Shown here: piece by piece, positions 1 to 64,000 of the stretch
Position numbering within the stretch: the first letter of the stretch is position 1
Layout of the letters: every line of letters starts with the position of its first letter
Assembly: GCF_003640665.1 (NCBI RefSeq)
Contig: NZ_QQXL01000008.1
Coordinates: 1 to 64,000, forward strand
Reading direction: 5' to 3'
DNA: 64,000 nucleotides
Source of the DNA: Galactobacter caseinivorans
GTDB lineage: Bacteria > Actinomycetota > Actinomycetes > Actinomycetales > Micrococcaceae
Position numbers and translations under genes: made by a program
Notes under the pieces: generated by a model
What the model was told of the DNA's origin: nothing
Databases searched by the model: none
Seen by the model: only the letters and a program-made list of their open reading frames with translations

Positions 1-918
1 GTGGCGCTGGCACAGCTGGATCCGCTGGATCCGCTGGCGATCCTAAACGACGGCGGGTACTCCCTGAACACCCTGCAGGGCACGCTCCTTGCCAAACTGG
101 CCTTGGCCCTATCCCTGGCCATCCCCGCCCTGCTGGCCTGGCTGATCCCGCGCCCGCTGCGCGCCCTGCCTTACGCTGCCCGCGACCACATTGTTGGCGG
201 AGAGAGGTCCACAAACGCGGACGATGCCAGCAGGGGGATCCTCAGGCTCGTGATCGTCGGCGCTGCGGCGTGGATCATTCCCTCAGTTGTACTTGCAGCA
301 GGTATCGATTTAAGGGACATCTGGTCTGAAATGCAGGACCTCTGGATGCTGTTACTGCTAGCGGGACTCATGGCCGCTCCCCTCGCCGCCATTTCATGCC
401 TCGGCACGGGCTTCGCGACGCTAGGGGTGCTGTGGCCCATCCTTTGCCGCGCCGGAATGCGCACGTGGACTGCTGGGTTGGCGGCCGCTAGCCTGTGCCA
501 GCTTGGGCCGGTCGTGAGGCACACCTGGGCACTCCTGACGTTGCCCAGCGAGGCCACCGACCCAAGCCAACGAGCTGATCTGGGCGGACAAGTCAGCCTC
601 GCAACCGGGTCGTTGTGGCTCATCCTCTTCATCGTACTGATCAGCGCCGCGCTCTCCCGGCTGGCGACCGAGCGCGGGATCATCTATCGCACCCTGCTGG
701 GGAGCATCCCCCTTGCGGGGTTCTCGCCGCACTACTGGCTTTGGGAAATTTTGCTGCAGTCAAGAGGGATCGACTTTCCCTTTCTGTTGCCAATCACTGG
801 CGCGTCCACCATCGTCGTTATCGCGATCATTCTGATGGCGGCCAGGCGAAATACCGCGGCCGAGGGGCGGGACTGCTCGCTAGAGCGTAGGGATCCCCAC
901 CTTCGCGCAGACAGCTAG
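1..918 (+). CDS. Membrane protein of unknown family, 5' end cut by the window
   Basis: The open frame is 305 codons in the window and runs off its left edge. The decayed copy at 990-1860 shows about 39 further N-terminal residues (starting MKTTNTP or MARRELIL) that would lie upstream of position 1. Several hydrophobic segments are visible, around residues 30-48, 83-100, 115-135, 140-160, 200-220 and 265-280, so this is a polytopic membrane protein. I recognise no family motif and assign no function. The first ~180 bases are almost identical to 1101-1270, which shows a recent tandem duplication or gene conversion. The gene ends cleanly at TAG 916-918. Confidence 0.75.
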   Translation: MALAQLDPLDPLAILNDGGYSLNTLQGTLLAKLALALSLAIPALLAWLIPRPLRALPYAARDHIVGGERSTNADDASRGILRLVIVGAAAWIIPSVVLAAGIDLRDIWSEMQDLWMLLLLAGLMAAPLAAISCLGTGFATLGVLWPILCRAGMRTWTAGLAAASLCQLGPVVRHTWALLTLPSEATDPSQRADLGGQVSLATGSLWLILFIVLISAALSRLATERGIIYRTLLGSIPLAGFSPHYWLWEILLQSRGIDFPFLLPITGASTIVVIAIILMAARRNTAAEGRDCSLERRDPHLRADS

Positions 919-989
919 GCACCCGTTCCCACGCCAAGTCACCAGCTCCATGAACCTCACCAAAGCAGAGGACCCCACCCTGGGACCCC

Positions 990-1860
990 TTGAAGACCAC
1001 GAACACCCCGGTGCCCCGGCCGGACACCCCAGCCCGGCAGGATCGGCCGATGGCCCGCCGCGAGCTGATCCTCAGGCTCGCCATCTTCGTGGTCACCTCG
1101 GTGGCGCTGGCACAGCTGGATCCGCTGGATCCGCTGGCGATCCTAAACGACGGCGGGTACTCCCTGAACACCCTGCAGGGCACGCTCCTTTCCAAACTGG
1201 CCTGGGCCCTGGCCATCCCCGCCCTGCTGGCCTGGCTGATCCCGCGCCCACTGCGCGAGCTCGCCAGGGCGCCCCGCCCGGGTCGGCCGGCAAACAGCCA
1301 GCCGACCGAGGCATTCTCCAGTTGGTCCTCATCGCCGCTGCCGCTTGGATCCCCCTGACCATCTTCCTCGCGGCCGTGAGGGACCTGACTGACAGCTCCA
1401 CTGAGTGCCCAGCGTGTGGGCCCTCTATCTGATCGTCGAGGTGCTCAGGGCACCGTTCGCGGCGATCGCGACCCTTGGCGCCGACTTCGCCACCCTGGGA
1501 GTCCCGTTGCTGATCCTAACGAGGGCTGGAATGACCCCGTGGGCCGCCGGCCTCGCGGCAACGGCCCTGCGTCAGCTAGGCCCGGCCACGCTCCACATCG
1601 CCACTTTGCTGACGCTGCCCGGCAACGCGGAAGCCGTCGCCAGACCCGGAGGAGTGGAGCGGCAGCTCAATCTGCCCAGCGGCTCGCTGTGGGTCCTGTT
1701 CCTGATCGTGCTCTTGGTGCCGCACGGTCCCTGCTGGCCCCGGGTCGCGGGCTGCGGGCTGCGGGCTGCTCTACCGCACGCTGCTGGGGCCCTCGCGGCA
1801 GCGGCCCGGGTGGTGCTGTGATCATCCTGCTGACCGCCCAAAGGCGCTACGCGATCGTCG
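990..1860 (+). pseudogene. Decayed tandem copy of the membrane protein at 1-918
   Basis: The copy begins MKTTNTP at 990 (or MARREL at 1050) and matches the first gene residue for residue over the ALAQLDPLDPLAIL region. After about residue 100 the reading frame must change to keep similarity: RGILQLVLIAAAAW lies in one frame near 1306-1345, and LRAPFAAIATLGADFATLG in another from about 1444. A further shift occurs near 1715, where the intact copy continues into its last membrane segments. At least three frameshifts and a deletion near the 3' end make a full product impossible. The remnant overlaps the 3' end of the convergent M20 gene. Confidence 0.85.
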
Positions 1861-3076
1861 CCAAATCCCCCAGCGCAACCGGCGCCGTCCGCAACGCCAA
1901 CTCGGCCAGCACCTCAACAGCGCGGGGCAACACCGCGTCGTCGAACACCGCCAGCGGCGAATGGTTGGTGGGCGCCGACGCAACGTCGACGCCGGGCGGC
2001 ACGGCTCCAAGCAAGACGTACGCGCCAGGTACCTCGTTGAGCACGCAAGAGAAGTCCTCGCTCCCCGGCTCCGCGGCGGGGAGCTCCGCGAAGGCGTCCG
2101 CACCGTAGAGGTCCTCGATGACCCCGCGCGCAAAGTCCACGTGCTCGGCGGAGTTCACGGTGACAGGGAACTCGCAGTCGTGCTTGATGGAGACGGTCAT
2201 CCCGTGCGCGTCGGCGATGCCGCGCACCAGCCGCTGCACTGCGGGAATCAGGCGCGAGCGCGCCTGGGCAGAGAAGGAGCGCAGGGTGATCGCGAGGGTG
2301 GCGAAGTCGGGGATGATGTTGGACGCGGTGCCGGCGGTGAGGTGCCCCACCGTCGCCACGACAGGGTCCATCGCATCAAACTGCCGCGTGACGAGGGTCT
2401 GCAGGCCAAGCACCATCTCAGCCGCAACGGGCACCGGATCAAGGGAGAGATGCGGCACCGATCCGTGCCCGCCCTCCCCGTTCACCGTGACGATCAGGTC
2501 ATCACAGCCGGCCTGAATGGTCCCCGCCCGGGAGACGAACTGACCGTGCGGGTACTTGGCGGAGTAGACGTGCAGCGCGTAGGCGGCGTCCGCCTTGGGT
2601 CCGGCCACCGTCAGCAGCCCCTGATCAATCATCTTCTGCGCGCCGCCGTCCGTTTCCTCGGCGGGCTGGAACATCCCGATCACGTCCGCCGCCAACTCCG
2701 AGCGGCGCTGGCTCAGCCATGCCAGGGCGCCAAAGAGCCCTGCGGTGTGAAGGTCGTGACCGCACGCGTGCATGGTCCCGGGCACGGGCGGCGCATAGTC
2801 CAGCCCCGTCTCCTCCGTCACGGGAAGCCCGTCCATATCCCCCCGCAACAGCACGACGGCGCGCCGGGTCCCCTGCGGGATCGGCGCGGCACCCCGCAGC
2901 ACGGCCACCACCGAGCTCATTCCCTCACCGGTGGTGACCTCTAGCCCCTCCACCCGCGCGAGCCGCGCCAGCACGGCGGCCTGCGTGCGCGGCAGGTCAA
3001 GGTCAAGCTCGGGGTGCGCGTGAAGCTCGCGGCGAAAGCTGATGACCTCTTGGGCCAGGTGCGTGGGAAGCGGCAC
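1847..3076 (-). CDS. M20 family amidohydrolase / metallopeptidase
   Basis: A 409-residue zinc hydrolase of the M20D (HipO/AbgB-like) group, which cleave N-acyl amino acids or related amides in the cytoplasm. The metal and catalytic motifs are present: RGDMDGLPV, HACGHDLHTA (about residue 104), FQPAEE with the catalytic glutamate pair, ALHV, and PGSEDFS near the C-terminus. The chosen start is the GTG at 3074-3076 because AGGAGG lies five bases upstream; the longest frame would begin at 3118 without such a site. Substrate cannot be told from sequence. The gene stands alone, converging on the decayed membrane gene. Confidence 0.9.
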   Translation of the reverse strand: MPLPTHLAQEVISFRRELHAHPELDLDLPRTQAAVLARLARVEGLEVTTGEGMSSVVAVLRGAAPIPQGTRRAVVLLRGDMDGLPVTEETGLDYAPPVPGTMHACGHDLHTAGLFGALAWLSQRRSELAADVIGMFQPAEETDGGAQKMIDQGLLTVAGPKADAAYALHVYSAKYPHGQFVSRAGTIQAGCDDLIVTVNGEGGHGSVPHLSLDPVPVAAEMVLGLQTLVTRQFDAMDPVVATVGHLTAGTASNIIPDFATLAITLRSFSAQARSRLIPAVQRLVRGIADAHGMTVSIKHDCEFPVTVNSAEHVDFARGVIEDLYGADAFAELPAAEPGSEDFSCVLNEVPGAYVLLGAVPPGVDVASAPTNHSPLAVFDDAVLPRAVEVLAELALRTAPVALGDLATIA

Positions 3077-3268
3077 GGGATCCTCCTGGGGTGACTCTGA
3101 CGGCGGCGCGCTGGGCACGGGGCTGAGGCCCCGTCATCAGACCCTAGCCGTGCGTCGTAGACTCCGAAGCACAGAGCACCACGTCATCCACAGCGTGCCG
3201 CAGATGGCATGCAGACGGGCGGCTGCCTCTCGGCGGCCACCCGATGCACAACGTAAGGGAACAGATTC

Positions 3269-3883
3269 TTGAGCACCTCACCTGACTCCACACCACGCAA
3301 CGCGGCTCCCGCTAGCCTCCTGGCCGGCCTAGGGGAAGACCTGCGCAAGCGCACCTTCACGTGGCTGCTGGTCCGCGGCATCCTGGCCCTGATCCTGGGC
3401 ATCCTGCTCTTTGTGGCCCCCGGTTTTGGCGCCGCAGCCATCGGCATCTTTGTGGCCTTCAGCATCGGCCTGTGGCTCATCATGGACGGAACCATCCTCT
3501 GCTCCATGGCCCTGCGGGACAAGAAGGTCGGCGCCGCCAAGTGGGGCTGGGTCCTCGCCGGCGGCATTCTCACCCTCCTGGCCGGACTGGTGGTGCTGAT
3601 CTTCCCGCTCGCGATCGCCGCGTTCCTTGGCCTGTTCATCCTCTGGACCATGGCCATCGCCTTGGTCCTGCGCGGTGTGGCCGACTTGGGAGATCGCCAC
3701 CTGGGCGGATGGGGCATTGCGCTCGGCGTGATCAACATCCTGTTCGGCGTTGTCTTCGCGATCCTGCTGTTCGCCAACCCCACCTCCGCCCTGGTGTCCC
3801 TGGTCTGGGTGGCCGGGGTCTACGGCGTGGTGTTTGGCGTCACCGGCATTGTCACCGCCTTCCGGGTGCGCAACGCCGCCTAA
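3269..3883 (+). CDS. DUF308 / HdeD-like membrane protein
   Basis: A 204-residue protein starting at TTG 3269 behind AAGGGA at 3255-3260. It has a short polar N-terminus and then six evenly spaced hydrophobic helices from about residue 32 (LLVRGILALILGILLFVAPG) to residue 198. The paired-helix layout and the LVRGILALILGI and APGFGAAAIGIFVA segments match the HdeD/DUF308 family, whose role outside enteric acid resistance is not settled. It is followed 47 bases later by an SDR gene on the same strand, possibly co-transcribed. Confidence 0.85.
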   Translation: MSTSPDSTPRNAAPASLLAGLGEDLRKRTFTWLLVRGILALILGILLFVAPGFGAAAIGIFVAFSIGLWLIMDGTILCSMALRDKKVGAAKWGWVLAGGILTLLAGLVVLIFPLAIAAFLGLFILWTMAIALVLRGVADLGDRHLGGWGIALGVINILFGVVFAILLFANPTSALVSLVWVAGVYGVVFGVTGIVTAFRVRNAA

Positions 3884-3930
3884 AGCCACACCAAAAGCAC
3901 CAGCGCCAGTACCAGCACTAAGGACACCCC

Positions 3931-4677
3931 ATGAGCTTCCACGATCAGTCCGCCCTCGTGACCGGGGCGGGTGCGGGCATCGGCCGCGCCATCGCCCTGC
4001 GCCTGGCCGCCGACGGCGCCAAGGTGCTGGTCAGCGACGTCAACGATGAGGCGGGTGCTCAGACCGCTGACCTGATCACCGCGGCAGGGGGCACCGCGCT
4101 CTACCAGCACGCCAACGTCGCGGACGCGGCGCAGGTCAAGGCGCTCATCGGCCGCGCCGTCAGCGAGTTTGGCGGCCTAACACTGGCCGTGAACAACGCC
4201 GGGGTGGGCGCCCAGCCCAAGCCGCTGCATTACCTCTCGGACGCCGAGTGGCAGCGCACCATGGACGTCACCCTCACCGGCACCTTCCAGTGCCTGCGGG
4301 AGGAGTTGGGGCACATGGTCAAGAACGGCGGGGGCGCCATCGTGAACATCGCCTCCATCGGGGCCCTGCAGTCCACACCGCATCTGAGCCCGTACGGCGC
4401 CTCCAAGCACGGCGTCCTCTCACTGACGCAGTCTGTGGCGGCCGAGTATGCCGCACGCGGCATCCGGGTCAACGCTGTGGCGCCGGGGCCCATCGTGACG
4501 GACGCCCTGGCGTCCCTGCCGCAGGAGGCGCAGGAAGACTACGCCGCCGAGGTTCCCCTGCGGCGCCTTGGCCGGCCGGAGGAGGTTGCTGACGCGGCCG
4601 CCTTCCTGCTCTCCGAGCGGGCCTCGTTCATCACCGGCCAGATCCTGGCGGTGGACGGCGGCGCGCTGGTGCGTTAG
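3931..4677 (+). CDS. Short-chain dehydrogenase/reductase
   Basis: A 248-residue classical SDR. The cofactor motif TGAGAGIG is at 11-18, NNAG at 88-91, catalytic Ser at about 142 and YGASK at 155-159. The C-terminal FITGQILAVDGG is typical of FabG-like enzymes. Asp36 at the end of the second strand (VLVSDVND) favours NAD(H). AAGGA precedes the ATG at a normal distance. The family oxidises or reduces small alcohols and ketones; the substrate is unknown. No acyl-carrier genes adjoin it, so a fatty-acid role is not indicated. Confidence 0.92.
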   Translation: MSFHDQSALVTGAGAGIGRAIALRLAADGAKVLVSDVNDEAGAQTADLITAAGGTALYQHANVADAAQVKALIGRAVSEFGGLTLAVNNAGVGAQPKPLHYLSDAEWQRTMDVTLTGTFQCLREELGHMVKNGGGAIVNIASIGALQSTPHLSPYGASKHGVLSLTQSVAAEYAARGIRVNAVAPGPIVTDALASLPQEAQEDYAAEVPLRRLGRPEEVADAAAFLLSERASFITGQILAVDGGALVR

Positions 4678-4716
4678 CGGCGGGCACCGGCCCGCGGCGC
4701 GCCACCAGCTGGTGCG

Positions 4717-5427
4717 TTAGCGGCCCGTCGCCTCGCCGCCGGTGAGGAACGCCCACTGGGCGTCGTCAAGGCCGGTGGCCTCTGCGTTGGCGGGGCTGGG
4801 GTGGAAGCGCTGCCACTGATCAAGGGAATCCAGCGCCAGACGGATGAGCGTGCCGTGGGCCACCACAATGATGCGGTCCTCCGGGTACATGCCGTGGACC
4901 CGGCGCAGCGCCTCCAGGCCGCGTTCGCCGGTGGCACGCGAGCGCTCGACGCCCGGGAGCAGTCCCAGCCGGTAGCCCTTCTCCTCGACGGGGGTGGGGT
5001 CCGCGCCGTGGCCCGGGTGCAGCACGTGGCGGGTCTGCTCCGGCAAATCGGCGTCGACGGCGCCCTCCAGTTCGCCGTAGGCCCGCTCCACCAGGCCGGG
5101 GTCCGTGGTGGGCACGGGCAGGCCAAGGTGCGCGGCGATGATGGAGCCGGTCTCAAAGGCGCGGCCAAGCGGGGAGGTCACCACACGGGTAAAGCCCTGC
5201 CCCTCGAGCGAGCGCGCGGCCAGTTGGGCCTGCTCCTTGCCCGTCTGATTCAGGGGAATGTCCACCTGCCCCTGCAGGCGGCCCGCCTTGTTCCAGTCGG
5301 TCTGACCGTGGCGGATCAGCACCATCTGCGCGGCCCCCAGGGGCACGGCGCTGGCGGTTGTTGGGTCCACGGCGACGACGGGGGTGGCAGGGAAGAGCTC
5401 AGAAGTCATGTCCTCCAGCGTATCCAA
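4717..5427 (-). CDS. Histidine phosphatase family protein
   Basis: A 236-residue protein with the phosphohistidine motif LIRHGQTDWNKAG near residue 37 and VVAHGTLIRLAL near the C-terminus, which hold the two catalytic histidines of the phosphoglycerate-mutase-like superfamily. The acidic residue segment VERAYGELEG fits cofactor-independent phosphatases. Two starts are possible, ATG 5427 and ATG 5409; neither has a well-placed ribosome site, since GGAGGA sits only one base before the second. Substrate is not predictable. It lies downstream of the aldehyde dehydrogenase on the same strand, separated by a strong hairpin. Confidence 0.85.
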   Translation of the reverse strand: MDTLEDMTSELFPATPVVAVDPTTASAVPLGAAQMVLIRHGQTDWNKAGRLQGQVDIPLNQTGKEQAQLAARSLEGQGFTRVVTSPLGRAFETGSIIAAHLGLPVPTTDPGLVERAYGELEGAVDADLPEQTRHVLHPGHGADPTPVEEKGYRLGLLPGVERSRATGERGLEALRRVHGMYPEDRIIVVAHGTLIRLALDSLDQWQRFHPSPANAEATGLDDAQWAFLTGGEATGR

Positions 5428-5492
5428 GCCGCCCGCGCGCCGCAGTGATGGGCGCGACGCTTACCCTCGGAAAAGTCACATCCGCGCACCAT

Positions 5493-5528
5493 GCCCGACG
5501 ACGCGACGGTTCCGTCGCGTCGTCGGGC
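5493..5528 (-). terminator. Perfect 17-bp hairpin, repeat-family member and probable terminator
   Basis: GCCCGACGACGCGACGG is followed after TT by its exact reverse complement. It lies just downstream of the stop of the aldehyde dehydrogenase (5593, minus strand) and before the histidine phosphatase, so it probably ends that transcript. There is no T tract. The outer GCCCGACG bases make it the most symmetrical member of the dispersed repeat described elsewhere in this window. Confidence 0.6.
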
Positions 5529-5560
5529 GCAGGGTTCCAGCGGGCGCAGGGTTCCGGCGG
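5527..5560. repeat. Two tandem 17-bp units
   Basis: The units GCGCAGGGTTCCAGCGG and GCGCAGGGTTCCGGCGG follow each other directly and differ at one base. They abut the hairpin at 5493-5528 in the 165-bp gap between two minus-strand genes. Confidence 0.8.
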
Positions 5561-5592
5561 AGACGGGGCGCCGGATGCCGCCCGGTGCGGGG

Positions 5593-7038
5593 TCAGCCGC
5601 GCAGGTACACCGTGGTGGTGTGGGTGAAGAATTCGCGCGCGGCGAGGCCCTGTTCCTTGGGCCCGTAGCCGGAGCGCTTGGCGCCACCGAAGGGCACGTG
5701 CGGGTCGGCACCCGCGGACTCGGAGTTCACGTGCAGCATGCCCACGTCAATCCCGTCCACGGCGGAGAGCGCGGTGGCGATGTCCCGTGTGAACACCGCG
5801 CAGGAGAGGCCCAGATCGCCGTGGTTGGCCGCCGCAAAGGCCTGCTGTACGCCGTCCACCAGGCGCACGGCCAGGACCGGGCCAAAGAGTTCCTCCGTCC
5901 AGGCCAGGTTCTCCAGCCCCTCGTCGCCGTCCGGCAGCTGCAGGAGCGTGGGGGTGAGGAAGGCGCCCTCGGCAGGCTCGCCTCCCAGGAGAAGGGTGGC
6001 GCCCTGTTCCACCGCCTGCTGCGTGGACGCCGCGATGGTGGACGCGGCACGGGCGGAGATGACCGGGCCCATGGCGACCCCGGGGGTCTGCGGGTCCCCC
6101 ACCGGCCAATCGGCCAAGCGGGCACGCAGGCGCTCAAGGAAGGGCTCGGCGATGGCGCGGTCAAGGACCAGGCGGGAGGTGGCCGTGCACTTTTGGCCGG
6201 TGGAGCGGAAGGCACCAAAGAGGACCTGCTCCGCGGCCAGGTCAAGGTCGGCATCCGCGAGCACCACGGAAGCGTTCTTTCCGCCCATTTCCGCCTGCAT
6301 GGGCACCCCGCGGGAGGCCGCGCGCCCAGCCAGGGCGCGGCCCACTCCGGTGGAACCGGTAAAGGTCAGGCCGTCCAGATCGGCGTGGTCCACGATCGCA
6401 TCGCCCATCGATGAGGGGCCCATGACCAGGTTCAGGACGCCGGCGGGCAGCCCGGCCTGGTGCAGGGCGCTGGCCAGGCGGTAGGCCAGGAGCGGCACCG
6501 CGGAGGCTGGCTTCCACACCACCGTGTTGCCGTACACCAGCGCGGGGGCAATCTTCCAGGCGGGGATGGCGATGGGGAAGTTGAACGGGGTGATCACACC
6601 CACCACGCCCAGCGGCTTGTGGGTCACCAGGATCTGCTCGCCGGCGCGCGGCGAGGCAAAGACCGCGCCCTGCTCGCGGTGGGCGGCCTCCGACTGGTAG
6701 CGCAGCACCTGGGCTGCGCGGGTCACCTCTCCGACACCCTCTGCCAGGGTCTTGCCCTCCTCGGCGCTGAGCTCTGCCCCCCACTCCTTGGCGTGGGATT
6801 CCACGATCGTGGCCGCGGCCGCCAGCAGCTCGCCGCGCGCCTGCAGTGGCATCCGCGCCCAGCCTGGGGCCGCGGCGCGGGCGGCGGCAAACGCCTGGTC
6901 CACCTCTGCCGGGCTCGCCGCCCGCCCCACGGAGACGACTTCTCCCGGGCGAGCCGGGTTGCTGGAGCCAATGGCGTCCCCGGCACCCTCGCGCCAGGTG
7001 CCGTTGATGAGGTGCTGCAGGGTGATGGGGGCGCTCAT
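5593..7038 (-). CDS. NAD(P)-dependent aldehyde dehydrogenase, semialdehyde type
   Basis: A 481-residue aldehyde dehydrogenase. Visible are PFNFP at 151-155, WKPA at 175-178, FTGSTGVG at 226-233, general base Glu250 in AEMGGKN, and the nucleophile Cys284 in GQKCTATS. The latter and the C-terminal VPFGGAKRSGYG are typical of the alpha-ketoglutaric/succinic semialdehyde dehydrogenase branch. AGGAGA precedes the ATG at 7038. It lies downstream of glutaryl-CoA dehydrogenase on the same strand with a 113-bp gap filled by tandem repeats. From that context I infer a role such as glutarate-semialdehyde oxidation; the family call is firm, the substrate is not. Confidence 0.9.
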   Translation of the reverse strand: MSAPITLQHLINGTWREGAGDAIGSSNPARPGEVVSVGRAASPAEVDQAFAAARAAAPGWARMPLQARGELLAAAATIVESHAKEWGAELSAEEGKTLAEGVGEVTRAAQVLRYQSEAAHREQGAVFASPRAGEQILVTHKPLGVVGVITPFNFPIAIPAWKIAPALVYGNTVVWKPASAVPLLAYRLASALHQAGLPAGVLNLVMGPSSMGDAIVDHADLDGLTFTGSTGVGRALAGRAASRGVPMQAEMGGKNASVVLADADLDLAAEQVLFGAFRSTGQKCTATSRLVLDRAIAEPFLERLRARLADWPVGDPQTPGVAMGPVISARAASTIAASTQQAVEQGATLLLGGEPAEGAFLTPTLLQLPDGDEGLENLAWTEELFGPVLAVRLVDGVQQAFAAANHGDLGLSCAVFTRDIATALSAVDGIDVGMLHVNSESAGADPHVPFGGAKRSGYGPKEQGLAAREFFTHTTTVYLRG

Positions 7039-7091
7039 GCGGCTCTCCTGGCTAGATGCGTGCGGTCGTGTGGGGCGGTCGTGCGGGACGG

Positions 7092-7154
7092 GCGGGCCTG
7101 CGGGTGAGGTCAGCGGGCCTGCGGGTGAGGTCAGCGGGCCTGCGTGTCAGGTCA
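7092..7154. repeat. Three tandem 21-bp units overlapping the gcdH stop codon
   Basis: Units begin at 7092, 7113 and 7134. The first two are identical and the third differs at two positions. The last three bases of the third unit are the stop codon of glutaryl-CoA dehydrogenase, so the array probably grew outward from the end of that gene. Confidence 0.9.
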
Positions 7155-8324
7155 GCGGTACGCGGGAAGGCCCGTGAGCTGCTGGCCCAGAATCAGGGTG
7201 TGCACCTCGTCGGTGCCCTCGTAGGTGCGCACCGATTCAAGGTTCGCTGCGTGGCGCATGGCGGGGTGCTCCGGGGTGATGCCGTTGCCGCCAAGGATGG
7301 TGCGTGCCTCGCGGCAGATCTCGATGGCCTCGCGCACATTGTTGAGCTTGCCCACGCTGATGTGGTGGATCTTCAGGGTGCCAGCGTCCTTCATTCGACC
7401 GGTGTGCAGCGCCAGCAGGAATCCCTTGTTGATCTCCAGCGCCATGTCCACCAGCTTCTTCTGGGTGAGCTGGAAGCCGGCGATGGGCCGGCCAAACTGG
7501 ATGCGCTCCCCCGCGTACGCCAGCGCGTCCTCGAAGGAGTCGCGGGCGGCGCCCATGGCCCCCCACAGGATCCCGTAGCGCGCCTCGTTGAGGCAGGAGA
7601 ACGGGCCCTTGAGTCCGCGAACGTTGGGCAGCATGGCGCTGCCGGGCAGGCGCACATCCGTGAGCTCAACATCGCACTGCACGGAGGCGCGCATGGACAT
7701 CTTGGGGGCAATGGGGGTGGCCTTGAAGCCTGGGGTGTCCGTGGGGACAACAAACCCCCGAATCCCGTCATCCGTCTGGGCCCAGACCACACCGACGGAG
7801 GCCAGCGAGGCCAGCCCAATCCAGCGCTTGGAGCCGTTGAGCACCCAGTCGTTGCCGTCGCGGCGGGCAAAGGTCTTCATGGAGGCGGGGTCGGAACCGG
7901 CCGTGGGCTCGGTCAGGCCAAAGAAGCCGATGGCCTCTCCGGCTGCCATGCGCGGCAGCCATTCCTGCTTCTGCTCCTCGGAGCCGTGCTTGTGGATCGC
8001 GGACATGGCCAGCGAGCCCTGCACGGAGACAAAGGTGCGCAGGCCGGAGTCCCCGGCCTCCAACTCGGCGCCCGCCAGACCGTACTCCACGGCGGAGCGT
8101 CCGGCGCAGCCGTAGCCCTTCAGGTGCATGCCGAGCAGACCCATCTTGCCCATCTCCGGCACCAGCTCCGTGGGGAAGTGCGCGTCCTCAAACCACTGCG
8201 CAATATTGGGGCGAATCTGCTCATCCACAAAGCTGCGCACCCGTGAGCGCGTGGCGAGTTCCTCCTCGCTGAGCAGCTCGTCGAAGTCGATGAGGTCTGC
8301 GGGGCTGGGGCCAAGGTTGCTCAC
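7152..8324 (-). CDS. gcdH: Acyl-CoA dehydrogenase, glutaryl-CoA dehydrogenase type
   Basis: A 390-residue flavoprotein of the acyl-CoA dehydrogenase family. Glutaryl-CoA dehydrogenase catalyses FAD-dependent oxidation and decarboxylation of glutaryl-CoA to crotonyl-CoA in lysine and tryptophan breakdown. The specific marks are FFGLTEPTAGSDP, CLNEARYGILWGAMGAA, FGRPIAGFQLTQKKL, and the C-terminal VRTYEGTDEVHTLILG with the catalytic Glu near residue 369. The start is the GTG at 8322-8324, eight bases after AGGAG; a longer frame to 8474 only adds low-complexity residues. It is divergent from a PucR regulator, which may control it. Confidence 0.88.
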   Translation of the reverse strand: MSNLGPSPADLIDFDELLSEEELATRSRVRSFVDEQIRPNIAQWFEDAHFPTELVPEMGKMGLLGMHLKGYGCAGRSAVEYGLAGAELEAGDSGLRTFVSVQGSLAMSAIHKHGSEEQKQEWLPRMAAGEAIGFFGLTEPTAGSDPASMKTFARRDGNDWVLNGSKRWIGLASLASVGVVWAQTDDGIRGFVVPTDTPGFKATPIAPKMSMRASVQCDVELTDVRLPGSAMLPNVRGLKGPFSCLNEARYGILWGAMGAARDSFEDALAYAGERIQFGRPIAGFQLTQKKLVDMALEINKGFLLALHTGRMKDAGTLKIHHISVGKLNNVREAIEICREARTILGGNGITPEHPAMRHAANLESVRTYEGTDEVHTLILGQQLTGLPAYR

Positions 8325-8485
8325 GGGTGGGGCTCCTGTCTGGGTAGCCAGGCTGCACGACGGCGCGTGGCTGGCTGGGCGGGCATCGCTGCGTTCCGCG
8401 GCGCGGCGGCCACGGACGTTCTTGGTCCACCGTAGGCCCGCGGCGTGAGGGGGGTCATTAGACAAACTATCCAAACCGCCCCGCC

Positions 8486-10096
8486 GTGTTGGATGATGAA
8501 ACCGTGATTACCCTGCCCCACCTCGTCTCCGCGCTGGGAAGCGAGCTGCGCGTGGCGCCCGGCCTCGCGGCGTCGAACAGGCCCTTGAGTGGCGTCCACG
8601 TGTCAGAGCTCCAGGACCCGACCCCGTACCTGGAGGGCGGGGAGCTGCTGCTGACCACCGGCATGCCGTTGGCCGCGGGCCAGGCGGAGGTGCACGCCTA
8701 CGTGACGCGCCTTGCCGCGCGGGGCGTGAGTGCGCTCGGGATTGGGCTGGGCCCGTGGGCCGCCACCCCGCCCGCCGCCCTGACGCAGGCCTGCCGCGCT
8801 GCGGGGCTTGACCTGGTCCTGGTGCCGGACGGCGTCCCGTTTCAGAACGTCTCCCGCGCCTTTTGGGGCCTGACCCTCAAGGACGGCACCGCCGGCCTGC
8901 GTGACTTCCTTGGCACGCAGACGGCGCTGGCCAGGGCAGCCACTCGCCCGGACGCCACCGCCGCCGTGATCCGCGGCCTGGCTCAGGCCCTGGGCGGCTG
9001 GGCGGCGTACGTCCCGGCGGACGGCGCGCCCCCCACCGTCTGGCCAGGGGACGTGGAGCCGCTGCTACCCACGCTCCGCGAGGACCTGGCCCGCCTCAAC
9101 CGCTCCGGCGCGCACTCCGCGGCCACCTTTGAACTGCACGGCCAACCCGTGGTGGCGCACCCGATCATGGGGGCCAGTCGCACCCACGGCTTTTTGGTGA
9201 TTGGCTCCGGGCGCACGCTGGGAGGGCCGGATCGCCAGGTGATCTCCACCGTCTGCACCCTGCTCGCCATGCGTGCGCGCCAGCGCGAGATCGTCACCGA
9301 TGCCACCGCCACCTTGGGCGGCGCCGTGGTGCGGTTGTTGCACGCCGGGCAGACCGAATCCGCCCGGCTGGTGGCGGATGAGGTGGGGCTTGGTCCGCTG
9401 CCGGAGCGCGTGCGCTGGCTGGTGCTGCGCACCGGCCCCGCGCGGGACGCGGCCACCGCGCTGGCCACGGCGGAGCGGATGCTGGGGTCAGAGCGGATGC
9501 TGGGGACCACTCAGATTCCCGGGGCGGAGGAGGGCCCGTTGCCCTGGTTCGATGCCATGCTGGGCGCCCTGCTGGGTGCCATGCACCGCGTAGAAGAGGA
9601 CGGCACGCTCGCCGTCTTGCTGCCGGCCGGGGGCAACCCGCCCGGCCCGGCCAGCACCGTCGCCGCCTCTCAGCCCCCCACCAACCCGGGCCCCGAACTC
9701 CCGCCGTTGCCGGAGTGGGCCGGAGGGGCGCTGGGAGAGGTGGTGGCCCTCTCGGCAGCCAGCCAGGCGCTCACTCTCACTCGTCGCGCTGCCGAGCAGG
9801 CGGCGTCGGGCACTATCACCCTGCCTGGCACGCCGCGCCCCGAGCGCGCCGAGGGATGGCTGGAGGAGCTGCGTGCTTACGAGCGGGCGGACCTGCTGCC
9901 CACGGTGACGGCGTATCTGCGCTGTCGTGGGCGCTGGGAGGAAGCGGCCAGGGAGCTGGGCGCGCACCGCAATTCGGTGCGTCACCGTATTGGCGTCGCG
10001 AGCGATCTGCTGGGCGTGGACCTTGACGATCCGGACGTTTCTGCGGAGCTGTGGCTGGCGCTGCGTCAGTCGCCCACGGCGGCGCGACCGCGCTGA
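8486..10096 (+). CDS. PucR family transcriptional regulator
   Basis: About 530 residues. The N-terminus (TLPHLVSALGSELRV, then ELLLTTGMPL) is the PucR ligand-associated domain. The C-terminal 60 residues (LLPTVTAYLRCRGRWEEAARELGAHRNSVRHRI) form the PucR/CdaR helix-turn-helix. Start may be GTG 8486 or GTG 8504; the latter drops six residues and matches the usual family beginning. The 162-bp gap to the divergent gcdH start should hold both promoters. PucR proteins usually respond to nitrogen or amino-acid catabolites, so control of the neighbouring dehydrogenase is a reasonable inference. The 3' end overlaps the convergent ppk2 gene by 31 bp. Confidence 0.88.
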   Translation: MLDDETVITLPHLVSALGSELRVAPGLAASNRPLSGVHVSELQDPTPYLEGGELLLTTGMPLAAGQAEVHAYVTRLAARGVSALGIGLGPWAATPPAALTQACRAAGLDLVLVPDGVPFQNVSRAFWGLTLKDGTAGLRDFLGTQTALARAATRPDATAAVIRGLAQALGGWAAYVPADGAPPTVWPGDVEPLLPTLREDLARLNRSGAHSAATFELHGQPVVAHPIMGASRTHGFLVIGSGRTLGGPDRQVISTVCTLLAMRARQREIVTDATATLGGAVVRLLHAGQTESARLVADEVGLGPLPERVRWLVLRTGPARDAATALATAERMLGSERMLGTTQIPGAEEGPLPWFDAMLGALLGAMHRVEEDGTLAVLLPAGGNPPGPASTVAASQPPTNPGPELPPLPEWAGGALGEVVALSAASQALTLTRRAAEQAASGTITLPGTPRPERAEGWLEELRAYERADLLPTVTAYLRCRGRWEEAARELGAHRNSVRHRIGVASDLLGVDLDDPDVSAELWLALRQSPTAARPR

Positions 10097-10956
10097 ATGA
10101 TCAGCGGGTCCGGCTTGCCGATGCGCTCGGGGTCCTTGCCCTCGTACTCCACCTGCGTCAGGAAGTAGCGGATCGCGTTCAGGCGCGCGCGCTTCTTGTC
10201 GTTGGATTTGATGCTGACCCACGGCGCCCAGTCGGTGTCCGTGCGGCGGAACATGTCCTCCTTGGCCTCCGTGTAGGCCTCCCACTTATCAAGTGACTCC
10301 AGGTCCATGGGGCTCAGCTTCCACTGCCGCACCGGGTCAATCTGGCGGATGATGAAGCGGGTGCGCTGCTCCGATTGCGTCACGGAGAACCAGAACTTGG
10401 TGACCTTGATGCCGGAGTCCACCAGCATGTGCTCCAGGCGCGGAACGTCGCGCATAAAGTCCTGATACTCCGCCTCGTCGCAGAAGCCCATGACCCGCTC
10501 CACGCCGGCGCGGTTGTACCAAGACCGATCAAAGAGGACCAGCTCTCCCGCCGCCGGCAAGTACTTCACGTATCGCTGGAAGTACCACTGCGTGAGCTCG
10601 CGGTCGCTGGGCTTGGTCAGCGCCACGGTGCGGGCGTGGCGCGGGTTCAGGTGCTCGGTGAAGCGCTTGATGGTGCCGCCCTTGCCCGCGGCGTCGCGAC
10701 CCTCAAAGAGGATGATGTGGCGCTCGCCGGTGCGCTGCTGCCAGGCCTGGAACTTGAGCAGTTCCACCTGCAGCTCGTACTTGGCGCTCTCGTATTCCTC
10801 GCGGCTCATGCGCTCGTCGTAGGGGTAGTTCTCCCGCCACGTGTCCACGGCGCGCCCCACCGGATCAATGAGCTCGGGGTCATCGTCAAAGTCATTGCCG
10901 AGGCTGAAGCCGTCGGTCTGGAGCAGGTCGATGTAGGCACGCACGTCGTCAAACAT
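10066..10956 (-). CDS. ppk2: Polyphosphate kinase 2
   Basis: A 296-residue PPK2 family kinase, which moves phosphate between polyphosphate and nucleoside phosphates. Walker A GRDAAGKGG is at 86-94 and the Walker B/lid segment LVLFDRSWYNRAG at 139-151. The family signatures LTKPSDRELTQWYFQRY and KFWFSVTQSEQ are present. Length fits single-domain class I enzymes, which favour diphosphate nucleotides. The gene converges on the PucR gene. Direction of the reaction in vivo cannot be judged. Confidence 0.93.
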   Translation of the reverse strand: MFDDVRAYIDLLQTDGFSLGNDFDDDPELIDPVGRAVDTWRENYPYDERMSREEYESAKYELQVELLKFQAWQQRTGERHIILFEGRDAAGKGGTIKRFTEHLNPRHARTVALTKPSDRELTQWYFQRYVKYLPAAGELVLFDRSWYNRAGVERVMGFCDEAEYQDFMRDVPRLEHMLVDSGIKVTKFWFSVTQSEQRTRFIIRQIDPVRQWKLSPMDLESLDKWEAYTEAKEDMFRRTDTDWAPWVSIKSNDKKRARLNAIRYFLTQVEYEGKDPERIGKPDPLIIQRGRAAVGD

Positions 10957-11007
10957 GGGCTCAGGCTATGCACTGAAGGTGACCGGAAGGTGAACAGTGT
11001 TGTGACA

Positions 11008-11111
11008 CTGCCCGACGCCGTGTGGCCGGGTCGGCCGCCGAGCGGTGACTGTCCCGGTGGTGGGAGCGATCCTTGCGCTACTCGCGGTCAAGGCCACGCG
11101 GCGTCGGGCAG
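11008..11111. repeat. Inverted-repeat element of the GCCCGACG family
   Basis: CTGCCCGACGCCGTGTGGCC (11008-11027) faces GGCCACGCGGCGTCGGGCAG (11092-11111); the arms pair at 19 of 20 positions around a 64-base centre. This is the longest spaced member of the family and looks like a small element with terminal inverted repeats. It lies between the ppk2 start and the corA stop. Confidence 0.85.
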
Positions 11112-11192
11112 AAAAAACGGGCGAGGCAGGAGATCACACCCGCCCCGCCCAGCTCAGCGGCGCAGGCCGCCGGGCCGGTTAAACCAGTCCGC

Positions 11193-12299
11193 TCACATCC
11201 ACTTCTTCTTGCGGAACGCGATCCAGATTCCCACGGCGAGCGCCACCATGGCGCTCACGGCCATGGGGTAGCCCAGGCTCCAATGCAGCTCCGGCATCTC
11301 GTCAAAGTTCATGCCATAGACGGCGCCAATCAGCGTCGGGGCAAAGAGGATGGCAGCCCAGCCGGAAATCTTTTTCATGTCCTCGTTTTGGCGTTGCGTC
11401 ACGAGGGTGGAGTTCACGGAAAGGATCTGGCTGAGGGAATCGCGCAGTTCCACCACAAAGAGCGTGACGCTAGTGAGGTGATCCGTCACGTCCTGCAGGT
11501 AGGCGCGCAGGTCATCGCCGGTGCCGTATTTGCCAAAGCCTGAGCGCAGCCCGGTCAGCACCGCGCCAAGCGGGGCCACGGCATGCTGCAGGTCAATGAC
11601 CTCTTGGCTCAGGCGATAGATGCGCTCCGTCACCGCGGCGTCGCCACCAAAGACCTGGCGCTCAATCTGCTCCTTATCCACATCCAGGCCGCGCAGCACC
11701 GGAAAATACCCGTCTACCAGCGCGTCAAGGAAGGCGTACACCACGGCCTCGGCGCCCAGCTTGAGCAGCTCGGGATCACGCGGGATGCGCTGACCGGCCC
11801 ACGGCGCATCATCCTGACGCACCTGGCACAGCACGACCACAACATTGCCGCGAGAGAGCGTGTGGAACTCGGAGAACGCCACCTCTTCCTTCTCATCCAG
11901 GTAGCTGGCGGCGCGCGTGACCACAAAGAGCACATCGTCATAGCGCTCCAATTTGGGGCGCTGCTTGGCCTTGAGTAGGTCCTCCACAAGCAAGGGGTGA
12001 AGGTCCCAGAGGGAGGCCAACTCGGCGATCTGCTCAGGCTGCGGCAGGTCAAAACCAAGGACCACCAAGCGGCCCTCGGCCTCCTGCTCCCAGGCGGTGG
12101 CCTCGGCGAGCGCCGTGGGCGTCTTGGCCGCCGCATACTCTTCGGTGCTCACCGCCTCGCCGTCCTGGAAGAGCGACACAGTGAGCGAGCCGCGTGCTAT
12201 CCGATGCCCGCCGGGATAGGGATTGCGTCGACTCAGGATGTCGATAAAGCGGTGCGGGGTGTGTGTGGTGCCGGCAGTGCGGCGGGCTGGGTTGGTCAT
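11193..12299 (-). CDS. corA: CorA-family divalent cation transporter (first of two)
   Basis: A 368-residue magnesium/cobalt transporter of the CorA family. The cytoplasmic part is followed by two C-terminal membrane helices with the signature YGMNFDEMPEL between them (GMN near residue 328) and a basic tail KKKWM. The start is ATG 12299, four bases after AGGAGG; the longer frame to 12500 is not supported. A second, diverged CorA lies at 33299-34516. No Mg-sensing leader structure is evident upstream. Confidence 0.93.
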   Translation of the reverse strand: MTNPARRTAGTTHTPHRFIDILSRRNPYPGGHRIARGSLTVSLFQDGEAVSTEEYAAAKTPTALAEATAWEQEAEGRLVVLGFDLPQPEQIAELASLWDLHPLLVEDLLKAKQRPKLERYDDVLFVVTRAASYLDEKEEVAFSEFHTLSRGNVVVVLCQVRQDDAPWAGQRIPRDPELLKLGAEAVVYAFLDALVDGYFPVLRGLDVDKEQIERQVFGGDAAVTERIYRLSQEVIDLQHAVAPLGAVLTGLRSGFGKYGTGDDLRAYLQDVTDHLTSVTLFVVELRDSLSQILSVNSTLVTQRQNEDMKKISGWAAILFAPTLIGAVYGMNFDEMPELHWSLGYPMAVSAMVALAVGIWIAFRKKKWM

Positions 12300-12801
12300 G
12301 AGACCTCCTGAAGGGAAAACGGCGCGGGCCAACACGGAAATGGTCAGCCGGGCGGGTGCCCTTGCAGGGGGTTCGCGGCGGTCGCGTGCAACGCGAGGGC
12401 AGCGGGCCAAGAGGCACCTTGCGTAGGTTATCCCTTGATTGCTATCGAAGCCACCGGGGGCGTCATAGAGCGCGCTCCGCCCGTGGGCGTCGGCACGCAT
12501 CCCAGCGCCCCCAACACGCTCACGGCGCCGCGCGCCCCCTTGACGGGACCGATTCCCCAGACGCCGGCCTCGACACTTGCCCTGCCAGCCTCACAGGCGT
12601 GAGGGACTCACGACGCGCAGGCCGCCTGCACTAGGCGCCAGAGACCCCGCCGTCCGGCCGGGGCACCAGATCCCGGCTGAAGGTTGCACGAACGTTGCAT
12701 GGCCTCAGGTTCCCCGGGTTCACCGGGCCCCAAGTTCTCCGCGCGCCCCAGCGCGACCCCAGCGCGACCCCAGCGCGACCCCGGCGCGACCCCGGCGCAG
12801 C
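12300..12801. other. 502-bp gap with an 11-bp tandem array at its right end
   Basis: I see no convincing gene here. The left part should hold the corA promoter on the minus strand. The right end (12741-12799) is a minisatellite of the unit GCGCGACCCCA/G, about five copies, ending two bases before the stop of the CoA-transferase gene at 12802. Confidence 0.8.
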
Positions 12802-14016
12802 TCAGTCGCGCACCTCAAGCCACGCGCGCACCGCGTCGGAGTGAGCGCCGAGCGCGGGCGGCGCAGCCGCCGGCGCGGGGAAGGCGGGAACCCACGTGGC
12901 AGGGTGGCGGAACTGGCGCCCCACAGGCTCTCCAGCGTCGTCGTGCACTGTCAGGACCGGCTCCAAACCCAACGACTCCGCATACTGAACGCCCTCCTCG
13001 ATGGTGGCGACCTTGCCAGCCGGAACGCCGGCGGCCTCAAAGCGCGCCTGCCAATTCTCGGCAGTGTCCGCGGCCAGGCCGCCCTCCAGCAGCACCTCCA
13101 ACTCCTCCCGGTTGCGCACGCGGGCGGGGTTCGTGGCAAAGCGCTCGTCGGATTCCAACCCGGCCAGGCCCAGCTCGGCGCACATGCGCGCAAACTGCCC
13201 GTCGTTGCCGCATGCCACCGCCAGCGGGGCGTCCGCGCAGCGCAGCGATTGATACGGCGCGATGGAGGGGTGCACATTGCCCTTGCGCCGCGGCACCGCG
13301 CCGGCACCAAGGAAGGCCTGGCCCTGATTCACCAGCGCGCCCTGCAAGGAGGAGAGCAGATTGACCTTGACGTGCGAGCCACGCCCGGTGGACTCGCGGG
13401 CCCGCAGCGCCGCCAGGATCGCAATGGTCGCGTCTTTGGCCGTGAGCACATCCACCAGGGCCACACCGGACTTCATGGGCTCCCCGCCCGCCTCACCGGT
13501 CACGTCCATCAGGCCGCCCAGCGCCTGCACCACAAAGTCGTAGCCCGCCAGCTGCGCCCCGCCCACATCCCCAAAACCGGAGACGGAGGCATAGACGAGC
13601 CCCGGATTGTGCTCGGCGAGCGCGGCGTAACCCAATCCCAGCTTGTCCATGCCGCCCACCTTGAAGTTCTCCACGACCACGTCCGCGCGCAGGGCAAGGG
13701 CGCGCGCCACCTCGCGATCGGAAGGATCACCGAGGTCAAGCGCGATGGATTCCTTGTTGCGATTCACGGACTCGAAGTACGTGGCGGCGCCGGCCTCGGA
13801 GAAGGGCGGGCCCCAGCTGCGGGTGTCATCCCCCGCGCCGGGGCGCTCCACCTTGATGACCCGCGCGCCCAGATCCGCCAGCGTCATGGTGGCCAGCGGC
13901 CCGGCCAGGATGCGAGAGAAGTCCGCGATCAGCACGCCCTCCAGCGGGCGGGGTTGCTCGGCGGGTTGTTCGGCGGGCTGCTCGGCGGAATGCGGGGACG
14001 GCACGTGCTGGCTCAC
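12802..14016 (-). CDS. CaiB/BaiF class III CoA-transferase
   Basis: A 404-residue family III CoA-transferase. The N-terminal block LIADFSRILAGPLATMTLADLGARVIKVERPGAGDD is diagnostic; in sub-blocks one sees VNRNKESIALDL, VVENFKVGGMDKLG with the catalytic Asp, and FGDVGG. These enzymes transfer CoA between carboxylic acids in the cytoplasm. The GTG at 14016 is preferred because AAAGG lies upstream. With gcdH nearby, glutarate-CoA transfer is a plausible role, known for family III enzymes of the SUGCT type. It follows the permease on the same strand. Confidence 0.9.
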   Translation of the reverse strand: MSQHVPSPHSAEQPAEQPAEQPRPLEGVLIADFSRILAGPLATMTLADLGARVIKVERPGAGDDTRSWGPPFSEAGAATYFESVNRNKESIALDLGDPSDREVARALALRADVVVENFKVGGMDKLGLGYAALAEHNPGLVYASVSGFGDVGGAQLAGYDFVVQALGGLMDVTGEAGGEPMKSGVALVDVLTAKDATIAILAALRARESTGRGSHVKVNLLSSLQGALVNQGQAFLGAGAVPRRKGNVHPSIAPYQSLRCADAPLAVACGNDGQFARMCAELGLAGLESDERFATNPARVRNREELEVLLEGGLAADTAENWQARFEAAGVPAGKVATIEEGVQYAESLGLEPVLTVHDDAGEPVGRQFRHPATWVPAFPAPAAAPPALGAHSDAVRAWLEVRD

Positions 14017-14180
14017 TCGGAGGGCCTTTCGACGGAGGGTGTGACCCACCTTACGGGCGCCCTGGCGCGGTGCGTGTGTGCACTCCGACCACCGCTTGGA
14101 CGATTGGGCCCGGCTCCTGACTGAACCACCGGCGTCGGGCCCCCGCTCACCCGCCCATCGCGGCCATGTGGGTTGCGCTG

Positions 14181-15722
14181 CTACCGGCCGGTGAGCGCAG
14201 CCGCGGCAGGAATCGCGTCCCCTGCCGGGGCGTCGCCCTTGAGGTAGGGCTTGGCGATCGCCATGTAGAGCAGGCCAAGGCCAAGCACTATCGCGGTGGA
14301 GATGATGACCATCCAGTCAGCCACCCAGCTGTCGTTCACCGGGCGCGGCCAGGCCATGTTGAGCATGCCGAGGATGCCCCAGATCAGCGCCCCAATGTTG
14401 ACCGGGAGGCCCCAGGCGCCCATCGTGAATTTGCCCGCTGGGCGCCAGCCCTTGAGCCGGGCGCGCAGGGCGGCAAGGACCACCATTTGGAAGCCAAGGT
14501 ACATGCCCATGGCGGCGAAGGAGATGATGTAGACCAGCGCATTGTCAGAGCCCATGGAGGCCAGGATGACGATCGCGGGGAGCACGCCTGCCACGACCAG
14601 CGCGTAGGGCGGCACGTGGCGCTTGTGGGAGAAGCGGGCCAGGAAGGTGGATCCGGGCAGGATCCCGTCGCGGCCCATGGAGTAAGCCAGCCGCGAGGCG
14701 GCGGCCTGCAGGCTCAGCACGCAGGAGATGAAGGAGATCAGCACCACGCAGACCACCAACTTGTAGCCCACGGGACCAAAGCCGGCCAGCAGCACCTCGG
14801 TGACCGGATCCGTGACGGTGCCATCAATGACCGCGCCGAAGTCCGGCACGGCAAGCACCAGTGAGAGGCAGATGAAGACGCCGGCCGCGCCACCGATGTA
14901 GATGGTCATACGCATGGCCTTGGGGATCTGCACGCCGGGGTTCTTGATCTCCTCCGCTACGTCGCCGCAGGCCTCAAAGCCGTAATACATGAAGATGCCG
15001 ATCAGCGCGGCGGCGGCGAAGGCCCAGAAGTAGGACTGGCCCTCCCCCGCCCCGAAGGTCTGGAAGATCACGCCAAGGTCGTGGTGACGGTTGAAGATCA
15101 GCAGCCACAGGCCCACCACAATGGCGCCGCCCAGCTCGGCGATCAGGCCCACCATGGCCACCACGCTGAGCACCTTGGTGCCCATGAGGTTCAGCACGGT
15201 GGCGAGGGCAATCAGGACCAGGGCGCAGGTCACCGTGGCGGCGGTGCCGCTCTCCAACCCCAAGAGCGCGGCCACAAACGGGCCGGCGCCGTAGGCCACG
15301 GAGGCAATGGTGATCAGCAGCGCCACCAGGTAGACCCAGCCGTTCATCCAGCCCCACTTGCGTCCCCAGAGGCGCCGCGACCAGGGGTACACGCCGCCGG
15401 CCACAGGGTAGTTGGACACAATTTCGCCAAAGACGCTGGCCACCAGCCACTGACCAAAACCGACCAGCACCAGCGCCCACACCATGGGCGGGCCGCCATT
15501 CCCCAGGGCCGCCGCAAAGAGCGAGTAAATGCCCACCACGGGGGAAAGGTAGGTGAAGCCCAGGGAGACGTTGCCCCAGAAGGTCATTTCCCGTTTGAAG
15601 GACGGGTCGTAGTCGTAGCCCAGCTCCGCCAGCTGCGCGGCGTCGTCGTCTTGGGCGACGCCGCCTGGCTGGCTACGTGGCGATGGTTGCGCCGCGTGGG
15701 CGGCGTGGTTTTCAGCGGACAC
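14181..15722 (-). CDS. APC superfamily amino-acid permease
   Basis: A 513-residue inner-membrane permease with about twelve hydrophobic helices. YLSPVVGIYSLFA, YPVAGGVYPWSRRLWG and AEEIKNPGVQIPKAM are typical of the amino acid-polyamine-organocation superfamily, in the group of GABA/choline-type permeases. The GTG at 15722 is chosen for GAGGAGG six bases upstream. It is probably first in a minus-strand unit with the CoA-transferase, suggesting uptake of the amino compound catabolised by this cluster. Substrate is inferred only by context. Confidence 0.9.
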   Translation of the reverse strand: MSAENHAAHAAQPSPRSQPGGVAQDDDAAQLAELGYDYDPSFKREMTFWGNVSLGFTYLSPVVGIYSLFAAALGNGGPPMVWALVLVGFGQWLVASVFGEIVSNYPVAGGVYPWSRRLWGRKWGWMNGWVYLVALLITIASVAYGAGPFVAALLGLESGTAATVTCALVLIALATVLNLMGTKVLSVVAMVGLIAELGGAIVVGLWLLIFNRHHDLGVIFQTFGAGEGQSYFWAFAAAALIGIFMYYGFEACGDVAEEIKNPGVQIPKAMRMTIYIGGAAGVFICLSLVLAVPDFGAVIDGTVTDPVTEVLLAGFGPVGYKLVVCVVLISFISCVLSLQAAASRLAYSMGRDGILPGSTFLARFSHKRHVPPYALVVAGVLPAIVILASMGSDNALVYIISFAAMGMYLGFQMVVLAALRARLKGWRPAGKFTMGAWGLPVNIGALIWGILGMLNMAWPRPVNDSWVADWMVIISTAIVLGLGLLYMAIAKPYLKGDAPAGDAIPAAAALTGR

Positions 15723-15758
15723 GGTGGTCCTCCTCGGGGGGCGGCGCAGGCAGAGCGA

Positions 15759-15803
15759 GCGGATGACGGGGTGCGGATGACGGGGTGCGGATGACGGGTG
15801 CGG
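15759..15803. repeat. Three 14-bp tandem units before the permease gene
   Basis: The unit GCGGATGACGGGGT is repeated at 15759, 15773 and 15787, the last one base short. It sits in the permease upstream region where promoter elements would be expected. Confidence 0.85.
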
Positions 15804-15892
15804 ACTTGCAGTGATGCGCGTCACGCGAGTGATGCAAAAGACCGTAGCGCTGAGGGTCTTAAGTCACAAGGGCGCCAGCGTCCAAGGACGAC

Positions 15893-16480
15893 TCAGATCT
15901 CGTCGCTGGCTGCCAGGATCACCAGATCCCAACCCAGCGCATCCTCCGCCTCCTGCTCGCCGCGAAACTCCTCCACGACCCGCTCCATCGCGTCGATCAT
16001 GGCAACAAAGCGCTCACGCGTGAGCCGCAGTCGCATATCCGTCAAGGCTCCGCGCACCACGGGGTCCTCACCACTGGTGTAGCCGGGCACCCAGGCGGCC
16101 ACGCGGTTCAGCACCGACATATCGTCCTCCACCACGCCCGCCAACACCTGATTGCCCAGAAACTTGTCCGCGACCGGATGCTGCGGGGAACCCACCGAGC
16201 GGGCCTTGCGCACCGGCCGCCAGACCCGGTCGCGACCATCCCTCGCCAGCTCCGGAGCCTCCTCTATCAACCCGGCCTTGGCCAGGGTGCGCAAGTGAAA
16301 GCTGAGCTTGTTGGCCGGGACATCCAGGCTCTGCGCCAGATCCGCGGCGCGACCGTAACCCGCCACCGAAAGCGCCCTCACCAGGCGTCGACGCAAGGGG
16401 TTGGCCATGGCCTTGAGCACCTCGGTGGACATGGTCTCGTAGTTGCCCTGCGCCGCGTCGTGAGTCGAGTTCTCAGCCAT
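15893..16480 (-). CDS. ArsR-type winged-helix transcriptional regulator
   Basis: A 195-residue protein with an ArsR/DUF-type winged helix at about residues 18-75: LKAMANPLRRRLVRAL, then LAQSLDVPANKLSFHLRTLAKAGLIEE. The C-terminal part (about 100-190) is helical and resembles the uncharacterised ligand domain found with such regulators. No metal-binding cysteine pair is present, so it is not a classical metal sensor. It is divergent from an MFS transporter, and a strong inverted repeat between them is its likely operator. Confidence 0.88.
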   Translation of the reverse strand: MAENSTHDAAQGNYETMSTEVLKAMANPLRRRLVRALSVAGYGRAADLAQSLDVPANKLSFHLRTLAKAGLIEEAPELARDGRDRVWRPVRKARSVGSPQHPVADKFLGNQVLAGVVEDDMSVLNRVAAWVPGYTSGEDPVVRGALTDMRLRLTRERFVAMIDAMERVVEEFRGEQEAEDALGWDLVILAASDEI

Positions 16481-16502
16481 GAGGCAAGCCTACCGATGCC
16501 CG

Positions 16503-16538
16503 AGAAAAGTTGCGCAATCATACTTGTGCAACTTTTCT
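16503..16538. promoter_or_regulatory. Operator-like inverted repeat between regulator and MFS gene
   Basis: AGAAAAGTTGCGCAA (16503-16517) and TTGTGCAACTTTTCT (16524-16538) pair at 14 of 15 positions around six bases. The AT-rich palindrome stands out in a 79-bp divergent gap in otherwise GC-rich DNA and lies 22 bp from each start. Binding by the adjacent ArsR-type protein, acting on itself and the transporter, is the simple reading. Confidence 0.8.
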
Positions 16539-16559
16539 TGCGTATGTAGTGTGAGCGGC

Positions 16560-17915
16560 ATGTCCCCCGCCCCAGCCGCCCACAGCACCCGCCTCTTGGG
16601 CGGCGCCTACCCTTGGTGGCTTGTCGTGGACACCGCGACGATCCTCAACATCTCCCTCATCGGTTTTGCCGTGCCGCTGCTGGCCCTCATGGTCACCAAC
16701 TCCCCCGCCCAGGCCGGCCTGATCGGCAGCATTGGAATCGCCATCCGCGTCCTGACCTCCATGCTCGGAGGCATCCAGGCGGACCGTCACCCACGCCTGC
16801 GCCTTATGCTCTTGGGGGCCCTGAGCGGCCTGGCCCTCGCGGCGATCTTCACCGCGCTCGCCGCGGCGCAGGCACTGAGTTTTCCCGTTCTCCTGGCGCT
16901 CAACGCGGCGATGGCCGCCCGCAACGGGCTCTTTGCCCCGGTCACGGACGCGGCACTCAAGGACCTGGTCCCAGCCCGAGCACTGGGCCGGGCCCAGGCC
17001 GCGAACCAAGGGCGCGACGCCGTGTTGTCGCTGGCCGCCGCCCCGCTGGGTGGGGTGCTGCTCGCGGTGGGCGGCTGGCTACTGGGCGCCACTCTCATCT
17101 TCAGTCAGCTGATCGCGAGCGCGACCGCTTGGGTGTTGCTGCGGCGTTGGACCCCCCAGCCCGGCCCGGAGGCCGAGCCGGGCGCCGTAGCCGACCCCGC
17201 GGCGTCGAGCACCGGACCTGATCCCGCGGCCCGCCGCCGCGGCCACCAGGAACTTGGCTCCGCGTTCCGCTGGCTGTGGCGCCGCCCAGACCTGCGCGGC
17301 GCACTGTTGGTCACCACACTCGTGAACCTGGGATTTAATGTGCTCGTGAGCACCTTGGTGTTTGCCATGCAGCAGGACGGCGTCTCGGTGGCGCAGATTG
17401 GGCTGGTCTCCGGCGGCATGGGCGCCGGGATGCTGCTGGGCGCCACAACGGCCCCGTGGCTGGTCTCGCGGCTGCCTGCCGGGCCGCTCTCCATCGCAGG
17501 ATTGGTGCTCCTGGCCGCGGCGTCCGCCACTCTGCCGTGGATCACAGAGCCCCTGGGGCTGGCCATCGCGTTGGCCTGCAGCATGCTCGGCACGCCGGCC
17601 CTCAACGCCGCACTGCTGGGGTACTTCATGGTGGCCACGCCGCCGGACATGATGGGGCGCGCCAGCTCCATCGTCTCGGTCTTCTCCACCGGGGCCATGC
17701 CGCTCTCACCCCTCATCGCCGGCGTGGGGCTCAGCCTGGCCGGGCGCACCCCCACGCTGTTAGTTGGCATGGGGATCTGCGTGGCAGCCGCGGCGCTGGC
17801 GTTGGGGACGCGCCAGCTGCGTCGTCTTCCCAAGGAAGCGCAGTGGACGGCGCACGCGACGGCCGCCGCGGCGCCAGCCGGGCCCGCCGGGCCAACCAGA
17901 CCAGCCAGACCCTGA
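16560..17915 (+). CDS. Major facilitator superfamily transporter
   Basis: A 451-residue transporter with about twelve helices and a Pro/Ala/Glu-rich cytoplasmic loop near residues 205-230 between the two halves. The loop-2 motif reads GGIQADRHPRLRLM, an MFS motif A variant. The order resembles small-molecule exporters of the EntS/MFS-3 type. ATG 16560 is taken as start because upstream codons run into the operator. Regulated export by the divergent ArsR-type regulator is inferred; the substrate is unknown. Confidence 0.88.
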   Translation: MSPAPAAHSTRLLGGAYPWWLVVDTATILNISLIGFAVPLLALMVTNSPAQAGLIGSIGIAIRVLTSMLGGIQADRHPRLRLMLLGALSGLALAAIFTALAAAQALSFPVLLALNAAMAARNGLFAPVTDAALKDLVPARALGRAQAANQGRDAVLSLAAAPLGGVLLAVGGWLLGATLIFSQLIASATAWVLLRRWTPQPGPEAEPGAVADPAASSTGPDPAARRRGHQELGSAFRWLWRRPDLRGALLVTTLVNLGFNVLVSTLVFAMQQDGVSVAQIGLVSGGMGAGMLLGATTAPWLVSRLPAGPLSIAGLVLLAAASATLPWITEPLGLAIALACSMLGTPALNAALLGYFMVATPPDMMGRASSIVSVFSTGAMPLSPLIAGVGLSLAGRTPTLLVGMGICVAAAALALGTRQLRRLPKEAQWTAHATAAAAPAGPAGPTRPARP

Positions 17916-17918
17916 CTG

Positions 17919-18255
17919 GCTGTCTTACCCCGCCAGGTGAGGTACGGGTTCGGCGACCGTGCGGTAGTGCCGACCTGAGGCGCCGGGCGACGCCGCTCTG
18001 GGGGCGCTCAACGTTTCCGGGGGGCAAGTCCATCTCCCCAGGGCACCCCCGGCCCCGCGCCTGCCACCTGATACGACATTCGCCGCGTTGCACGACGGCG
18101 TTTGTCGTATGAAGTGTCACTCCGCGGCAGCGACGTCGTACCAGGTGGCATTTGTCGCACGGGGTGGCAACCCGGCCCCCCGCAGACCCGCGCCCGTCCG
18201 AACTCGAGACAGGAACCCCGCCAACCGCGTACCTCACCTAGCGGGGTAATACAGC
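17919..18255. mobile_element. MITE-like element with 28-bp terminal inverted repeats
   Basis: The left end 17919-17946 and the right end 18228-18255 are reverse complements at 26 of 28 positions, with core TTACCCCGCCAGGTGAGG. Together they enclose 337 bp that fill the convergent gap between the MFS and amidase genes almost exactly. No ORF of note lies inside, so it would be non-autonomous. No flanking target duplication is visible. A pure structural or paired-terminator role remains possible. The inside holds a second set of repeats (18062-18169). Confidence 0.55.
18062..18169. repeat. Four copies of a TGTCGTAYCAGGTGGCA-like motif
   Basis: Copies are at 18062-18082 (minus), 18099-18119, 18130-18150 and 18149-18169 (plus). 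The first and third pair over 16 bases (TGCCACCTGATACGAC) with one mismatch, and the first and second can also pair, so alternative hairpins are possible. Confidence 0.75.
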
Positions 18256-19058
18256 TAGCCCTCTTGCGGGGCCGGCACACCGATGCGGCGGTTGGCGAGC
18301 ACGGGCAGGAACTCGCGGACCTCGTCCACGCGCTGGCGCGTGATGTCCGCGGTGACCAGCCCCTCTGGCTCGTCCTCCAGGTAATCCACGGCCTGGGCCA
18401 TGGGGTCCAGGATGGCGGAGTAGCCGATGGTGCGCTCGTTGGAGGTGCCGGCGGCGGCGACCCACACCGTGTTCTCCACCGCGCGGGCGGCCAACAGGGT
18501 GCGCCAGTGAGAGACCTTGCGATCACCCTTGTACCAAGCCGCGCCAATCAGCAGGGCGTCCACGCCCTCCAGTGCCAGGTCGCGTGCCAGCTCCGGGAAG
18601 CGGATGTCGTAGCAGGTCATGATGCCGAACTTCAGGCCACCCAGCTCAAAAGTGACGCGCTGATCCGCCGGGCCGGCCGTGATGCGGCTGGACTCCTTGA
18701 AGGAGAACGCGTCGTAGAGGTGGATCTTGCGGTAGGTGGTGAGGATGGCGCCCTTGGGGTCCACCGCCACCACGGTGTTGAAGGGGCGGTCCTCGCCGTT
18801 GGGCTCGTAGCCGCCGGCCACCACGGCGATGCCGTGCCCGGCCGCGATGAAGGAGAGGCGCTGCACAAAGCGGGACCAGTCCTTGGCCACCTGCTCGGCA
18901 AAGTCGCCCTTGATCTTGCCGATGGAGACCATGGATTCCTCGGGGAACAGCACCAGCCCGGCGCCGTCCGCCTTGGCCTGCCCGGCAAGCCGATCCATGG
19001 TTTCCAGGTTCTCGAAGACATCCCCGCTCGGATCAAACTGACCGACGCTGACCTTCAT
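18255..19058 (-). CDS. Carbon-nitrogen hydrolase (nitrilase superfamily)
   Basis: A 267-residue amidase of the nitrilase superfamily with the Glu-Lys-Cys triad: Glu in VLFPEES (about residue 41), Lys in YRKIHLYD (about 111), Cys in GIMTCYDIRFPELAR (about 149). Length and motifs fit the omega-amidase/deaminated-glutathione amidase branch, which hydrolyse small amides in the cytoplasm. GGGAG lies upstream of ATG 19058. The stop is at the edge of the inverted-repeat element. Confidence 0.9.
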   Translation of the reverse strand: MKVSVGQFDPSGDVFENLETMDRLAGQAKADGAGLVLFPEESMVSIGKIKGDFAEQVAKDWSRFVQRLSFIAAGHGIAVVAGGYEPNGEDRPFNTVVAVDPKGAILTTYRKIHLYDAFSFKESSRITAGPADQRVTFELGGLKFGIMTCYDIRFPELARDLALEGVDALLIGAAWYKGDRKVSHWRTLLAARAVENTVWVAAAGTSNERTIGYSAILDPMAQAVDYLEDEPEGLVTADITRQRVDEVREFLPVLANRRIGVPAPQEG

Positions 19059-19149
19059 GGTGCTCCCTTAGCTCATCTCGCCTGACACGTGCTCTCACTC
19101 TATCCGGCGCAACGCTAGCCCATCATGGATCCCCGCGGGCTGGCCCGGC

Positions 19150-20622
19150 TCACATCAGCCCTGCGACGCGGCTTGCGCCCTGCGCAAACGCTCCCGCGCA
19201 CACCAACAGGACCACCACCACGCTGGCGGCGGCTTGGTATTGGGCGGACCTGATCTTGCCCGACGCCGCTGGGTCGGCTCCGGCGCCGGAGGGCCGGTTG
19301 CGCAGGCGGTTGGCAAGGATGCGCCACGCGTCGCTGCCGCGCAGCATGGCCGCAGCAGCAACCCAGACGCTCAGGCCCATCAGCGCCAGGCCGGAGCCGA
19401 GCGCGGGGCCAGCGCCGGGAAAGACGACTGGTGCCAGCAGGAGCAACAGCACAGGGATGGTGACTAGCCAGCGCAGGCGTGGCGGCCCGGACCCACCCAC
19501 CGCGGCTCGGCTCACCCGCAAGGAGGCGAATTGGGTTTGGATGGAGAGTGGCGAGGCTTGGTCCAGATCATCACGGAGCACCGAGCACCGCACCAGCTCC
19601 CCGGCAGCCCACGCCACGGCCGCCGTCGCCACGCTGGCAAGCCACCCCCAAGCGGCCACCAGCCCCGGGCCGCCCGGAAGGGCAAGTGCCGCCGCGGGCG
19701 CCCACGCCAGGAGGCTGCACAGCAGCAGCACCCACCGCCCCCAGCGCAGCCCAGGGTGAGCGCTCAAGTACTCCCTGCCCGCGTCGTCGGCCACTACTCC
19801 CGCCGCCGCCCGCTCTCCTAGCCACCACACCACCGCGCTGCCCAGCGCACCAGCGGCCGCAAACCCCGCGTTCCACGGGGTGGGAGCCAAGGCCGCGAAG
19901 CCGACCAAGCCGAGCGCGCACACGGGCACATAGCGCAGGCGCAGGTGCGCCCTGTGCTTGCGCCGCAGCAGTTCTCGGCGCGCCGAGGTCTCATCCGGGT
20001 GCTGGGCCAGGGCGGCCGTCAAGATCTGGCCGGCCCTCCGGTGCCCCTTGGCGTCCTCGCCCAGAATCATGGCGTAGTGCAGGCGTAGCGCTTCGTCCTC
20101 GGGATGGGCACCCAGCGCCTCCACCAGAGTGGAGCGCGCACCGGCAGAATCGCCGCGCTGCACCTGCAAGAACGCGGTGAAACGCGCCACCAAGACGGGG
20201 TGGGCGCCCAGCCGAGCGGCCTCGGCAATGGCCTGCTCCGCTTGGTCTAAGTACACCTCATCCCCCAGCGCCAAGAGAGCCCTGGCCAACTGCATGTGTG
20301 CGTCGCCATCCATGGGGTCAAAGTGCAGAGAGGTATTGATGTAGCTGAGCCCCGCACGGGCCTGCCCCAGGTCCAGCGCCGCGGAGGCACGGTTGAACCA
20401 GAGGGCAGCGGACTCGGGTTCAAGGCTCAGTGCGTGGGCCAGGATCTGCTCCGCCACCTCCGGATGCCCGTCCGCCATCTCTACCGCGGACAGCGACTTT
20501 AACCACTCGGTGTCATTGCCGTATTCGGACCCCGTGTCCAGTAAAACCCGGCGAGCCTGCGCGTACCGGCCGCCCGCGAAGTAGACGTGTGCTCGCCGGA
20601 GAACGTTCTCCAACTCGCTCAC
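19150..20622 (-). CDS. TPR-containing membrane protein coupled to an AAA+ ATPase
   Basis: About 490 residues. The first 220 are tetratricopeptide-like helical repeats (HVYFAGGRYAQARRVL, AEQILAHALSLEPESAALWFNRA, LSYINTSLHFDPMDGDAH). The rest carries hydrophobic stretches near 232-275, 295-345, 395-430 and 465-485, so the TPR part is anchored at the membrane. I place the start at GTG 20622, giving the GTGA overlap with the upstream ATPase gene and a good AAAGG spacing; GTG 20628 is the alternative. Codons near the C-terminus contain a GCCCGACG repeat copy encoding GADPAASGK. Function is not known; coupling implies action with the ATPase. Confidence 0.82.
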   Translation of the reverse strand: MSELENVLRRAHVYFAGGRYAQARRVLLDTGSEYGNDTEWLKSLSAVEMADGHPEVAEQILAHALSLEPESAALWFNRASAALDLGQARAGLSYINTSLHFDPMDGDAHMQLARALLALGDEVYLDQAEQAIAEAARLGAHPVLVARFTAFLQVQRGDSAGARSTLVEALGAHPEDEALRLHYAMILGEDAKGHRRAGQILTAALAQHPDETSARRELLRRKHRAHLRLRYVPVCALGLVGFAALAPTPWNAGFAAAGALGSAVVWWLGERAAAGVVADDAGREYLSAHPGLRWGRWVLLLCSLLAWAPAAALALPGGPGLVAAWGWLASVATAAVAWAAGELVRCSVLRDDLDQASPLSIQTQFASLRVSRAAVGGSGPPRLRWLVTIPVLLLLLAPVVFPGAGPALGSGLALMGLSVWVAAAAMLRGSDAWRILANRLRNRPSGAGADPAASGKIRSAQYQAAASVVVVLLVCAGAFAQGASRVAGLM

Positions 20623-21977
20623 GACCACCAGCCTTTGCGCTGCCCCGACTTTCCGCTCGCCTCGCGGGTGGACAGGTATCTGCGCAGATCGTCATAGCGG
20701 CCCGAATCGTTGGCGAAACGCACCACGTTGCGGGCAGATTGCATCCATTCCCCCGTGGAGGGGCGGACCTCTGCCAGGGCAAGTTGCAGGTGGTGCATGG
20801 TGAGTGGCTGCACGGAACCGGCCGCGATGGACTCCGTCATGGCCTTCTCCGCGGCTGTCACGGTGAGATGCTCAAGATCCGCGCCGGAGAAGCCTTCGGT
20901 GGCCTGGGTCAAGGCGGCCAGGTCAATGCCAGCCACTGGACGAGCGGCGAGGTGCGTGCGAAGGATGGCCGCGCGAGCCGTGGCATCCGGTGGGCTGACG
21001 AGCACGGCACGGTCCAGGCGGCCTGGACGCAGCACCGCCTCATCCAGGTCCCACGGGTGGTTGGTGGCGGCCAGCACGTAGAGCCCGTCGTTGTTTCCCT
21101 GCATTGAATCCATCTCCAGCAGCAGCTGGTTCACGGAGCCGCGGAGCCAGGATGCGGGCCCGGTGAGGCCGGAGCGCTTCAATGCCAATGCATCAATCTC
21201 ATCCAAAAACAGCACCGTGGGGCCGTCGTTGTGACGGGCCTCCTGGAACACAGAGTGGATATTCTTCTCGGTTTGTCCGCGATAGGAATCAACTACATCC
21301 GTCATCACCAAGGACATAAACCCGGCGCCAAGTTCACCCGCCACCGCTCGGGCCATGTAGGTCTTGCCGCAACCGGGCGCCCCGTACAACAACAGCCCGC
21401 CGCGCAGCGACTTACCGAAGGCCTTGGCAATCTCCGCATGGCGCATGGGCTGGATGAAGGACTCATTCAGGCGCTGCTTCACATCATCTAGCCCGCCCAC
21501 GTCCGCAAAGCTGATGCGGGGCAGCCCAGGCTCCAAAGGCGCCACGCCCTCTGCCTGTGGCGGGCCTCCGGGGCGAAGGTGCCCGGTCTCCGCCTGTCGC
21601 GGGTCCACAAAGGGAGGCGGCACCGCCGCATCCAACTGCTGCTCGGCATGGTGCCAATCAAAGTCCGGAGGGGTGTCCGCTGCCGGCTCCTGTGGTGCAG
21701 CGGCTTCCGAGCTGGCCGTTTCCGGGCTGACCGTTTCCGCGGGGGCCGCTTCCGGGGTGGGGGCCGACGCCGTCGGGCCGTCTCCCACGCCACCGGTCAC
21801 CAGCGCTAGCGCCTGCGCGTTTCCGGGGTCTCGCGCAAGCACCTTAGCGGCCTCCGTGACGGCCTCTGCGGGACGCCCGCTGGCCACCAAGAGGTCCGCG
21901 AGCGCCAATCGCAGTGGCACATTCTCGGGATCGGCGCTGACGGCTGCCTGGACTGCCTTGACTGCTTCGTGACTCAT
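20619..21977 (-). CDS. AAA+ ATPase with N-terminal TPR segment
   Basis: A 452-residue protein: one TPR-like unit at about 5-60, a Pro/Ala/Glu linker to about 150, then a single AAA+ module. Visible are Walker A GAPGCGKT at 199-206, Walker B VLFLDEID at 255-262, and the ATNHPWDLDEAVLRPGRLDR block holding sensor 1 and the arginine finger. The module is of the classic (katanin/CDC48-like) AAA clade, used to remodel or unfold proteins. No protease or N-terminal Cdc48 domain is present. Partner TPR tracts in both proteins suggest a membrane-bound complex. A purA terminator-like region lies upstream. Confidence 0.88.
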   Translation of the reverse strand: MSHEAVKAVQAAVSADPENVPLRLALADLLVASGRPAEAVTEAAKVLARDPGNAQALALVTGGVGDGPTASAPTPEAAPAETVSPETASSEAAAPQEPAADTPPDFDWHHAEQQLDAAVPPPFVDPRQAETGHLRPGGPPQAEGVAPLEPGLPRISFADVGGLDDVKQRLNESFIQPMRHAEIAKAFGKSLRGGLLLYGAPGCGKTYMARAVAGELGAGFMSLVMTDVVDSYRGQTEKNIHSVFQEARHNDGPTVLFLDEIDALALKRSGLTGPASWLRGSVNQLLLEMDSMQGNNDGLYVLAATNHPWDLDEAVLRPGRLDRAVLVSPPDATARAAILRTHLAARPVAGIDLAALTQATEGFSGADLEHLTVTAAEKAMTESIAAGSVQPLTMHHLQLALAEVRPSTGEWMQSARNVVRFANDSGRYDDLRRYLSTREASGKSGQRKGWWS

Positions 21978-22098
21978 TCGCGGATCCCTTCGGGCTGAGC
22001 TGAGAAGGTCTAGCGCGGCACGGAACCCAGCGCCCGCACCGCTACTCCGGAACCAGCGTAGTGGGCGCCGCCGGGGCCGCCCTCAGAACCGCCCTCGA

Positions 22099-22167
22099 TG
22101 GATCCCCCGGGTTCTTGGGGATCCCCTGCCCACTCGACGGGGGATCCACGAAAACCCGGGGGATCCA
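22099..22167. terminator. Nested inverted repeats built on GGATCC, downstream of purA
   Basis: TGGATCCCCCGGGTT (22099-22113) is the exact reverse complement of AACCCGGGGGATCCA (22153-22167). Two further GGGGATCC sites lie between, one of them the palindrome GGGGATCCCC at 22117-22126. It lies 32 bp beyond the purA stop on the minus strand and before the AAA+ gene, so a terminator role is likely although no T tract follows. Confidence 0.55.
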
Positions 22168-22198
22168 CGCCGCACCCCAGCCAGCCAGCCAGCCGGCC

Positions 22199-23497
22199 TC
22201 AGTCCAGCACGGGGCCAATCAGATCGTGAATCACAATGGTCTGGTCCCGGTCCGGGCCCACGCCGATGGCGCTGAAGCGGCAGCCGGACATGGCCTCCAG
22301 GGCCAGCACGTAGTCCCGAGCGTTCTGCGGCAGATCCTCCAGCGTCTTGGCGCCGGAGATGTCCTCGGTCCATCCGTCGAAGTACTCGAAGATGGGCTTG
22401 GCGTGGTGGAACTCGGACTGGGTCATGGGGACCTCGTCCTGGCGCTCACCATCGATCTCGTATGCCACGCACACGGGGATCTTGTCGATGCCGGTGAGCA
22501 CGTCCAGCTTGGTGACGAAGTAGTCGGTGAAGCCGTTCACGCGCGCGGCGTAGCGGGCCAGCACTGCGTCGTACCAGCCGGTGCGGCGCGGGCGGCCGGT
22601 GTTCACGCCAAACTCGCCGCCCACGGTGCGCAGCTGCTCGCCCATGGAGTCAAAGAGCTCGGTGGGGAACGGGCCGGCCCCGACGCGGGTGGTGTAGGCC
22701 TTGATGATGCCGATGGAGCGCTGGATCCGGGTGGGGCCAATGCCCGCACCCACGGAGGCGCCGCCTGCGGTGGGGTTGGAGGAGGTGACGAACGGGTAGG
22801 TGCCGTGGTCCACGTCAAGGAACGTGGCCTGTCCGCCCTCCATGAGCACCACCTTTCCCTCATCAAGGGCGCGGTTCAGGACCAGCTCGGAGTCAATGAC
22901 CATGGGGCGCAGGCGCTCGGCGAACGCCAGGAAGTAGTCCACGATCTCGTCCGTGAGCACGGCCCTGCGGTTGTAAATCTTGACCAGCAGCTCGTTCTTC
23001 TGGCGCAGCGCACCCTCCACCTTTTGGCGCAGGATGGACTCGTCAAAGATGTCCTGGACGCGGATGCCCAGGCGCCCCACCTTGTCCATGTAGGCGGGGC
23101 CAATGCCGCGGCCCGTGGTGCCGATGGCGCGCTTGCCAAGGAAACGCTCGGTGACCTTGTCCATGGTCTGGTGGTACGGGGCCACCAGGTGGGCGTTGGC
23201 GGAGACGCGCAGGCGGGAGGTGTCCCCTCCGCGGGCCTCGAGCGCGTCCATCTCTTCGAAGAGCGCCTCCAGGTTCACCACGCAGCCGTTGCCGAGGATC
23301 GGGATGGTGTTGGGGGAAAGGATGCCGGCGGGGATGAGCTTGAGCTCGTACTTCTCGCCGCCCACCACCACGGTGTGCCCGGCGTTGTTGCCGCCGTTCG
23401 GCTTGACCACATAGTCCACGCGCCCGCCCAATAGGTCGGTCGCTTTGCCCTTGCCTTCGTCGCCCCACTGGGCGCCGACGATGACGATCGCTGGCAT
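22199..23497 (-). CDS. purA: Adenylosuccinate synthase
   Basis: A 432-residue GTP-dependent enzyme that joins IMP and aspartate in AMP synthesis. The P-loop GDEGKGK is at 12-18 with the catalytic Asp13; [31 protein letters not shown] and the late [11 protein letters not shown] complete the family pattern. ATG 23497 follows GGAGGGGGAG and starts the standard [13 protein letters not shown]; the longer frame adds low-complexity residues. Flanked by genes unrelated to purines. Confidence 0.98.
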
Positions 23498-23814
23498 CGG
23501 ATTCTCCCCCTCCGTGTGCCGCGAGTGCGGCGGATGTGGCCTGGTGGCCGCGGCCCGGTGTCCCGGTGTCCCGGACACAGGAATGCCTCCCGCGCCCCTC
23601 CGTGGTGGTGACCGGCGGGGCTTGCAAGAGGCTCTTGCGATCAAAGTTTACCCGCCGAAAGGAGAAAGCAGGAAGGCCAAGCACCTCGGCGGCCGGTTTT
23701 TGACGCGCTGGCGCGCATTTTTGGCCGCCAAGTTCCCTGCCCGACGCCGCGTGGTCGCCGTGAGCGGGCAGCGTCGGGCAGATGCGCTGCTGAGTGAGGG
23801 GCGCCAGCGCCGCC
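23498..23814. other. 317-bp gap with purA promoter region and a repeat element
   Basis: The part near 23498-23660 should carry the purA promoter; TAAACT on the minus strand at 23645-23650 is a possible -10 box. The right part has a GCCCGACG-family inverted repeat: CTGCCCGACGC at 23737-23747 faces GCGTCGGGCAG at 23771-23781. I see no gene. Confidence 0.6.
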
Positions 23815-24525
23815 CTACTTGCCCAGCCCCATAATCGTATTGAACGCCAGCGCAATGGTCAGCGCGTTGAGCCCAAACGCGAGCACGGAGTGGATGGTGA
23901 CCACCCACCGCGTGCGGGTGTCCAACACCGTGACATCTGAGGCGGCGAAGGTGGTACCGACCGTGAAGGCGAAGTAGACGTGATCCACCAGTCCGGGGTG
24001 ATCGCTCTCGGGGAAGTCCAGCACCTTGCCCGGCCGGGCCTCCTCACTGCGCAGCAGGTAGAGCTGGGCGAAGCCCCAGTGGAGCATGGCCCAACCCAGC
24101 AGCATGGACCACACGCCGAGGAACTTGTTGATGCCGCGATCATCCGCCCCCACGAGTGAATCGGCGAGGATGACCTGCAAGGCGGCTAGGATGCCGATCA
24201 GTGCCGGCACCACCGTAAAGATCGTCACGATGGGCTTGCGCGCGCGGCCCAACCACCGCCGACTGGCTTCAGCCGGGGGCCCACCGCCGTTGCGCGCCAT
24301 AAAACTCAGGACCACCACGGCACCGAAGGCATAGAGAGTGCTCAGCATGCACCACCACGCCGCGCCATCCAGCGTCTCCCCAACCAGGGAGTAGATCCCG
24401 ATGGCCGCCAGGACCAGCTGGATACCCCAGTTGGACAGGACCACTGCCGTGGGGTGGCGGGGGCGCTGCCTGGGCTGCGGGCGCGGCGGCCTGGCCTGCT
24501 CAGCCAATGTTCTGCCACCCGCCAT
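23815..24525 (-). CDS. DUF1345 family membrane protein
   Basis: About 236 residues with five to six hydrophobic helices. The motif VDHVYFAFTVGTTFAASDVTV and the downstream VLAFGLNALTIALAFNTI are characteristic of DUF1345, integral membrane proteins of unknown role. The start is uncertain: ATG 24525 overlaps the upstream oxidoreductase gene by 26 bp, and GTG codons lie further in. The longer frame to 24807 is a shadow of the oxidoreductase gene. Confidence 0.75.
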   Translation of the reverse strand: MAGGRTLAEQARPPRPQPRQRPRHPTAVVLSNWGIQLVLAAIGIYSLVGETLDGAAWWCMLSTLYAFGAVVVLSFMARNGGGPPAEASRRWLGRARKPIVTIFTVVPALIGILAALQVILADSLVGADDRGINKFLGVWSMLLGWAMLHWGFAQLYLLRSEEARPGKVLDFPESDHPGLVDHVYFAFTVGTTFAASDVTVLDTRTRWVVTIHSVLAFGLNALTIALAFNTIMGLGK

Positions 24526-25819
24526 CGTTCGCGGCCGAGCGCTCCACGGCCGCGAGGACCTTTTGCACGCGCAGGGCGTCATCAAAGGAGGGCGAAGGCG
24601 TGCGCCCCTCCGCGATGGCATCCAAGAAGTCCACCGCCTGGTGGGTAAAGCCGTGTTCGTAGCCCAGAGCGTGGCCCGGTGGCCACCATGACGCGTAGGG
24701 ATGGGAGGGATCCGTGACATCGATCCTGCTGAAGCCTGCCCCGCCCCCACCGCCGGAGGAGGAACCGCCCCCCGGCCCCGCGCCGTCGGCCACTGAAAAC
24801 ACCTCAAGAAAGTTCGAATCCGTCAGGTCAAAGGCGATGGCGCCGGAGGAGCCGGAGAGCTCCACGCGCAGCGCGTTTTTGCGCCCCGTGGCGTAGCGGG
24901 TGGCCTCAAAGGCAGCCAGCACACCGCCGTCCAGGCGCGCCGCAAACACGGCAGCGTCGTCCACGGTGACCGGCGCGGTGCCGCCGCCGCCGGGCAGCGG
25001 ACGCTCGTCCACGAAAGTCTGGGTGAGGCCACTGACGCCCAGGACGTGACGCCCGGAGACCCACTGCACGGCGTCCACGATGTGACTCGCGATGTCCCCC
25101 AAAGCGCCGGAACCGGCCTGCTCGCGATCAAGACGCCACACCCACGGCGCACTGGGATTGGAGAGCCAGTCCTGCAGATACTGCGCGCGGACCTGCCATA
25201 GCTGCCCCAGGAAGCCGTCCGCCACCATTCGCCGGGCCAGGGTCAACGCCGGCGTGCGGCGGTAGCTAAAGCCACACATGGCGCCTGCCCCACTCTGCTG
25301 CGCGGCCGCCCTAGCCACATCCGCCATGCGCTGCGCCTCCTCCACCGTGTTGGCCAGCGGCTTCTCGCACAGAACGTGCTTGCCGGCCGAAAGGGCTGCC
25401 ACGGCGATGGGCTCGTGCGTGTCACCCGGCGTGCAGACGTCCACGATGTCGATATCCTCCCGCGCCACCACCTCGCGCCAATCCGTCGCGACCTCCGGGA
25501 TGCCCCAGCGGGTGGCGAAGTCCTGCGCCGCCGCGGCATCTCTGCCCACCACCACGGCCAACTCCGGGCGCCGCGCCGGGTCAAAAAAGGCCGGGGCGTT
25601 GCGCCAGCCCAGGGCGTGTGCGCGCCCCATAAACGAGTAGCCGATCAGCGCGATGCGCAGGGGGCGAGCGGACTGAGCGGCGGCCTCTTGGCCAGAGGCC
25701 GGTGCGGGTGCGGGTACAGCGGCCGGCGCGGGTGCGGGTGCGGGTACAGCGGCCGGCGCTGGTGCGGGTGCGGGTACAGCGGCCGGCGCTGGTGCGGGTG
25801 CGGATGCGGATGCGGTCAT
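24500..25819 (-). CDS. Gfo/Idh/MocA family oxidoreductase with Pro-Ala repeat N-terminus
   Basis: About 439 residues. An N-terminal low-complexity tract of Pro-Ala repeats (about 40 residues) is followed by the NAD(P) domain IALIGYSFMGRAHALG, then DVCTPGDTHEPIAVAAL and the catalytic-lysine motif CEKPLA. The C-terminal GFO/IDH domain carries GALGDIASHIVDAVQWV with the conserved Asp/His. A Gly-rich insert lies at about residue 345. These enzymes oxidise or reduce sugars and polyols. Start may be ATG 25819 or GTG 25846; neither has a clear ribosome site. Divergent from a TetR gene. Confidence 0.85.
   Translation of the reverse strand: MTASASAPAPAPAAVPAPAPAPAAVPAPAPAPAAVPAPAPASGQEAAAQSARPLRIALIGYSFMGRAHALGWRNAPAFFDPARRPELAVVVGRDAAAAQDFATRWGIPEVATDWREVVAREDIDIVDVCTPGDTHEPIAVAALSAGKHVLCEKPLANTVEEAQRMADVARAAAQQSGAGAMCGFSYRRTPALTLARRMVADGFLGQLWQVRAQYLQDWLSNPSAPWVWRLDREQAGSGALGDIASHIVDAVQWVSGRHVLGVSGLTQTFVDERPLPGGGGTAPVTVDDAAVFAARLDGGVLAAFEATRYATGRKNALRVELSGSSGAIAFDLTDSNFLEVFSVADGAGPGGGSSSGGGGGAGFSRIDVTDPSHPYASWWPPGHALGYEHGFTHQAVDFLDAIAEGRTPSPSFDDALRVQKVLAAVERSAANDGGWQNIG
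25701..25803. repeat. 30-bp coding minisatellite (Pro-Ala repeats)
   Basis: Three full 30-bp units start at 25701, 25731 and 25761 with a 13-base partial unit after. Two are identical and one differs at one base. They encode ten-residue blocks of PAPAPAPAAV type at the N-terminus of the oxidoreductase. Copy number is likely to vary between strains without breaking the frame. Confidence 0.92.
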
Positions 25820-25879
25820 GGCACCAGCGTGCCGGGTCACGGGCACCGCGTCCAGCGGCGGTCTAGATAGGGTGGTCGC

Positions 25880-26404
25880 ATGGCTTTAACTCGCGCGGAC
25901 GTGGTGGCGACCGCCACGCGCATTCTGCGCGACTATGGACTGGCCGACTTGACCATGCGGCGCCTGGCGCGGGAGTTGGGGGTTGGCCCCGGTGCACTGT
26001 ATTGGCACGTCGCGGACAAGCAAGATCTGCTGGTGGCGGTCACCGAAGGGCTGATGGCCAGGCTTCCTGTGCACCACGACGCAGCGGAGCTGGCTTGCTG
26101 GCTGGCCTCCACCTTGCTCCCGGTACCGGATGCAGCGGACGTGGTGCGCGTGGCCCTTGCCTGGCGTCCCGAGGCTGTTAGTGCACTGGGCGCGTTTGAG
26201 GAGCTAGCTTCCGCAGCCGGGGTGGGTGCCGGTGTGGCCCCTCGCGAGGCTTGGGCCCGCGGGGCACTGGACCTGGTGCTGGGTGCGGTGTCCGATCATC
26301 AGGAGGCGGCGCGGGCCGCAGTTGCACGCCAAAGCGAGCCACCCGCCGCGGGTCAGGCCGAAGCGCGAGTGCGTGCGGCACTGACTCGTTGGTCTAGAGG
26401 GTAG
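25880..26404 (+). CDS. TetR family transcriptional regulator
   Basis: A 174-residue regulator with a TetR helix-turn-helix at about residues 6-50: ADVVATATRILRDYGLADLTMRRLARELGVGPGALYWHVADKQDLL is seen in consecutive segments. The C-terminal ligand domain is shorter than usual. It is divergent from the oxidoreductase gene with a gap of about 60 bp, so it may control that gene; no strong palindrome is visible there. Confidence 0.88.
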   Translation: MALTRADVVATATRILRDYGLADLTMRRLARELGVGPGALYWHVADKQDLLVAVTEGLMARLPVHHDAAELACWLASTLLPVPDAADVVRVALAWRPEAVSALGAFEELASAAGVGAGVAPREAWARGALDLVLGAVSDHQEAARAAVARQSEPPAAGQAEARVRAALTRWSRG

Positions 26405-27410
26405 CTACCGGACTGTTAACGGCCACGAAGGGCGGTAGGCAGAGCGCTTCCTTAGTCGCCCCCCAACGCCCAGGGCACAGCGGTCACAGTCAGCGGCACC
26501 ACCCTCACACCCACGGCCCCGGCCGCATGGGCTGGCGCGGGCGGTGTGGGCGGTGTGGGCGGCGTGGGTGACAAGAGCAGTATTGTTCTGGCTGGCTATT
26601 GGCAGAGAAGTAACGGCACCGCCCCCGGATAGCGCCAGCGAAAATTGCTGAGCAGGCGTCAGATCCGCCAATTGTCCCTTCATTAAAATAGACTCAGCAG
26701 CTGGCCCATGAGCCAAACCCAAACTCGCACCAAAATAGAGCCCGGGGTACGCGGCCCTCCATGCACCATCAATTCGAGTCATCGCGGCAATTACGAGTTT
26801 CGAAACAAGAAACGAGGGTCCAAAAGAGAACAGTACGATCTCAAATCCGGCGACGACGGCGGCGATGGACACGATGGAGAGAGATACCGCGGTGACGATC
26901 AAGCTCGCCAACCGCTCTGCACCAGAAAGCGGCCAAGTCGCAACGACGATCCAGATAACCGTTCCTAGCCCGATAGCAGCAGGCGCCCACGAAAGCCATC
27001 CCAAGATCAGAGCGGCTCAAATGGTTACTCCAGGACCCGCTGGGGTTCGAGGCGTCTGGACAGTTGCCGACTTCGCAGGATTGAACTCCTCCTCACTAAC
27101 CCCAGACTTGACCTGATCGCCACCAAATGCGCCCGACGAGTTGCTCAAGCCTCGTGCCCTAAATTGCGAGAGTCTCCGTCAACTAACCCCGCCGCTAGTC
27201 CAGCCAAACCGGAGGCCGAACCGGCAAACGCTCCACCAGGGCCGGGTCGTTGGTGTGCTCCGTGCGCAACAACTTGGCGGCCAGCACGCGGCCATCTCCC
27301 GTGCCGACGGTCCACACTTCGCCAACAGCGCCGGAGCCCACTCGCTCCATAAACCGGTACCGCGCGCCCAGCGCCTCGCCGCTGCGCGCAAGTTCCACTC
27401 CGACCCCCAT
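26405..27410 (-). pseudogene. Decayed transmembrane Ser/Thr kinase-like locus in a lower-GC patch
   Basis: ATG 27410, behind GGGGGA, opens a protein kinase N-lobe: GARYRFMERVGSGAVGEVW (glycine loop near 26-34) and VLAAKLL with the ATP lysine near 47. After LVERLP the kinase ends at a stop near 27195, with no catalytic loop. Further on, SEEEFNPAKSATVQTPRTP, a TGA at 27017-27019, then hydrophobic AALILGWLSWAPAAIGLGTVIW follow, as in a juxtamembrane and membrane anchor. Hydrophobic segments continue to about 26600. GC is visibly lower than around it. I read it as a kinase whose core has been deleted and whose tail carries stops and frameshifts; the tail could instead be a separate small membrane gene from TTG 27004. 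Confidence 0.6.
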
Positions 27411-27511
27411 CAATCATTCCCCCAGTGAGTCCGCATTAATGCCATCCAAAAGAACTCATCGCTCTCACCGTCATGCGCGGGGACCGCCCTCCGCCCAGAG
27501 ACCCAAACCGC

Positions 27512-28135
27512 CTAGCCCAGCCGCCCCCCGGACTCGCTCAGATAACACGTGGCGCACAGGGACTCGTAGCTGACCTCGTCCCCGTCTATCGCCACCTGGT
27601 CCCCATCAAACACAATCTGCCCATTCACGCGCCGGGTATTAAAGATGGCTTTTCGCCCGCAGCGGCAGATGGTCTTGAGCTCCTCCAAGGAGTGGGCCAC
27701 CTCAAGCAAACGCTGGGCACCCGGGAAGGCATGCGTCTTGAAGTCCGTGCGGATGCCGTACGCCAGCACCGGGACATCGTCCAACACGGCAAGCCGCAAC
27801 AGATCATCCACCTGTTCCGGCTCCAGAAACTGGGCCTCGTCCACGAGCAGGCACGCCACCGGGTCCACCTCTACGTGTGGCACCAGCGCCGCGGGGTCGT
27901 CGCCGCGCGCTATGGCAGCAAAGAGCGCGCGCACGTCCCCACCGGCCGGGATCACCAAGTCAACGGCTCGTGTCACACCGAGCCGGGAGATAATCGCAGA
28001 CTCGCCTTTGGTATCCACGCCGGGCTTGGCCAGGACCACGCGCTGGCCGCGCTCCTCGTAGTTGAACGCCGCCTGCAACAGCCCAGTGGATTTGCCGGAG
28101 TTCATGGCTCCAAAACGGAAGTACAGCTTGGCCAC
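27512..28135 (-). CDS. tdk: Thymidine kinase
   Basis: A 207-residue type II thymidine kinase of the salvage pathway. The P-loop GAMNSGKS is at 9-16, the Walker B-like VDEAQF at 98-103, and two zinc cysteine pairs (ICRCGRKAIF and CATC) are in the C-terminal part. Start GTG 28135 follows GAAAGG. It stands between unrelated genes. Confidence 0.96.
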   Translation of the reverse strand: MAKLYFRFGAMNSGKSTGLLQAAFNYEERGQRVVLAKPGVDTKGESAIISRLGVTRAVDLVIPAGGDVRALFAAIARGDDPAALVPHVEVDPVACLLVDEAQFLEPEQVDDLLRLAVLDDVPVLAYGIRTDFKTHAFPGAQRLLEVAHSLEELKTICRCGRKAIFNTRRVNGQIVFDGDQVAIDGDEVSYESLCATCYLSESGGRLG

Positions 28136-28273
28136 GGAAGGCCTTTCGGTGTGGGAAGCGGGGCGCGAACCAGTCTAGTGCGCGGCCCAGACGAATGGAG
28201 ATGGCCCCCACGGGAAGGGCCCCGTCCCACCGGTGGATACGGCAAAACGGGGCCCTGCCAAAACAACTGGCGG

Positions 28274-28693
28274 CTATGCGCCGCCCTCAATCCCGGCCAC
28301 GGCCGCCGGGTCTGAGTCGTTGAGGAAGGTCCCGATACGGTCCACTTCCTCGCTCTCTCCCATCGCAGCGGCGGCTCGGCGTAGTGCGTACAGCGAGCGC
28401 AAGAAGCCACGGTTGGGCTCGTGCGCCCACGGCACGGGACCCTGCCCGCGCCAACCGGCCTTGCGCAGGGCGTCCAGCCCGCGGTGGTAGCCAACGCGCG
28501 CAAAAGCGTAAGACTCCACTTCCCGCCCGTCCTTCCACGCGTCGTCGGCCATCAACGCCCACGGAAGCTGCGCCGAGGGGAAGCGGCGTGCCAAATCCTC
28601 CGGCTCATCCCCCGCCGCGTAACGCGCCTCAAGCTCGGGATCCACGGGCAGCCGCGTCTCCGGGATACCCAACAAATTCTGTCCCAGCTCCAT
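28274..28693 (-). CDS. DUF3151 protein
   Basis: A 139-residue soluble protein. ALMADDAW, YAFARVGYHRGLDALRKAGWRG and GPVPWAHEPNRGFLRSLYALRRAA are the conserved core of DUF3151, an actinobacterial family of unknown function that is commonly found next to fructose-bisphosphate aldolase. Here it begins two bases after the fba stop on the same strand, so the two are probably co-transcribed. Confidence 0.92.
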   Translation of the reverse strand: MELGQNLLGIPETRLPVDPELEARYAAGDEPEDLARRFPSAQLPWALMADDAWKDGREVESYAFARVGYHRGLDALRKAGWRGQGPVPWAHEPNRGFLRSLYALRRAAAAMGESEEVDRIGTFLNDSDPAAVAGIEGGA

Positions 28694-28695
28694 GC

Positions 28696-29718
28696 TTACT
28701 TCACGCTCTTGCCGGCGGAGCCAAGCTGCTTGACGGCCTCCACCACGCGGGCGGACATGCCGGCCTCAGCGGCGGCGCCCCACACGCGCGGGTCGTACGT
28801 CTTCTTGTTGCCGACCTCGCCGTCAACCTTCAGCACGCCGCTGTAGTTGCTCATCATGTGACCGGCCACGGGACGCGTAAACGCGTACTGGGTGTCCGTG
28901 TCCACGTTCATCTTGATGACGCCATAGGAAACGGCATCCGCGATCTCCTGATCGGAAGAACCGGACCCTCCGTGGAAGACCAGGTCAAAGGGCTCCGCCT
29001 GACCGACAGCCTCGCCGACCTCCGCCTGAATGTCCCGCAGAATCTCCGGGCGCAGCTTCACGTTGCCCGGCTTGTACACGCCGTGCACATTGCCGAAGGT
29101 CAGGGCCGTGATGTAGCGGCCGTTCTCCCCGTTGCCGAGCGCCTTGATGGTCTCCAGCGCGTCCTGCGTGGTGGTGTAGAGCTTCTCGTTGATGGCGTTC
29201 TCCACGCCATCCTCCTCGCCACCCACGGTGCCAATCTCCACCTCAAGAATCTGCTTGTTGGCGTGGGTGCGCGCCAGCAAATCCACGGCAATGCGCAGGT
29301 TCTCTTCCAGCGTCTCCGCCGAACCGTCCCACATGTGGGAGTTGAAGAAGGGGTCGCGGCCGGCGGCGACCTCCTGTGCGGAGGCCTCCAACAGCGGCAA
29401 CACAAAGCCCTCCAGCTTGTCCTTGGGGCAGTGATCGGTGTGCAGGGCCACGTTGATGTCGTAAGACTTGGCGGCCTCACGGATGTAGGCCACGAACGCG
29501 AGCGAACCGCGCACCATGTCCTTCACGGAGGATCCCGAGAAGTAGGCGGCGCCACCGGTGGACACCTGCAAAATCCCGTCAGATCCGGCCTCTGCCAGCC
29601 CGGCAAGGGCCGCGTTGACGGTCTGCGAGCTGGTCACGTTGATGGCCGGGAAGGCAAACTTTCCGCTCTTAGCGGCGTCCAGCATCTCGTTGTACTTGTC
29701 CGGGGTTGCGACGGGCAC
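28696..29718 (-). CDS. fba: Class II fructose-bisphosphate aldolase
   Basis: A 340-residue zinc-dependent aldolase interconverting fructose 1,6-bisphosphate with dihydroxyacetone phosphate and glyceraldehyde 3-phosphate. The motifs are VALHTDHCPKDK (zinc His and catalytic Asp), FGNVHGVYKPG, DLVFHGGSGS and KMNVDTDTQYAFT. Start GTG 29718 lies five bases after AAGGAG and gives the usual beginning VPVATPDKYNEML; the frame to 29940 is not used. Followed by the DUF3151 gene. Confidence 0.97.
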   Translation of the reverse strand: MPVATPDKYNEMLDAAKSGKFAFPAINVTSSQTVNAALAGLAEAGSDGILQVSTGGAAYFSGSSVKDMVRGSLAFVAYIREAAKSYDINVALHTDHCPKDKLEGFVLPLLEASAQEVAAGRDPFFNSHMWDGSAETLEENLRIAVDLLARTHANKQILEVEIGTVGGEEDGVENAINEKLYTTTQDALETIKALGNGENGRYITALTFGNVHGVYKPGNVKLRPEILRDIQAEVGEAVGQAEPFDLVFHGGSGSSDQEIADAVSYGVIKMNVDTDTQYAFTRPVAGHMMSNYSGVLKVDGEVGNKKTYDPRVWGAAAEAGMSARVVEAVKQLGSAGKSVK

Positions 29719-30026
29719 GGTCACTCCTTGGCTCAGTTGAGGGTGGCTACATCCCGACTGCATCGGTGGGGTCGGTGACGTCCACCACCCATCGTAGCGA
29801 TGCATATGCCCGACGGCGTGTGCTTTGGACCCAGCGTGACGCTGGGCGCCGTTTTTTGGCGCCCTTGCGGCGCCGTTCTGCGGGCGTCTTTCTGACGTTT
29901 GGGTGCGGCACAATGGGCCCACGGATTGCGGTTGGTCCACCAGACTGAGTATTTTTCTTTACAGCACCGCAAAGAATCCGGGGAATACTCGGAGAAGTCG
30001 CGAACATTCTTGGGAAGGACACCACC
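29719..30026. other. 308-bp divergent gap with stacked small hairpins
   Basis: A GCCCGACG half-repeat lies at 29808-29818. Two overlapping hairpins follow: CCCAGCG/CGCTGGG at 29830-29846 and GGGCGCC/GGCGCCC at 29844-29864 with a loop of six T. Because the flanking genes diverge, these are not ordinary terminators; the T-rich loop with stem could be either regulatory or debris. Promoters of fba and the membrane gene should lie here. Confidence 0.5.
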
Positions 30027-32276
30027 ATGAGCGAGCCAACGCCGAACTCCGGATGGGGCGGAGGCCAGCCCAACAATGGGCCACAGGGCTCACCGGCCCA
30101 GAACGGGGCGCAGGGTCAGGGAGGCGCGCCAGGCCAGGGTGGCTGGGGCGCGCCGCAGCAGCCGGGCGGGTGGGGTCAGCCCCAACAGCCGCAGCAGGGC
30201 CAGCCCGCCTATGGGCAGCCGGGTCAGGGTCAGCCCGGTCAGGGTCAGCCCGCCTATGGCCAGCCTCAGCAGGGCCAGCCCACGCAACCCCAGCAAGGCC
30301 AGCAGTGGGGTGCGCCGCAGGGTCAGCCCCAGCAGCAGAACGCTTGGGGTGCTCCCCAGCAGAACCAGGGCCAGTGGAACGCGGGTCAGCGCCAGGGCGG
30401 TGCCGGCCTCGGAGTTACGTCCCGCCAGTGGATCACCGCTGCCATCCTCGGTGGAGTGGCGTACATCGCCGCGCTCATCGCGGCCGTGCTCGTGTCGCTG
30501 CTGCAGCTAGCGGCCGGATTTAAGACCAGCTTCGGCCTGTTCGTCGCCGACCTCTTCTCCAAGGTCCCCGCCGCCTTCGGTGGCACCAAGTCCATCACGA
30601 ACTCAAGAGAGATCGGCGGCCAGACCTACGAGTCTTCCTCTCAGATCTCCAGCTTCACCCTGTTCATCGTGGCTTTTGCACTGGTGGCTGTGTGGCTGGT
30701 GGGGCGCCGTATTGGACGCAACCCCGCGGCCCCCAAGGCGCTCCCACGGCTGCTGCTCGCAGCGGCGTCGGGCTTGGTCTTTAGCGTCCTGACCATCCTG
30801 CTTGGCCTGCTCATCCAGCACCGCTCGGATGAGGGCACGTACCACGCAGTCAGCTTTGGCGGCGTGGTGGCGGGCTTGGTGACGGTCGGATTCGTCAGCT
30901 ACCTGGCGCTCTCCCCGCGCGGCGACTCGCTGCTGCCCTCTCGCTTCCGCCAGGCCGGCAGCCAGTTCGTGGAGCACGTGGTGCTCGCCGGTGGCCTCAT
31001 GGCCGTCGTCATGTTCCTTTACTACGGCTTCGCCGCCAAGTCCCAGCAGACCTGGTGGTCCTTCCTGCAGGCCATCCCGGGCACCCACGGTGACTTCCCC
31101 TGGAATATCGGCAACAGCTTCATCTTCATGCACTTTGGTGCCGTGGGCGGAACGACGACCAGCGGGTCCGCATCCGAGACGCGCGCCTTGAGCGTGTTCT
31201 CCAAGGATCTGATCGGCGATCAGGTGTGGATCTGGATCATGGCCATGGTCCTCATGCTGATCTTCCTGGTCTGGACCAGCCTGCGCTGGCGCCTGCGGGT
31301 GGGCGTCACGGAGCCGCGCCAGTCGTGGCAGTCCTGGGCGCTGCTTCCCGGCATGTACTTGGTGGGCGGGCTGGTCCTCATGATCGCTTCCATCACCTCC
31401 TACTCCCTCACCACGCCCGGGTTCAACGGCGGAGAGAGCAACACCTACGGCTCCACCACCATGCACGGTGGCTGGGTCTTCCTCATCATCGGTGTCGTCG
31501 GTGCAGTGATCGAGGTCCTCTCGCGCTACGCGGCGGATCCCATCCTTCGCGCGCTTCCCGCCGGCCTGCTTGGCTTGGTGGGACTCAAGACCGGTGCCGA
31601 TCTCGCGGCGACTCGCCAGCACCTGATCACCAACCGTCCGGCCCCCCGGGCCCAGGGCGGTCAGGGTGGCCAGAGCGGTCAGCAGGGCTGGGGTGCTCCC
31701 CAGCAGGGCGGCCAGGGCGGTCAGCAGGGTTGGGGCGCGCCTCAGCAAGGCGGCGGGCAGAATGCCGGCCAGCAGGGTTGGGGAGCACCTCAGCAGCCTG
31801 TGCTCCCGCAGCGCCCCCAGCAGGGTGGTCAGCAGCAGGGCGGTCAGCAGTGGGGTGCTCCGCAGCAGCCCGCACAGCCGCAGTCCCCTCAGCAGGGTGG
31901 CCAGCAGTGGGGCAACCCGCAACAGGGCCCAGGTGGCCAGCACGGTCAGTCCAACCAGCCCGGCCAGCAGGGCTGGGGCGCACCCCAGCAGCCCGCGCAG
32001 CCGCAGGCCCCCCAGCAGGGTGGTCAGCAGCAGGGAGGCCAGCATGGCGCCCAGCAGCAGGGAGGCCAGCAGGGTTGGGGAGCTCCGCAGCAGGGTCAGC
32101 CCGGCTCGCAGCAGCCGGGCCAGCCGGGCCAGAACCCCAACGATCCGGCGCAGAACGCTCAGCCGCAGTGGGGCACTCCCCCGCAGCAGCCCGGTCAGCC
32201 AGGCCAGCCAGGTCAGCCCGGTCAGCCCGGTCAGCCCGGTCAGCCGGGTCAGAACCCGTGGGGCGGCCAGAACTAA
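30027..32276 (+). CDS. Gln/Gly/Pro-repeat protein with eight-helix membrane core
   Basis: A 749-residue protein in three parts. Residues 1-130 and about 535-749 are almost wholly Gln, Gly, Pro, Ala and Trp, with the recurring words GWGAPQQ, QGGQ and, at the end, QPGQPGQ. Between them lie about eight hydrophobic helices (for example AAILGGVAYIAALIAAVLVS near 138 and GGWVFLIIGVVGAVIEVL near 480). Both tails would be cytoplasmic if the helix number is even. GGGAAGGA precedes the ATG. Such tails suggest condensate-like or protein-binding behaviour; no function is known to me. A strong hairpin follows the gene. Confidence 0.8.
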   Translation: MSEPTPNSGWGGGQPNNGPQGSPAQNGAQGQGGAPGQGGWGAPQQPGGWGQPQQPQQGQPAYGQPGQGQPGQGQPAYGQPQQGQPTQPQQGQQWGAPQGQPQQQNAWGAPQQNQGQWNAGQRQGGAGLGVTSRQWITAAILGGVAYIAALIAAVLVSLLQLAAGFKTSFGLFVADLFSKVPAAFGGTKSITNSREIGGQTYESSSQISSFTLFIVAFALVAVWLVGRRIGRNPAAPKALPRLLLAAASGLVFSVLTILLGLLIQHRSDEGTYHAVSFGGVVAGLVTVGFVSYLALSPRGDSLLPSRFRQAGSQFVEHVVLAGGLMAVVMFLYYGFAAKSQQTWWSFLQAIPGTHGDFPWNIGNSFIFMHFGAVGGTTTSGSASETRALSVFSKDLIGDQVWIWIMAMVLMLIFLVWTSLRWRLRVGVTEPRQSWQSWALLPGMYLVGGLVLMIASITSYSLTTPGFNGGESNTYGSTTMHGGWVFLIIGVVGAVIEVLSRYAADPILRALPAGLLGLVGLKTGADLAATRQHLITNRPAPRAQGGQGGQSGQQGWGAPQQGGQGGQQGWGAPQQGGGQNAGQQGWGAPQQPVLPQRPQQGGQQQGGQQWGAPQQPAQPQSPQQGGQQWGNPQQGPGGQHGQSNQPGQQGWGAPQQPAQPQAPQQGGQQQGGQHGAQQQGGQQGWGAPQQGQPGSQQPGQPGQNPNDPAQNAQPQWGTPPQQPGQPGQPGQPGQPGQPGQPGQNPWGGQN

Positions 32277-32347
32277 TCGCCGTGGCCGGCACCTTCGCCG
32301 GCACTCACACGGCGAAATGGATCTGAGAAGTAGATCCGAGAACTAAC

Positions 32348-32388
32348 GGAGGGGCCCCGACCGGCATCGCGCCGGTCGGGGCCCCTCC
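32348..32388 (+). terminator. Perfect 18-bp hairpin after the repeat-rich membrane gene
   Basis: GGAGGGGCCCCGACCGGC pairs exactly with GCCGGTCGGGGCCCCTCC around a five-base loop, 72 bp after the stop. There is no T run, but GC hairpins without a T tract are common actinobacterial terminators. Confidence 0.8.
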
Positions 32389-32431
32389 CGCATTCGCCGC
32401 AGTGGCCGCGTCGCCGCCGTCGGCCCCAACC

Positions 32432-32503
32432 GATTTTCCACCGGGTTTCGGACTTTTCCCACGAGCATCGTTCGGTGCAAAAGCCAGAAACCCGGTGAAA
32501 ATC
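32432..32503. repeat. Long inverted repeat between hairpin terminator and TrmH gene
   Basis: GATTTTCCACCGGGTTTC (32432-32449) pairs with GAAACCCGGTGAAAATC (32487-32503) with a single bulge, around 37 bases that hold a further TTTT/AAAA pairing. It is on the 3' side of both convergent genes and may stop the minus-strand gene, but it is more AT-rich and longer than the usual terminators here. Confidence 0.75.
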
Positions 32504-32527
32504 CCCGGCCCCCCGAGGGCACCCCCT

Positions 32528-33244
32528 CTAGACCCGCTGCCCAAACTCCCAGCGCCGAATCCAGGCGTGCATGGCGACCGCCGCGGCGGAGGCGGCGTTG
32601 ATGGAGCGCGTGGAGCCGTACTGGGCAATGGAGAGCGTGGCCTTCGCCGCCGCGCGCATCTCCTCAGACAACCCCGGCCCCTCCTGCCCAAAGACCATGA
32701 CGCAGCGCTCGGGCAGCTCATAGGTCTCCAGCGGCACGGAGTCGGGGAAGATGTCCACGCCGAGCACCACGAGTCCCTCGCCGTGCGCCCACGCAACAAA
32801 GTCCTCCACGGTGGGGTGGTGACGCACGTGCAGGTATTTGTCCGTGACCATGGCCCCGCGCCGATTCCACCGCCGCCGCCCCACGATGTGCACCTGCGCC
32901 GCATTAAAAGCGTTGGCCGTGCGCACCACCGTGCCGATGTTGAGGTCGTGCTGCCAATTCTCAATGGCCACGTGCAGGGGGTGCCTGCGGGTATCCAGCT
33001 GCGCCACAATCGCCTCGTGTCGCCAATACCGGAACTCGTCCAGCACATTGCGCCGGTCGCCGTTCTCCAACAATTCCGGATCAAAGTGCTCCCCCGCGGG
33101 CCATTCGCCCTCCCACGGTCCCAACCCAACCTCTGGCTGGGAGGGGGCCGCGTCGTCGGGCGCTGTGTTTGCGTCTTGAGCTTCTCCCTGCCCGACGGCG
33201 TGAGGCTGGGCGGGCGGGGTCGCGGAGGGATCGTGGGAGGTCAC
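32528..33244 (-). CDS. TrmH/SpoU family RNA 2'-O-methyltransferase
   Basis: A 238-residue SPOUT methyltransferase. The three family motifs are present: NIGTVVRTANAF (with the catalytic Arg), VMVFGQEGPGLSEE, and LSIAQYGSTRSINAASAAAVAMH that builds the knotted SAM site. The target is tRNA or rRNA ribose; which cannot be told. The first ~40 residues are low-complexity and are partly encoded by two GCCCGACG-family half-repeats (33149-33162 and 33188-33200), so the true start may be internal to GTG 33244. Confidence 0.88.
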   Translation of the reverse strand: MTSHDPSATPPAQPHAVGQGEAQDANTAPDDAAPSQPEVGLGPWEGEWPAGEHFDPELLENGDRRNVLDEFRYWRHEAIVAQLDTRRHPLHVAIENWQHDLNIGTVVRTANAFNAAQVHIVGRRRWNRRGAMVTDKYLHVRHHPTVEDFVAWAHGEGLVVLGVDIFPDSVPLETYELPERCVMVFGQEGPGLSEEMRAAAKATLSIAQYGSTRSINAASAAAVAMHAWIRRWEFGQRV

Positions 33245-33298
33245 CTCTCCAGCCTAGTCACCGCGCGGTGACCCGCCGTGCGGTGGCAGACTGACGGC

Positions 33299-34516
33299 GT
33301 GAGCACAGCACCGCATCAACAGGGCCAGCAGGGCCAACAGGGCCAACAGCAGGGCGAACACGAAACACGCATGGGCCAGCAGGACCTGGCGGAACGCGTG
33401 AGCGTCTTTGTGGACGGCACCGTCACGGAACTCGAGTCCCGCGACCGCGAGGCCATCCGTTCGGCTCGGGATCGGGGCGGATGGATCTGGGTTGAGCTTG
33501 CGGGGACAAGCAAGGATCAGTGGCATCTCCTGGCTCAGGATTTCACCCTGAACCACCTGGCGGTGGAGGACATGATGGAGTCCAAGCAGCGCACCAAGGT
33601 GGACCACTACGGCGAGGACACCTTCTTGGTGATGCACCCGGCCTGCTACGACGAGGACGCAGAGAGCGTGTCGGTGGGCGAGTTGCACCTGTACGCGGGG
33701 CGGGACTTCCTGATCACGCACCGGGACGCGGGGACGCCTGCCCCGGATCAGGCCCGCCAGCGCGTGGTCCATAGCCCGGCGCTGGCGGGGCTTGGCCCCC
33801 GCGGCGGGGCGTATTCCGTCCTGGATCAGATCGTGGATGACTACGAGCCGGTGGTGGATGAGCTGGCCACTGACATTGAGCAGATCGATGAGGAGCTCTT
33901 TGCCCAGTCCCAGGGTGAGGTGGCCACGCGCATCTACAAGCTTTCGCGGCAGGTGGGCCACTTTCAGCGGGCCGTGCAGCCCCTGGATGACGCGCTGATC
34001 GCCGCCCGCAAGAACATCGCCGGGGATGACCCCGGCGTGCTGCTGGGTGAGGCGGGCGTGGGGTATAGCTACGCCATGCCGGCCGCGGCCCGCGAGCCGA
34101 AGAGCGCAGGCACCCCGGGCTCCGGACATGACCAGGATGCCGCCAAGGACTCAGCGGACCAGCGCGGACGCGTGCTGATAGATGCCCTTTTGCGGGACGT
34201 CCAGGATCATTCCACGCGGGTGGAGGCGCGCCTAGATGGCATGCACGCGACCCTGGTCAACGCGCTCTCGCTGGCCCTGACCCTGGCCTCCGAGCGCGCG
34301 GCGCAGGTGGGCCTGGAACAGAGCGTGCAGTCCAAGAAGGTCTCCTCCTGGGCCGCGATCCTGGCGGCGCCGACCGTCCTGGCCGGCGTGTGGGGTATGA
34401 ACTTCAAGTACATGCCAGAGTTGGAGGCCGGGTGGGGCTATCCGGCCGCGCTGGCGACCATGCTCGGCGCCGGAACCACGCTGTACGTGGTCTTCAAGAA
34501 GAAGGGCTGGCTATGA
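33299..34516 (+). CDS. CorA-family divalent cation transporter (second of two)
   Basis: About 405 residues. A Gln-rich N-terminus with GQQ repeats precedes a CorA cytoplasmic domain (NHLAVEDMMESKQRTKVDHYGEDTFLVMHP in pieces), a polar insert near residue 255-290, and the C-terminal two helices with the signature WGMNFKYMPEL. The tail KKKGWL matches the first CorA. GTG 33299 is a likely start, GTG 33278 and ATG 33371 being alternatives; none has a clear ribosome site. It overlaps the phosphatase gene by ATGA, so the two are translationally coupled. Confidence 0.9.
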   Translation: MSTAPHQQGQQGQQGQQQGEHETRMGQQDLAERVSVFVDGTVTELESRDREAIRSARDRGGWIWVELAGTSKDQWHLLAQDFTLNHLAVEDMMESKQRTKVDHYGEDTFLVMHPACYDEDAESVSVGELHLYAGRDFLITHRDAGTPAPDQARQRVVHSPALAGLGPRGGAYSVLDQIVDDYEPVVDELATDIEQIDEELFAQSQGEVATRIYKLSRQVGHFQRAVQPLDDALIAARKNIAGDDPGVLLGEAGVGYSYAMPAAAREPKSAGTPGSGHDQDAAKDSADQRGRVLIDALLRDVQDHSTRVEARLDGMHATLVNALSLALTLASERAAQVGLEQSVQSKKVSSWAAILAAPTVLAGVWGMNFKYMPELEAGWGYPAALATMLGAGTTLYVVFKKKGWL

Positions 34517-35217
34517 CTGAACTGCTCAATTCCCGCGAGGTGGTCCCGGGGCTCGTGTACCGCTCGGCGGCGCCGTATGGCCTGGACGCGGAGGATGTCC
34601 ACACCGTGGTGAACGCCCTGGCGTTGGGCGCGGTGGCGGATCTTCGCGGACCGCGCGAGCGCGTGTTGGTGCCCTGGCTTGGGCTGGAGAGCGCGGGTGT
34701 TGAGTTGCTCGACGTCGCGATGGTCGCCTCCGCGGACGACGCCGCGTTGGCGTTGCAGACGCCCCAGGACCTGGGCGAGTTGTACCTGGACTGGCTGGAC
34801 CTGAAGCGGGAGACCGTGGTGCGGGCGCTCAGCCCTCTGGCCTCTGGCACGCCGTTGTTGCTGCACTGCGCGGCCGGCAAGGACCGGACGGGAGTGCTTG
34901 CCGCGTTGGTTGGCCTGCTGGCCGGGCACGAACGCGAGCGGATTGTGGCGGACTACACGGCGACCGCCGCCAACATGGGCCAGGTCAAGGCCGCCATGCT
35001 GCAGGCCTACCGCGAGGTGGTGCCTTCTGAGACGCTGGCACACCTAGCGGAGGAGAATGCGCCCATCATCATGTCCGCCCCTGCGGAGGCCATGGAGGTC
35101 TTCCTCGATGGGGTGGAGCAGCATTACGGCGGCGTGGGCGGCTTCTTAAACTCCACGCACCTGCACCCCGGCGTAGCCGCCGCATTGCGCGGGCGGCTAC
35201 GCGAGGTGCAGGGCTAG
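34513..35217 (+). CDS. Tyrosine/serine protein phosphatase (PTP loop)
   Basis: A 234-residue phosphatase. The catalytic loop HCAAGKDRTG is at 118-127, with the nucleophile Cys119 and Arg125, and the N-terminal YRSAAP and ADLRGPRER are typical of the bacterial tyrosine-phosphatase family (Y_phosphatase3, related to lipid and protein phosphatases such as MptpB). Coupling to a CorA transporter by the ATGA overlap is unusual and suggests linked expression, not necessarily linked function. Confidence 0.9.
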   Translation: MTELLNSREVVPGLVYRSAAPYGLDAEDVHTVVNALALGAVADLRGPRERVLVPWLGLESAGVELLDVAMVASADDAALALQTPQDLGELYLDWLDLKRETVVRALSPLASGTPLLLHCAAGKDRTGVLAALVGLLAGHERERIVADYTATAANMGQVKAAMLQAYREVVPSETLAHLAEENAPIIMSAPAEAMEVFLDGVEQHYGGVGGFLNSTHLHPGVAAALRGRLREVQG

Positions 35218-35227
35218 GAGCCTGCCC

Positions 35228-36763
35228 TTAGGCGTCTACGCCTTCCTTGGTGCTGCGACCGGAACGGCGCTCGTCCCACTCGGCCAGCACCGTGGCGTCG
35301 GTCGGCTTGCCCACGAGGGAGACCACCACGTAGACCAGCGCGGAGGCGATCAGGCCCACGTAGATGGGCTCGTTGGAGAGCACGCCGGCGACGAAGTCTT
35401 CCTTGATCACGGCCATGACTCCCATGGTGGCCAAGGTGGCCAGAGTGCCGACCGCCATGGACCAGGTGGCCCCTTCTCCGGTGCCGCGGCGCCACAGCAG
35501 GCCGCCGAGGATCGCGACCAGAAGGCCGCCCACCAGGATGTCGTAGGAGATGGTCAGCGCTGCGACCACGTCCTCCACCGCGATGGCGAGGACCACCACG
35601 AACAGGCCGAGCCCAAGCACCCAGTAACGGTTGCCCTTCACGTCCTCGCCCGGATCCTTGCCCTCGTCGGTGCCGGTTCCGTCGGAGATCACGGTGCGCC
35701 CAAACAGGCGGGCCACCATCGGCACCACGTCGGTGCGGGCCACCGTCGCCGCGGCGATCAGTGCGCCGGAGGCGGTGGACATCATGGCCGCGACGGCGGC
35801 CGCCAAGACCAGGCCACCCAGGCCAACGGGGAGCAGGTGAGCCGCGACCTCTGCGTAGACGGCGTCCTTGCCGCCCTCTTCAATGTTGATGTTCGGCAGC
35901 GCAACGCGGGCGCCAAGGCCAATCAGGGCACCGGCAATTCCGTAGAGGATGCAGTAGATGCCGGCGGTGGTGCCGCCCCACTTGGCCACCTGCGGGGTGC
36001 GGGCGGTGAACACGCGCTGCCAGATGTCCTGGCCGATCAGCAGGCCAAGGGTGTAAACCACGAAGTACGTGATGATCGTGTCAACGCCGATGCCGCCCCA
36101 CTGGAAGAACTCGGCGTCCAGACGCTCCTGGATCTGACCCCAGCCGCCGGCCGCACCGAGCGTGAAGGGCAGCATGAGCGCAAACACGCCGATGGTCTTG
36201 ATGATGAACTGCACCTGGTCCGCCAGGGTGATGGACCACATGCCGCCGATCGTGGAGTACACGATGACAACCAGTCCGCCGACCAGAATGGCCGCCCAGC
36301 GCTCCCAGTTGAAGAGCACCACAAAGATGGTGGCGTAGGCGCCGGTGGACGTGGCGCACAGCATCAGCGTGTACGCGAGCATCACCACGGATGAGGCCTG
36401 CGTGGACTTCTTGCCGTAGCGCAGGGTCAGCATCTGCGAGACGGTGAAGATGCGCAGGCGCTGGATCACCCCGGCGAAGCAGAGGCTCAGCAGGAGCACT
36501 CCCACGCCGATGGCGATGACGAGCCAGGCCCCGGAGACGCCGAACTTGTAGCCAAGCCCCACGCCACCCACGGTGGATGCTCCGCCGAGCACCACTGCAG
36601 CCATGGTTCCTGTGTAGAGGAACGGGCCAAGGCGCCGGCCCGCCACCAGGAAGTCGGAGCTGGATTTGGTCTTGCTCTTGCCCCACCAACCGAAGGCCAA
36701 CATGGCCAACAGGTAGAGGGCAACGATTGATGCGTTGATCAGTGTTGCTGTGTTCTGGTCCAT
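35228..36763 (-). CDS. Sodium:solute symporter (SSS family)
   Basis: A 511-residue transporter with about thirteen helices. FLVAGRRLGPF, GGASTVGGVGLGYKFG, AYTLMLCATSTGAYATIF and MMSTASGALIAAATVARTD (Na-binding region) are typical of the SSS/LeuT-fold family. ATG 36763 lies three bases after GAGGACCT. The gene is divergent from an XRE-cupin regulator and next to the ureohydrolase operon, so uptake of a guanidino compound or related nitrogen source is inferred. Confidence 0.9.
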   Translation of the reverse strand: MDQNTATLINASIVALYLLAMLAFGWWGKSKTKSSSDFLVAGRRLGPFLYTGTMAAVVLGGASTVGGVGLGYKFGVSGAWLVIAIGVGVLLLSLCFAGVIQRLRIFTVSQMLTLRYGKKSTQASSVVMLAYTLMLCATSTGAYATIFVVLFNWERWAAILVGGLVVIVYSTIGGMWSITLADQVQFIIKTIGVFALMLPFTLGAAGGWGQIQERLDAEFFQWGGIGVDTIITYFVVYTLGLLIGQDIWQRVFTARTPQVAKWGGTTAGIYCILYGIAGALIGLGARVALPNINIEEGGKDAVYAEVAAHLLPVGLGGLVLAAAVAAMMSTASGALIAAATVARTDVVPMVARLFGRTVISDGTGTDEGKDPGEDVKGNRYWVLGLGLFVVVLAIAVEDVVAALTISYDILVGGLLVAILGGLLWRRGTGEGATWSMAVGTLATLATMGVMAVIKEDFVAGVLSNEPIYVGLIASALVYVVVSLVGKPTDATVLAEWDERRSGRSTKEGVDA

Positions 36764-36797
36764 GAGGTCCTCGACAGGTAGTTGATGACGAAACAAG

Positions 36798-36830
36798 AGT
36801 TGCATGGTTGGCAACTTGAGATGTTCTCAA
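36798..36830. promoter_or_regulatory. Two operator-like palindromes between symporter and XRE-cupin gene
   Basis: AGTTGC-7-GCAACT (36798-36816) runs into TTGAGATGTTCTCAA (36816-36830), a 15-bp perfect palindrome. They lie 35 bp from the symporter start and 96 bp from the regulator start. Helix-turn-helix regulators of the XRE-cupin class bind such sites; adjacency makes this one the likely target. Confidence 0.7.
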
Positions 36831-36925
36831 AGGTAGACTGTGACCGCGCCCACAGTCAAGGCCCATGCCCGGCGGGGCGTCAGGTGGTGGCACAATCCTC
36901 CGAGAGAGAAAGGACCCCCTCGGTC

Positions 36926-37501
36926 ATGAAGGCACTTCCAGTTGAGCCCTCCAATCAGCCCCTGGCGATCGGGTCTCGCATCCGCACCGCTCGGCAGTCC
37001 CAGCGCATGACCATTGAGCAGGTCGCGGACGCCACCGGACTCACCAAGGGCTTCCTCTCCCGCGTGGAGCGGGACCTCACCTCTCCCTCCGTGGCCTCCC
37101 TCGTCACGCTCTGCCAGGTGCTCTCCCTGCCGGTGGGTGACCTTTTCCTCTCCCCCAACACACAACTGACCCGCTTGGAGGACGCCCCCCGCATCTCCTT
37201 GGGCGGCGAGGGGCTCACCGAACGGCTCATCACCCCCCGCTCGGAGACGCGGGTCCAGGTGATCCACGCGGTGATAGACCCGCGCGGCAGCGGAGAGTCG
37301 GAGCAGTACACGGTGGACTGCGACCTAGACGTGATGCACGTGAGCAACGGGCATCTGCGTGTGTTTATTGGTCCGGAGACCTTTGACCTTGGCCCGGGAG
37401 ATACGCTCACCTTCCCCGGCCGGGAGCCGCACACGTGGGTCAACCCCACCAATGAGCCGGCACTGGTCTATTGGGTGCTCGTGCCCGCAGCATCGCGCTA
37501 G
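36926..37501 (+). CDS. XRE family regulator with C-terminal cupin
   Basis: A 191-residue regulator. Residues about 15-70 form the XRE helix-turn-helix (IGSRIRTARQSQRMTIEQVADATGLTKGFLSRVER), and residues about 115-188 a cupin_2 barrel ending HLRVFIGPETFDLGPGDTLTFPGREPHTW. Many such proteins control polyamine, amino-acid or putrescine catabolism through a small ligand bound in the cupin. ATG 36926 follows AAAGGA; the longer frame overlaps the promoter region. It stands between the divergent symporter and the ureohydrolase operon. Confidence 0.9.
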   Translation: MKALPVEPSNQPLAIGSRIRTARQSQRMTIEQVADATGLTKGFLSRVERDLTSPSVASLVTLCQVLSLPVGDLFLSPNTQLTRLEDAPRISLGGEGLTERLITPRSETRVQVIHAVIDPRGSGESEQYTVDCDLDVMHVSNGHLRVFIGPETFDLGPGDTLTFPGREPHTWVNPTNEPALVYWVLVPAASR

Positions 37502-37616
37502 ACACACTCCCACACACCAAAAGATTCCCATGAGTAAACAATGGCTGTATCCTGAATCACATCCGGTCCCGCGCCGGGTCCGGCCCCGCCGGTGAGTCGC
37601 ATCAGGAGAAGACGTC

Positions 37617-38636
37617 ATGGAAGAGATTCGCGTCCAGAAAAACGGCAACATCGGCCCCGTGGATTCGTCCCGCATCCCGCGGTACTCCGGTGCGGCCACG
37701 TTTGCGCTGCTGCCGCGTCTTGACCAGGTGGAACGCGCCGACGTGAAGGTGGTGGGCATTCCCTTTGATGCAGGCGTCTCCTACCGCCCCGGCGCCCGCT
37801 TTGGCTCCACCGCCGTCCGCGAGGCCTCGCGCCTGCTGCGCCCCTACCACCCGGCCCTTGACCTCTCCCCCTTTGAGGTGGCCCAGGTCGCGGACGCCGG
37901 TGACATGGCCGTGAACCCGTTCAACATCGAGGAAGCCATCGAGACCATCCAGGCTGAGGCGCTGGAGCTCACCGAGGACGGCGCCTCGCTGGTCACGATC
38001 GGCGGCGACCACACCATCGCCCTTCCGCTGCTCCGCGCCGCCGCCCAGCGCGCAGGCAAGCCCGTGGCACTGCTGCACTTTGATGCCCACCTTGACACCT
38101 GGGACACCTACTTTGGCGCCGCCTACACGCACGGCACCCCGTTCCGCCGCGCCGCGGAGGAGGGTGTCATCGACACAGACGCCGTGAGCCACGTGGGCAC
38201 GCGCGGCCCGCTGTACGGCAAGAAGGACCTGGAGGACGACGCCCGCTTTGGCTTTGGCATCTACACCTCCGCGGACGTGTTCCGCATGGGCGTGGACAAG
38301 GTGGTGGCCGGTCTGCGCGAGCGCGTGGGCGACCGCCCGCTGTACGTCTCCATCGACATCGACGTGCTTGACCCGGCGCACGCCCCCGGCACCGGCACCC
38401 CGGAGGCCGGCGGCATGACCAGCCGCGAGCTGCTGGAGATCCTGCGCGGCCTGCGCGGGCTGAACCTGGTGGGCGCTGACGTGGTGGAGGTTTCCCCGGC
38501 CTACGACCACGCGGAGATCACCGCCGTGGCCGCCAGCCACGTGGCCTACGACCTGGTCTCGCTGCTGGCGGACCAGGTGGCCCGCCGCGCTGACGGCGCC
38601 GCGAGCGGCACCGAGACCGCCGCGGAGGCCAACTAA
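37617..38636 (+). CDS. Agmatinase/guanidinobutyrase-family ureohydrolase
   Basis: A 339-residue manganese ureohydrolase, which frees urea from a guanidino compound. The metal motifs are GGDHT at 129-133, FDAHLDTWD at 155-163, the HG pair at 172-173, and [19 protein letters not shown] near 240. AGGAGAA precedes the ATG. One base separates its stop from the ThDP enzyme start. Family members split agmatine, 4-guanidinobutyrate or 3-guanidinopropionate, and motif reading cannot choose; the ThDP partner favours 4-guanidinobutyrate. Confidence 0.9.
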
Positions 38637-38637
38637 C

Positions 38638-40329
38638 ATGGCCACGCGCAACGGCGGCGATCTGGTCGTAGAGACGCTCACAGCTTTGGGCGTCACCACG
38701 GTCTTTGGCATCCCGGGCCAGCACGCGCTTGGCCTCTTTGACGCACTGAGCCGCAGCGATCTGCACTTTGTGTCCTCCCGCGTGGAGAACAACGCGGCCT
38801 TCGCCGCGGACGGCTACGCGCGCGCCACCGGCCGCCCCGGCGTGCTGTTGCTCTCCACCGGCCCGGGCGCGCTGACCTCGCTCGCCGGGCTGCAGGAGGC
38901 GCTCGCGACGGGCGTCCCCATGGTGGTCATCTCCTCGCAGATCCCCCGCGCCGGACTGGGCGAACGCCACCGCGGCATGCTGCACCAGCTGGATGATCAG
39001 AAGTCCTCCGTGGCCAACGTGACGGTGTCCCGCCGCCTGGTCCAGCACGCGTCCGCCATTCCCTCCGCGGTCGCGGCCGCCTGGGAGGACGCCACCTCCG
39101 CGCCCATGGGCCCGGCCTGGATCGAGGTCCCCCAGGACATCCTGTTGGGCTCCGCGGAGCACGTCCCGCCGGTCGCGGCCGGCTTCCCGGTGCGCCCCCG
39201 CACTCCCGAGCCGCGCGGTGAGTTGCTCGACGCCGCCGCGAGGCTTCTGCGCCAGGCCAAGCGTCCCGCGGTGATCGCCGGAGGCGGCGTGCGCCGCGCA
39301 GGCGCGGAGGCGGAGCTGCTGGCGCTCGCTGAGCTGGCCGGGGCCCCCGTGGTCTGTGCGCCAGGCGGCAAGGGCGCCTTCCCCTGGGAGCACCCGCTCT
39401 CCCTGCAGTCATGGGTGGAGGACGTGGCCGTCAGCGAGCTGTTGGAGGAGGCGGACGTGCTCTTGGCCGTCGGCACCTCGCTGGGCGAGGTCACCTCCAA
39501 CTACTTCACGCTCAGCCCGCGCGGCAGCGTCATCCACGTGGACGCGGAGACGCGTGTGCTGGAGGCAAATCACCTGGCCCTCGGCATCCATGCCGATGCC
39601 AAGCTGGCCCTCGCGGGACTGGCGCAGCGCCTGGAGAAGTCTCCCCGCGGCGTCGAGCCCAACTGGGACGGTTTTACCGCCCAGGAACTCACCGCCGGGA
39701 CCCTCAAGACCGTGGCTCAGCGCCTTGACTCGCAGGGGCTGGAGCACGAGCGCGCGTTCATGGACGCTGTGCGCGCCGGCACGCCGGATGGCGCCCAGAC
39801 CTTCTGGGACATGACCATTGCCGCATATTGGGGCTGGAGCTGCTGGGACGCACGGTCCGGGCAGTTCCACTCCGCGCAGGGCGCGGGCGGCCTGGGCTAC
39901 GGCTTCCCTGCCGCGCTGGGCGCCGCCGCCGGGCTCGCGGAGGACCCCGACGCCGGGGCGTCCGCCCGCGTGCTTGCCGTGGCCGGAGACGGCTCCTCGA
40001 TGTACTCCATCGCGGAGCTGGCGACAGCTGTGCAGCACCAGCTCAACGTCACATGGCTGGTGGTGGATGACGGCGGCTACGGGATCTTGCGCGAGTACAT
40101 GCAGGACGCCTTTGGCAAGGCCACCGCCACCGAATTGGCCCGCCCCGATTTTGTGGCGCTGGCCCAGTCCTTTGGTGTCCAGGCCAAGCAGGTGGAACCC
40201 GGAGACGTGGAGGCGGCGCTGCGCCAGAGCTTCCAGACACAGGGCCCGCGCCTGATCGTGGTGCAAACCCTGCTGCGCATGTTCGCGCCCACCCACCTGG
40301 AGCGGGAGTCCACCCTGCCCACCGAGTGA
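38638..40329 (+). CDS. ThDP-dependent enzyme, acetolactate-synthase-like; candidate 2-ketoarginine decarboxylase
   Basis: A 563-residue three-domain ThDP enzyme. The N-terminal Glu50 in SSRVENNAAFAADGYAR activates the cofactor; the central domain spans about 200-320; the ThDP motif begins AGDGSSMYS near 448 and ends VVDDGGYG where the usual Asn is Asp. The family covers acetolactate synthase and ketoacid decarboxylases such as AruI (2-ketoarginine decarboxylase, about 560 residues). It follows a ureohydrolase by one base. No small regulatory subunit or ilvC adjoins, which argues against branched-chain synthesis. The specific reaction is inference. Confidence 0.8.
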   Translation: MATRNGGDLVVETLTALGVTTVFGIPGQHALGLFDALSRSDLHFVSSRVENNAAFAADGYARATGRPGVLLLSTGPGALTSLAGLQEALATGVPMVVISSQIPRAGLGERHRGMLHQLDDQKSSVANVTVSRRLVQHASAIPSAVAAAWEDATSAPMGPAWIEVPQDILLGSAEHVPPVAAGFPVRPRTPEPRGELLDAAARLLRQAKRPAVIAGGGVRRAGAEAELLALAELAGAPVVCAPGGKGAFPWEHPLSLQSWVEDVAVSELLEEADVLLAVGTSLGEVTSNYFTLSPRGSVIHVDAETRVLEANHLALGIHADAKLALAGLAQRLEKSPRGVEPNWDGFTAQELTAGTLKTVAQRLDSQGLEHERAFMDAVRAGTPDGAQTFWDMTIAAYWGWSCWDARSGQFHSAQGAGGLGYGFPAALGAAAGLAEDPDAGASARVLAVAGDGSSMYSIAELATAVQHQLNVTWLVVDDGGYGILREYMQDAFGKATATELARPDFVALAQSFGVQAKQVEPGDVEAALRQSFQTQGPRLIVVQTLLRMFAPTHLERESTLPTE

Positions 40330-40334
40330 TGGGC

Positions 40335-41003
40335 TCAGAGGCTGCCGGCGTGCCCCTTGAGCAGAGAGGCGAAGTCCGGCGTGGCGCCGAGCTGATTGCC
40401 TGAGACGCGGCGCGTGAGGTCCGCATCGGACTGCACAAAGCCGCCCACAGCGCTGCCCGCCTGCATCACCTGGGTCACCAGTTCGCTGGCCGCCTGGCGC
40501 ACCCGGCCCGCGAGCCCTGCCCCGTCCGCGCCCCCACCGAAGTCCTCGGTGGCGGCAAAGACGCCGGTGGGGACCACCAGGGCGTGCAGGTAGGTGAACA
40601 GCGGACGCATGGCGAAGTCCAGCACCAAGGAGTGGCGGGCGGTGCCTGCGGTGGCGCCCACGATGGTGGGGACATTGCGCAGCGTGTCCGGGTCAAGGAC
40701 GTCAAAGAACATCTTGAACAGCCCGGAGTAGCTGGCGGTGAACGTGGGGCTCACCGCCACCAGCGCGTCCGCGTTGGCCAGGACATCCCGAGCGGCGGCC
40801 ACCGCCGGGGTGGGCAGGCCGCCGGTCACCATGGTCGTGGCCAGCTCCTGCGCCAGCTCGCGCAGTTCAATGAACTCCACCTCAGCTGCCTCCCCACGCG
40901 CGCTGACCTGAGCGGAGACCGCGTTGGCGATCTGCTCCGCGAGCATGCGCGAGGTGGAGGGCTGGGAGAGCCCCGCGGAGACCACCGCCACCCGGACGCT
41001 CAC
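40335..41003 (-). CDS. FMN reductase of an LLM duo (CE1759 family)
   Basis: A 222-residue flavodoxin-fold NAD(P)H:FMN reductase. The N-terminal VAVVSAGLSQPSTSRMLAEQI is the phosphate-binding loop, and VAVSPTFTASYSGLFKMFFDVLD the flavin region. It starts at GTG 41003 in a 4-bp overlap with the upstream luciferase-like gene. The pair fits the described CE1758/CE1759 family arrangement in which the reductase feeds FMNH2 to the monooxygenase. Confidence 0.88.
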   Translation of the reverse strand: MSVRVAVVSAGLSQPSTSRMLAEQIANAVSAQVSARGEAAEVEFIELRELAQELATTMVTGGLPTPAVAAARDVLANADALVAVSPTFTASYSGLFKMFFDVLDPDTLRNVPTIVGATAGTARHSLVLDFAMRPLFTYLHALVVPTGVFAATEDFGGGADGAGLAGRVRQAASELVTQVMQAGSAVGGFVQSDADLTRRVSGNQLGATPDFASLLKGHAGSL

Positions 41004-42187
41004 TTGGAGCCACCCACCGCGGCGGTCCCGGCCTGGGTTGAGCCCTGGGCCGCCTCCTTGGCCTGCGCCTCGCGGGCCACCGGAGAGGAGATCACCTGGC
41101 GGTAATCCGCATCCGCGGGGAGGGCCGCAAGCTCCGCGTGGGAGGGGACGTTGGAGCGCACACCGGCGGGGCGGCGGGCCTCAAACTCCTTGCGCAGCAC
41201 GGGCACCACCTCGCGGCCCAGGATCTCTATCTGCTCCATCACCACGTCCTCTGGCAGGCCAGCGTGATCCAGCAGGAACAGCTGGCGCTGGTAGTCACCC
41301 ACCGCATCGGCCATGCCGAGGTAGCGCTCAATGACCTGTTCCGGTGTGCCGACGGTCAGCGGCGTCATCTGCGTGAAGTCCTCCATGGACGGGCCGTGAC
41401 CGTACACCGGGGCGTTGTCGAAGTAGGGGCGGAAGGCATCCTTGGCCTTCTTCTCCGTCTCTCCCATGAAGACCTGCCCGCCCAGGCCAACAATCGCGTT
41501 CTCAGCGGCGCCGTGGCCGTACATCTCGTAGCGCTCGCGGTAGAGCTTGACCATCTGCGCGGTGTGCTCAATGTTCCAGAAGATGTTGTTGTGGAAGAAG
41601 CCGTCGCCGTAGAAGGCGGCCTGCTCGGCGATCTCTGGCGAGCGGATGGAGCCGTGCCACACAAACGGTGCGGTGTTATCCAGGGGGCGCGGGGCCAGCG
41701 TGAAGCCGTGCAGCGGCGAGCGGAACTGACCCTCCCAATCCACCACGTCCTCCCGCCAGATCTTGCGCAGCAGGTGGTAGTTCTCGATCGCCAGCGGGAT
41801 GCCCTGGCGGATGTCCTTGCCGAACCAGGGGTACACCGGCCCCGTGTTGCCGCGGCCCATCATGAGGTCCACGCGGCCGTCGGAGACGTGCTGCAGCATG
41901 GCGAAGTCCTCCGCGATCAGCACCGGGTCATTGGTGGTGATCAGCGTGGTGGCGGTCGTCAGCTTGATGCGCTCGGTCTTGGCGGCAATCCACGCCAGGT
42001 TGGTGGTGGGGCTAGAGACCACAAACGGCGGGTTGTGGTGCTCGCCCTGCGCAAACACGTCCAGGCCCACCTCTTCCGCCTTGAGGGCGTACTTGCGGAT
42101 GGACTGCAGGCGCTCGCGCTCATTCTGCGAGGGGCCGCCGGTCGGGTTGGGGGTCAGGTCGCCTACGGTGAAGATGCCGAACTCCAT
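41000..42187 (-). CDS. LLM class flavin-dependent oxidoreductase (CE1758 family)
   Basis: A 395-residue luciferase-like monooxygenase. The beginning MEFGIFTVGDLTPNPTGG, AEEVGLDVFAQGEHHNPPF and VDLMMGRGNTGPVYPWFG are family marks; the remainder is a TIM barrel with FVWHGSIRSPEIAEQAA. ATG 42187 follows GAAGGAG; the frame to 42664 is a shadow. Substrate unknown. Translationally coupled to the reductase. Upstream at 42250-42269 an AT-rich stretch with TGATACGTCA may be part of its promoter or an operator. Confidence 0.9.
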   Translation of the reverse strand: MEFGIFTVGDLTPNPTGGPSQNERERLQSIRKYALKAEEVGLDVFAQGEHHNPPFVVSSPTTNLAWIAAKTERIKLTTATTLITTNDPVLIAEDFAMLQHVSDGRVDLMMGRGNTGPVYPWFGKDIRQGIPLAIENYHLLRKIWREDVVDWEGQFRSPLHGFTLAPRPLDNTAPFVWHGSIRSPEIAEQAAFYGDGFFHNNIFWNIEHTAQMVKLYRERYEMYGHGAAENAIVGLGGQVFMGETEKKAKDAFRPYFDNAPVYGHGPSMEDFTQMTPLTVGTPEQVIERYLGMADAVGDYQRQLFLLDHAGLPEDVVMEQIEILGREVVPVLRKEFEARRPAGVRSNVPSHAELAALPADADYRQVISSPVAREAQAKEAAQGSTQAGTAAVGGSK

Positions 42188-42439
42188 GTCGGTGCTCCTT
42201 CTTCCTTGCCCCTCTCGGGGCTGTGCTGAGAGCGTCCCTGACGCCCAAGTAACTGATACGTCAACTATAACGCAGAGTCCGCCAGAAATCTTCCCTGCCC
42301 CCCGACCCGGCTCATCCGCGCGGACGACGCGCCCCGGCCTCGCCGGCACTAGAATTCGGGGCAAGGCACTCCTCCGCGATCCGCGGTTGGCGCCCACGGT
42401 CATCACCAGTGAGCGCCCCGGCGCGGTAGAGGAGTCAGC

Positions 42440-43048
42440 GTGAATCAGGAAGAGTGGCTCGCCGAACGGCGCCGCCTGGGCCTGCCCGCGGACCCCGCCA
42501 AGGATTTTCCCCCCACCTTCCGCGAGGATCCGGGAGCCACGGGGCGCCGCCATGGATCCGCCGCGGCGCCGGGCGCCAACCGCTCCCCCGATCAGGCCGT
42601 GACCGCCCTCCAGGCCGAGCAGCGCCGCCTGGCCGAGGCCGCGCGCAGGGCGGCGCAGATTCAACCCGGCCCACCGCCGTCGAACACGTCACAGCCGCGC
42701 CCTGCCCAACCACACCCGGCCCAGCCACACCCTGCCCAGCCGCGCCCTGCGCCTCAGAATGTGCCGCATCAATACTCGCCGCCGATGCGTCCCATCCCGT
42801 CCGGCACCTACCCGCAGGGCACGGGCAACGCCACGCCGCGCGTGCGCGGCGCGGGCTGGTGTGTGGTGGTCTTCTTCGGGTTCATCGTGCTCTTCATCGT
42901 GAGCATCGCACTGGTCATCGCGGGCTCAAATCCGGAGCCGGACGAGTCCAGCGTCGAGGTCACGACGAGCTACTCCGTGGATTCCTCTACCGAGTCATAC
43001 ACGGAGGAATACATCGAGGAATACGGCTACTCGACCACGGAAAACTAG
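42440..43048 (+). CDS. Single-pass membrane protein with Pro-rich N-terminus
   Basis: A 202-residue protein from GTG 42440, behind AGAGGAG. Residues 1-130 are polar with a predicted helix near 52-72 and a Pro-Ala-Gln-His repeat (PAQPHPAQPHPAQP). One membrane helix is at about 140-162 (WCVVVFFGFIVLFIVSIALVI), and the last 40 residues are Ser/Thr/Glu/Tyr-rich and probably outside. No family is recognised. The plan resembles that of the two paralogues further right, without their C-terminal domain. Confidence 0.75.
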   Translation: MNQEEWLAERRRLGLPADPAKDFPPTFREDPGATGRRHGSAAAPGANRSPDQAVTALQAEQRRLAEAARRAAQIQPGPPPSNTSQPRPAQPHPAQPHPAQPRPAPQNVPHQYSPPMRPIPSGTYPQGTGNATPRVRGAGWCVVVFFGFIVLFIVSIALVIAGSNPEPDESSVEVTTSYSVDSSTESYTEEYIEEYGYSTTEN

Positions 43049-43061
43049 CCGGCTCCGAACG

Positions 43062-43622
43062 TCAGTCCAGGCCCAGCTCGTCCTTGCCAAAGACGGCCAG
43101 GTACGGGACGCCGGCCTCTTCCTCGATGCGCTCCTTGGCTCCGGTAGAACGGTCAACGATGACGGCGACGGCGCGGATCTGGCCGCCGGCGTTGCGCACG
43201 GCCTCCACTGCGGTCAGCGCGGAGCCGCCGGTGGTTGAGGTGTCCTCCACGACCAGGGTGGCGCGGCCATCCACTCCGGGGCCCTCCACCTGACGGCCCA
43301 TGCCGTAGGACTTCTGGGCCTTGCGCACCACGTAGGCATCCACGGAGCGGCCCGCCTCGCGAGCGGCGTGCATGATGGCGGTGCCGACCGGATCGGCGCC
43401 CATCGTCAGGCCACCGGCGGTCTCAAAGTCGATCCCGGCGTCGTCCAGCATCTTGAGCATGACGCGGCCCACCAACGCGGAGGCCTCGTGGTGCAAGGTG
43501 ATGCGGCGAAGATCGACGTAGTAGTCGGCCTCCTTGCCGGAGGACAGCGTCACCCGGCCGCGCACCACGGCGAGGTCTTTGACGAGTTGAAGGAGACGAG
43601 CGCGATCTTCGGCGTGGGTCAT
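43062..43622 (-). CDS. pyrE: Orotate phosphoribosyltransferase
   Basis: A 186-residue enzyme that joins orotate and PRPP to form OMP in pyrimidine synthesis. The PRPP motif VVEDTSTTGGSA is near 123-134, and FETAGGLTMGADPVGTA and VRKAQKSYGMGRQVEG carry the orotate and loop lysine features. Length fits the short actinobacterial form. It stands apart from other pyr genes. Confidence 0.96.
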   Translation of the reverse strand: MTHAEDRARLLQLVKDLAVVRGRVTLSSGKEADYYVDLRRITLHHEASALVGRVMLKMLDDAGIDFETAGGLTMGADPVGTAIMHAAREAGRSVDAYVVRKAQKSYGMGRQVEGPGVDGRATLVVEDTSTTGGSALTAVEAVRNAGGQIRAVAVIVDRSTGAKERIEEEAGVPYLAVFGKDELGLD

Positions 43623-43709
43623 ACGTGCAGTCTATCGGGGGCGGCCCACTCAGCCCGCCTTGGTAACCTGACGGAGTCCCACGACGCGCCACTACCAAGG
43701 GGGTGGACC

Positions 43710-45173
43710 GTGCCCGGTCCGCAGAACGACGACGACAGCACGCCCCACCGCCCCGACGCGGCCGAGGGCCCCGAGCTGCCTCCTGTAGCGCCGCCCGTCC
43801 CGCCGCCCTCGAGCGCGGCGGAAGAGCCGGCAGAGGCCGACGACGCGACCAGCATCCAGGAGCCGACGGCGTTGCCGTGGGGCGCGCTGATGTCCTCGCG
43901 TTCAGACGCGGCACCTTCCGACCCGGAGCCGCTCACCGCGACGGACACCCCGGTGGATCCGGAGCCGGCCACGCAGCTGGTGTCCACGTCCACGTCCCCG
44001 GCCGCCGCGTCGGCGCTGAGCCCCGTCCCGGCGCGCACGCCCGGCACGGCCTTTGCGGTGACCGAGGAGGATCAGGCCTCGACTCACGCCACCCGGAAGC
44101 GGATCGCGATCATCGCCGGCGCCGTGGTGGTCGCCCTCGCGATCGGTCTGTTCGTCTTCTTCCAGTGGCTGCAGCCCAAGGCGGCGCCGCGCGCGGCAGA
44201 AGACCCCGCGTCGTCGGGCGCTGAGGCCGGCACCGGCGGCACCCCAGCGGACGCCGTGACCAAGCTGGGCACCGCCCTCAAGGCGGGCGACGCAAAAACG
44301 GCGCTGGCGCTCCTGGATTTCACGTCTGTCACCGCGACCGGCGGCACGGGCCACCCGCTGCTGGAGCAAAGCATCTACAAGGCCGCCAAGGACCGCCCGA
44401 CGGCGTTGGAGATAGACCCGGATTCGCTGGCTGTTCCCAGCGCGCAGGCCAAAACTGCCATGGTGACGGCCACCGCGACGCAGGCCGGAAAGTCGGTCCC
44501 GCTCACGCTGAACCTGACCCGCGAGGCCCCCAGCGATCCGTGGAAGATCAGTCTTGCGTCGCTGCCGTCCATTGAGCTGTCGGATGCCGGTGGCAGCACC
44601 CTCAAGGTGAACGGGGAGGACGTAAAGTTGCCCGGCGCGCCGGATGATTACACGACCCAGCGGCTCTTTGTGCTGCCGGGCGAGTACAGCCTGGAGCGCA
44701 AGGACGACAAGTACACCGAGTACCCCAAGGCCAAGACCGTGGCTGCGGATGTCGCGGCGCTGTCCTCTGAGAGCACGGGAGACAAGCGCCGGGTCGGCAG
44801 TCTTTCCTTTAAGGGCAAGCACAACAAGGCCTTCAAGAAGGACGCCACCAAGGTCGTGAACGCGTGGCTGGATAAGTGCGTGGCGTCCACTGACATGGCG
44901 CCGGCCAAGTGCCCGTTCTCCGCTCCCACTACGTACCAGGGCGCTGCGGTCACCGCGGCGTCGTGGGAACTGACCATCCCGCCCAAGCTGAGTTTCTCTG
45001 ACGACGGCACCGGCGAGACTACGGTGGACGGCACCGGCGGAACCGCCAAGGTCGCCGGAACCGCGAAGATCGACGGCGAGGACACCGCCGTGCGCGGCAC
45101 AGTCTCCAGCTTTGGTTTCAAGGGTGACCTGGTGGTGAAGGACAACAAGCTGAAGTTCACGTACCGCGGCTAA
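43710..45173 (+). CDS. Single-pass surface protein, paralogue of the gene at 47487
   Basis: A 487-residue protein from GTG 43710 (AAGGGGGTGG upstream). Residues 1-130 are Pro/Ala/Glu-rich and probably cytoplasmic, a helix lies at about 137-157 (IIAGAVVVALAIGLFVFFQW), and the rest is extracellular. The outer part has a KVNGEDVKLPGAP beta segment, LFVLPGEYSLERKDDKY, and a Cys pair in WLDKCVASTDMAPAKCPF. The gene at 47487-49151 shares each of these. The layout recalls TcaA-like envelope sensors, but I make no functional call. A GCCCGACG-type copy encodes EDPASSG just outside the membrane. Confidence 0.8.
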   Translation: MPGPQNDDDSTPHRPDAAEGPELPPVAPPVPPPSSAAEEPAEADDATSIQEPTALPWGALMSSRSDAAPSDPEPLTATDTPVDPEPATQLVSTSTSPAAASALSPVPARTPGTAFAVTEEDQASTHATRKRIAIIAGAVVVALAIGLFVFFQWLQPKAAPRAAEDPASSGAEAGTGGTPADAVTKLGTALKAGDAKTALALLDFTSVTATGGTGHPLLEQSIYKAAKDRPTALEIDPDSLAVPSAQAKTAMVTATATQAGKSVPLTLNLTREAPSDPWKISLASLPSIELSDAGGSTLKVNGEDVKLPGAPDDYTTQRLFVLPGEYSLERKDDKYTEYPKAKTVAADVAALSSESTGDKRRVGSLSFKGKHNKAFKKDATKVVNAWLDKCVASTDMAPAKCPFSAPTTYQGAAVTAASWELTIPPKLSFSDDGTGETTVDGTGGTAKVAGTAKIDGEDTAVRGTVSSFGFKGDLVVKDNKLKFTYRG

Positions 45174-45184
45174 TCTGCGCATCG

Positions 45185-47179
45185 TCATCGGCGGGTTTCG
45201 CGTTGTAGTTGGCGTTCGCGTTGGCGTTGCCGAGTGGTCCAGGAGCTGACGACGGTCCACGGGCGCCTGGCCGCCCCTCCGGGAGCCGCGCCCGCGGCGG
45301 GCGCGCCCGTGTTGGCCGGTCGTACTGCGGCTGGCTCGGTGGTGGATTCCACGACGAGGCGCCCCAGGTGCACCTCGTGGTGGTGGAAGTTGCACAGCAG
45401 CACGGCGTGGTCCACGTCGGTGGGTCCGCCCTCATTCCACGGGATCACGTGGTGGGCCTCGCACCACCCAGGAGGCGCACCGCACCCTGGTGCCTTGCAG
45501 TGCCGGTCACGGACCATCAACGCCCTGCGCTGGTGAACACTGAAGTGACGCCTGGCCCGGCCTAGTTTCAGTGGTAGCCCTGCTTCGTCGGTGAGCATGA
45601 ACTGCACATCGGCGCTACAGAGCATGCTCATCACCTGAGACACCGGCACAGCAGCGTCCGACCGCGCCACCCTCGCAAACCGTTCATCCACCAGCGCTTG
45701 AGGATCATTCCCGGCCATCGGGCCCTGGGCACGACGAGGTGCGAGTGGTGGTGGTGGTTGGAGAGTCACGGCTGCTGGTGCTGGTGGTGGCGGTGATTCT
45801 GGTGGCGCCGCCCCGAAGGGGGCGCGCATTCCTGCAAAGGGATGGCGCGGTTCCGGCGGTGGTTCTGGCGACCTGCCCCACCCTTGGCCCGCCGAACGCA
45901 GATCCGCGAACACATCCACGCCGACGGTCGGGCCATCAGTCCCAGCCCGTTGGCCGGCACCGCGGTCGGTGGTCGCCACTGGCGCAGCTGTCAGGACCCG
46001 GCGGGGACTCGCGACGGGCTGCTGGGCTGGAGCGCTGTTGAGGAAGGCGTGAAGGGCCGGCAGGGTCGCAGTCACCAGCAACGTCGGCGCGGCGCCGTGA
46101 TTGGTGGGAGCGTTCCCCGAGCTGGCATGGGACGCGAACAGGGAGGCCAGGGCGTCGAAGGCCCTCTGATCCATAGTGCGAGAGTCCTCCCCCGCCTCCA
46201 CGTCCCCCGCATCGCTCGACACTGGGTCAGAGCTTGAATCGGGGTCAGTTGTGAGGTCAGGTGCGGGGTCTTTTCGCCGGGGCGAGGTGTAGGCATCCAG
46301 CACGGCGCGGATCGCGGCACCTTCCAGCTCGGGGGCGAACCCCGTCATCCTCCACCCGCCACCGCGGGCCATGCTGAGCTTGAACGAACGAGCCTTCACC
46401 TGCTTCTCGTAATCCGGCTCCACCCCATCCGGATCAATCGCATTAGCCCACGCCCTAGCAACCTGGGACAGGGCCGCGCTCTCCAGCCGTCGACCACCCC
46501 AAGCATCCACGGCGAACTCCACATCGGCCTCACACCCAAAGCCTGGTTCGCCCTCCCCCGGGAGTACCCGACCACCACTGGCCTGAGCCACCAGGGCAGC
46601 CTCGGCAAACCCCAACATCCCCGCGACCACGTCGGGATTCTCAGAAGTCTCGGGCACCTCCTGCGGCAGTTCCCGGTGGATGGTCAAAGCCTGCTCAGCG
46701 GACACCTCCCCGGCTTCCAGCCCCCGAGCAATCCCGGGCCGCAACGGCGCCAACACCCCGGCGGAGAAACCATTGCGCGGGGTGATGGCTCCGGCCACAC
46801 AGATCCACCCCTGAGCCGTTGGGGCAGGGACCCCAAAGAGCTGCATCAACAACGCCTTAGAGCCGCGCGCACCCACCCGGTGCGCCAACGAGTCCGGCCC
46901 TGCCCTGCCCGCACCACCGTTCAACCCCTCAGACCTAGCCACCACAGCAGCCGCGGCACGCACCCGCAAAGCATCCATCACCACCGAAAGCTGAGCCAGC
47001 TGGCCCAGCACCGCCACCACCTCAGCATCACTGGCCTCTTCAACCCACCGCAGCGAGTCAGGCAACACCGTGCCCCGCAGCACCCCAACCACACCCGCCA
47101 GGGCCCCGGCGGCCGCCCCCGACCCCGGCTCTGGCCTCGACTCCGGCTCCGGCTCCGACCCTTCATGACTCTGATCCAC
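45185..47179 (-). CDS. DUF222 / HNH endonuclease protein (13E12 type)
   Basis: A 664-residue protein. Residues about 40-330 carry the DUF222 region (ASDAEVVAVLGQLAQLSVVMDALRVRAAAAVVAR in pieces; ADVEFAVDAWGG), the middle is a Pro-rich linker, and the C-terminus has the HNH site: DRHCKAPGCG zinc knuckle, CEAHHVIPWNEGGPTDVDHAVLLCNFHHHEVH. GTG 47179 follows GGGAGG. The family is abundant and repeated in actinobacteria and is often linked to mobility. It sits between two paralogous surface-protein genes, possibly an insertion between tandem copies. Confidence 0.9.
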   Translation of the reverse strand: MDQSHEGSEPEPESRPEPGSGAAAGALAGVVGVLRGTVLPDSLRWVEEASDAEVVAVLGQLAQLSVVMDALRVRAAAAVVARSEGLNGGAGRAGPDSLAHRVGARGSKALLMQLFGVPAPTAQGWICVAGAITPRNGFSAGVLAPLRPGIARGLEAGEVSAEQALTIHRELPQEVPETSENPDVVAGMLGFAEAALVAQASGGRVLPGEGEPGFGCEADVEFAVDAWGGRRLESAALSQVARAWANAIDPDGVEPDYEKQVKARSFKLSMARGGGWRMTGFAPELEGAAIRAVLDAYTSPRRKDPAPDLTTDPDSSSDPVSSDAGDVEAGEDSRTMDQRAFDALASLFASHASSGNAPTNHGAAPTLLVTATLPALHAFLNSAPAQQPVASPRRVLTAAPVATTDRGAGQRAGTDGPTVGVDVFADLRSAGQGWGRSPEPPPEPRHPFAGMRAPFGAAPPESPPPPAPAAVTLQPPPPLAPRRAQGPMAGNDPQALVDERFARVARSDAAVPVSQVMSMLCSADVQFMLTDEAGLPLKLGRARRHFSVHQRRALMVRDRHCKAPGCGAPPGWCEAHHVIPWNEGGPTDVDHAVLLCNFHHHEVHLGRLVVESTTEPAAVRPANTGAPAAGAAPGGAARRPWTVVSSWTTRQRQRERQLQRETRR

Positions 47180-47422
47180 GACCGCTCACCTCCCCAGGCG
47201 ACTGGTGTTCCCCCTTGAACACCTCAAGCGTCTCGTGACCCCCTGACACTTTGCTCCGCTTTTGAACCGGTTTCGCCCAGATCCACCAAAGAATATTTCA
47301 AACCCATAGAAACAGGGTTTATCCACAGGCCCCGTCCCTCACAGGCCACCAACCCACACCCGCGCACCTGGGCGCGCCAACGACGTCGACCCCCAGGGAG
47401 AGAGCCGGCAGCGAGGCACAAA

Positions 47423-47462
47423 AAGGGCGGGCCACCAGTTGAAAAACTGGTGGCCCGCCCTT
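47423..47462 (-). terminator. Rho-independent terminator of the minus-strand surface-protein gene
   Basis: AAGGGCGGGCCACCAGTT and its exact reverse complement form an 18-bp stem with a four-base loop. On the minus strand the stem is followed by TTT, 24 bp beyond the stop at 47487. The rest of the 307-bp gap 47180-47486 holds the HNH ribosome site and nothing else I can name. Confidence 0.92.
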
Positions 47463-47486
47463 CTGTACAGCCCGTGGGCACTCCCG

Positions 47487-49151
47487 CTAGTCGCTCGGGG
47501 TGAACACCAGCTTGCCGTTGGTCACCTTGGACTCGCCGGAGAAGTACAGGCTCACGTCGCCGCGGACTCGGGCGCTGCCGGCCTTGCCGGTCACGCGCGC
47601 CTTGCCGCCGCTCGTGTAGACCCGGTCGCTGCTGGGGCTCGTGGAGACCGTGACGGTGGGCTGCTTGGTGATGGTCCACTTGAGACCGGTCGCTTTCTTG
47701 CCCTTGTAGTTCGGGTTAATGCGGAACGGGCAACCCTTGGGTGCCGGGTCCTTGGACTTGACGCACTGAGCCAGGTAGGCCTTCACCGCATTCTGCGTAT
47801 CGGTCTTGTAGGCCGCGGTGCGGGTCTCCTTGAACTCGATGCGCTTCAAGCCGGATCCCACGCTGTTACGGTCAAGGCCGCTGGCGTTGACCTCAACGGG
47901 CGCCACCTTGCCGAAGGCCGAGTAACGGTCGCCAGCACGCTCAAAGGTGTAGGTACCCGGCAGCACTCGCAGGCGCGCGGAGCTGTACTCGCTGCTACCG
48001 GCGGGGATCTTGACGTCCACGCCGTTGACCTTCACCGTGGCCGCGTTGGCACCGGAAACGGAAATGGTCGGCAGGGAGAACATGTCGATCTGCCACGGGT
48101 TCTCAGCGTTGTCCGGGCCGGTCTTGACGACCTGGAACGTCACGCGACGCTCCTCGGCGCCGGTCACGATGACAGCGGAGACGTCCTTGCGGTCATCCGT
48201 GTAGCTGTCCTTGGTCTCCTCGATCCGGATGTCGGTGGGACGCTTGGTCGCCGCCGTGTACACCGCGTCAGTCAGCAGCACGTCAGACTCATCGCCGCTG
48301 CCGCTGAATTGTGTGGTGTCAATGAACTTCATCGCGTTGGCCGCCTGACCATCCTTCAGAGCCGTCACCAGGCCGGTCACTGCCGCGTCGGCAGTGCCCT
48401 GCGGGATGGTCTGAGGGGACGGGGCACCCTCGGTGGAGCCGGAGCTTCCCTCCGGAGCGCCACTGCTTTCAGGGGCGCCGCTGCTTGACTCGGGCGACGA
48501 GGAGCTCGCGGCGGTGGAGTCAGCCTGCTTCTTGTCGTTGTTGGCGTTGCCAACCAGCACAATCACCAGCACGATGGCCGCGACCACAAGCGCACCGATG
48601 ATGCTCAGGATGATCGCCATACGCTTCTTGTTGCTGCCGCCGCCCTGACCCTGGCCACCAAACTGGTCGCCGGGGCCACCGGGGCCACCAGGACCTACCG
48701 GCCCGCCCGGCCCGCCCGGGCCACCGAACGGGGACTGCTGGCCGCCCTGACCAAACGGCGCGGCACCGGCCGCGCCGAACTGCTGGGGCTGATCGCCAAA
48801 CTGCTGATTCGGGTCACCAAACTGCGGGGGCTGCGCGCCAAAACCGTCCTGCGGGGCGCCGTCGGGCCCCTGCTGTGGGGTGTTCCAATCCGGCTGACCG
48901 GACGTGGCACCAAGCTCGCCACCCTGGCCGTAGTTCTCCTGGGAGGCCTGCCACGGGGCCTGGGGCAGGTCGCCCCCACCCGGGGGAGCGATGTCCGGCT
49001 GCCCAAACTGGGTAGTCGGGGTCTCGTAGCCCGAGGGCTCGTTATAGGGTGCCGGCTGACCCCAGCTCGGGGGCTGCTGGCCGTCCGGATTGACCGGATC
49101 GGGAGTGTTCCCCGAATCCTGGCCAGGCGTGGACTGATCGTTGTTTGCCAT
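47487..49151 (-). CDS. Single-pass surface protein, paralogue of the gene at 43710
   Basis: A 554-residue protein. Residues 1-165 are Pro/Gln/Gly-rich (with QFGDQPQQFG and GGPGGPGGP runs), a membrane helix lies at about 178-205 (MAIILSIIGALVVAAIVLVIVL), then a Ser-rich stalk and an extracellular domain. KVNGVDVKIPAGSSEY, LRVLPGTYTFERAGDRY and YLAQCVKSKDPAPKGCPF align with the paralogue. ATG 49151 follows GGGGGAG. A strong terminator follows. Extracellular sensing or envelope-linked binding is only a guess. Confidence 0.82.
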   Translation of the reverse strand: MANNDQSTPGQDSGNTPDPVNPDGQQPPSWGQPAPYNEPSGYETPTTQFGQPDIAPPGGGDLPQAPWQASQENYGQGGELGATSGQPDWNTPQQGPDGAPQDGFGAQPPQFGDPNQQFGDQPQQFGAAGAAPFGQGGQQSPFGGPGGPGGPVGPGGPGGPGDQFGGQGQGGGSNKKRMAIILSIIGALVVAAIVLVIVLVGNANNDKKQADSTAASSSSPESSSGAPESSGAPEGSSGSTEGAPSPQTIPQGTADAAVTGLVTALKDGQAANAMKFIDTTQFSGSGDESDVLLTDAVYTAATKRPTDIRIEETKDSYTDDRKDVSAVIVTGAEERRVTFQVVKTGPDNAENPWQIDMFSLPTISVSGANAATVKVNGVDVKIPAGSSEYSSARLRVLPGTYTFERAGDRYSAFGKVAPVEVNASGLDRNSVGSGLKRIEFKETRTAAYKTDTQNAVKAYLAQCVKSKDPAPKGCPFRINPNYKGKKATGLKWTITKQPTVTVSTSPSSDRVYTSGGKARVTGKAGSARVRGDVSLYFSGESKVTNGKLVFTPSD

Positions 49152-49236
49152 GGTCTCCCCCACTGCGCGAGTGATGATTTAGTCTTGTGGATCGAGATAC
49201 TACTGGAATCTTTGTGCGTCTGAACTAAAAAGGCGG

Positions 49237-49280
49237 TGTGACACAGTGCTTCACTCAATCTAGATCACACTGTGACACAG
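49237..49280. promoter_or_regulatory. Paired TGTGACACAG sites in the divergent gap before nadE
   Basis: TGTGACACAG occurs at 49237-49246 and 49271-49280, 34 bp apart (about three helical turns); the second is the full palindrome CTGTGACACAG. They are in the divergent region between the surface-protein gene (start 49151) and nadE (start 49421), nearer the former. The arrangement suits a dimeric regulator binding twice on one DNA face. Confidence 0.65.
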
Positions 49281-49420
49281 CATTGTGCCAGGACGCGCAT
49301 TCAAGAAGCCACTATCCGGCTCCACAAGTCGGCGTCAAGCCGCCACATCGCGTCAGATCAGCCCACGTCACGTAGTCCCAGCGCTTCGCACCGGGGCCAC
49401 ACCTCATTAGGCTGGTGGGT

Positions 49421-50245
49421 ATGCGAGAACTCCAGCGGCAGATTATCGAGGAGATGGGCGTGCAGCCCACCATCGACCCGGCCAAGGAGGTGGCGCGCCG
49501 CGTGAGTTTCCTGCAGGACTACCTGCGAGCCACCCACACGGCCGGCTTTGTTTTGGGTATCTCCGGCGGGCTGGATTCCACCCTGGCCGGGCGCCTGGCC
49601 CAACTGGCCGTGGAGGGCCTGGCTAGCGAGGGGATTGCCGCGGATTTTGTGGCTGTGCGGCTGCCTTACGGCGAGCAGGCGGATGAGGAAGATGCTCAGG
49701 CCGCCCTTGAATTCATCCAGCCGGCCACGCGGTGGACCTTCAACATCAAGCCTGGCACCGACGGGCTTTCAGAGGAATTCGCGGCGACGACCGGCCGCGA
49801 GATCTCCGACTTCAACCGCGGCAACGTCAAGGCGCGCATGCGCATGGTGGCCCAATACGCGCTGGCCGGCGAGCGCAACCTGCTGGTCCTCGGCACCGAC
49901 CACGGCGCCGAATCGGTGGTGGGTTTCTTCACCAAGTTTGGCGACGGCGGCGCGGATATCCTGCCGCTCTTTGGGCTCAACAAGGAACAGAACCGGGAGC
50001 TGCTGCGCCACCTTGGGGCGCCGGAACAGCTCTGGGCCAAGGTGCCCACGGCGGACCTCCTGGACGGGCGGCCCGGCCGCGCGGACGAGGACGAGCTGGG
50101 CATCAGCTACGCGGACATCGACGCCTACCTGGAGGGCCACGAGGTCCCGGAGACCTCCGCGGCCCTCATCGAAGAGAAGTACCTACGCAGCCGTCACAAG
50201 CGCACCACGCCGGTGACGATCATGGATTCGTGGTGGAGGAACTGA
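49421..50245 (+). CDS. nadE: NH3-dependent NAD synthetase
   Basis: A 274-residue enzyme that amidates deamido-NAD with ammonia and ATP. The PP-loop SGGLDST is at 48-54, and RLPYGEQADEEDAQ, NRGNVKARMRM and LVLGTDHGAESVVGFFTKFGDGGADI complete the pattern. No N-terminal glutaminase is present, so ammonia is the donor. ATG 49421 is preferred over GTG 49415. Its TGA overlaps the next gene's ATG. Confidence 0.97.
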   Translation: MRELQRQIIEEMGVQPTIDPAKEVARRVSFLQDYLRATHTAGFVLGISGGLDSTLAGRLAQLAVEGLASEGIAADFVAVRLPYGEQADEEDAQAALEFIQPATRWTFNIKPGTDGLSEEFAATTGREISDFNRGNVKARMRMVAQYALAGERNLLVLGTDHGAESVVGFFTKFGDGGADILPLFGLNKEQNRELLRHLGAPEQLWAKVPTADLLDGRPGRADEDELGISYADIDAYLEGHEVPETSAALIEEKYLRSRHKRTTPVTIMDSWWRN

Positions 50246-51024
50246 TGACTGACTCATCCCAGAACATTGAATGCTGGCTCACCGACATGGACGGCGTGCT
50301 GGTGCACGAAAACGCCCCAGTGCCCGGCGCAGGTGACCTGCTCAACCAGTGGCGGGACCAGGGCAAGCGCTACCTGGTGCTGACCAATAACTCCATCTAC
50401 ACACCACGCGACCTCTCCGCGCGCCTGTCCTCCTCCGGGCTTGAGGTGCCAGAGGAGAACATCTGGACCTCCGCCCTGGCCACGGCGGTCTTCATCGCGG
50501 ACCAGCAGGAGCGCGCCACCGTGTATTGCATCGGTGAGGCGGGGCTGACCACCGCGCTGCATGAGGCGGGCGTGATCCTCACGGATCAGAATCCCGACTT
50601 TGTGGTGCTCGGGGAGACGCGCACGTACTCCTTTGAGGCCATCACCCGCGCCATCCGCTTGATTGCCGGCGGTGCGCGCTTCATCTCCACCAATCCGGAC
50701 GCCACGGGGCCCTCCCTGGACGGCGTGCTCCCGGCGACCGGCGCCATCGCCGCGTTGATCACCAAGGCGACCGGCCGGGTCCCATACGTGGTGGGCAAGC
50801 CCAACCCCATGATGTTCCGCTCCGCCATGAATCGCATTCAGGCGCACTCGGAAACAACCGCGATGATCGGTGACCGCATGGATACCGACATCGTGGCGGG
50901 CATCGAGGCGGGCCTGAAGACCTTCCTGGTCCTCACCGGCATCACGCAGCGCGAGGACATCCGCCGCTACCCCTTCCGCCCCAATCACGTCCTGGACTCG
51001 GTCGCGGACCTGCTGGAGCGCTAA
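50245..51024 (+). CDS. HAD superfamily IIA phosphatase (NagD-like)
   Basis: A 259-residue HAD hydrolase. The nucleophile motif DMDGVLV is at 14-20, LTNNSI holds motif II, KPNPMMF motif III lysine, and GDRMDTDIVAGIEAGL motif IV. The NagD-type cap and length suggest a nucleotide or sugar-phosphate phosphatase. GGAGGA lies inside the end of nadE and the start overlaps its stop by one base, so the pair is translationally coupled; clearing a nucleotide by-product is one possible link. Confidence 0.92.
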   Translation: MTDSSQNIECWLTDMDGVLVHENAPVPGAGDLLNQWRDQGKRYLVLTNNSIYTPRDLSARLSSSGLEVPEENIWTSALATAVFIADQQERATVYCIGEAGLTTALHEAGVILTDQNPDFVVLGETRTYSFEAITRAIRLIAGGARFISTNPDATGPSLDGVLPATGAIAALITKATGRVPYVVGKPNPMMFRSAMNRIQAHSETTAMIGDRMDTDIVAGIEAGLKTFLVLTGITQREDIRRYPFRPNHVLDSVADLLER

Positions 51025-51029
51025 GCACC

Positions 51030-51084
51030 TGCCCGACGACGCGGGGTCGCGCCTCGCTGGAAGGTCACCAAGCGGCGTCGGGCA
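51030..51084. repeat. Inverted-repeat element of the GCCCGACG family
   Basis: TGCCCGACGACGC (51030-51042) faces GCGGCGTCGGGCA (51072-51084), 12 of 13 pairing, 29-base centre. It directly follows the HAD gene stop (51024) and may serve as its terminator. Confidence 0.8.
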
Positions 51085-51172
51085 CTTCCTCCCACCCGGC
51101 CGCGGCGATACGGTGAGGTGAGCCAAGTCACGAGGGCGCCCGCCCGCCGGGCGCCGCCGAGAGGGGACCACC

Positions 51173-52897
51173 ATGTCCGTTACGGACCAGTACCGCGCCG
51201 CCCGGGATCAGCTCCTTGCCCTCCGCGAGGATTACGCCACCGCGAAGGCGGAGTTTGTCTGGCCGCAACTGACCCACTTCAACTTTGGGCTGGACTGGTT
51301 TGATGAGGTCGCCGCCAGCCCCCGCGGCACCACGGAGGCGCTGGTGATCGTGGAGGAGGACGGCCGCCAGACCCGGCGGACGTGGAAGCAGCTCTCCGCC
51401 CGCTCAAACCAGGTCGCCAACTGGTTCCGGGCCCAGGGCATCAAGCGCGGCGACCGGGTCATCCTCATGCTCACCAACCAGGTGGAGCTGTGGGAGATCA
51501 TGCTGGCCGGCATGAAGCACGGCGTGGTCATGATCCCCACGACCACGCAGATGGGGCCCGCCGATCTGGCGGACCGGGTGGAGCGCGGCGGCGCCTCCTG
51601 GGCGGTGGCGCGCTCGGAGGATCTGTCAAAGTTCGACGCCGTTCCGGGCGCCTACCAGCGCATCACGGTGGATGAGCCAGTGGAGGGTGCGCTGAATTAC
51701 GCGGACTCCGCCCAGCTGGAGACCGCTTACCACCCAGACACCCTGACCCGCGGGGACGAGACGCTGCTGCTGTATTTCACCTCTGGCACCACGTCCAAGG
51801 CCAAGCTCGTGGAGCACACCCACACCTCCTACCCGGTGGGGCACCTCTCCACCATGTATTGGATTGGCTTGGAGCCCGGGGACGTGCACCTGAACGTGGC
51901 CTCCCCCGGTTGGGCCAAGCACGCCTGGTCCAACGTCTTTGCGCCGTGGATCGCGGAGGCCACCGTGTTCATCTACAACTACGCGCGCTTTGACGCCAAG
52001 GCGCTCATGGAGCAGATGGACGCGGAGGGTGTCACCAGTTTCTGTGCGCCGCCCACGGTGTGGCGCATGCTGATTCAGGCGGACCTGAGCCACCTGAAGA
52101 CGCCGCCGCGCAAGGTGGTCTCTGCCGGGGAGCCGCTCAACGCGGAGGTGATTGACCGCGTGGCGCAGGCCTGGGGGCAGACCATCCGCGACGGCTTTGG
52201 GCAGACCGAATCCACCGTGCAGACCGCCAATCCTCCCGGCATCCCCATCAAAATCGGGGCCATGGGCCGCCCCATGCCCGGCTACGACGTGGTGCTAGTG
52301 GACCCGGCCTCCGGCGTGGAGGCGGATGCCGGCGAGCTCTGCCTGCGCCTTGACCCGCGGCCGGTGGGGCTCATGGTGGGCTATCACGGTGACCCGGAGA
52401 AAACCGCGGACGCCTTCCGCGATGGTTACTACCACACGGGGGATATGGCGGAGCGGGACCAGAACGGGATCATCACCTACGTGGGCCGCGGCGACGACGT
52501 GTTCAAGTCCTCCGACTACCGCCTCTCCCCCTTTGAACTGGAGTCCGTGGTCATTGAACACCCCGCCGTGGCCGAGGCGGCCGTGGTGCCCTCCCCAGAC
52601 CCACTGAAGCTCTCCGTGCCCAAGGCCTTTGTGGTCCTGGCCGCTGGCTACCCCGCGGACGCCGACACAGCCGAATCCATCCTGAAGTACTGCCGCGAAC
52701 ACCTGGCCCCGTTCAAGCGCATCCGTCGGCTGGAGTTTGCCGAACTCCCCAAGACCGTCTCCGGCAAGATCAGGCGGGTGGAGCTGCGCCGGGCAGAAGA
52801 GGCGCGGCATCAGGGGGCCGGCGCGGAGAAGACGCAGCAGCCCGCGGGCCTTGGCCACGAATACCGGGACAGCGACTTCCCTGGTCTGAAGGGGTAG
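51173..52897 (+). CDS. Acyl-CoA synthetase / AMP-dependent ligase
   Basis: A 574-residue adenylate-forming enzyme. The P-loop YFTSGTTSKAKLVEHTH starts at 201; GFGQTES, YYHTGDMAERDQNG and GRGDDVFKSSDYRLSPFELE carry the adenine, hinge and CoA elements; the C-terminal acyl-transfer lysine is in LPKTVSGKIRRVEL. The pattern fits acetyl- to medium-chain acyl-CoA synthetases, not long-chain FadD. AGAGGGGA precedes the ATG. Substrate not fixed. Confidence 0.92.
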   Translation: MSVTDQYRAARDQLLALREDYATAKAEFVWPQLTHFNFGLDWFDEVAASPRGTTEALVIVEEDGRQTRRTWKQLSARSNQVANWFRAQGIKRGDRVILMLTNQVELWEIMLAGMKHGVVMIPTTTQMGPADLADRVERGGASWAVARSEDLSKFDAVPGAYQRITVDEPVEGALNYADSAQLETAYHPDTLTRGDETLLLYFTSGTTSKAKLVEHTHTSYPVGHLSTMYWIGLEPGDVHLNVASPGWAKHAWSNVFAPWIAEATVFIYNYARFDAKALMEQMDAEGVTSFCAPPTVWRMLIQADLSHLKTPPRKVVSAGEPLNAEVIDRVAQAWGQTIRDGFGQTESTVQTANPPGIPIKIGAMGRPMPGYDVVLVDPASGVEADAGELCLRLDPRPVGLMVGYHGDPEKTADAFRDGYYHTGDMAERDQNGIITYVGRGDDVFKSSDYRLSPFELESVVIEHPAVAEAAVVPSPDPLKLSVPKAFVVLAAGYPADADTAESILKYCREHLAPFKRIRRLEFAELPKTVSGKIRRVELRRAEEARHQGAGAEKTQQPAGLGHEYRDSDFPGLKG

Positions 52898-52920
52898 CCC
52901 GGCCCTCAACTTGATAGCGT

Positions 52921-53736
52921 GTGCGGGTGAAGATCGCGACCTGGAATGTGAACTCCCTCCGTGCCCGCGCAGACCGGGTTGAGGCCTGGCTGGAGGCCAA
53001 CGACGTGGACGTCCTGGCCATCCAAGAGACCAAGTGCAAAGACGAGAACTTCCCGTGGGAACTCTTTGAGCGCCTGGACTACGAGGTGGCCCACTTTGGC
53101 TTCAGCCAGTGGAATGGCGTCGCGATTGCCTCCCGCGTGGGGCTGGACGACGTGCAGCGCACCTTTGCGGGTCAGCCCGCCTTCGGCAAGGGCGGCAAGG
53201 ACCCGGTGCAAGAGGCTCGCGCCATCGGCGCCACCTGCGGCGGCGTGCGGGTGTGGAGCCTGTACGTCCCCAACGGGCGCGGGCTGCAGGATGAGCACAT
53301 GCCGTACAAGCTGGAGTGGCTGGACGTGCTGCGCCAGGACGTGGAGGGGTGGCTGGCGCAGGACCCGGAGGCGCAGTTTGCCCTGACAGGGGACTGGAAC
53401 ATTGCCCCGCGGGATGAGGACGTCTGGGACATGCAGTACTTCCTCGAGAACAACCTCACGCACGTCTCCGCCCCGGAGCGCCAGGCCTTCCAGGACTTCC
53501 TCGATGCCGGGCTGACGGACCCCATGCGCCAGCGGCACCCCGGCCCCGGCCCCGGCGTCTACACCTACTGGGATTACACGCAGCTGCGCTTCCCCAAGAA
53601 AGAGGGCATGCGCATCGACTTCCAGTTGCTCTCCCCCGCCCTGGCCTCCCGTGTGGTGGACGCCAACGTGGACCGCGAGGAGCGCAAGGGCAAGGGCGCC
53701 TCTGATCACGCGCCCGTGGTGGTGGAGCTGTCCTGA
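52921..53736 (+). CDS. xth: Exodeoxyribonuclease III (AP endonuclease)
   Basis: A 271-residue EEP-fold nuclease of base excision repair. The motifs are KIATWNVNSLRAR, IQETKCKDE (metal Glu near 36), LTGDWNIAPRDEDVW, and GASDHAPVVVEL with the catalytic Asp-His at the end. GTG 52921 is the likely start; no ribosome site is plain. It overlaps the next gene by one base. Confidence 0.95.
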   Translation: MRVKIATWNVNSLRARADRVEAWLEANDVDVLAIQETKCKDENFPWELFERLDYEVAHFGFSQWNGVAIASRVGLDDVQRTFAGQPAFGKGGKDPVQEARAIGATCGGVRVWSLYVPNGRGLQDEHMPYKLEWLDVLRQDVEGWLAQDPEAQFALTGDWNIAPRDEDVWDMQYFLENNLTHVSAPERQAFQDFLDAGLTDPMRQRHPGPGPGVYTYWDYTQLRFPKKEGMRIDFQLLSPALASRVVDANVDREERKGKGASDHAPVVVELS

Positions 53737-54587
53737 TGCTCCCGGACGTGGCCCCTGGCGTGCGGCGCAACCTGCCGCCCACGGCTCACCTTCGCGTGTT
53801 TTCACCGCTGCGGGCCTTTGATGACACGGATCAGTTGCTGATTCGTGAGCAAGAGCCCGCGTCCCGCATGTCCTACGAGATCACCGCGCGCCGGGCGCTG
53901 CTCACGCGCGTGACCCGGGACGTCACGGACCCGTTCCCGCACGAGACGCTGGAGCGCTACCGGGTGCTGCACCACCCCACGGAGGAGGGCACGGGCACCT
54001 TTTACTGCCCGGAGCAGCTCCCGTTGCGCGCGGGCATGGCCGCGGGGCTGTTGGAGGACGAGCTCCCCTTTGCGCTGATGGACGCGGTGATTCCGGCGAC
54101 GGCGGCAGAGGCCCACTCGGAGCGCCTCCAGGAACACGGGATGTGGCTGGATGATGAGCCGCTTTTCACCCGGGACGCCACCTGGGGCATCCCCTTGAGT
54201 TGGTTCGCCACGATCCACGAGGACGATCCCCACGAGGTGGATGATCACGACGGAGTGCTCACCTCCGTGCGCCTGCGCGTGCCGGTGGTGCTGGCGGTGG
54301 AGCGCACAGCGCGGGCCGTTGCGATCGTGGCCAGGGCGGCGGAGGAGCTACCGCTCCTTGACCAGCTCTCCGAGCTCAACGAGTGGCTGCAGCGCTTCCA
54401 CCCGGATTCCATCCTTGAGATGGACTACGGACCCATGGCACAGACGGTGTGGCCGGACGAGACCCCGAGCGATCTGCGTGAGGGCCTGGACGCCCTGGAT
54501 GAGGGCGATCTGCTCTCCGCCGCCGCGGCGCATCACCGGATCAGCCGGCGCTGGCATACCGTGCGCCTGCTGGGGCGGGCCAGCTAA
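53736..54587 (+). CDS. Conserved actinobacterial protein of unknown function
   Basis: A 283-residue soluble protein, ATG overlapping the xth stop (TGATG). Recognisable features are HLRVFSPLRAFDD at the start, the central YRVLHHPTEEGTGTFYCPEQLPLRAG with a lone Cys, and PLSWFATIHEDDPHE. No membrane segment or known catalytic motif is seen. Coupling to exonuclease III suggests joint expression, so a link to repair is possible but unproved. Confidence 0.8.
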   Translation: MLPDVAPGVRRNLPPTAHLRVFSPLRAFDDTDQLLIREQEPASRMSYEITARRALLTRVTRDVTDPFPHETLERYRVLHHPTEEGTGTFYCPEQLPLRAGMAAGLLEDELPFALMDAVIPATAAEAHSERLQEHGMWLDDEPLFTRDATWGIPLSWFATIHEDDPHEVDDHDGVLTSVRLRVPVVLAVERTARAVAIVARAAEELPLLDQLSELNEWLQRFHPDSILEMDYGPMAQTVWPDETPSDLREGLDALDEGDLLSAAAAHHRISRRWHTVRLLGRAS

Positions 54588-54594
54588 AAGGCCC

Positions 54595-55341
54595 TCAGGC
54601 CCCGGTGCTGGGGAAGGTGGAGTAGTCGCTGTTCAAGTCGGCGGAACCGGTGGCCGCGATCATGAGCCCAATGAAGAGGAAATAGCTCAGAATCGGCGCC
54701 ACGCTGGCCACCACGATGCCAAAGATCCCCAGGGCACGGCCCTTGTTCGTGACGGTGCCGATGATGCCCAGGACCAGCCCGGCGATGCCCAAGAAGCTGG
54801 CGATGCTCTGCGCAATCACGGCGCCCCCAGCGGCGGCCACGCCCGCTTCACTATTACCGGTTTCGATGGCTTGGCGCATCTGGTCGATCACAATAAAGTC
54901 CGCGATCACGCTGACGGCTAAGGCGAGGACCGCCAATCCCAAGCCAAGAATGCCCGTGAGGGGGCTTCCCGGCGGCCGGGGCGGCGTCGGGGCCGCCACG
55001 GGGTACATGTAGGCGCCTGGCTGCGCGTACCCGGGCGCCCCGTAGGGCTGCTGGTAACCGGGCTGGGCATACCCGGGCTGCTGGTAACCGGGCTGCGCAT
55101 ACTGCTGCTGGTACCCGCCCTGTTGGTAACCGGGCTGCTGGTACCCGCCCTGTTGGTACCCGGGCTGCTGGTAACCGGCCTGCGGGTACGACGAGTTCGT
55201 CTGCGTCCCCTTCGTATCCCAGGCATCCGGATCAAAGGTGGAGGGCTGCGCGGAGCCGTCCGCGGGCTCAGTGCCGGGGGTGCTACCGCTTCGGCGGGCC
55301 TCGTCATCTCCGTTGGGCGGGGTCGGCGGGAAGAGCGTCAT
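54595..55341 (-). CDS. DUF4190-like small membrane protein with YQQPG repeats
   Basis: A 248-residue protein from ATG 55341 (AGGAGATCC upstream). The N-terminal half is polar, then rich in YQQPGYQQGG words (about residues 55-110). The C-terminal half has three to four helices: GILGLGLAVLALAVSVIADF, FLGIAGLVLGIIGTV, and ALGIFGIVVASVAPILSYFL. The GxxxxLG-type helices resemble DUF4190. The longer frame to 55944 is an antisense shadow of the next gene. Role unknown. Confidence 0.8.
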   Translation of the reverse strand: MTLFPPTPPNGDDEARRSGSTPGTEPADGSAQPSTFDPDAWDTKGTQTNSSYPQAGYQQPGYQQGGYQQPGYQQGGYQQQYAQPGYQQPGYAQPGYQQPYGAPGYAQPGAYMYPVAAPTPPRPPGSPLTGILGLGLAVLALAVSVIADFIVIDQMRQAIETGNSEAGVAAAGGAVIAQSIASFLGIAGLVLGIIGTVTNKGRALGIFGIVVASVAPILSYFLFIGLMIAATGSADLNSDYSTFPSTGA

Positions 55342-55388
55342 GCGGATCTCCTGGGGACTGCTGGTTGGGAAACGACTGCACTGAGCAG

Positions 55389-56000
55389 TCAGCGTACGCG
55401 TTCGGTGCGGGCAAAGCGGGCGCGGGTGCCGCTGACCAATTCCACGAGCACCGGCCCCTGCAGGCCCACCCGCTCGTCCAGTTCTTGAACCCAGCGATCC
55501 ATATCCTGGACCAACCGCAGCGGTTCCGCGCCGGGACGGGGCTGGATTCGCACACGCAACCCAGCGGCGTCGGCCTGCTGATCCCACACGCTCATGGAGA
55601 CGCTGAGGATGTCGCCGCGGTCCGCGAGCGCGCGCTTGAGCAGCGCGGTCGGCACGGATCCGGTAATTTCTACGACGCCGCGGGCCTGGCCCTCTGGCAC
55701 CGCCTCGCGGCTGTAAAGCGTGACGCGTCCGCGACCCTGCGAGAGCATCCAGACCACGGCAAAAACCACGATCAGGACCGCCGGAACCGCCAGGGCCAGC
55801 CACACCCACCCGCCGCCGCCGGTGGACGTGGCACCCCACGTCTCCGTGACCCAGGTGTTGATGCTCGCCAAGGGGGCCGCGACCGCGGAGGCGTACGCCG
55901 GCAGGACCGAGACAAGGATGAGGTGTGCCCCGAACAGGACACACAGGACGCCCAAGATGGCCAAGATGGTGCGGTTGAGGCCGCGTGGTGTGCGGTTCAC
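55389..56000 (-). CDS. amaP: AmaP-like membrane protein of an Asp23 cluster
   Basis: A 203-residue protein with two N-terminal helices (about 10-34 and 62-84) and a C-terminal soluble part of beta-alpha type (VTLYSREAVPEGQARGVVEITGSVPTALLKRALA). Size and topology match the membrane anchor AmaP that holds Asp23 at the membrane in Gram-positive bacteria. It overlaps the upstream gene by 4 bp and is last in the three-gene unit. Confidence 0.7.
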   Translation of the reverse strand: MNRTPRGLNRTILAILGVLCVLFGAHLILVSVLPAYASAVAAPLASINTWVTETWGATSTGGGGWVWLALAVPAVLIVVFAVVWMLSQGRGRVTLYSREAVPEGQARGVVEITGSVPTALLKRALADRGDILSVSMSVWDQQADAAGLRVRIQPRPGAEPLRLVQDMDRWVQELDERVGLQGPVLVELVSGTRARFARTERVR

Positions 56001-56596
56001 TGTCCCACCACCCCCGTGGCGGTCACGGTGACGGAGACCGTGAAGACGCCGGCAAAGCCCTGCCGTTCCAGCTCGGAACGCACGCCCTCCTCCACCGCCG
56101 CCCCCTCGATGGAGACGCCGGAGGTGGGGCGGACGGTGACGAGCACGGCCGCGCGGTCCACGATCACCCGCACCTGATCCGGCCCGACGCCGGCGGCGAG
56201 GTGGGCCGCGCGGACCAGGGACTGCCCAATCACGTCGTCATCCACCAGCGCCACCACTCGGTGGGTGGGCAGGCTGTGCCTGCGGCGGGTCCCGCGGGTC
56301 AGCGCCGCGGCCAACAGGCCAACGCCAATGGCCAGGATCAGCCCGCCCGCCACGGCGACGCCCACGGGGGGATTGCTGCTGCCGGGCAGGCCCACGAACC
56401 AGGCCCAGGCCCGTTCCGGCGCAATCAGCCAGGGCTCATGACCCACGGCGCGCGTGCCGGTTTCCAGGGCAAGGTAGCCCAGTAGCGCAATGACCACCAC
56501 ACCGACCAGCACGGAGAGGCCGGAGCGCGAGGCCCTGGTTTCGCGCTGAAGAATGTCCTGGTTCAGCGTGTCCAGGTCGCGGGCGCGGCGACTCAT
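55997..56596 (-). CDS. DUF6286-type membrane protein of an Asp23 cluster
   Basis: A 199-residue protein with helices at about 27-45 and 78-100 and a soluble C-terminal domain of about 95 residues (VALVDDDVIGQSLVRAAHLAAGVGPDQVRVIVDRAAVLVTVRP). This matches the DUF6286 arrangement found beside Asp23 proteins in actinobacteria. It overlaps both neighbours by 4 bp, so all three are made together. Confidence 0.75.
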   Translation of the reverse strand: MSRRARDLDTLNQDILQRETRASRSGLSVLVGVVVIALLGYLALETGTRAVGHEPWLIAPERAWAWFVGLPGSSNPPVGVAVAGGLILAIGVGLLAAALTRGTRRRHSLPTHRVVALVDDDVIGQSLVRAAHLAAGVGPDQVRVIVDRAAVLVTVRPTSGVSIEGAAVEEGVRSELERQGFAGVFTVSVTVTATGVVGQ

Positions 56597-57720
56597 GCGG
56601 GGCTCTCCTGAGTCGTAAGGGTGTTCTTGGTCTTGGCGGGAACGGCGTCCGCGTCATCAAAGATGACTCCGGTGACCTGCACGTCCACGCGGGACAGGCG
56701 CGCGCCGGTCACGGCCTCAAAGTCGCGCCGCAACGGTGCGCGCAACCCCAGGGCACGTTCGCGAAGGGACACTGCGTCCCCGTCCACTCCCGAGCCCGGC
56801 TCGGGTGCGGCGGAAGGCGCCGTGGCGCTCAGTGGGCGCACCGGCAGCGGCAGGTTCAGGCGCAGCGCCAGGTCCCCCGCGTCGTCGCGCAGTGAAATTC
56901 CCACCCGGTTCACCGGCACCGCAAAAGCCCTCGCGGCCAGCTGCTGCGCGGTGGAGCTCAGCGCGCGGCTGCCGACCCGGACGTGGCCGGGAATGCTGCC
57001 CGACGCCGCTTGGTCGGCTCCCCCGAGCGGCGCAGGGACGGTGCCGGGGCTGGGATTCTTCTCCTCGGCGGCGACCTCTAGCACGTCCACGTTGACCTCC
57101 GCCAGGGTGCGTCCGGCATCCGCCAGCGCAGCGGCGACGGCCTGCTGCACGCGGGCCGCTGTGTCCCGCAGCGGGTAGGTATAGGAGACAACGATGCCCA
57201 GATCCACCGCCAGCTCGGCGTTGCCCTGGGTCACGGAGACGCCGGCCGAGGAATCCTGCCCGATCGCCTGAGCCAGGCGGCCCAACGCCCGGGAGACGGG
57301 CTCGCCGACACCCAAGACGCCGGGGACTCCGGTCACGGCGCGGCGAATGATGACCGCCGGGGACATGTCCTCCGCGGGCTCGGTTTCAAGCGCAGGCTCG
57401 GTTTCCTGTGCGGGCGTGCGGTCCACCGCCGGCATCTTGGGCGCATCACCCAAGGGACGCTGTGGCACGCGGGCCACCCGCTGGGCCCCGGTGGGCGGAT
57501 GCGGGGGCGTGGCTGGAGGCTGCGGCCTGCTGGCGGGTGGCGCAGCGACAGGGGCAGCGCCTGGCGCAGGGACGACCGGCACGGCGCCCGTCGGCGGGGT
57601 GCTGGGGCGCGGCGGCACGGATGCGCCCTGCGGCTTGGGTGCTAACGGTGTTTCCTGGCGCGTTTCCGGGCTGCGCGCGGGGGGACGCGGCGACCGATCC
57701 GGGCGTTGTGGCTCCTGCAT
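56593..57720 (-). CDS. Asp23/Gls24 family envelope stress protein
   Basis: A 375-residue protein. The first 120 residues are a Pro-rich tail. From about 121 comes an Asp23 domain (VIIRRAVTGVPGVLGVGEP ... AELAVDLGIVVSYTYPLRDTAARVQQAVAAAL), and the C-terminal part repeats a similar beta-alpha pattern. Asp23 proteins sit at the membrane and support envelope stress tolerance. Codons at 56996-57021 are a GCCCGACG repeat copy encoding GADQAASGS in a linker. First gene of the unit; no ribosome site is obvious before ATG 57720. Confidence 0.85.
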   Translation of the reverse strand: MQEPQRPDRSPRPPARSPETRQETPLAPKPQGASVPPRPSTPPTGAVPVVPAPGAAPVAAPPASRPQPPATPPHPPTGAQRVARVPQRPLGDAPKMPAVDRTPAQETEPALETEPAEDMSPAVIIRRAVTGVPGVLGVGEPVSRALGRLAQAIGQDSSAGVSVTQGNAELAVDLGIVVSYTYPLRDTAARVQQAVAAALADAGRTLAEVNVDVLEVAAEEKNPSPGTVPAPLGGADQAASGSIPGHVRVGSRALSSTAQQLAARAFAVPVNRVGISLRDDAGDLALRLNLPLPVRPLSATAPSAAPEPGSGVDGDAVSLRERALGLRAPLRRDFEAVTGARLSRVDVQVTGVIFDDADAVPAKTKNTLTTQESPA

Positions 57721-57798
57721 GCGCTCGCCTCCTCAAGATGCTCGCGGTGTGCGTGACGTGACGCCACCCAGCCTACCCGCGGGGGCAGACACCGTGCC

Positions 57799-58026
57799 TC
57801 AGAGCGGCGTTGGCAACACGCCGCCGTCCGCCCTGACCGCCGCCCCGTTGGTTGCCGAGGACAGGGGACTGGCCAGGAATGCGACCAGGTTCGCCACCTC
57901 CTCGGGTTCCAGGAATCTCTGGACAAGGGAGGTAGGGCGCACCAGCGCCGCCCAGGCCAAGCAGCTCGGCGCTTCCAGCCGGCGCATCACCCAGGCCATC
58001 AACGCTGAAGGGGCCTGGGCGCCCAC
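57799..58026 (-). pseudogene. C-terminal fragment of a short-chain dehydrogenase
   Basis: The frame ends LEPEEVANLVAFLASPLSSATNGAAVRADGG, the standard C-terminus of SDR enzymes of the YkvO/oxidoreductase group. The Rossmann motif and YxxxK site are absent, and nothing upstream restores them: a MarR gene begins 26 bp to the right. It is a remnant of a deleted gene within the 331-bp gap 57721-58052. Confidence 0.8.
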
Positions 58027-58052
58027 CCCCTGAACGTGACAAGAGGTGCGCG

Positions 58053-58496
58053 TCAGTCCGGTTCCGGCGGCGCGTCAAGGAGCTGCGCCGCCTGCCCAAG
58101 CCACCGCGCCACGATGTCCAGCTCGTGGGGTTCAAACCCCTGCGTCAGCGCGGCGTTGAGGTGGCCTATGGCGGCAATGGCCTCCCTGCCCGTGGCCGCG
58201 CCCTTCGTGGTGAGCGCCACGCGGGTGACGCGCTGATCCGCCTCATCCAGGGCACGCTCCACGAGCCCGCTGGCCTCCATGCGCTTGATCAACCCGGTGG
58301 TTCCCGCCGGCGATGCGCCTAGCGCCGCGGCCAGCTGGCTCATGGTGGCGCCGGGCTGGCTGGCCAGGTAAAACAGCACACCACTCGTCGCCGCAGTCAC
58401 CCCAGCGCCCTTGCCCCTCGCATCGATCCAGCGGCGGACGGAACGCTCAGCTGTCGTGAGGAGAAAGACCAGCCGGGGCGGCCTGCGGGGACTCAT
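58053..58496 (-). CDS. MarR family transcriptional regulator
   Basis: A 147-residue regulator with the MarR winged helix: SGVLFYLASQPGATMSQLAAALGASPAGTTGLIKRMEASGLVERALDEADQRVTRVALT in the usual order (helix-turn-helix about 45-75, wing DEADQR). ATG 58496 overlaps the stop of the upstream hydrolase gene (ATGA), so hydrolase and regulator form one operon. A palindrome over the operon start is its probable site. Confidence 0.92.
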   Translation of the reverse strand: MSPRRPPRLVFLLTTAERSVRRWIDARGKGAGVTAATSGVLFYLASQPGATMSQLAAALGASPAGTTGLIKRMEASGLVERALDEADQRVTRVALTTKGAATGREAIAAIGHLNAALTQGFEPHELDIVARWLGQAAQLLDAPPEPD

Positions 58497-59410
58497 GCGG
58501 ACGTCTTGGCTTGTTCTTGGAGCCACTCATTCACGCTGGGCCACAGGGTGTCGCGGTGCGCGCGTCGGAAGAATCCCATGTGGCCAATCGCGGCCCCACC
58601 TACCGGATCAAGGGTGCGCCGCTGAACGTCGGCGTTGCTGAGGTGATCCGTGATGGCATCGACCTGCGCCGGCGTGGCCCAGGGGTCATCACTGAATCCG
58701 ATCGCCAGCACCTTGCGCGTCACCCTGGCCGCCCGCTCCGCGGCGTCCATGGTGGGGTCGTCAAAGAAGTAGCCGGGGAGCCGGGACCAGGCACTCCACT
58801 CCAGCATGGCGGCGCCGGGCATGTCCTCTCCCAGCCCCAGCCGCTTCCCCGGCACAAAGCCAAGCAGCCGGGCCGTGGCCGGCCCCAGCACCCTGAGTAC
58901 CAGGCCAACACGACGCCGTTCGGCCGGGTTCGGGATGGTCGCGGTGACCCCGGCGTGGGAGGCGATCGTGACGAAGCCCTGCAGCCCGGACGAGCCGTAA
59001 TCAAGGGAGAGCGCGTGCCCGCCGACGCTGTGCCCTACCGCGAGCTGCGGCACGTCCGGGAAGCGACCCCGCGCCCATTCAGCGACCGCCGGCACGTCCA
59101 CGGCCATCCAATCCCGCATCCGCATCCCCCGGTGCTGGCGCGGGGAGCCGGAGCTGCCGGTGCCGCGGTAGTCATAGGTGAGGACCGCAAAGCCCTGGCC
59201 CGCCAGGTATTCGGCAAACCCGGTATAGAGGCGCTCCGGAACGGCGGTGGCCGGGTGCAGCACCACTGTGGCGATCACGTCCTCCGTGCGGGCCGGCTCC
59301 ACGAGGTGCCCTCTCAGCTGACCGGAGGGGGTCTGGATGTGCAGGGGCGTTGAGGTGGTGGCTGATGTGCTGGTTTCTGAGGCGGTGGCGTCACCGGAAT
59401 TACTTCGCAT
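58493..59410 (-). CDS. Alpha/beta hydrolase
   Basis: A 305-residue serine hydrolase. The oxyanion region VLHPATAVPERLYTGFAEYLAGQGFAVLTYDYRGTGSSG is seen in pieces, the nucleophile elbow GHSVGG near residue 140, and the catalytic His in GAAIGHMGFFR near 285. The N-terminal 25 residues are Ser/Thr-rich. The type resembles YheT/AcoR-like esterases; substrate unknown. Start ATG 59410 lies inside a 14-bp palindrome. Operon with the MarR regulator. Confidence 0.9.
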   Translation of the reverse strand: MRSNSGDATASETSTSATTSTPLHIQTPSGQLRGHLVEPARTEDVIATVVLHPATAVPERLYTGFAEYLAGQGFAVLTYDYRGTGSSGSPRQHRGMRMRDWMAVDVPAVAEWARGRFPDVPQLAVGHSVGGHALSLDYGSSGLQGFVTIASHAGVTATIPNPAERRRVGLVLRVLGPATARLLGFVPGKRLGLGEDMPGAAMLEWSAWSRLPGYFFDDPTMDAAERAARVTRKVLAIGFSDDPWATPAQVDAITDHLSNADVQRRTLDPVGGAAIGHMGFFRRAHRDTLWPSVNEWLQEQAKTSA

Positions 59411-59416
59411 GCGAAG
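59403..59416. promoter_or_regulatory. Palindrome covering the hydrolase-marR start codon
   Basis: CTTCGCATGCGAAG is a perfect 14-bp palindrome, and its central CATG carries the start codon of the hydrolase. MarR proteins often bind such sites at their own operon. A transcript lacking a leader, or one blocked by binding there, would fit. Confidence 0.65.
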
Positions 59417-59472
59417 AATCTACGCGATGAACGCTCCACGGCACACCCCCGCGCCAGCGCGGCCCCGCCCAG

Positions 59473-59892
59473 TCAGTTGATGATCTGCGCGCTCTCATCG
59501 TGGCGCAAGGTCTCCAGCCGCACCCTCCACTCCTCCAGAGCCCTGGGCGTCAGCCGGGTCCAGTCGGTGACCTGGCGCACCACCCTGAGTGGCTCGGAGC
59601 TGCGATAGGAGCGGGTGGGGTTCCCGGGGAACTTCTTGTCCGTGACGTTCGGGTCGTCCTCAAACGGTCCGGTCGGCTCCACCTGGTACACGTACGCCAC
59701 CCCGCCCCGCGCGCCCAGCGCCGCGATCTCGGCAGCCAGCCCCGCGCCGTCGGGCAGGGCAGTGAAATAAATGTGATTCATCAGCACTTCTGGCCGATAG
59801 TTGGAGCGAAAGCCGGGCGTGAGCAGGTCGCCAGGGGCCAGTGCCACCCTGGTTCCATGGAAGAACGGTCCGGCTTCGAGTGCGGTATCCAT
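59473..59892 (-). CDS. arr: Rifamycin ADP-ribosyltransferase
   Basis: A 139-residue enzyme of the Arr family, which inactivates rifamycins by ADP-ribosylation with NAD. The family core is intact: GPFFHGTRVALAPGDLLTPGFRSNYRPEVLMNHIYFTALPDGAGLAAE and PTGPFEDDPNVTDKKFPGNPTRSYRS are present in pieces, with His12, Tyr42 and Asp85 at the places of the catalytic residues of the mycobacterial enzyme. Length equals the family norm. Chromosomal arr genes occur in many actinomycetes, so this need not be acquired. Confidence 0.95.
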   Translation of the reverse strand: MDTALEAGPFFHGTRVALAPGDLLTPGFRSNYRPEVLMNHIYFTALPDGAGLAAEIAALGARGGVAYVYQVEPTGPFEDDPNVTDKKFPGNPTRSYRSSEPLRVVRQVTDWTRLTPRALEEWRVRLETLRHDESAQIIN

Positions 59893-59940
59893 GCCCCGAT
59901 CCTACGGAGGCGCCGCCGCGAAAACGCTCGGGACAAGACG

Positions 59941-59974
59941 AAACCCTCGCCGCGTAGAAGCTAGGCGAGGGTTT
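59941..59974 (-). terminator. Terminator of the tRNA cluster
   Basis: AAACCCTCGCC and GGCGAGGGTTT form an 11-bp perfect stem with a 12-base loop, four bases beyond the 3' end of tRNA-Phe on the minus strand, ending with TTT inside the stem. Confidence 0.85.
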
Positions 59975-59977
59975 CAG

Positions 59978-60050
59978 TGGCTCCGACCGGCGTCGATCCG
60001 GTGACCTTTCGATTTTCAGTCGAACGCTCTACCAACTGAGCTACAGAGCC
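59978..60050 (-). tRNA. tRNA-Phe (GAA)
   Basis: The minus strand folds as a cloverleaf of 73 bases: acceptor GGCTCTG/CGGAGCC, D arm with AGTTGGTAGAGC, anticodon loop CTGAAAA with GAA, and T arm GGTTCGA-type (written here as CCGGATCGACGCCGG). CCA is not encoded. Last of three tRNAs. Confidence 0.95.
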
Positions 60051-60105
60051 GAATGGCCATCTTTCGATGGCCATTCAGATTCTTCGTCGAAACGGAGAAC
60101 CGTTG

Positions 60106-60179
60106 CGACCCTGACGGGACTTGAACCCGCGACCTCCGCCGTGACAGGGCGGCGCGCTAACCAACTGCGCTACAGGGCC
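60106..60179 (-). tRNA. tRNA-Asp (GTC)
   Basis: A 74-base cloverleaf on the minus strand: acceptor GGCCCTG/CAGGGTC, D loop with AGTTGGTTAGCGC, anticodon loop CTGTCAC with GTC, T arm CGGGTTCAAGTCCCG. CCA is not encoded. Middle gene of the cluster. Confidence 0.96.
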
Positions 60180-60262
60180 TTGATTCCGGCCTTTTGGCGC
60201 CGTTCACAAGTGGAAACTTTATCAGAGCCTCCTTGACAGTTCCAAATCGCTGGAACCGTCCG

Positions 60263-60335
<73 letters not shown>

Positions 60336-60423
60336 GCAGGCGCAAGTGGCTCACGCGTGCGTATCCATCGTAAGGGACAAATCCTGCGCACGCGAACCAG
60401 GCGGGGCTCACTAGGCTGGGGCC

Positions 60424-60792
60424 ATGCCATTCAGGGTCAGCACCGACGCGTTCCATCTCGCCGCCACCGAGGCCTTCCGTCTCCTGCCGCCCGCACTGTT
60501 GGAACCCCTCGACAACGTGCAGATCTTCATCGAGGAGGCCTACGAGCCGCTCCCCCACGAGCACCCCGACACCCAACTCTTTGGCTACTACGACGGCGTG
60601 GCACTGACGGAACGGGGGATCGACGAGATGGGGCGGCTCCCGGATCGCATCGTCCTCTTCAAGGCGACCTTTGAGCAGGCGTGCCAGAACTGGACGGACA
60701 TGGTGCGGGAGCTGCGCATCACGCTGGTCCACGAGATTGCCCACCACATTGGCCTGGACGAGCGCCGCATCCACGAGCTGGGCTGGGGTTAG
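60424..60792 (+). CDS. Zincin-like metallopeptidase family protein
   Basis: A 122-residue protein with HEIAHHIGLDE at 103-113, the HExxH-type zinc motif of the zincin_1 family. IFIEEAYEPLP and LFGYYDG are also conserved in that family. The proteins are small and cytosolic, with no shown activity. Divergent from the tRNA-Glu gene. Confidence 0.88.
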   Translation: MPFRVSTDAFHLAATEAFRLLPPALLEPLDNVQIFIEEAYEPLPHEHPDTQLFGYYDGVALTERGIDEMGRLPDRIVLFKATFEQACQNWTDMVRELRITLVHEIAHHIGLDERRIHELGWG

Positions 60793-60815
60793 GCGCTAGA
60801 CGCTAGGCCAGCAGG

Positions 60816-61601
60816 CTAGGCGCCGGGCACGGAGTCCGCATTGGCCACCGCGAAGTCGTAGTAGTCACGGTGCAGCAACCCCGCCGCGGCCGCATCGTCG
60901 ATGAACACCTCGGTGTGTGGGTGCAGCTGCAACGCGGAGGCCGGGCAGGCGGAGGAGACGGGCCCCTCCACCATCTTGGCCACCGCGTCCGCCTTGCCAG
61001 CGCCGGAGGCGATCATCAGGACGTGCCCCGCATCCAAGATGGTGGCGATGCCCTGGGTGATGCAGTGGATCGGCACGGCGTCCATGTCCCCGCCAAAGAA
61101 GCGCGCGTTGTCCTCGCGGGTCCTGGGATGCAGCGTCTTGATCCTGGTGCGTGAGCCAAGCGAGGATCCGGGCTCGTTGAAGCCGATGTGCCCATTGCCG
61201 CCAATACCGACCAACTGCAGGCCCACACCGCCCGCCTCGCGGATGTCCCGCTCATAGTCCAGGGCCGCCTGCCGCGGATCCCCGGTGGTGCCGGCGGGGA
61301 CGTGCACCTGATCGGCGCGCAGCCCCCACGGCTCGGTGACCGTCTGCCGAATCACCTGGTGGTAGCTCTGCGGGTGATCCTCCGGCAGCCCCACGTACTC
61401 ATCCAGCGCAAAACAAGTGATCCCGCTGACGTCCAGGCCGTGGCGCTCAATCCGCTCCCGCACGTGGGCGTAAACGCCCAGCGGGCTGGATCCGGTGGCC
61501 ACGCCAAGCACCAGGAGGGGGTTCGCGGCGATGGCCTCCGCTACGCGGGCACCGGCCCGCTCTGCGGCAGTGTGTGGCATGGGCGAAATCACAACATCCA
61601 T
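60816..61601 (-). CDS. nagB: Glucosamine-6-phosphate deaminase
   Basis: A 261-residue isomerase/deaminase turning glucosamine 6-phosphate into fructose 6-phosphate and ammonia. ATGSSPLGVY (phosphate loop, from 35), ALDEYVGL with Asp67-Glu68, and GIGGNGHIGFNEP at 132-144 with the catalytic His are present. The start ATG 61601 gives the usual size; the longer frame to 62498 is an antisense shadow of nagA. Divergent from nagA with a 96-bp gap that should hold both promoters. Confidence 0.95.
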   Translation of the reverse strand: MDVVISPMPHTAAERAGARVAEAIAANPLLVLGVATGSSPLGVYAHVRERIERHGLDVSGITCFALDEYVGLPEDHPQSYHQVIRQTVTEPWGLRADQVHVPAGTTGDPRQAALDYERDIREAGGVGLQLVGIGGNGHIGFNEPGSSLGSRTRIKTLHPRTREDNARFFGGDMDAVPIHCITQGIATILDAGHVLMIASGAGKADAVAKMVEGPVSSACPASALQLHPHTEVFIDDAAAAGLLHRDYYDFAVANADSVPGA

Positions 61602-61697
61602 GCCGCCAAGCCTATGCTGGTTCCAGCGTTCGCGGGCGTGAGACGACGAGCCGCGCGCGCGTATGACGAGGCCGTTCCCGCACCCCTGGAGACCACC

Positions 61698-62849
61698 GTG
61701 GCGCACATCATTCATTCCGCTCGACGCATTGATCTCTCCGAGGCCACCTCCTCCGGTTCCCCGGTGCCCGCGGGACGGGATTGGATCGCCACTGATCGCG
61801 GCCGGATGATCGCCGAGGGGGTCGGTGAGACCTGGACAACCCTGTTGCCCGACGGCGAAGAGTCGGGTTCCGGGGTCCGCGTCACGGACGCGCGGGGCCG
61901 GGCCCTCACGGCGGGCTGGGTTGATCAGCACTGCCATGGGGCGGACGGCGTGGCCTTTGACGATGACCGCCACCTTGGCCCGGCCGTGGCGTTGCATCGT
62001 GCCCACGGCACGCGCCAGCTGGTGGCCTCTCTTGTCACCAACCCCCTGGATGTGGAGGCCCGCGCCGCGCGGCGCCTGGCCGCCGCGGTGGAGGCGGACC
62101 CCACGCTGGCCGGCATCCACCTGGAGGGGCCCTTCCTTGACCACACCCACAGGGGTGCCCACGCGCCCCACTTCCTGCGCCCCGCCGAGCTGGCGGATGT
62201 GCAGCGCCTCTACGACGCGTGCGGCGGGCACCTGAAGCAGATCACCCTGGCCCCCGAGCGGGACCACGCGCTGGAGGCCACGCGCTGGCTGGCGGATCGG
62301 GGGGTGGCGGTGGCCGTGGGCCACACGAGTTGCACCCGAGATGAGGCCATGGCCGCCTTTGATGCCGGCGCCTCCGTCCTGACACATGCCTTCAACGGCA
62401 TGCCAGGCATGCATCACCGCGAGCCCGGCCCGCTGGGGGCAGCGCTGGATTGCGCCCACGTCACGTTGGAGCTGATCGCCGACCTGGTGCACGTGCACCC
62501 CACGCTGATGCGGCTGCTGTTCTCCGCGGCCTCCGGGCGCGTTGCCCTGGTGTCAGATGCCATGAGTGCCACCGGCTGCAGCGACGGCGCCTACGCGCTT
62601 GGCTCGCTGGAGGTGACGGTGACGGGTGGTGTGGCCCGGCTGAAGGAGGGTGGTTCCATCGCCGGCTCCACCCTGACCATGGACCGGGCCGTGCGGCACG
62701 TCATCTCCAGCGGCATCAGCGTGAGCGACGCCCTGGCCGCCGCCACCCTCACGCCGGCCTGGGCCATGGGGCTCAAGGCCTTCCCCTCCCCGGGTGAGGC
62801 GTTGGAGCCCTTCCTGACCGACGCGGACGGGAACACCGTCGCCGCGTGA
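61698..62849 (+). CDS. nagA: N-acetylglucosamine-6-phosphate deacetylase
   Basis: A 383-residue amidohydrolase-fold enzyme that removes acetate from GlcNAc 6-phosphate. Metal and substrate motifs: DQHCHGADG, HLEGPFLD, VGHTSC, LTHAFNGM, and the catalytic Asp in LVSDAMSATG. The GTG 61698 follows GGAG. Works directly before nagB. Ends three bases from the convergent DeoR gene. Confidence 0.95.
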   Translation: MAHIIHSARRIDLSEATSSGSPVPAGRDWIATDRGRMIAEGVGETWTTLLPDGEESGSGVRVTDARGRALTAGWVDQHCHGADGVAFDDDRHLGPAVALHRAHGTRQLVASLVTNPLDVEARAARRLAAAVEADPTLAGIHLEGPFLDHTHRGAHAPHFLRPAELADVQRLYDACGGHLKQITLAPERDHALEATRWLADRGVAVAVGHTSCTRDEAMAAFDAGASVLTHAFNGMPGMHHREPGPLGAALDCAHVTLELIADLVHVHPTLMRLLFSAASGRVALVSDAMSATGCSDGAYALGSLEVTVTGGVARLKEGGSIAGSTLTMDRAVRHVISSGISVSDALAAATLTPAWAMGLKAFPSPGEALEPFLTDADGNTVAA

Positions 62850-62852
62850 GCC

Positions 62853-63647
62853 CTACGTGGAGGCAGGGGCCGCCACCACGACGTCGTGCCCTGCCTTGTT
62901 AAACGCCGCCACGTCCGCGGCGCTCACCAACTCATCCGTGATCAGACCCAGCCCGTCCACGTGGGGCAGGGTCGCAAAGGCGCGGGTGCCCATCTTGACC
63001 GAGTCGGCAATCACCCACGCGCGCTGCGCGCGTGCCGCAATCATGGCGTTGACCACCGCCTCAGAGTCCTCGTTCACGCTGAACCCGTGCACCGGGTCCA
63101 TGCCGTCCACCCCAATGAAGCTGACGTCGCAGGTGAGGCGGCCCAGCGTCTCCTCAGCGAAGGGGCCCACCAGTTCGTAGGAATGCGGATGCATCACGCC
63201 GCCTGAGACCACAACCTTGATGTGCGTGCGCACCGCGAGCGTGGAGGCGATGTTGACGGAGTTGGTGACGACCGTGAGGGTGGGCCGCCCGGACTGATCC
63301 CGCAGGTCCGGGCGCATCCCCAGCATCTGCGCCACCATGGCCGTGGTGGTGCCGCCGGAGAGGCCAACCACCATGCCCCGGGTGACCAACTGCGAGGCGT
63401 GAGCGGCAATGGCCCGCTTCCCAGCGTCGTCGCCCAGGCGGTACCGCTCCGTCAGGTCGTAGGCCACCGAGCCGCGCGCGGCGCCGCCGTGAGTGCGCAC
63501 CAGGAGCTGACGGGAGGCCAGCGCGTCCAGATCGCGGCGCACCGTGGCGGGCGAGACCCCCAGGTGACCCACCAGCCGGTCCACGTCCACGGAATCCTCG
63601 CGCGCCAAAACGGCCAGGATCTCGCTACTGCGCTCGGCTCGGTTCAT
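62853..63647 (-). CDS. DeoR family transcriptional regulator
   Basis: A 264-residue sugar-responsive repressor. The N-terminal helix-turn-helix (LAREDSVDVDRLVGHLGVSPATVRRDLDALASRQLLVRTHGGA) is followed by the DeoR sensor domain with GLSGGTTT for the sugar-phosphate and VSFIGVDGMDP. It converges on nagA and lies upstream of an ABC permease gene, so it may control amino-sugar uptake and use. Confidence 0.92.
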   Translation of the reverse strand: MNRAERSSEILAVLAREDSVDVDRLVGHLGVSPATVRRDLDALASRQLLVRTHGGAARGSVAYDLTERYRLGDDAGKRAIAAHASQLVTRGMVVGLSGGTTTAMVAQMLGMRPDLRDQSGRPTLTVVTNSVNIASTLAVRTHIKVVVSGGVMHPHSYELVGPFAEETLGRLTCDVSFIGVDGMDPVHGFSVNEDSEAVVNAMIAARAQRAWVIADSVKMGTRAFATLPHVDGLGLITDELVSAADVAAFNKAGHDVVVAAPAST

Positions 63648-63657
63648 GCGCTGAACT

Positions 63658-64000
63658 CTATTTCACCGCGCCGGCAGCCAGGCCGCCCACCAGGCGCTTC
63701 TCGATGAAGAAGAACAAAATGACCACCGGGATGATAGAGACAATGGAGATGGCAAAAACGAACTGCCAACTGGTGTTGTACTGCCCCACAAATTTGGTGA
63801 GCGCCACGGAGAGCGGCTGATTCTCCGCCGTCGTCAGGATCACCAGGGACGCGGCAAACTCATTCCAGGCGGAAACAAAAGTAAAGATGACCGCCGTGAC
63901 GATGCCCGGCCAGACCAGCGGCAGGTTCACCGTAAAGAGCGTGCGGAACTTGCCAGCGCCGTCCAACTGCGCCGCCTCATCCACCTCCTTGGGCACCGCC
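63658..64000 (-). CDS. ABC sugar transporter permease (MalG type), 5' end outside window
   Basis: The C-terminal ~114 residues of a carbohydrate ABC permease. The EAA loop begins PKEVDEAAQLDGAGKFRTLFTVNLPLVWPG, contacting the ATPase, followed by two to three helices (IVTAVIFTFVSAWNEF; FAISIVSIIPVVILFFFIEKRLVGG). The final GGLAAGAVK is typical of the MalG/CUT1 group. It runs off the right edge. Given the nag genes next door, an amino-sugar or chitobiose importer is likely. Confidence 0.9.
   Translation of the reverse strand, partial: AVPKEVDEAAQLDGAGKFRTLFTVNLPLVWPGIVTAVIFTFVSAWNEFAASLVILTTAENQPLSVALTKFVGQYNTSWQFVFAISIVSIIPVVILFFFIEKRLVGGLAAGAVK

Follow-up and report, generated by a model that had tools for sequence, protein, structure and literature searches.

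By sequence and by fold, the classical AAA module nearest to the one described here is that of CDC48/p97. EccA of type VII secretion has a TPR plus AAA layout and belongs to a different AAA clade, Cpa has two AAA domains, and Msp1 carries its own membrane helix, whereas the anchor of the present ATPase would be a separate TPR protein. The likeness to Msp1/ATAD1 lies in the possible action of a classical AAA ring on membrane proteins (PMC7018516, PMC9273213), and Cpa is a CDC48-like protein of actinobacteria (PMC6017811). Vps4 and archaeal CdvC resemble the present ATPase in layout, with one classical AAA module preceded by a small helical domain at the N-terminus and a flexible linker.

The locus compared here lies in a 64,000-nt stretch of DNA (the window) from Galactobacter caseinivorans, and its ATPase is a different protein from Cpa. 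Compared with CDC48/p97, it has one AAA domain instead of two, a TPR-like N-terminus and a TPR partner gene, and no CDC48 N-domain is among the Pfam matches listed for it. Neither MIT nor Vps4_C is among those matches (best 25) and the N-terminus matches TPR_19, so a Vps4/katanin assignment was rejected; moreover, the CdvC model, whose cut-off is 650 bits, scored 158, and no ESCRT-III family is among the neighbour families listed.

The two genes and their products

The first gene encodes a TPR-AAA ATPase with Pfam matches to AAA (E = 3e-35), AAA_lid_3 (3e-8) and TPR_19 (4e-9), and its features are as follows.

20619..21977, minus strand: TPR-AAA ATPase gene, 452 aa, stop codon included (ORF; Pfam AAA, AAA_lid_3 and TPR_19; family alignment)
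21792..21971, minus strand: N-terminal TPR-like domain, residues 3-62, four helices (TPR_19 over 3-59; AlphaFold pLDDT mostly 86-95)
21609..21662, minus strand: FDWHHAEQQLDAAVPPPF linker motif, residues 106-123 (kept across several families; surrounding linker variable and of low pLDDT)
20823..21515, minus strand: classical AAA module with lid, residues 155-385 (Pfam; solved-structure matches to CDC48/p97)
21360..21383, minus strand: Walker A, GAPGCGKT, residues 199-206 (sequence; alignment columns mostly invariant)
21276..21287, minus strand: pore-loop-1 position, SYRG, residues 231-234 (position in the family alignment)
21198..21215, minus strand: Walker B, VLFLDE, residues 255-260 (sequence; conserved)
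21009..21029, minus strand: arginine-finger segment, RPGRLDR, residues 317-323 (sequence; conserved)

A disordered linker of about residues 63-150 joins the TPR-like and AAA parts, the C-terminal end is helical, and the AlphaFold model as a whole has a modest mean pLDDT of 63. The catalytic motifs, namely Walker A, Walker B and the arginine-finger segment, are all intact; four AAA relatives have Walker A in the form GPPGAGKT. From its place in the alignment, the SYRG position may be the equivalent of the CDC48 D2 pore loop. Pfam revealed no protease or other enzymatic domain besides AAA in the 452-aa protein.

The second gene encodes a TPR protein with a membrane part.

19150..20622, minus strand: TPR membrane partner gene, 490 aa, stop codon included (ORF; Pfam TPR; hydropathy)
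20619..20622, minus strand: GTGA, 4-bp overlap of the partner start with the AAA stop (sequence; same overlap in congeners L017, L018 and L029)
20002..20616, minus strand: cytoplasmic TPR array, residues 3-207, 12 helices (AlphaFold pLDDT mostly >85; best Foldseek matches are TPR structures)
19180..19959, minus strand: seven predicted membrane helices, residues 222-481, N-in/C-out (AlphaFold helices and K/R distribution)

The ORF list begins the partner at an earlier GTG, at 20628, but GTG at 20622 was taken as the start because a VSE/VSD start with the 4-bp overlap is kept by congeners. TPR_19 matched three stretches of the partner (5e-13), with about six TPR motifs. The count of seven membrane helices comes from the AlphaFold model combined with the positive-inside rule, and hydropathy windows alone gave 5-6. 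Lysine and arginine residues number 3-6 on the TPR side and 0 on the other, and the predicted N-in topology would place the TPR array on the same side as the ATPase. Thus the architecture proposed by a sequence-only reading, which had described a 4-bp overlap, TPR-like repeats in both proteins, a classic AAA module in one and a multi-helix membrane part in the other, was recovered in each of these respects.

Pairing of the AAA gene with a TPR partner

The AAA gene was found in 27 of 295 genomes of the family, and the full-length partner in exactly the same 27, always adjacent. With a full-length partner in 27/27 AAA-bearing and 0/268 AAA-less genomes (Fisher 8e-39, kinship ignored), chance is ruled out as the cause of this co-occurrence. 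As the partner profile was built partly from the 27 genomes, the informative part of the comparison is the 0/268 without a full-length match. In this search the five best candidates were scored per genome, and the remaining matches in the 295 genomes covered the TPR part only, at 67 bits or less; a single-sequence partner search matched the genus only, whereas the profile reached all 27 genomes. The order purA, AAA, partner, nitrilase is usual across several Micrococcaceae genera, and this conserved setting points to vertical inheritance of the pair with losses in Micrococcaceae.

Class-wide, the AAA gene was present in 46/395 genomes and 25/138 genera. A partner matching the TPR profile was adjacent on the same strand, either upstream or downstream, in 34 of the 36 loci fetched, L172 and L175 being the exceptions; by eye, a divergent soluble protein of helical repeats is encoded directly downstream in L175 and in its relative L065. 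Orthologues occurring mostly apart, which had been set beforehand as evidence against the proposed system, were looked for and this is not the case; the coupling is tight across Actinobacteria. Among more distant AAA relatives, a TPR partner accompanies L062, L063, L064, L066, L067 and L070, and a few have none detected beside them (L068, L069 and L071). Two of these partnerless relatives, L068 (5827-7107) and L069 (2229-3416), show an E-to-Q change in Walker B (DQ, not DE) and have a divergently placed HtrA-like serine protease nearby. L071 also has a protease neighbour, keeps DE in Walker B and has an altered arginine-finger segment.

The membrane part of the partner varies greatly: seven helices are predicted in the window protein, many others have three to four, L161 has one, and L164, L165 and L173 show none that is convincing. 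Thus the conserved pair is a TPR-AAA protein with a TPR protein, and the membrane part is not constant. The earlier proposal of a membrane protein-remodelling machine is supported as regards remodelling, as the AAA module is of the remodelling type by its sequence, but not as regards an intrinsically membrane-bound machine, since partners in several lineages have one helix or none.

Several loci have more than one partner for a single motor: four in tandem in L149, and two in L153, L156, L157, L159, L161 and L015. In the tree, L015 stands closest to the AAA protein of the window; its second tandem TPR partner (8913-9986) is broken off by the contig end. In the close set, median identity was 69% for the AAA core, 29% for the partner TPR part and 20% for the partner membrane part, and the distances showed correlations of 0.81 and 0.80. 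From the tandem partners, the varying membrane part and the faster partner evolution with correlated distances, we infer a constant motor with adaptable adaptors.

Within the otherwise variable linker, the motif FDWxxAE...PxF is kept in Micrococcaceae, in f8, f21, f22, f24, f50, f77, f96, f105 and f106, and in Actinomyces oris, with f77 retaining the FDWxxAE half only. It is present alongside both membrane and soluble partners, and is missing from the divergent, partner-bearing L064, L066, L067 and L070.

Family placement and genomic neighbourhood

The closest solved structures, by sequence and fold, were those of CDC48/p97, D2 included, and archaeal Vps4 was among the Foldseek matches. The protein has the classical AAA features of Walker A/B, an arginine-finger segment and AAA lid_3, and scored far under the curated cut-offs for CDC48, FtsH, PAN, CdvC, EccA and IteA/IetA. 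Membership of the CDC48 family was rejected on one AAA stretch instead of two and on 187.8 bits against the NCBIfam cut-off of 802.65, and that of FtsH on a missing M41 protease domain and 184.6 bits against 600. The EccA equivalog gave 26.6 bits against 466.65. For IetA/IetS, the IetA match was through the AAA domain only (132.8 bits against 510), and the neighbours are purA-like and nitrilase-like, not a subtilisin-type protease. In the tree, the AAA domains of the pair formed a clade of their own (local support 0.94), separate from the sampled sequences of CDC48, ARC and FtsH, which argues against grouping with CDC48 D1/D2; this tree was a small sample, with CDC48 from Methylobacterium, Rhizobium and Halomicrobium and with Vps4, Msp1 and Cpa left out. 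Due to the sub-cut-off scores and the separate clade, no named family was assigned, and the protein probably works as a classical AAA remodeller outside each named family by the criteria tested.

The pair in the window is flanked by a purA-like gene upstream and a nitrilase-like gene downstream, both named by resemblance and not by family search. When neighbours were clustered over 47 loci, no genes other than the AAA and TPR ones themselves recurred broadly; tallies of 123 neighbours revealed no pathway with Pfam and only scattered defence matches with PADLOC. No model specific to either protein was found in Pfam, NCBIfam or PADLOC, and in public records they go under 'ATP-binding protein', 'AAA family ATPase', 'tetratricopeptide repeat protein' or 'hypothetical protein'. 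No description of the pair was found in a literature search that covered open-access papers, most subscription-journal papers and preprints lying outside it. Hence the absence of a named pathway, as first noted from the sequence, still holds for the databases and papers searched.

DnaJ genes are found at most 10 kb from the pair in G844, G886, G1046 and G935 (all f21), G967 (f24) and G043 (f8), and in Actinomyces oris a dnaK operon lies 3 kb away. This proximity is above expectation (Poisson 2e-5, for an estimated ~20 independent settings, uncorrected for the many gene classes inspected) and is, post hoc, a weak hint at proteostasis. No CIRCE element was found, and the sole match resembling an HspR box was in an unrelated locus. 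The loci with the pair a few kb from dnaK/dnaJ are L154, L156, L157, L160, L149, L072 and L185, which belong to several unrelated lineages.

In one genome (G033; L077:1898-8192), a T7SS-type FtsK/SpoIIIE ATPase with an FHA domain and a WXG100-like gene stand directly upstream of the pair. A type VII secretion link was rejected, as these neighbours occur in G033 only and its congeners G101 and G306 are without them. A Streptomyces plasmid (L188:10654-16708) has the pair next to a gene of the CU044_2847 family and to one for a large NTPase with a trypsin domain. Trypsin-type conflict systems were also set aside, because the serine proteases near the pair, found on a single Streptomyces plasmid and in one family, f36, are unrelated.

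Possible function of the pair

Building on the pairing established here, we infer that a classical AAA remodeller works with a TPR adaptor of its own. The first gene would encode a classical AAA ATPase, free of protease domains, that assembles into a ring and threads client proteins or pulls them apart, with hexamer formation and substrate threading expected by analogy with the classical AAA family. The second would encode a dedicated TPR adaptor that brings the ring to its location and clients, here at the cytoplasmic face of the membrane; an adaptor role is suggested by the up to four tandem TPR partners of one motor and by the much faster evolution of the partner. The two proteins may bind directly, with the TPR array of the partner perhaps contacted by the FDWxxAE motif or by the TPR helices at the N-terminus of the ATPase. 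In our judgement, a protease-free, CDC48/Vps4-like ring remodelling clients, with the adaptor setting place and clients, has about an even chance of being correct. The broader reading is more tentative, and we consider it rather doubtful: a widespread, hitherto undescribed actinobacterial machine, in which a general TPR-AAA unfoldase ring uses interchangeable, fast-evolving and often membrane-bound TPR adaptors that attach via the FDWxxAE motif of the linker, as a bacterial parallel to the adaptor principle of p97/Vps4. If confirmed, the phylum of Streptomyces and of many other soil-dwelling and host-associated species would gain a protease-free AAA motor equipped with adaptors of its own, and the exclusive pairing, tandem adaptors and short conserved motif make such a machine directly testable by simple genetics and pull-downs.

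Among other explanations, the partner may be a TPR membrane receptor for faulty membrane proteins that the AAA ring extracts, like Msp1/ATAD1 or p97 in ERAD. The multi-pass partner in the window lineage and the CDC48-like AAA module fit such quality control, as do dnaK or dnaJ genes within 10 kb in four lineages, a weak hint, but some lineages have soluble or single-helix partners, and the chaperone proximity is post hoc and missing in the window genome and most others; we regard extraction as unlikely. Exclusive pairing and fast partner evolution would also fit a TPR partner that is itself a substrate or anchor, with the ring recycling a TPR receptor as Pex1/Pex6 do with peroxisomal receptors, but no recurrent third component was found among the neighbours, and this is quite improbable.

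Sensing of invaders by the fast-evolving partner, as part of a conflict or defence module, would fit the patchy distribution, the duplicated partner and some copies on Streptomyces plasmids, one adjoining a trypsin-type NTPase gene. This reading is improbable to a similar degree, since the pair is without an effector, PADLOC matches (IetA/TRIP13 and the like) were through the AAA domain only, defence matches among the 123 neighbours were scattered, and the purA-nitrilase position is stable in several Micrococcaceae genera. Least probable of all is a chaperone for complex assembly or secretion like EccA, for which the shared layout and the one genome with an FtsK-like ATPase and a WXG100-like gene before the pair could be cited; the EccA score is far too low, congeners of that genome are without the T7SS neighbour, the sole WXG100 gene of the window genome is on another contig, and no T7SS family is among the most frequent neighbour families. 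Compared with the window protein, from which it is absent, most Micrococcaceae partners end in a proline-rich repeated tail of the xPxV/I type (e.g. L018:7521-9122 and L072:4974-6707), predicted to lie outside the membrane.
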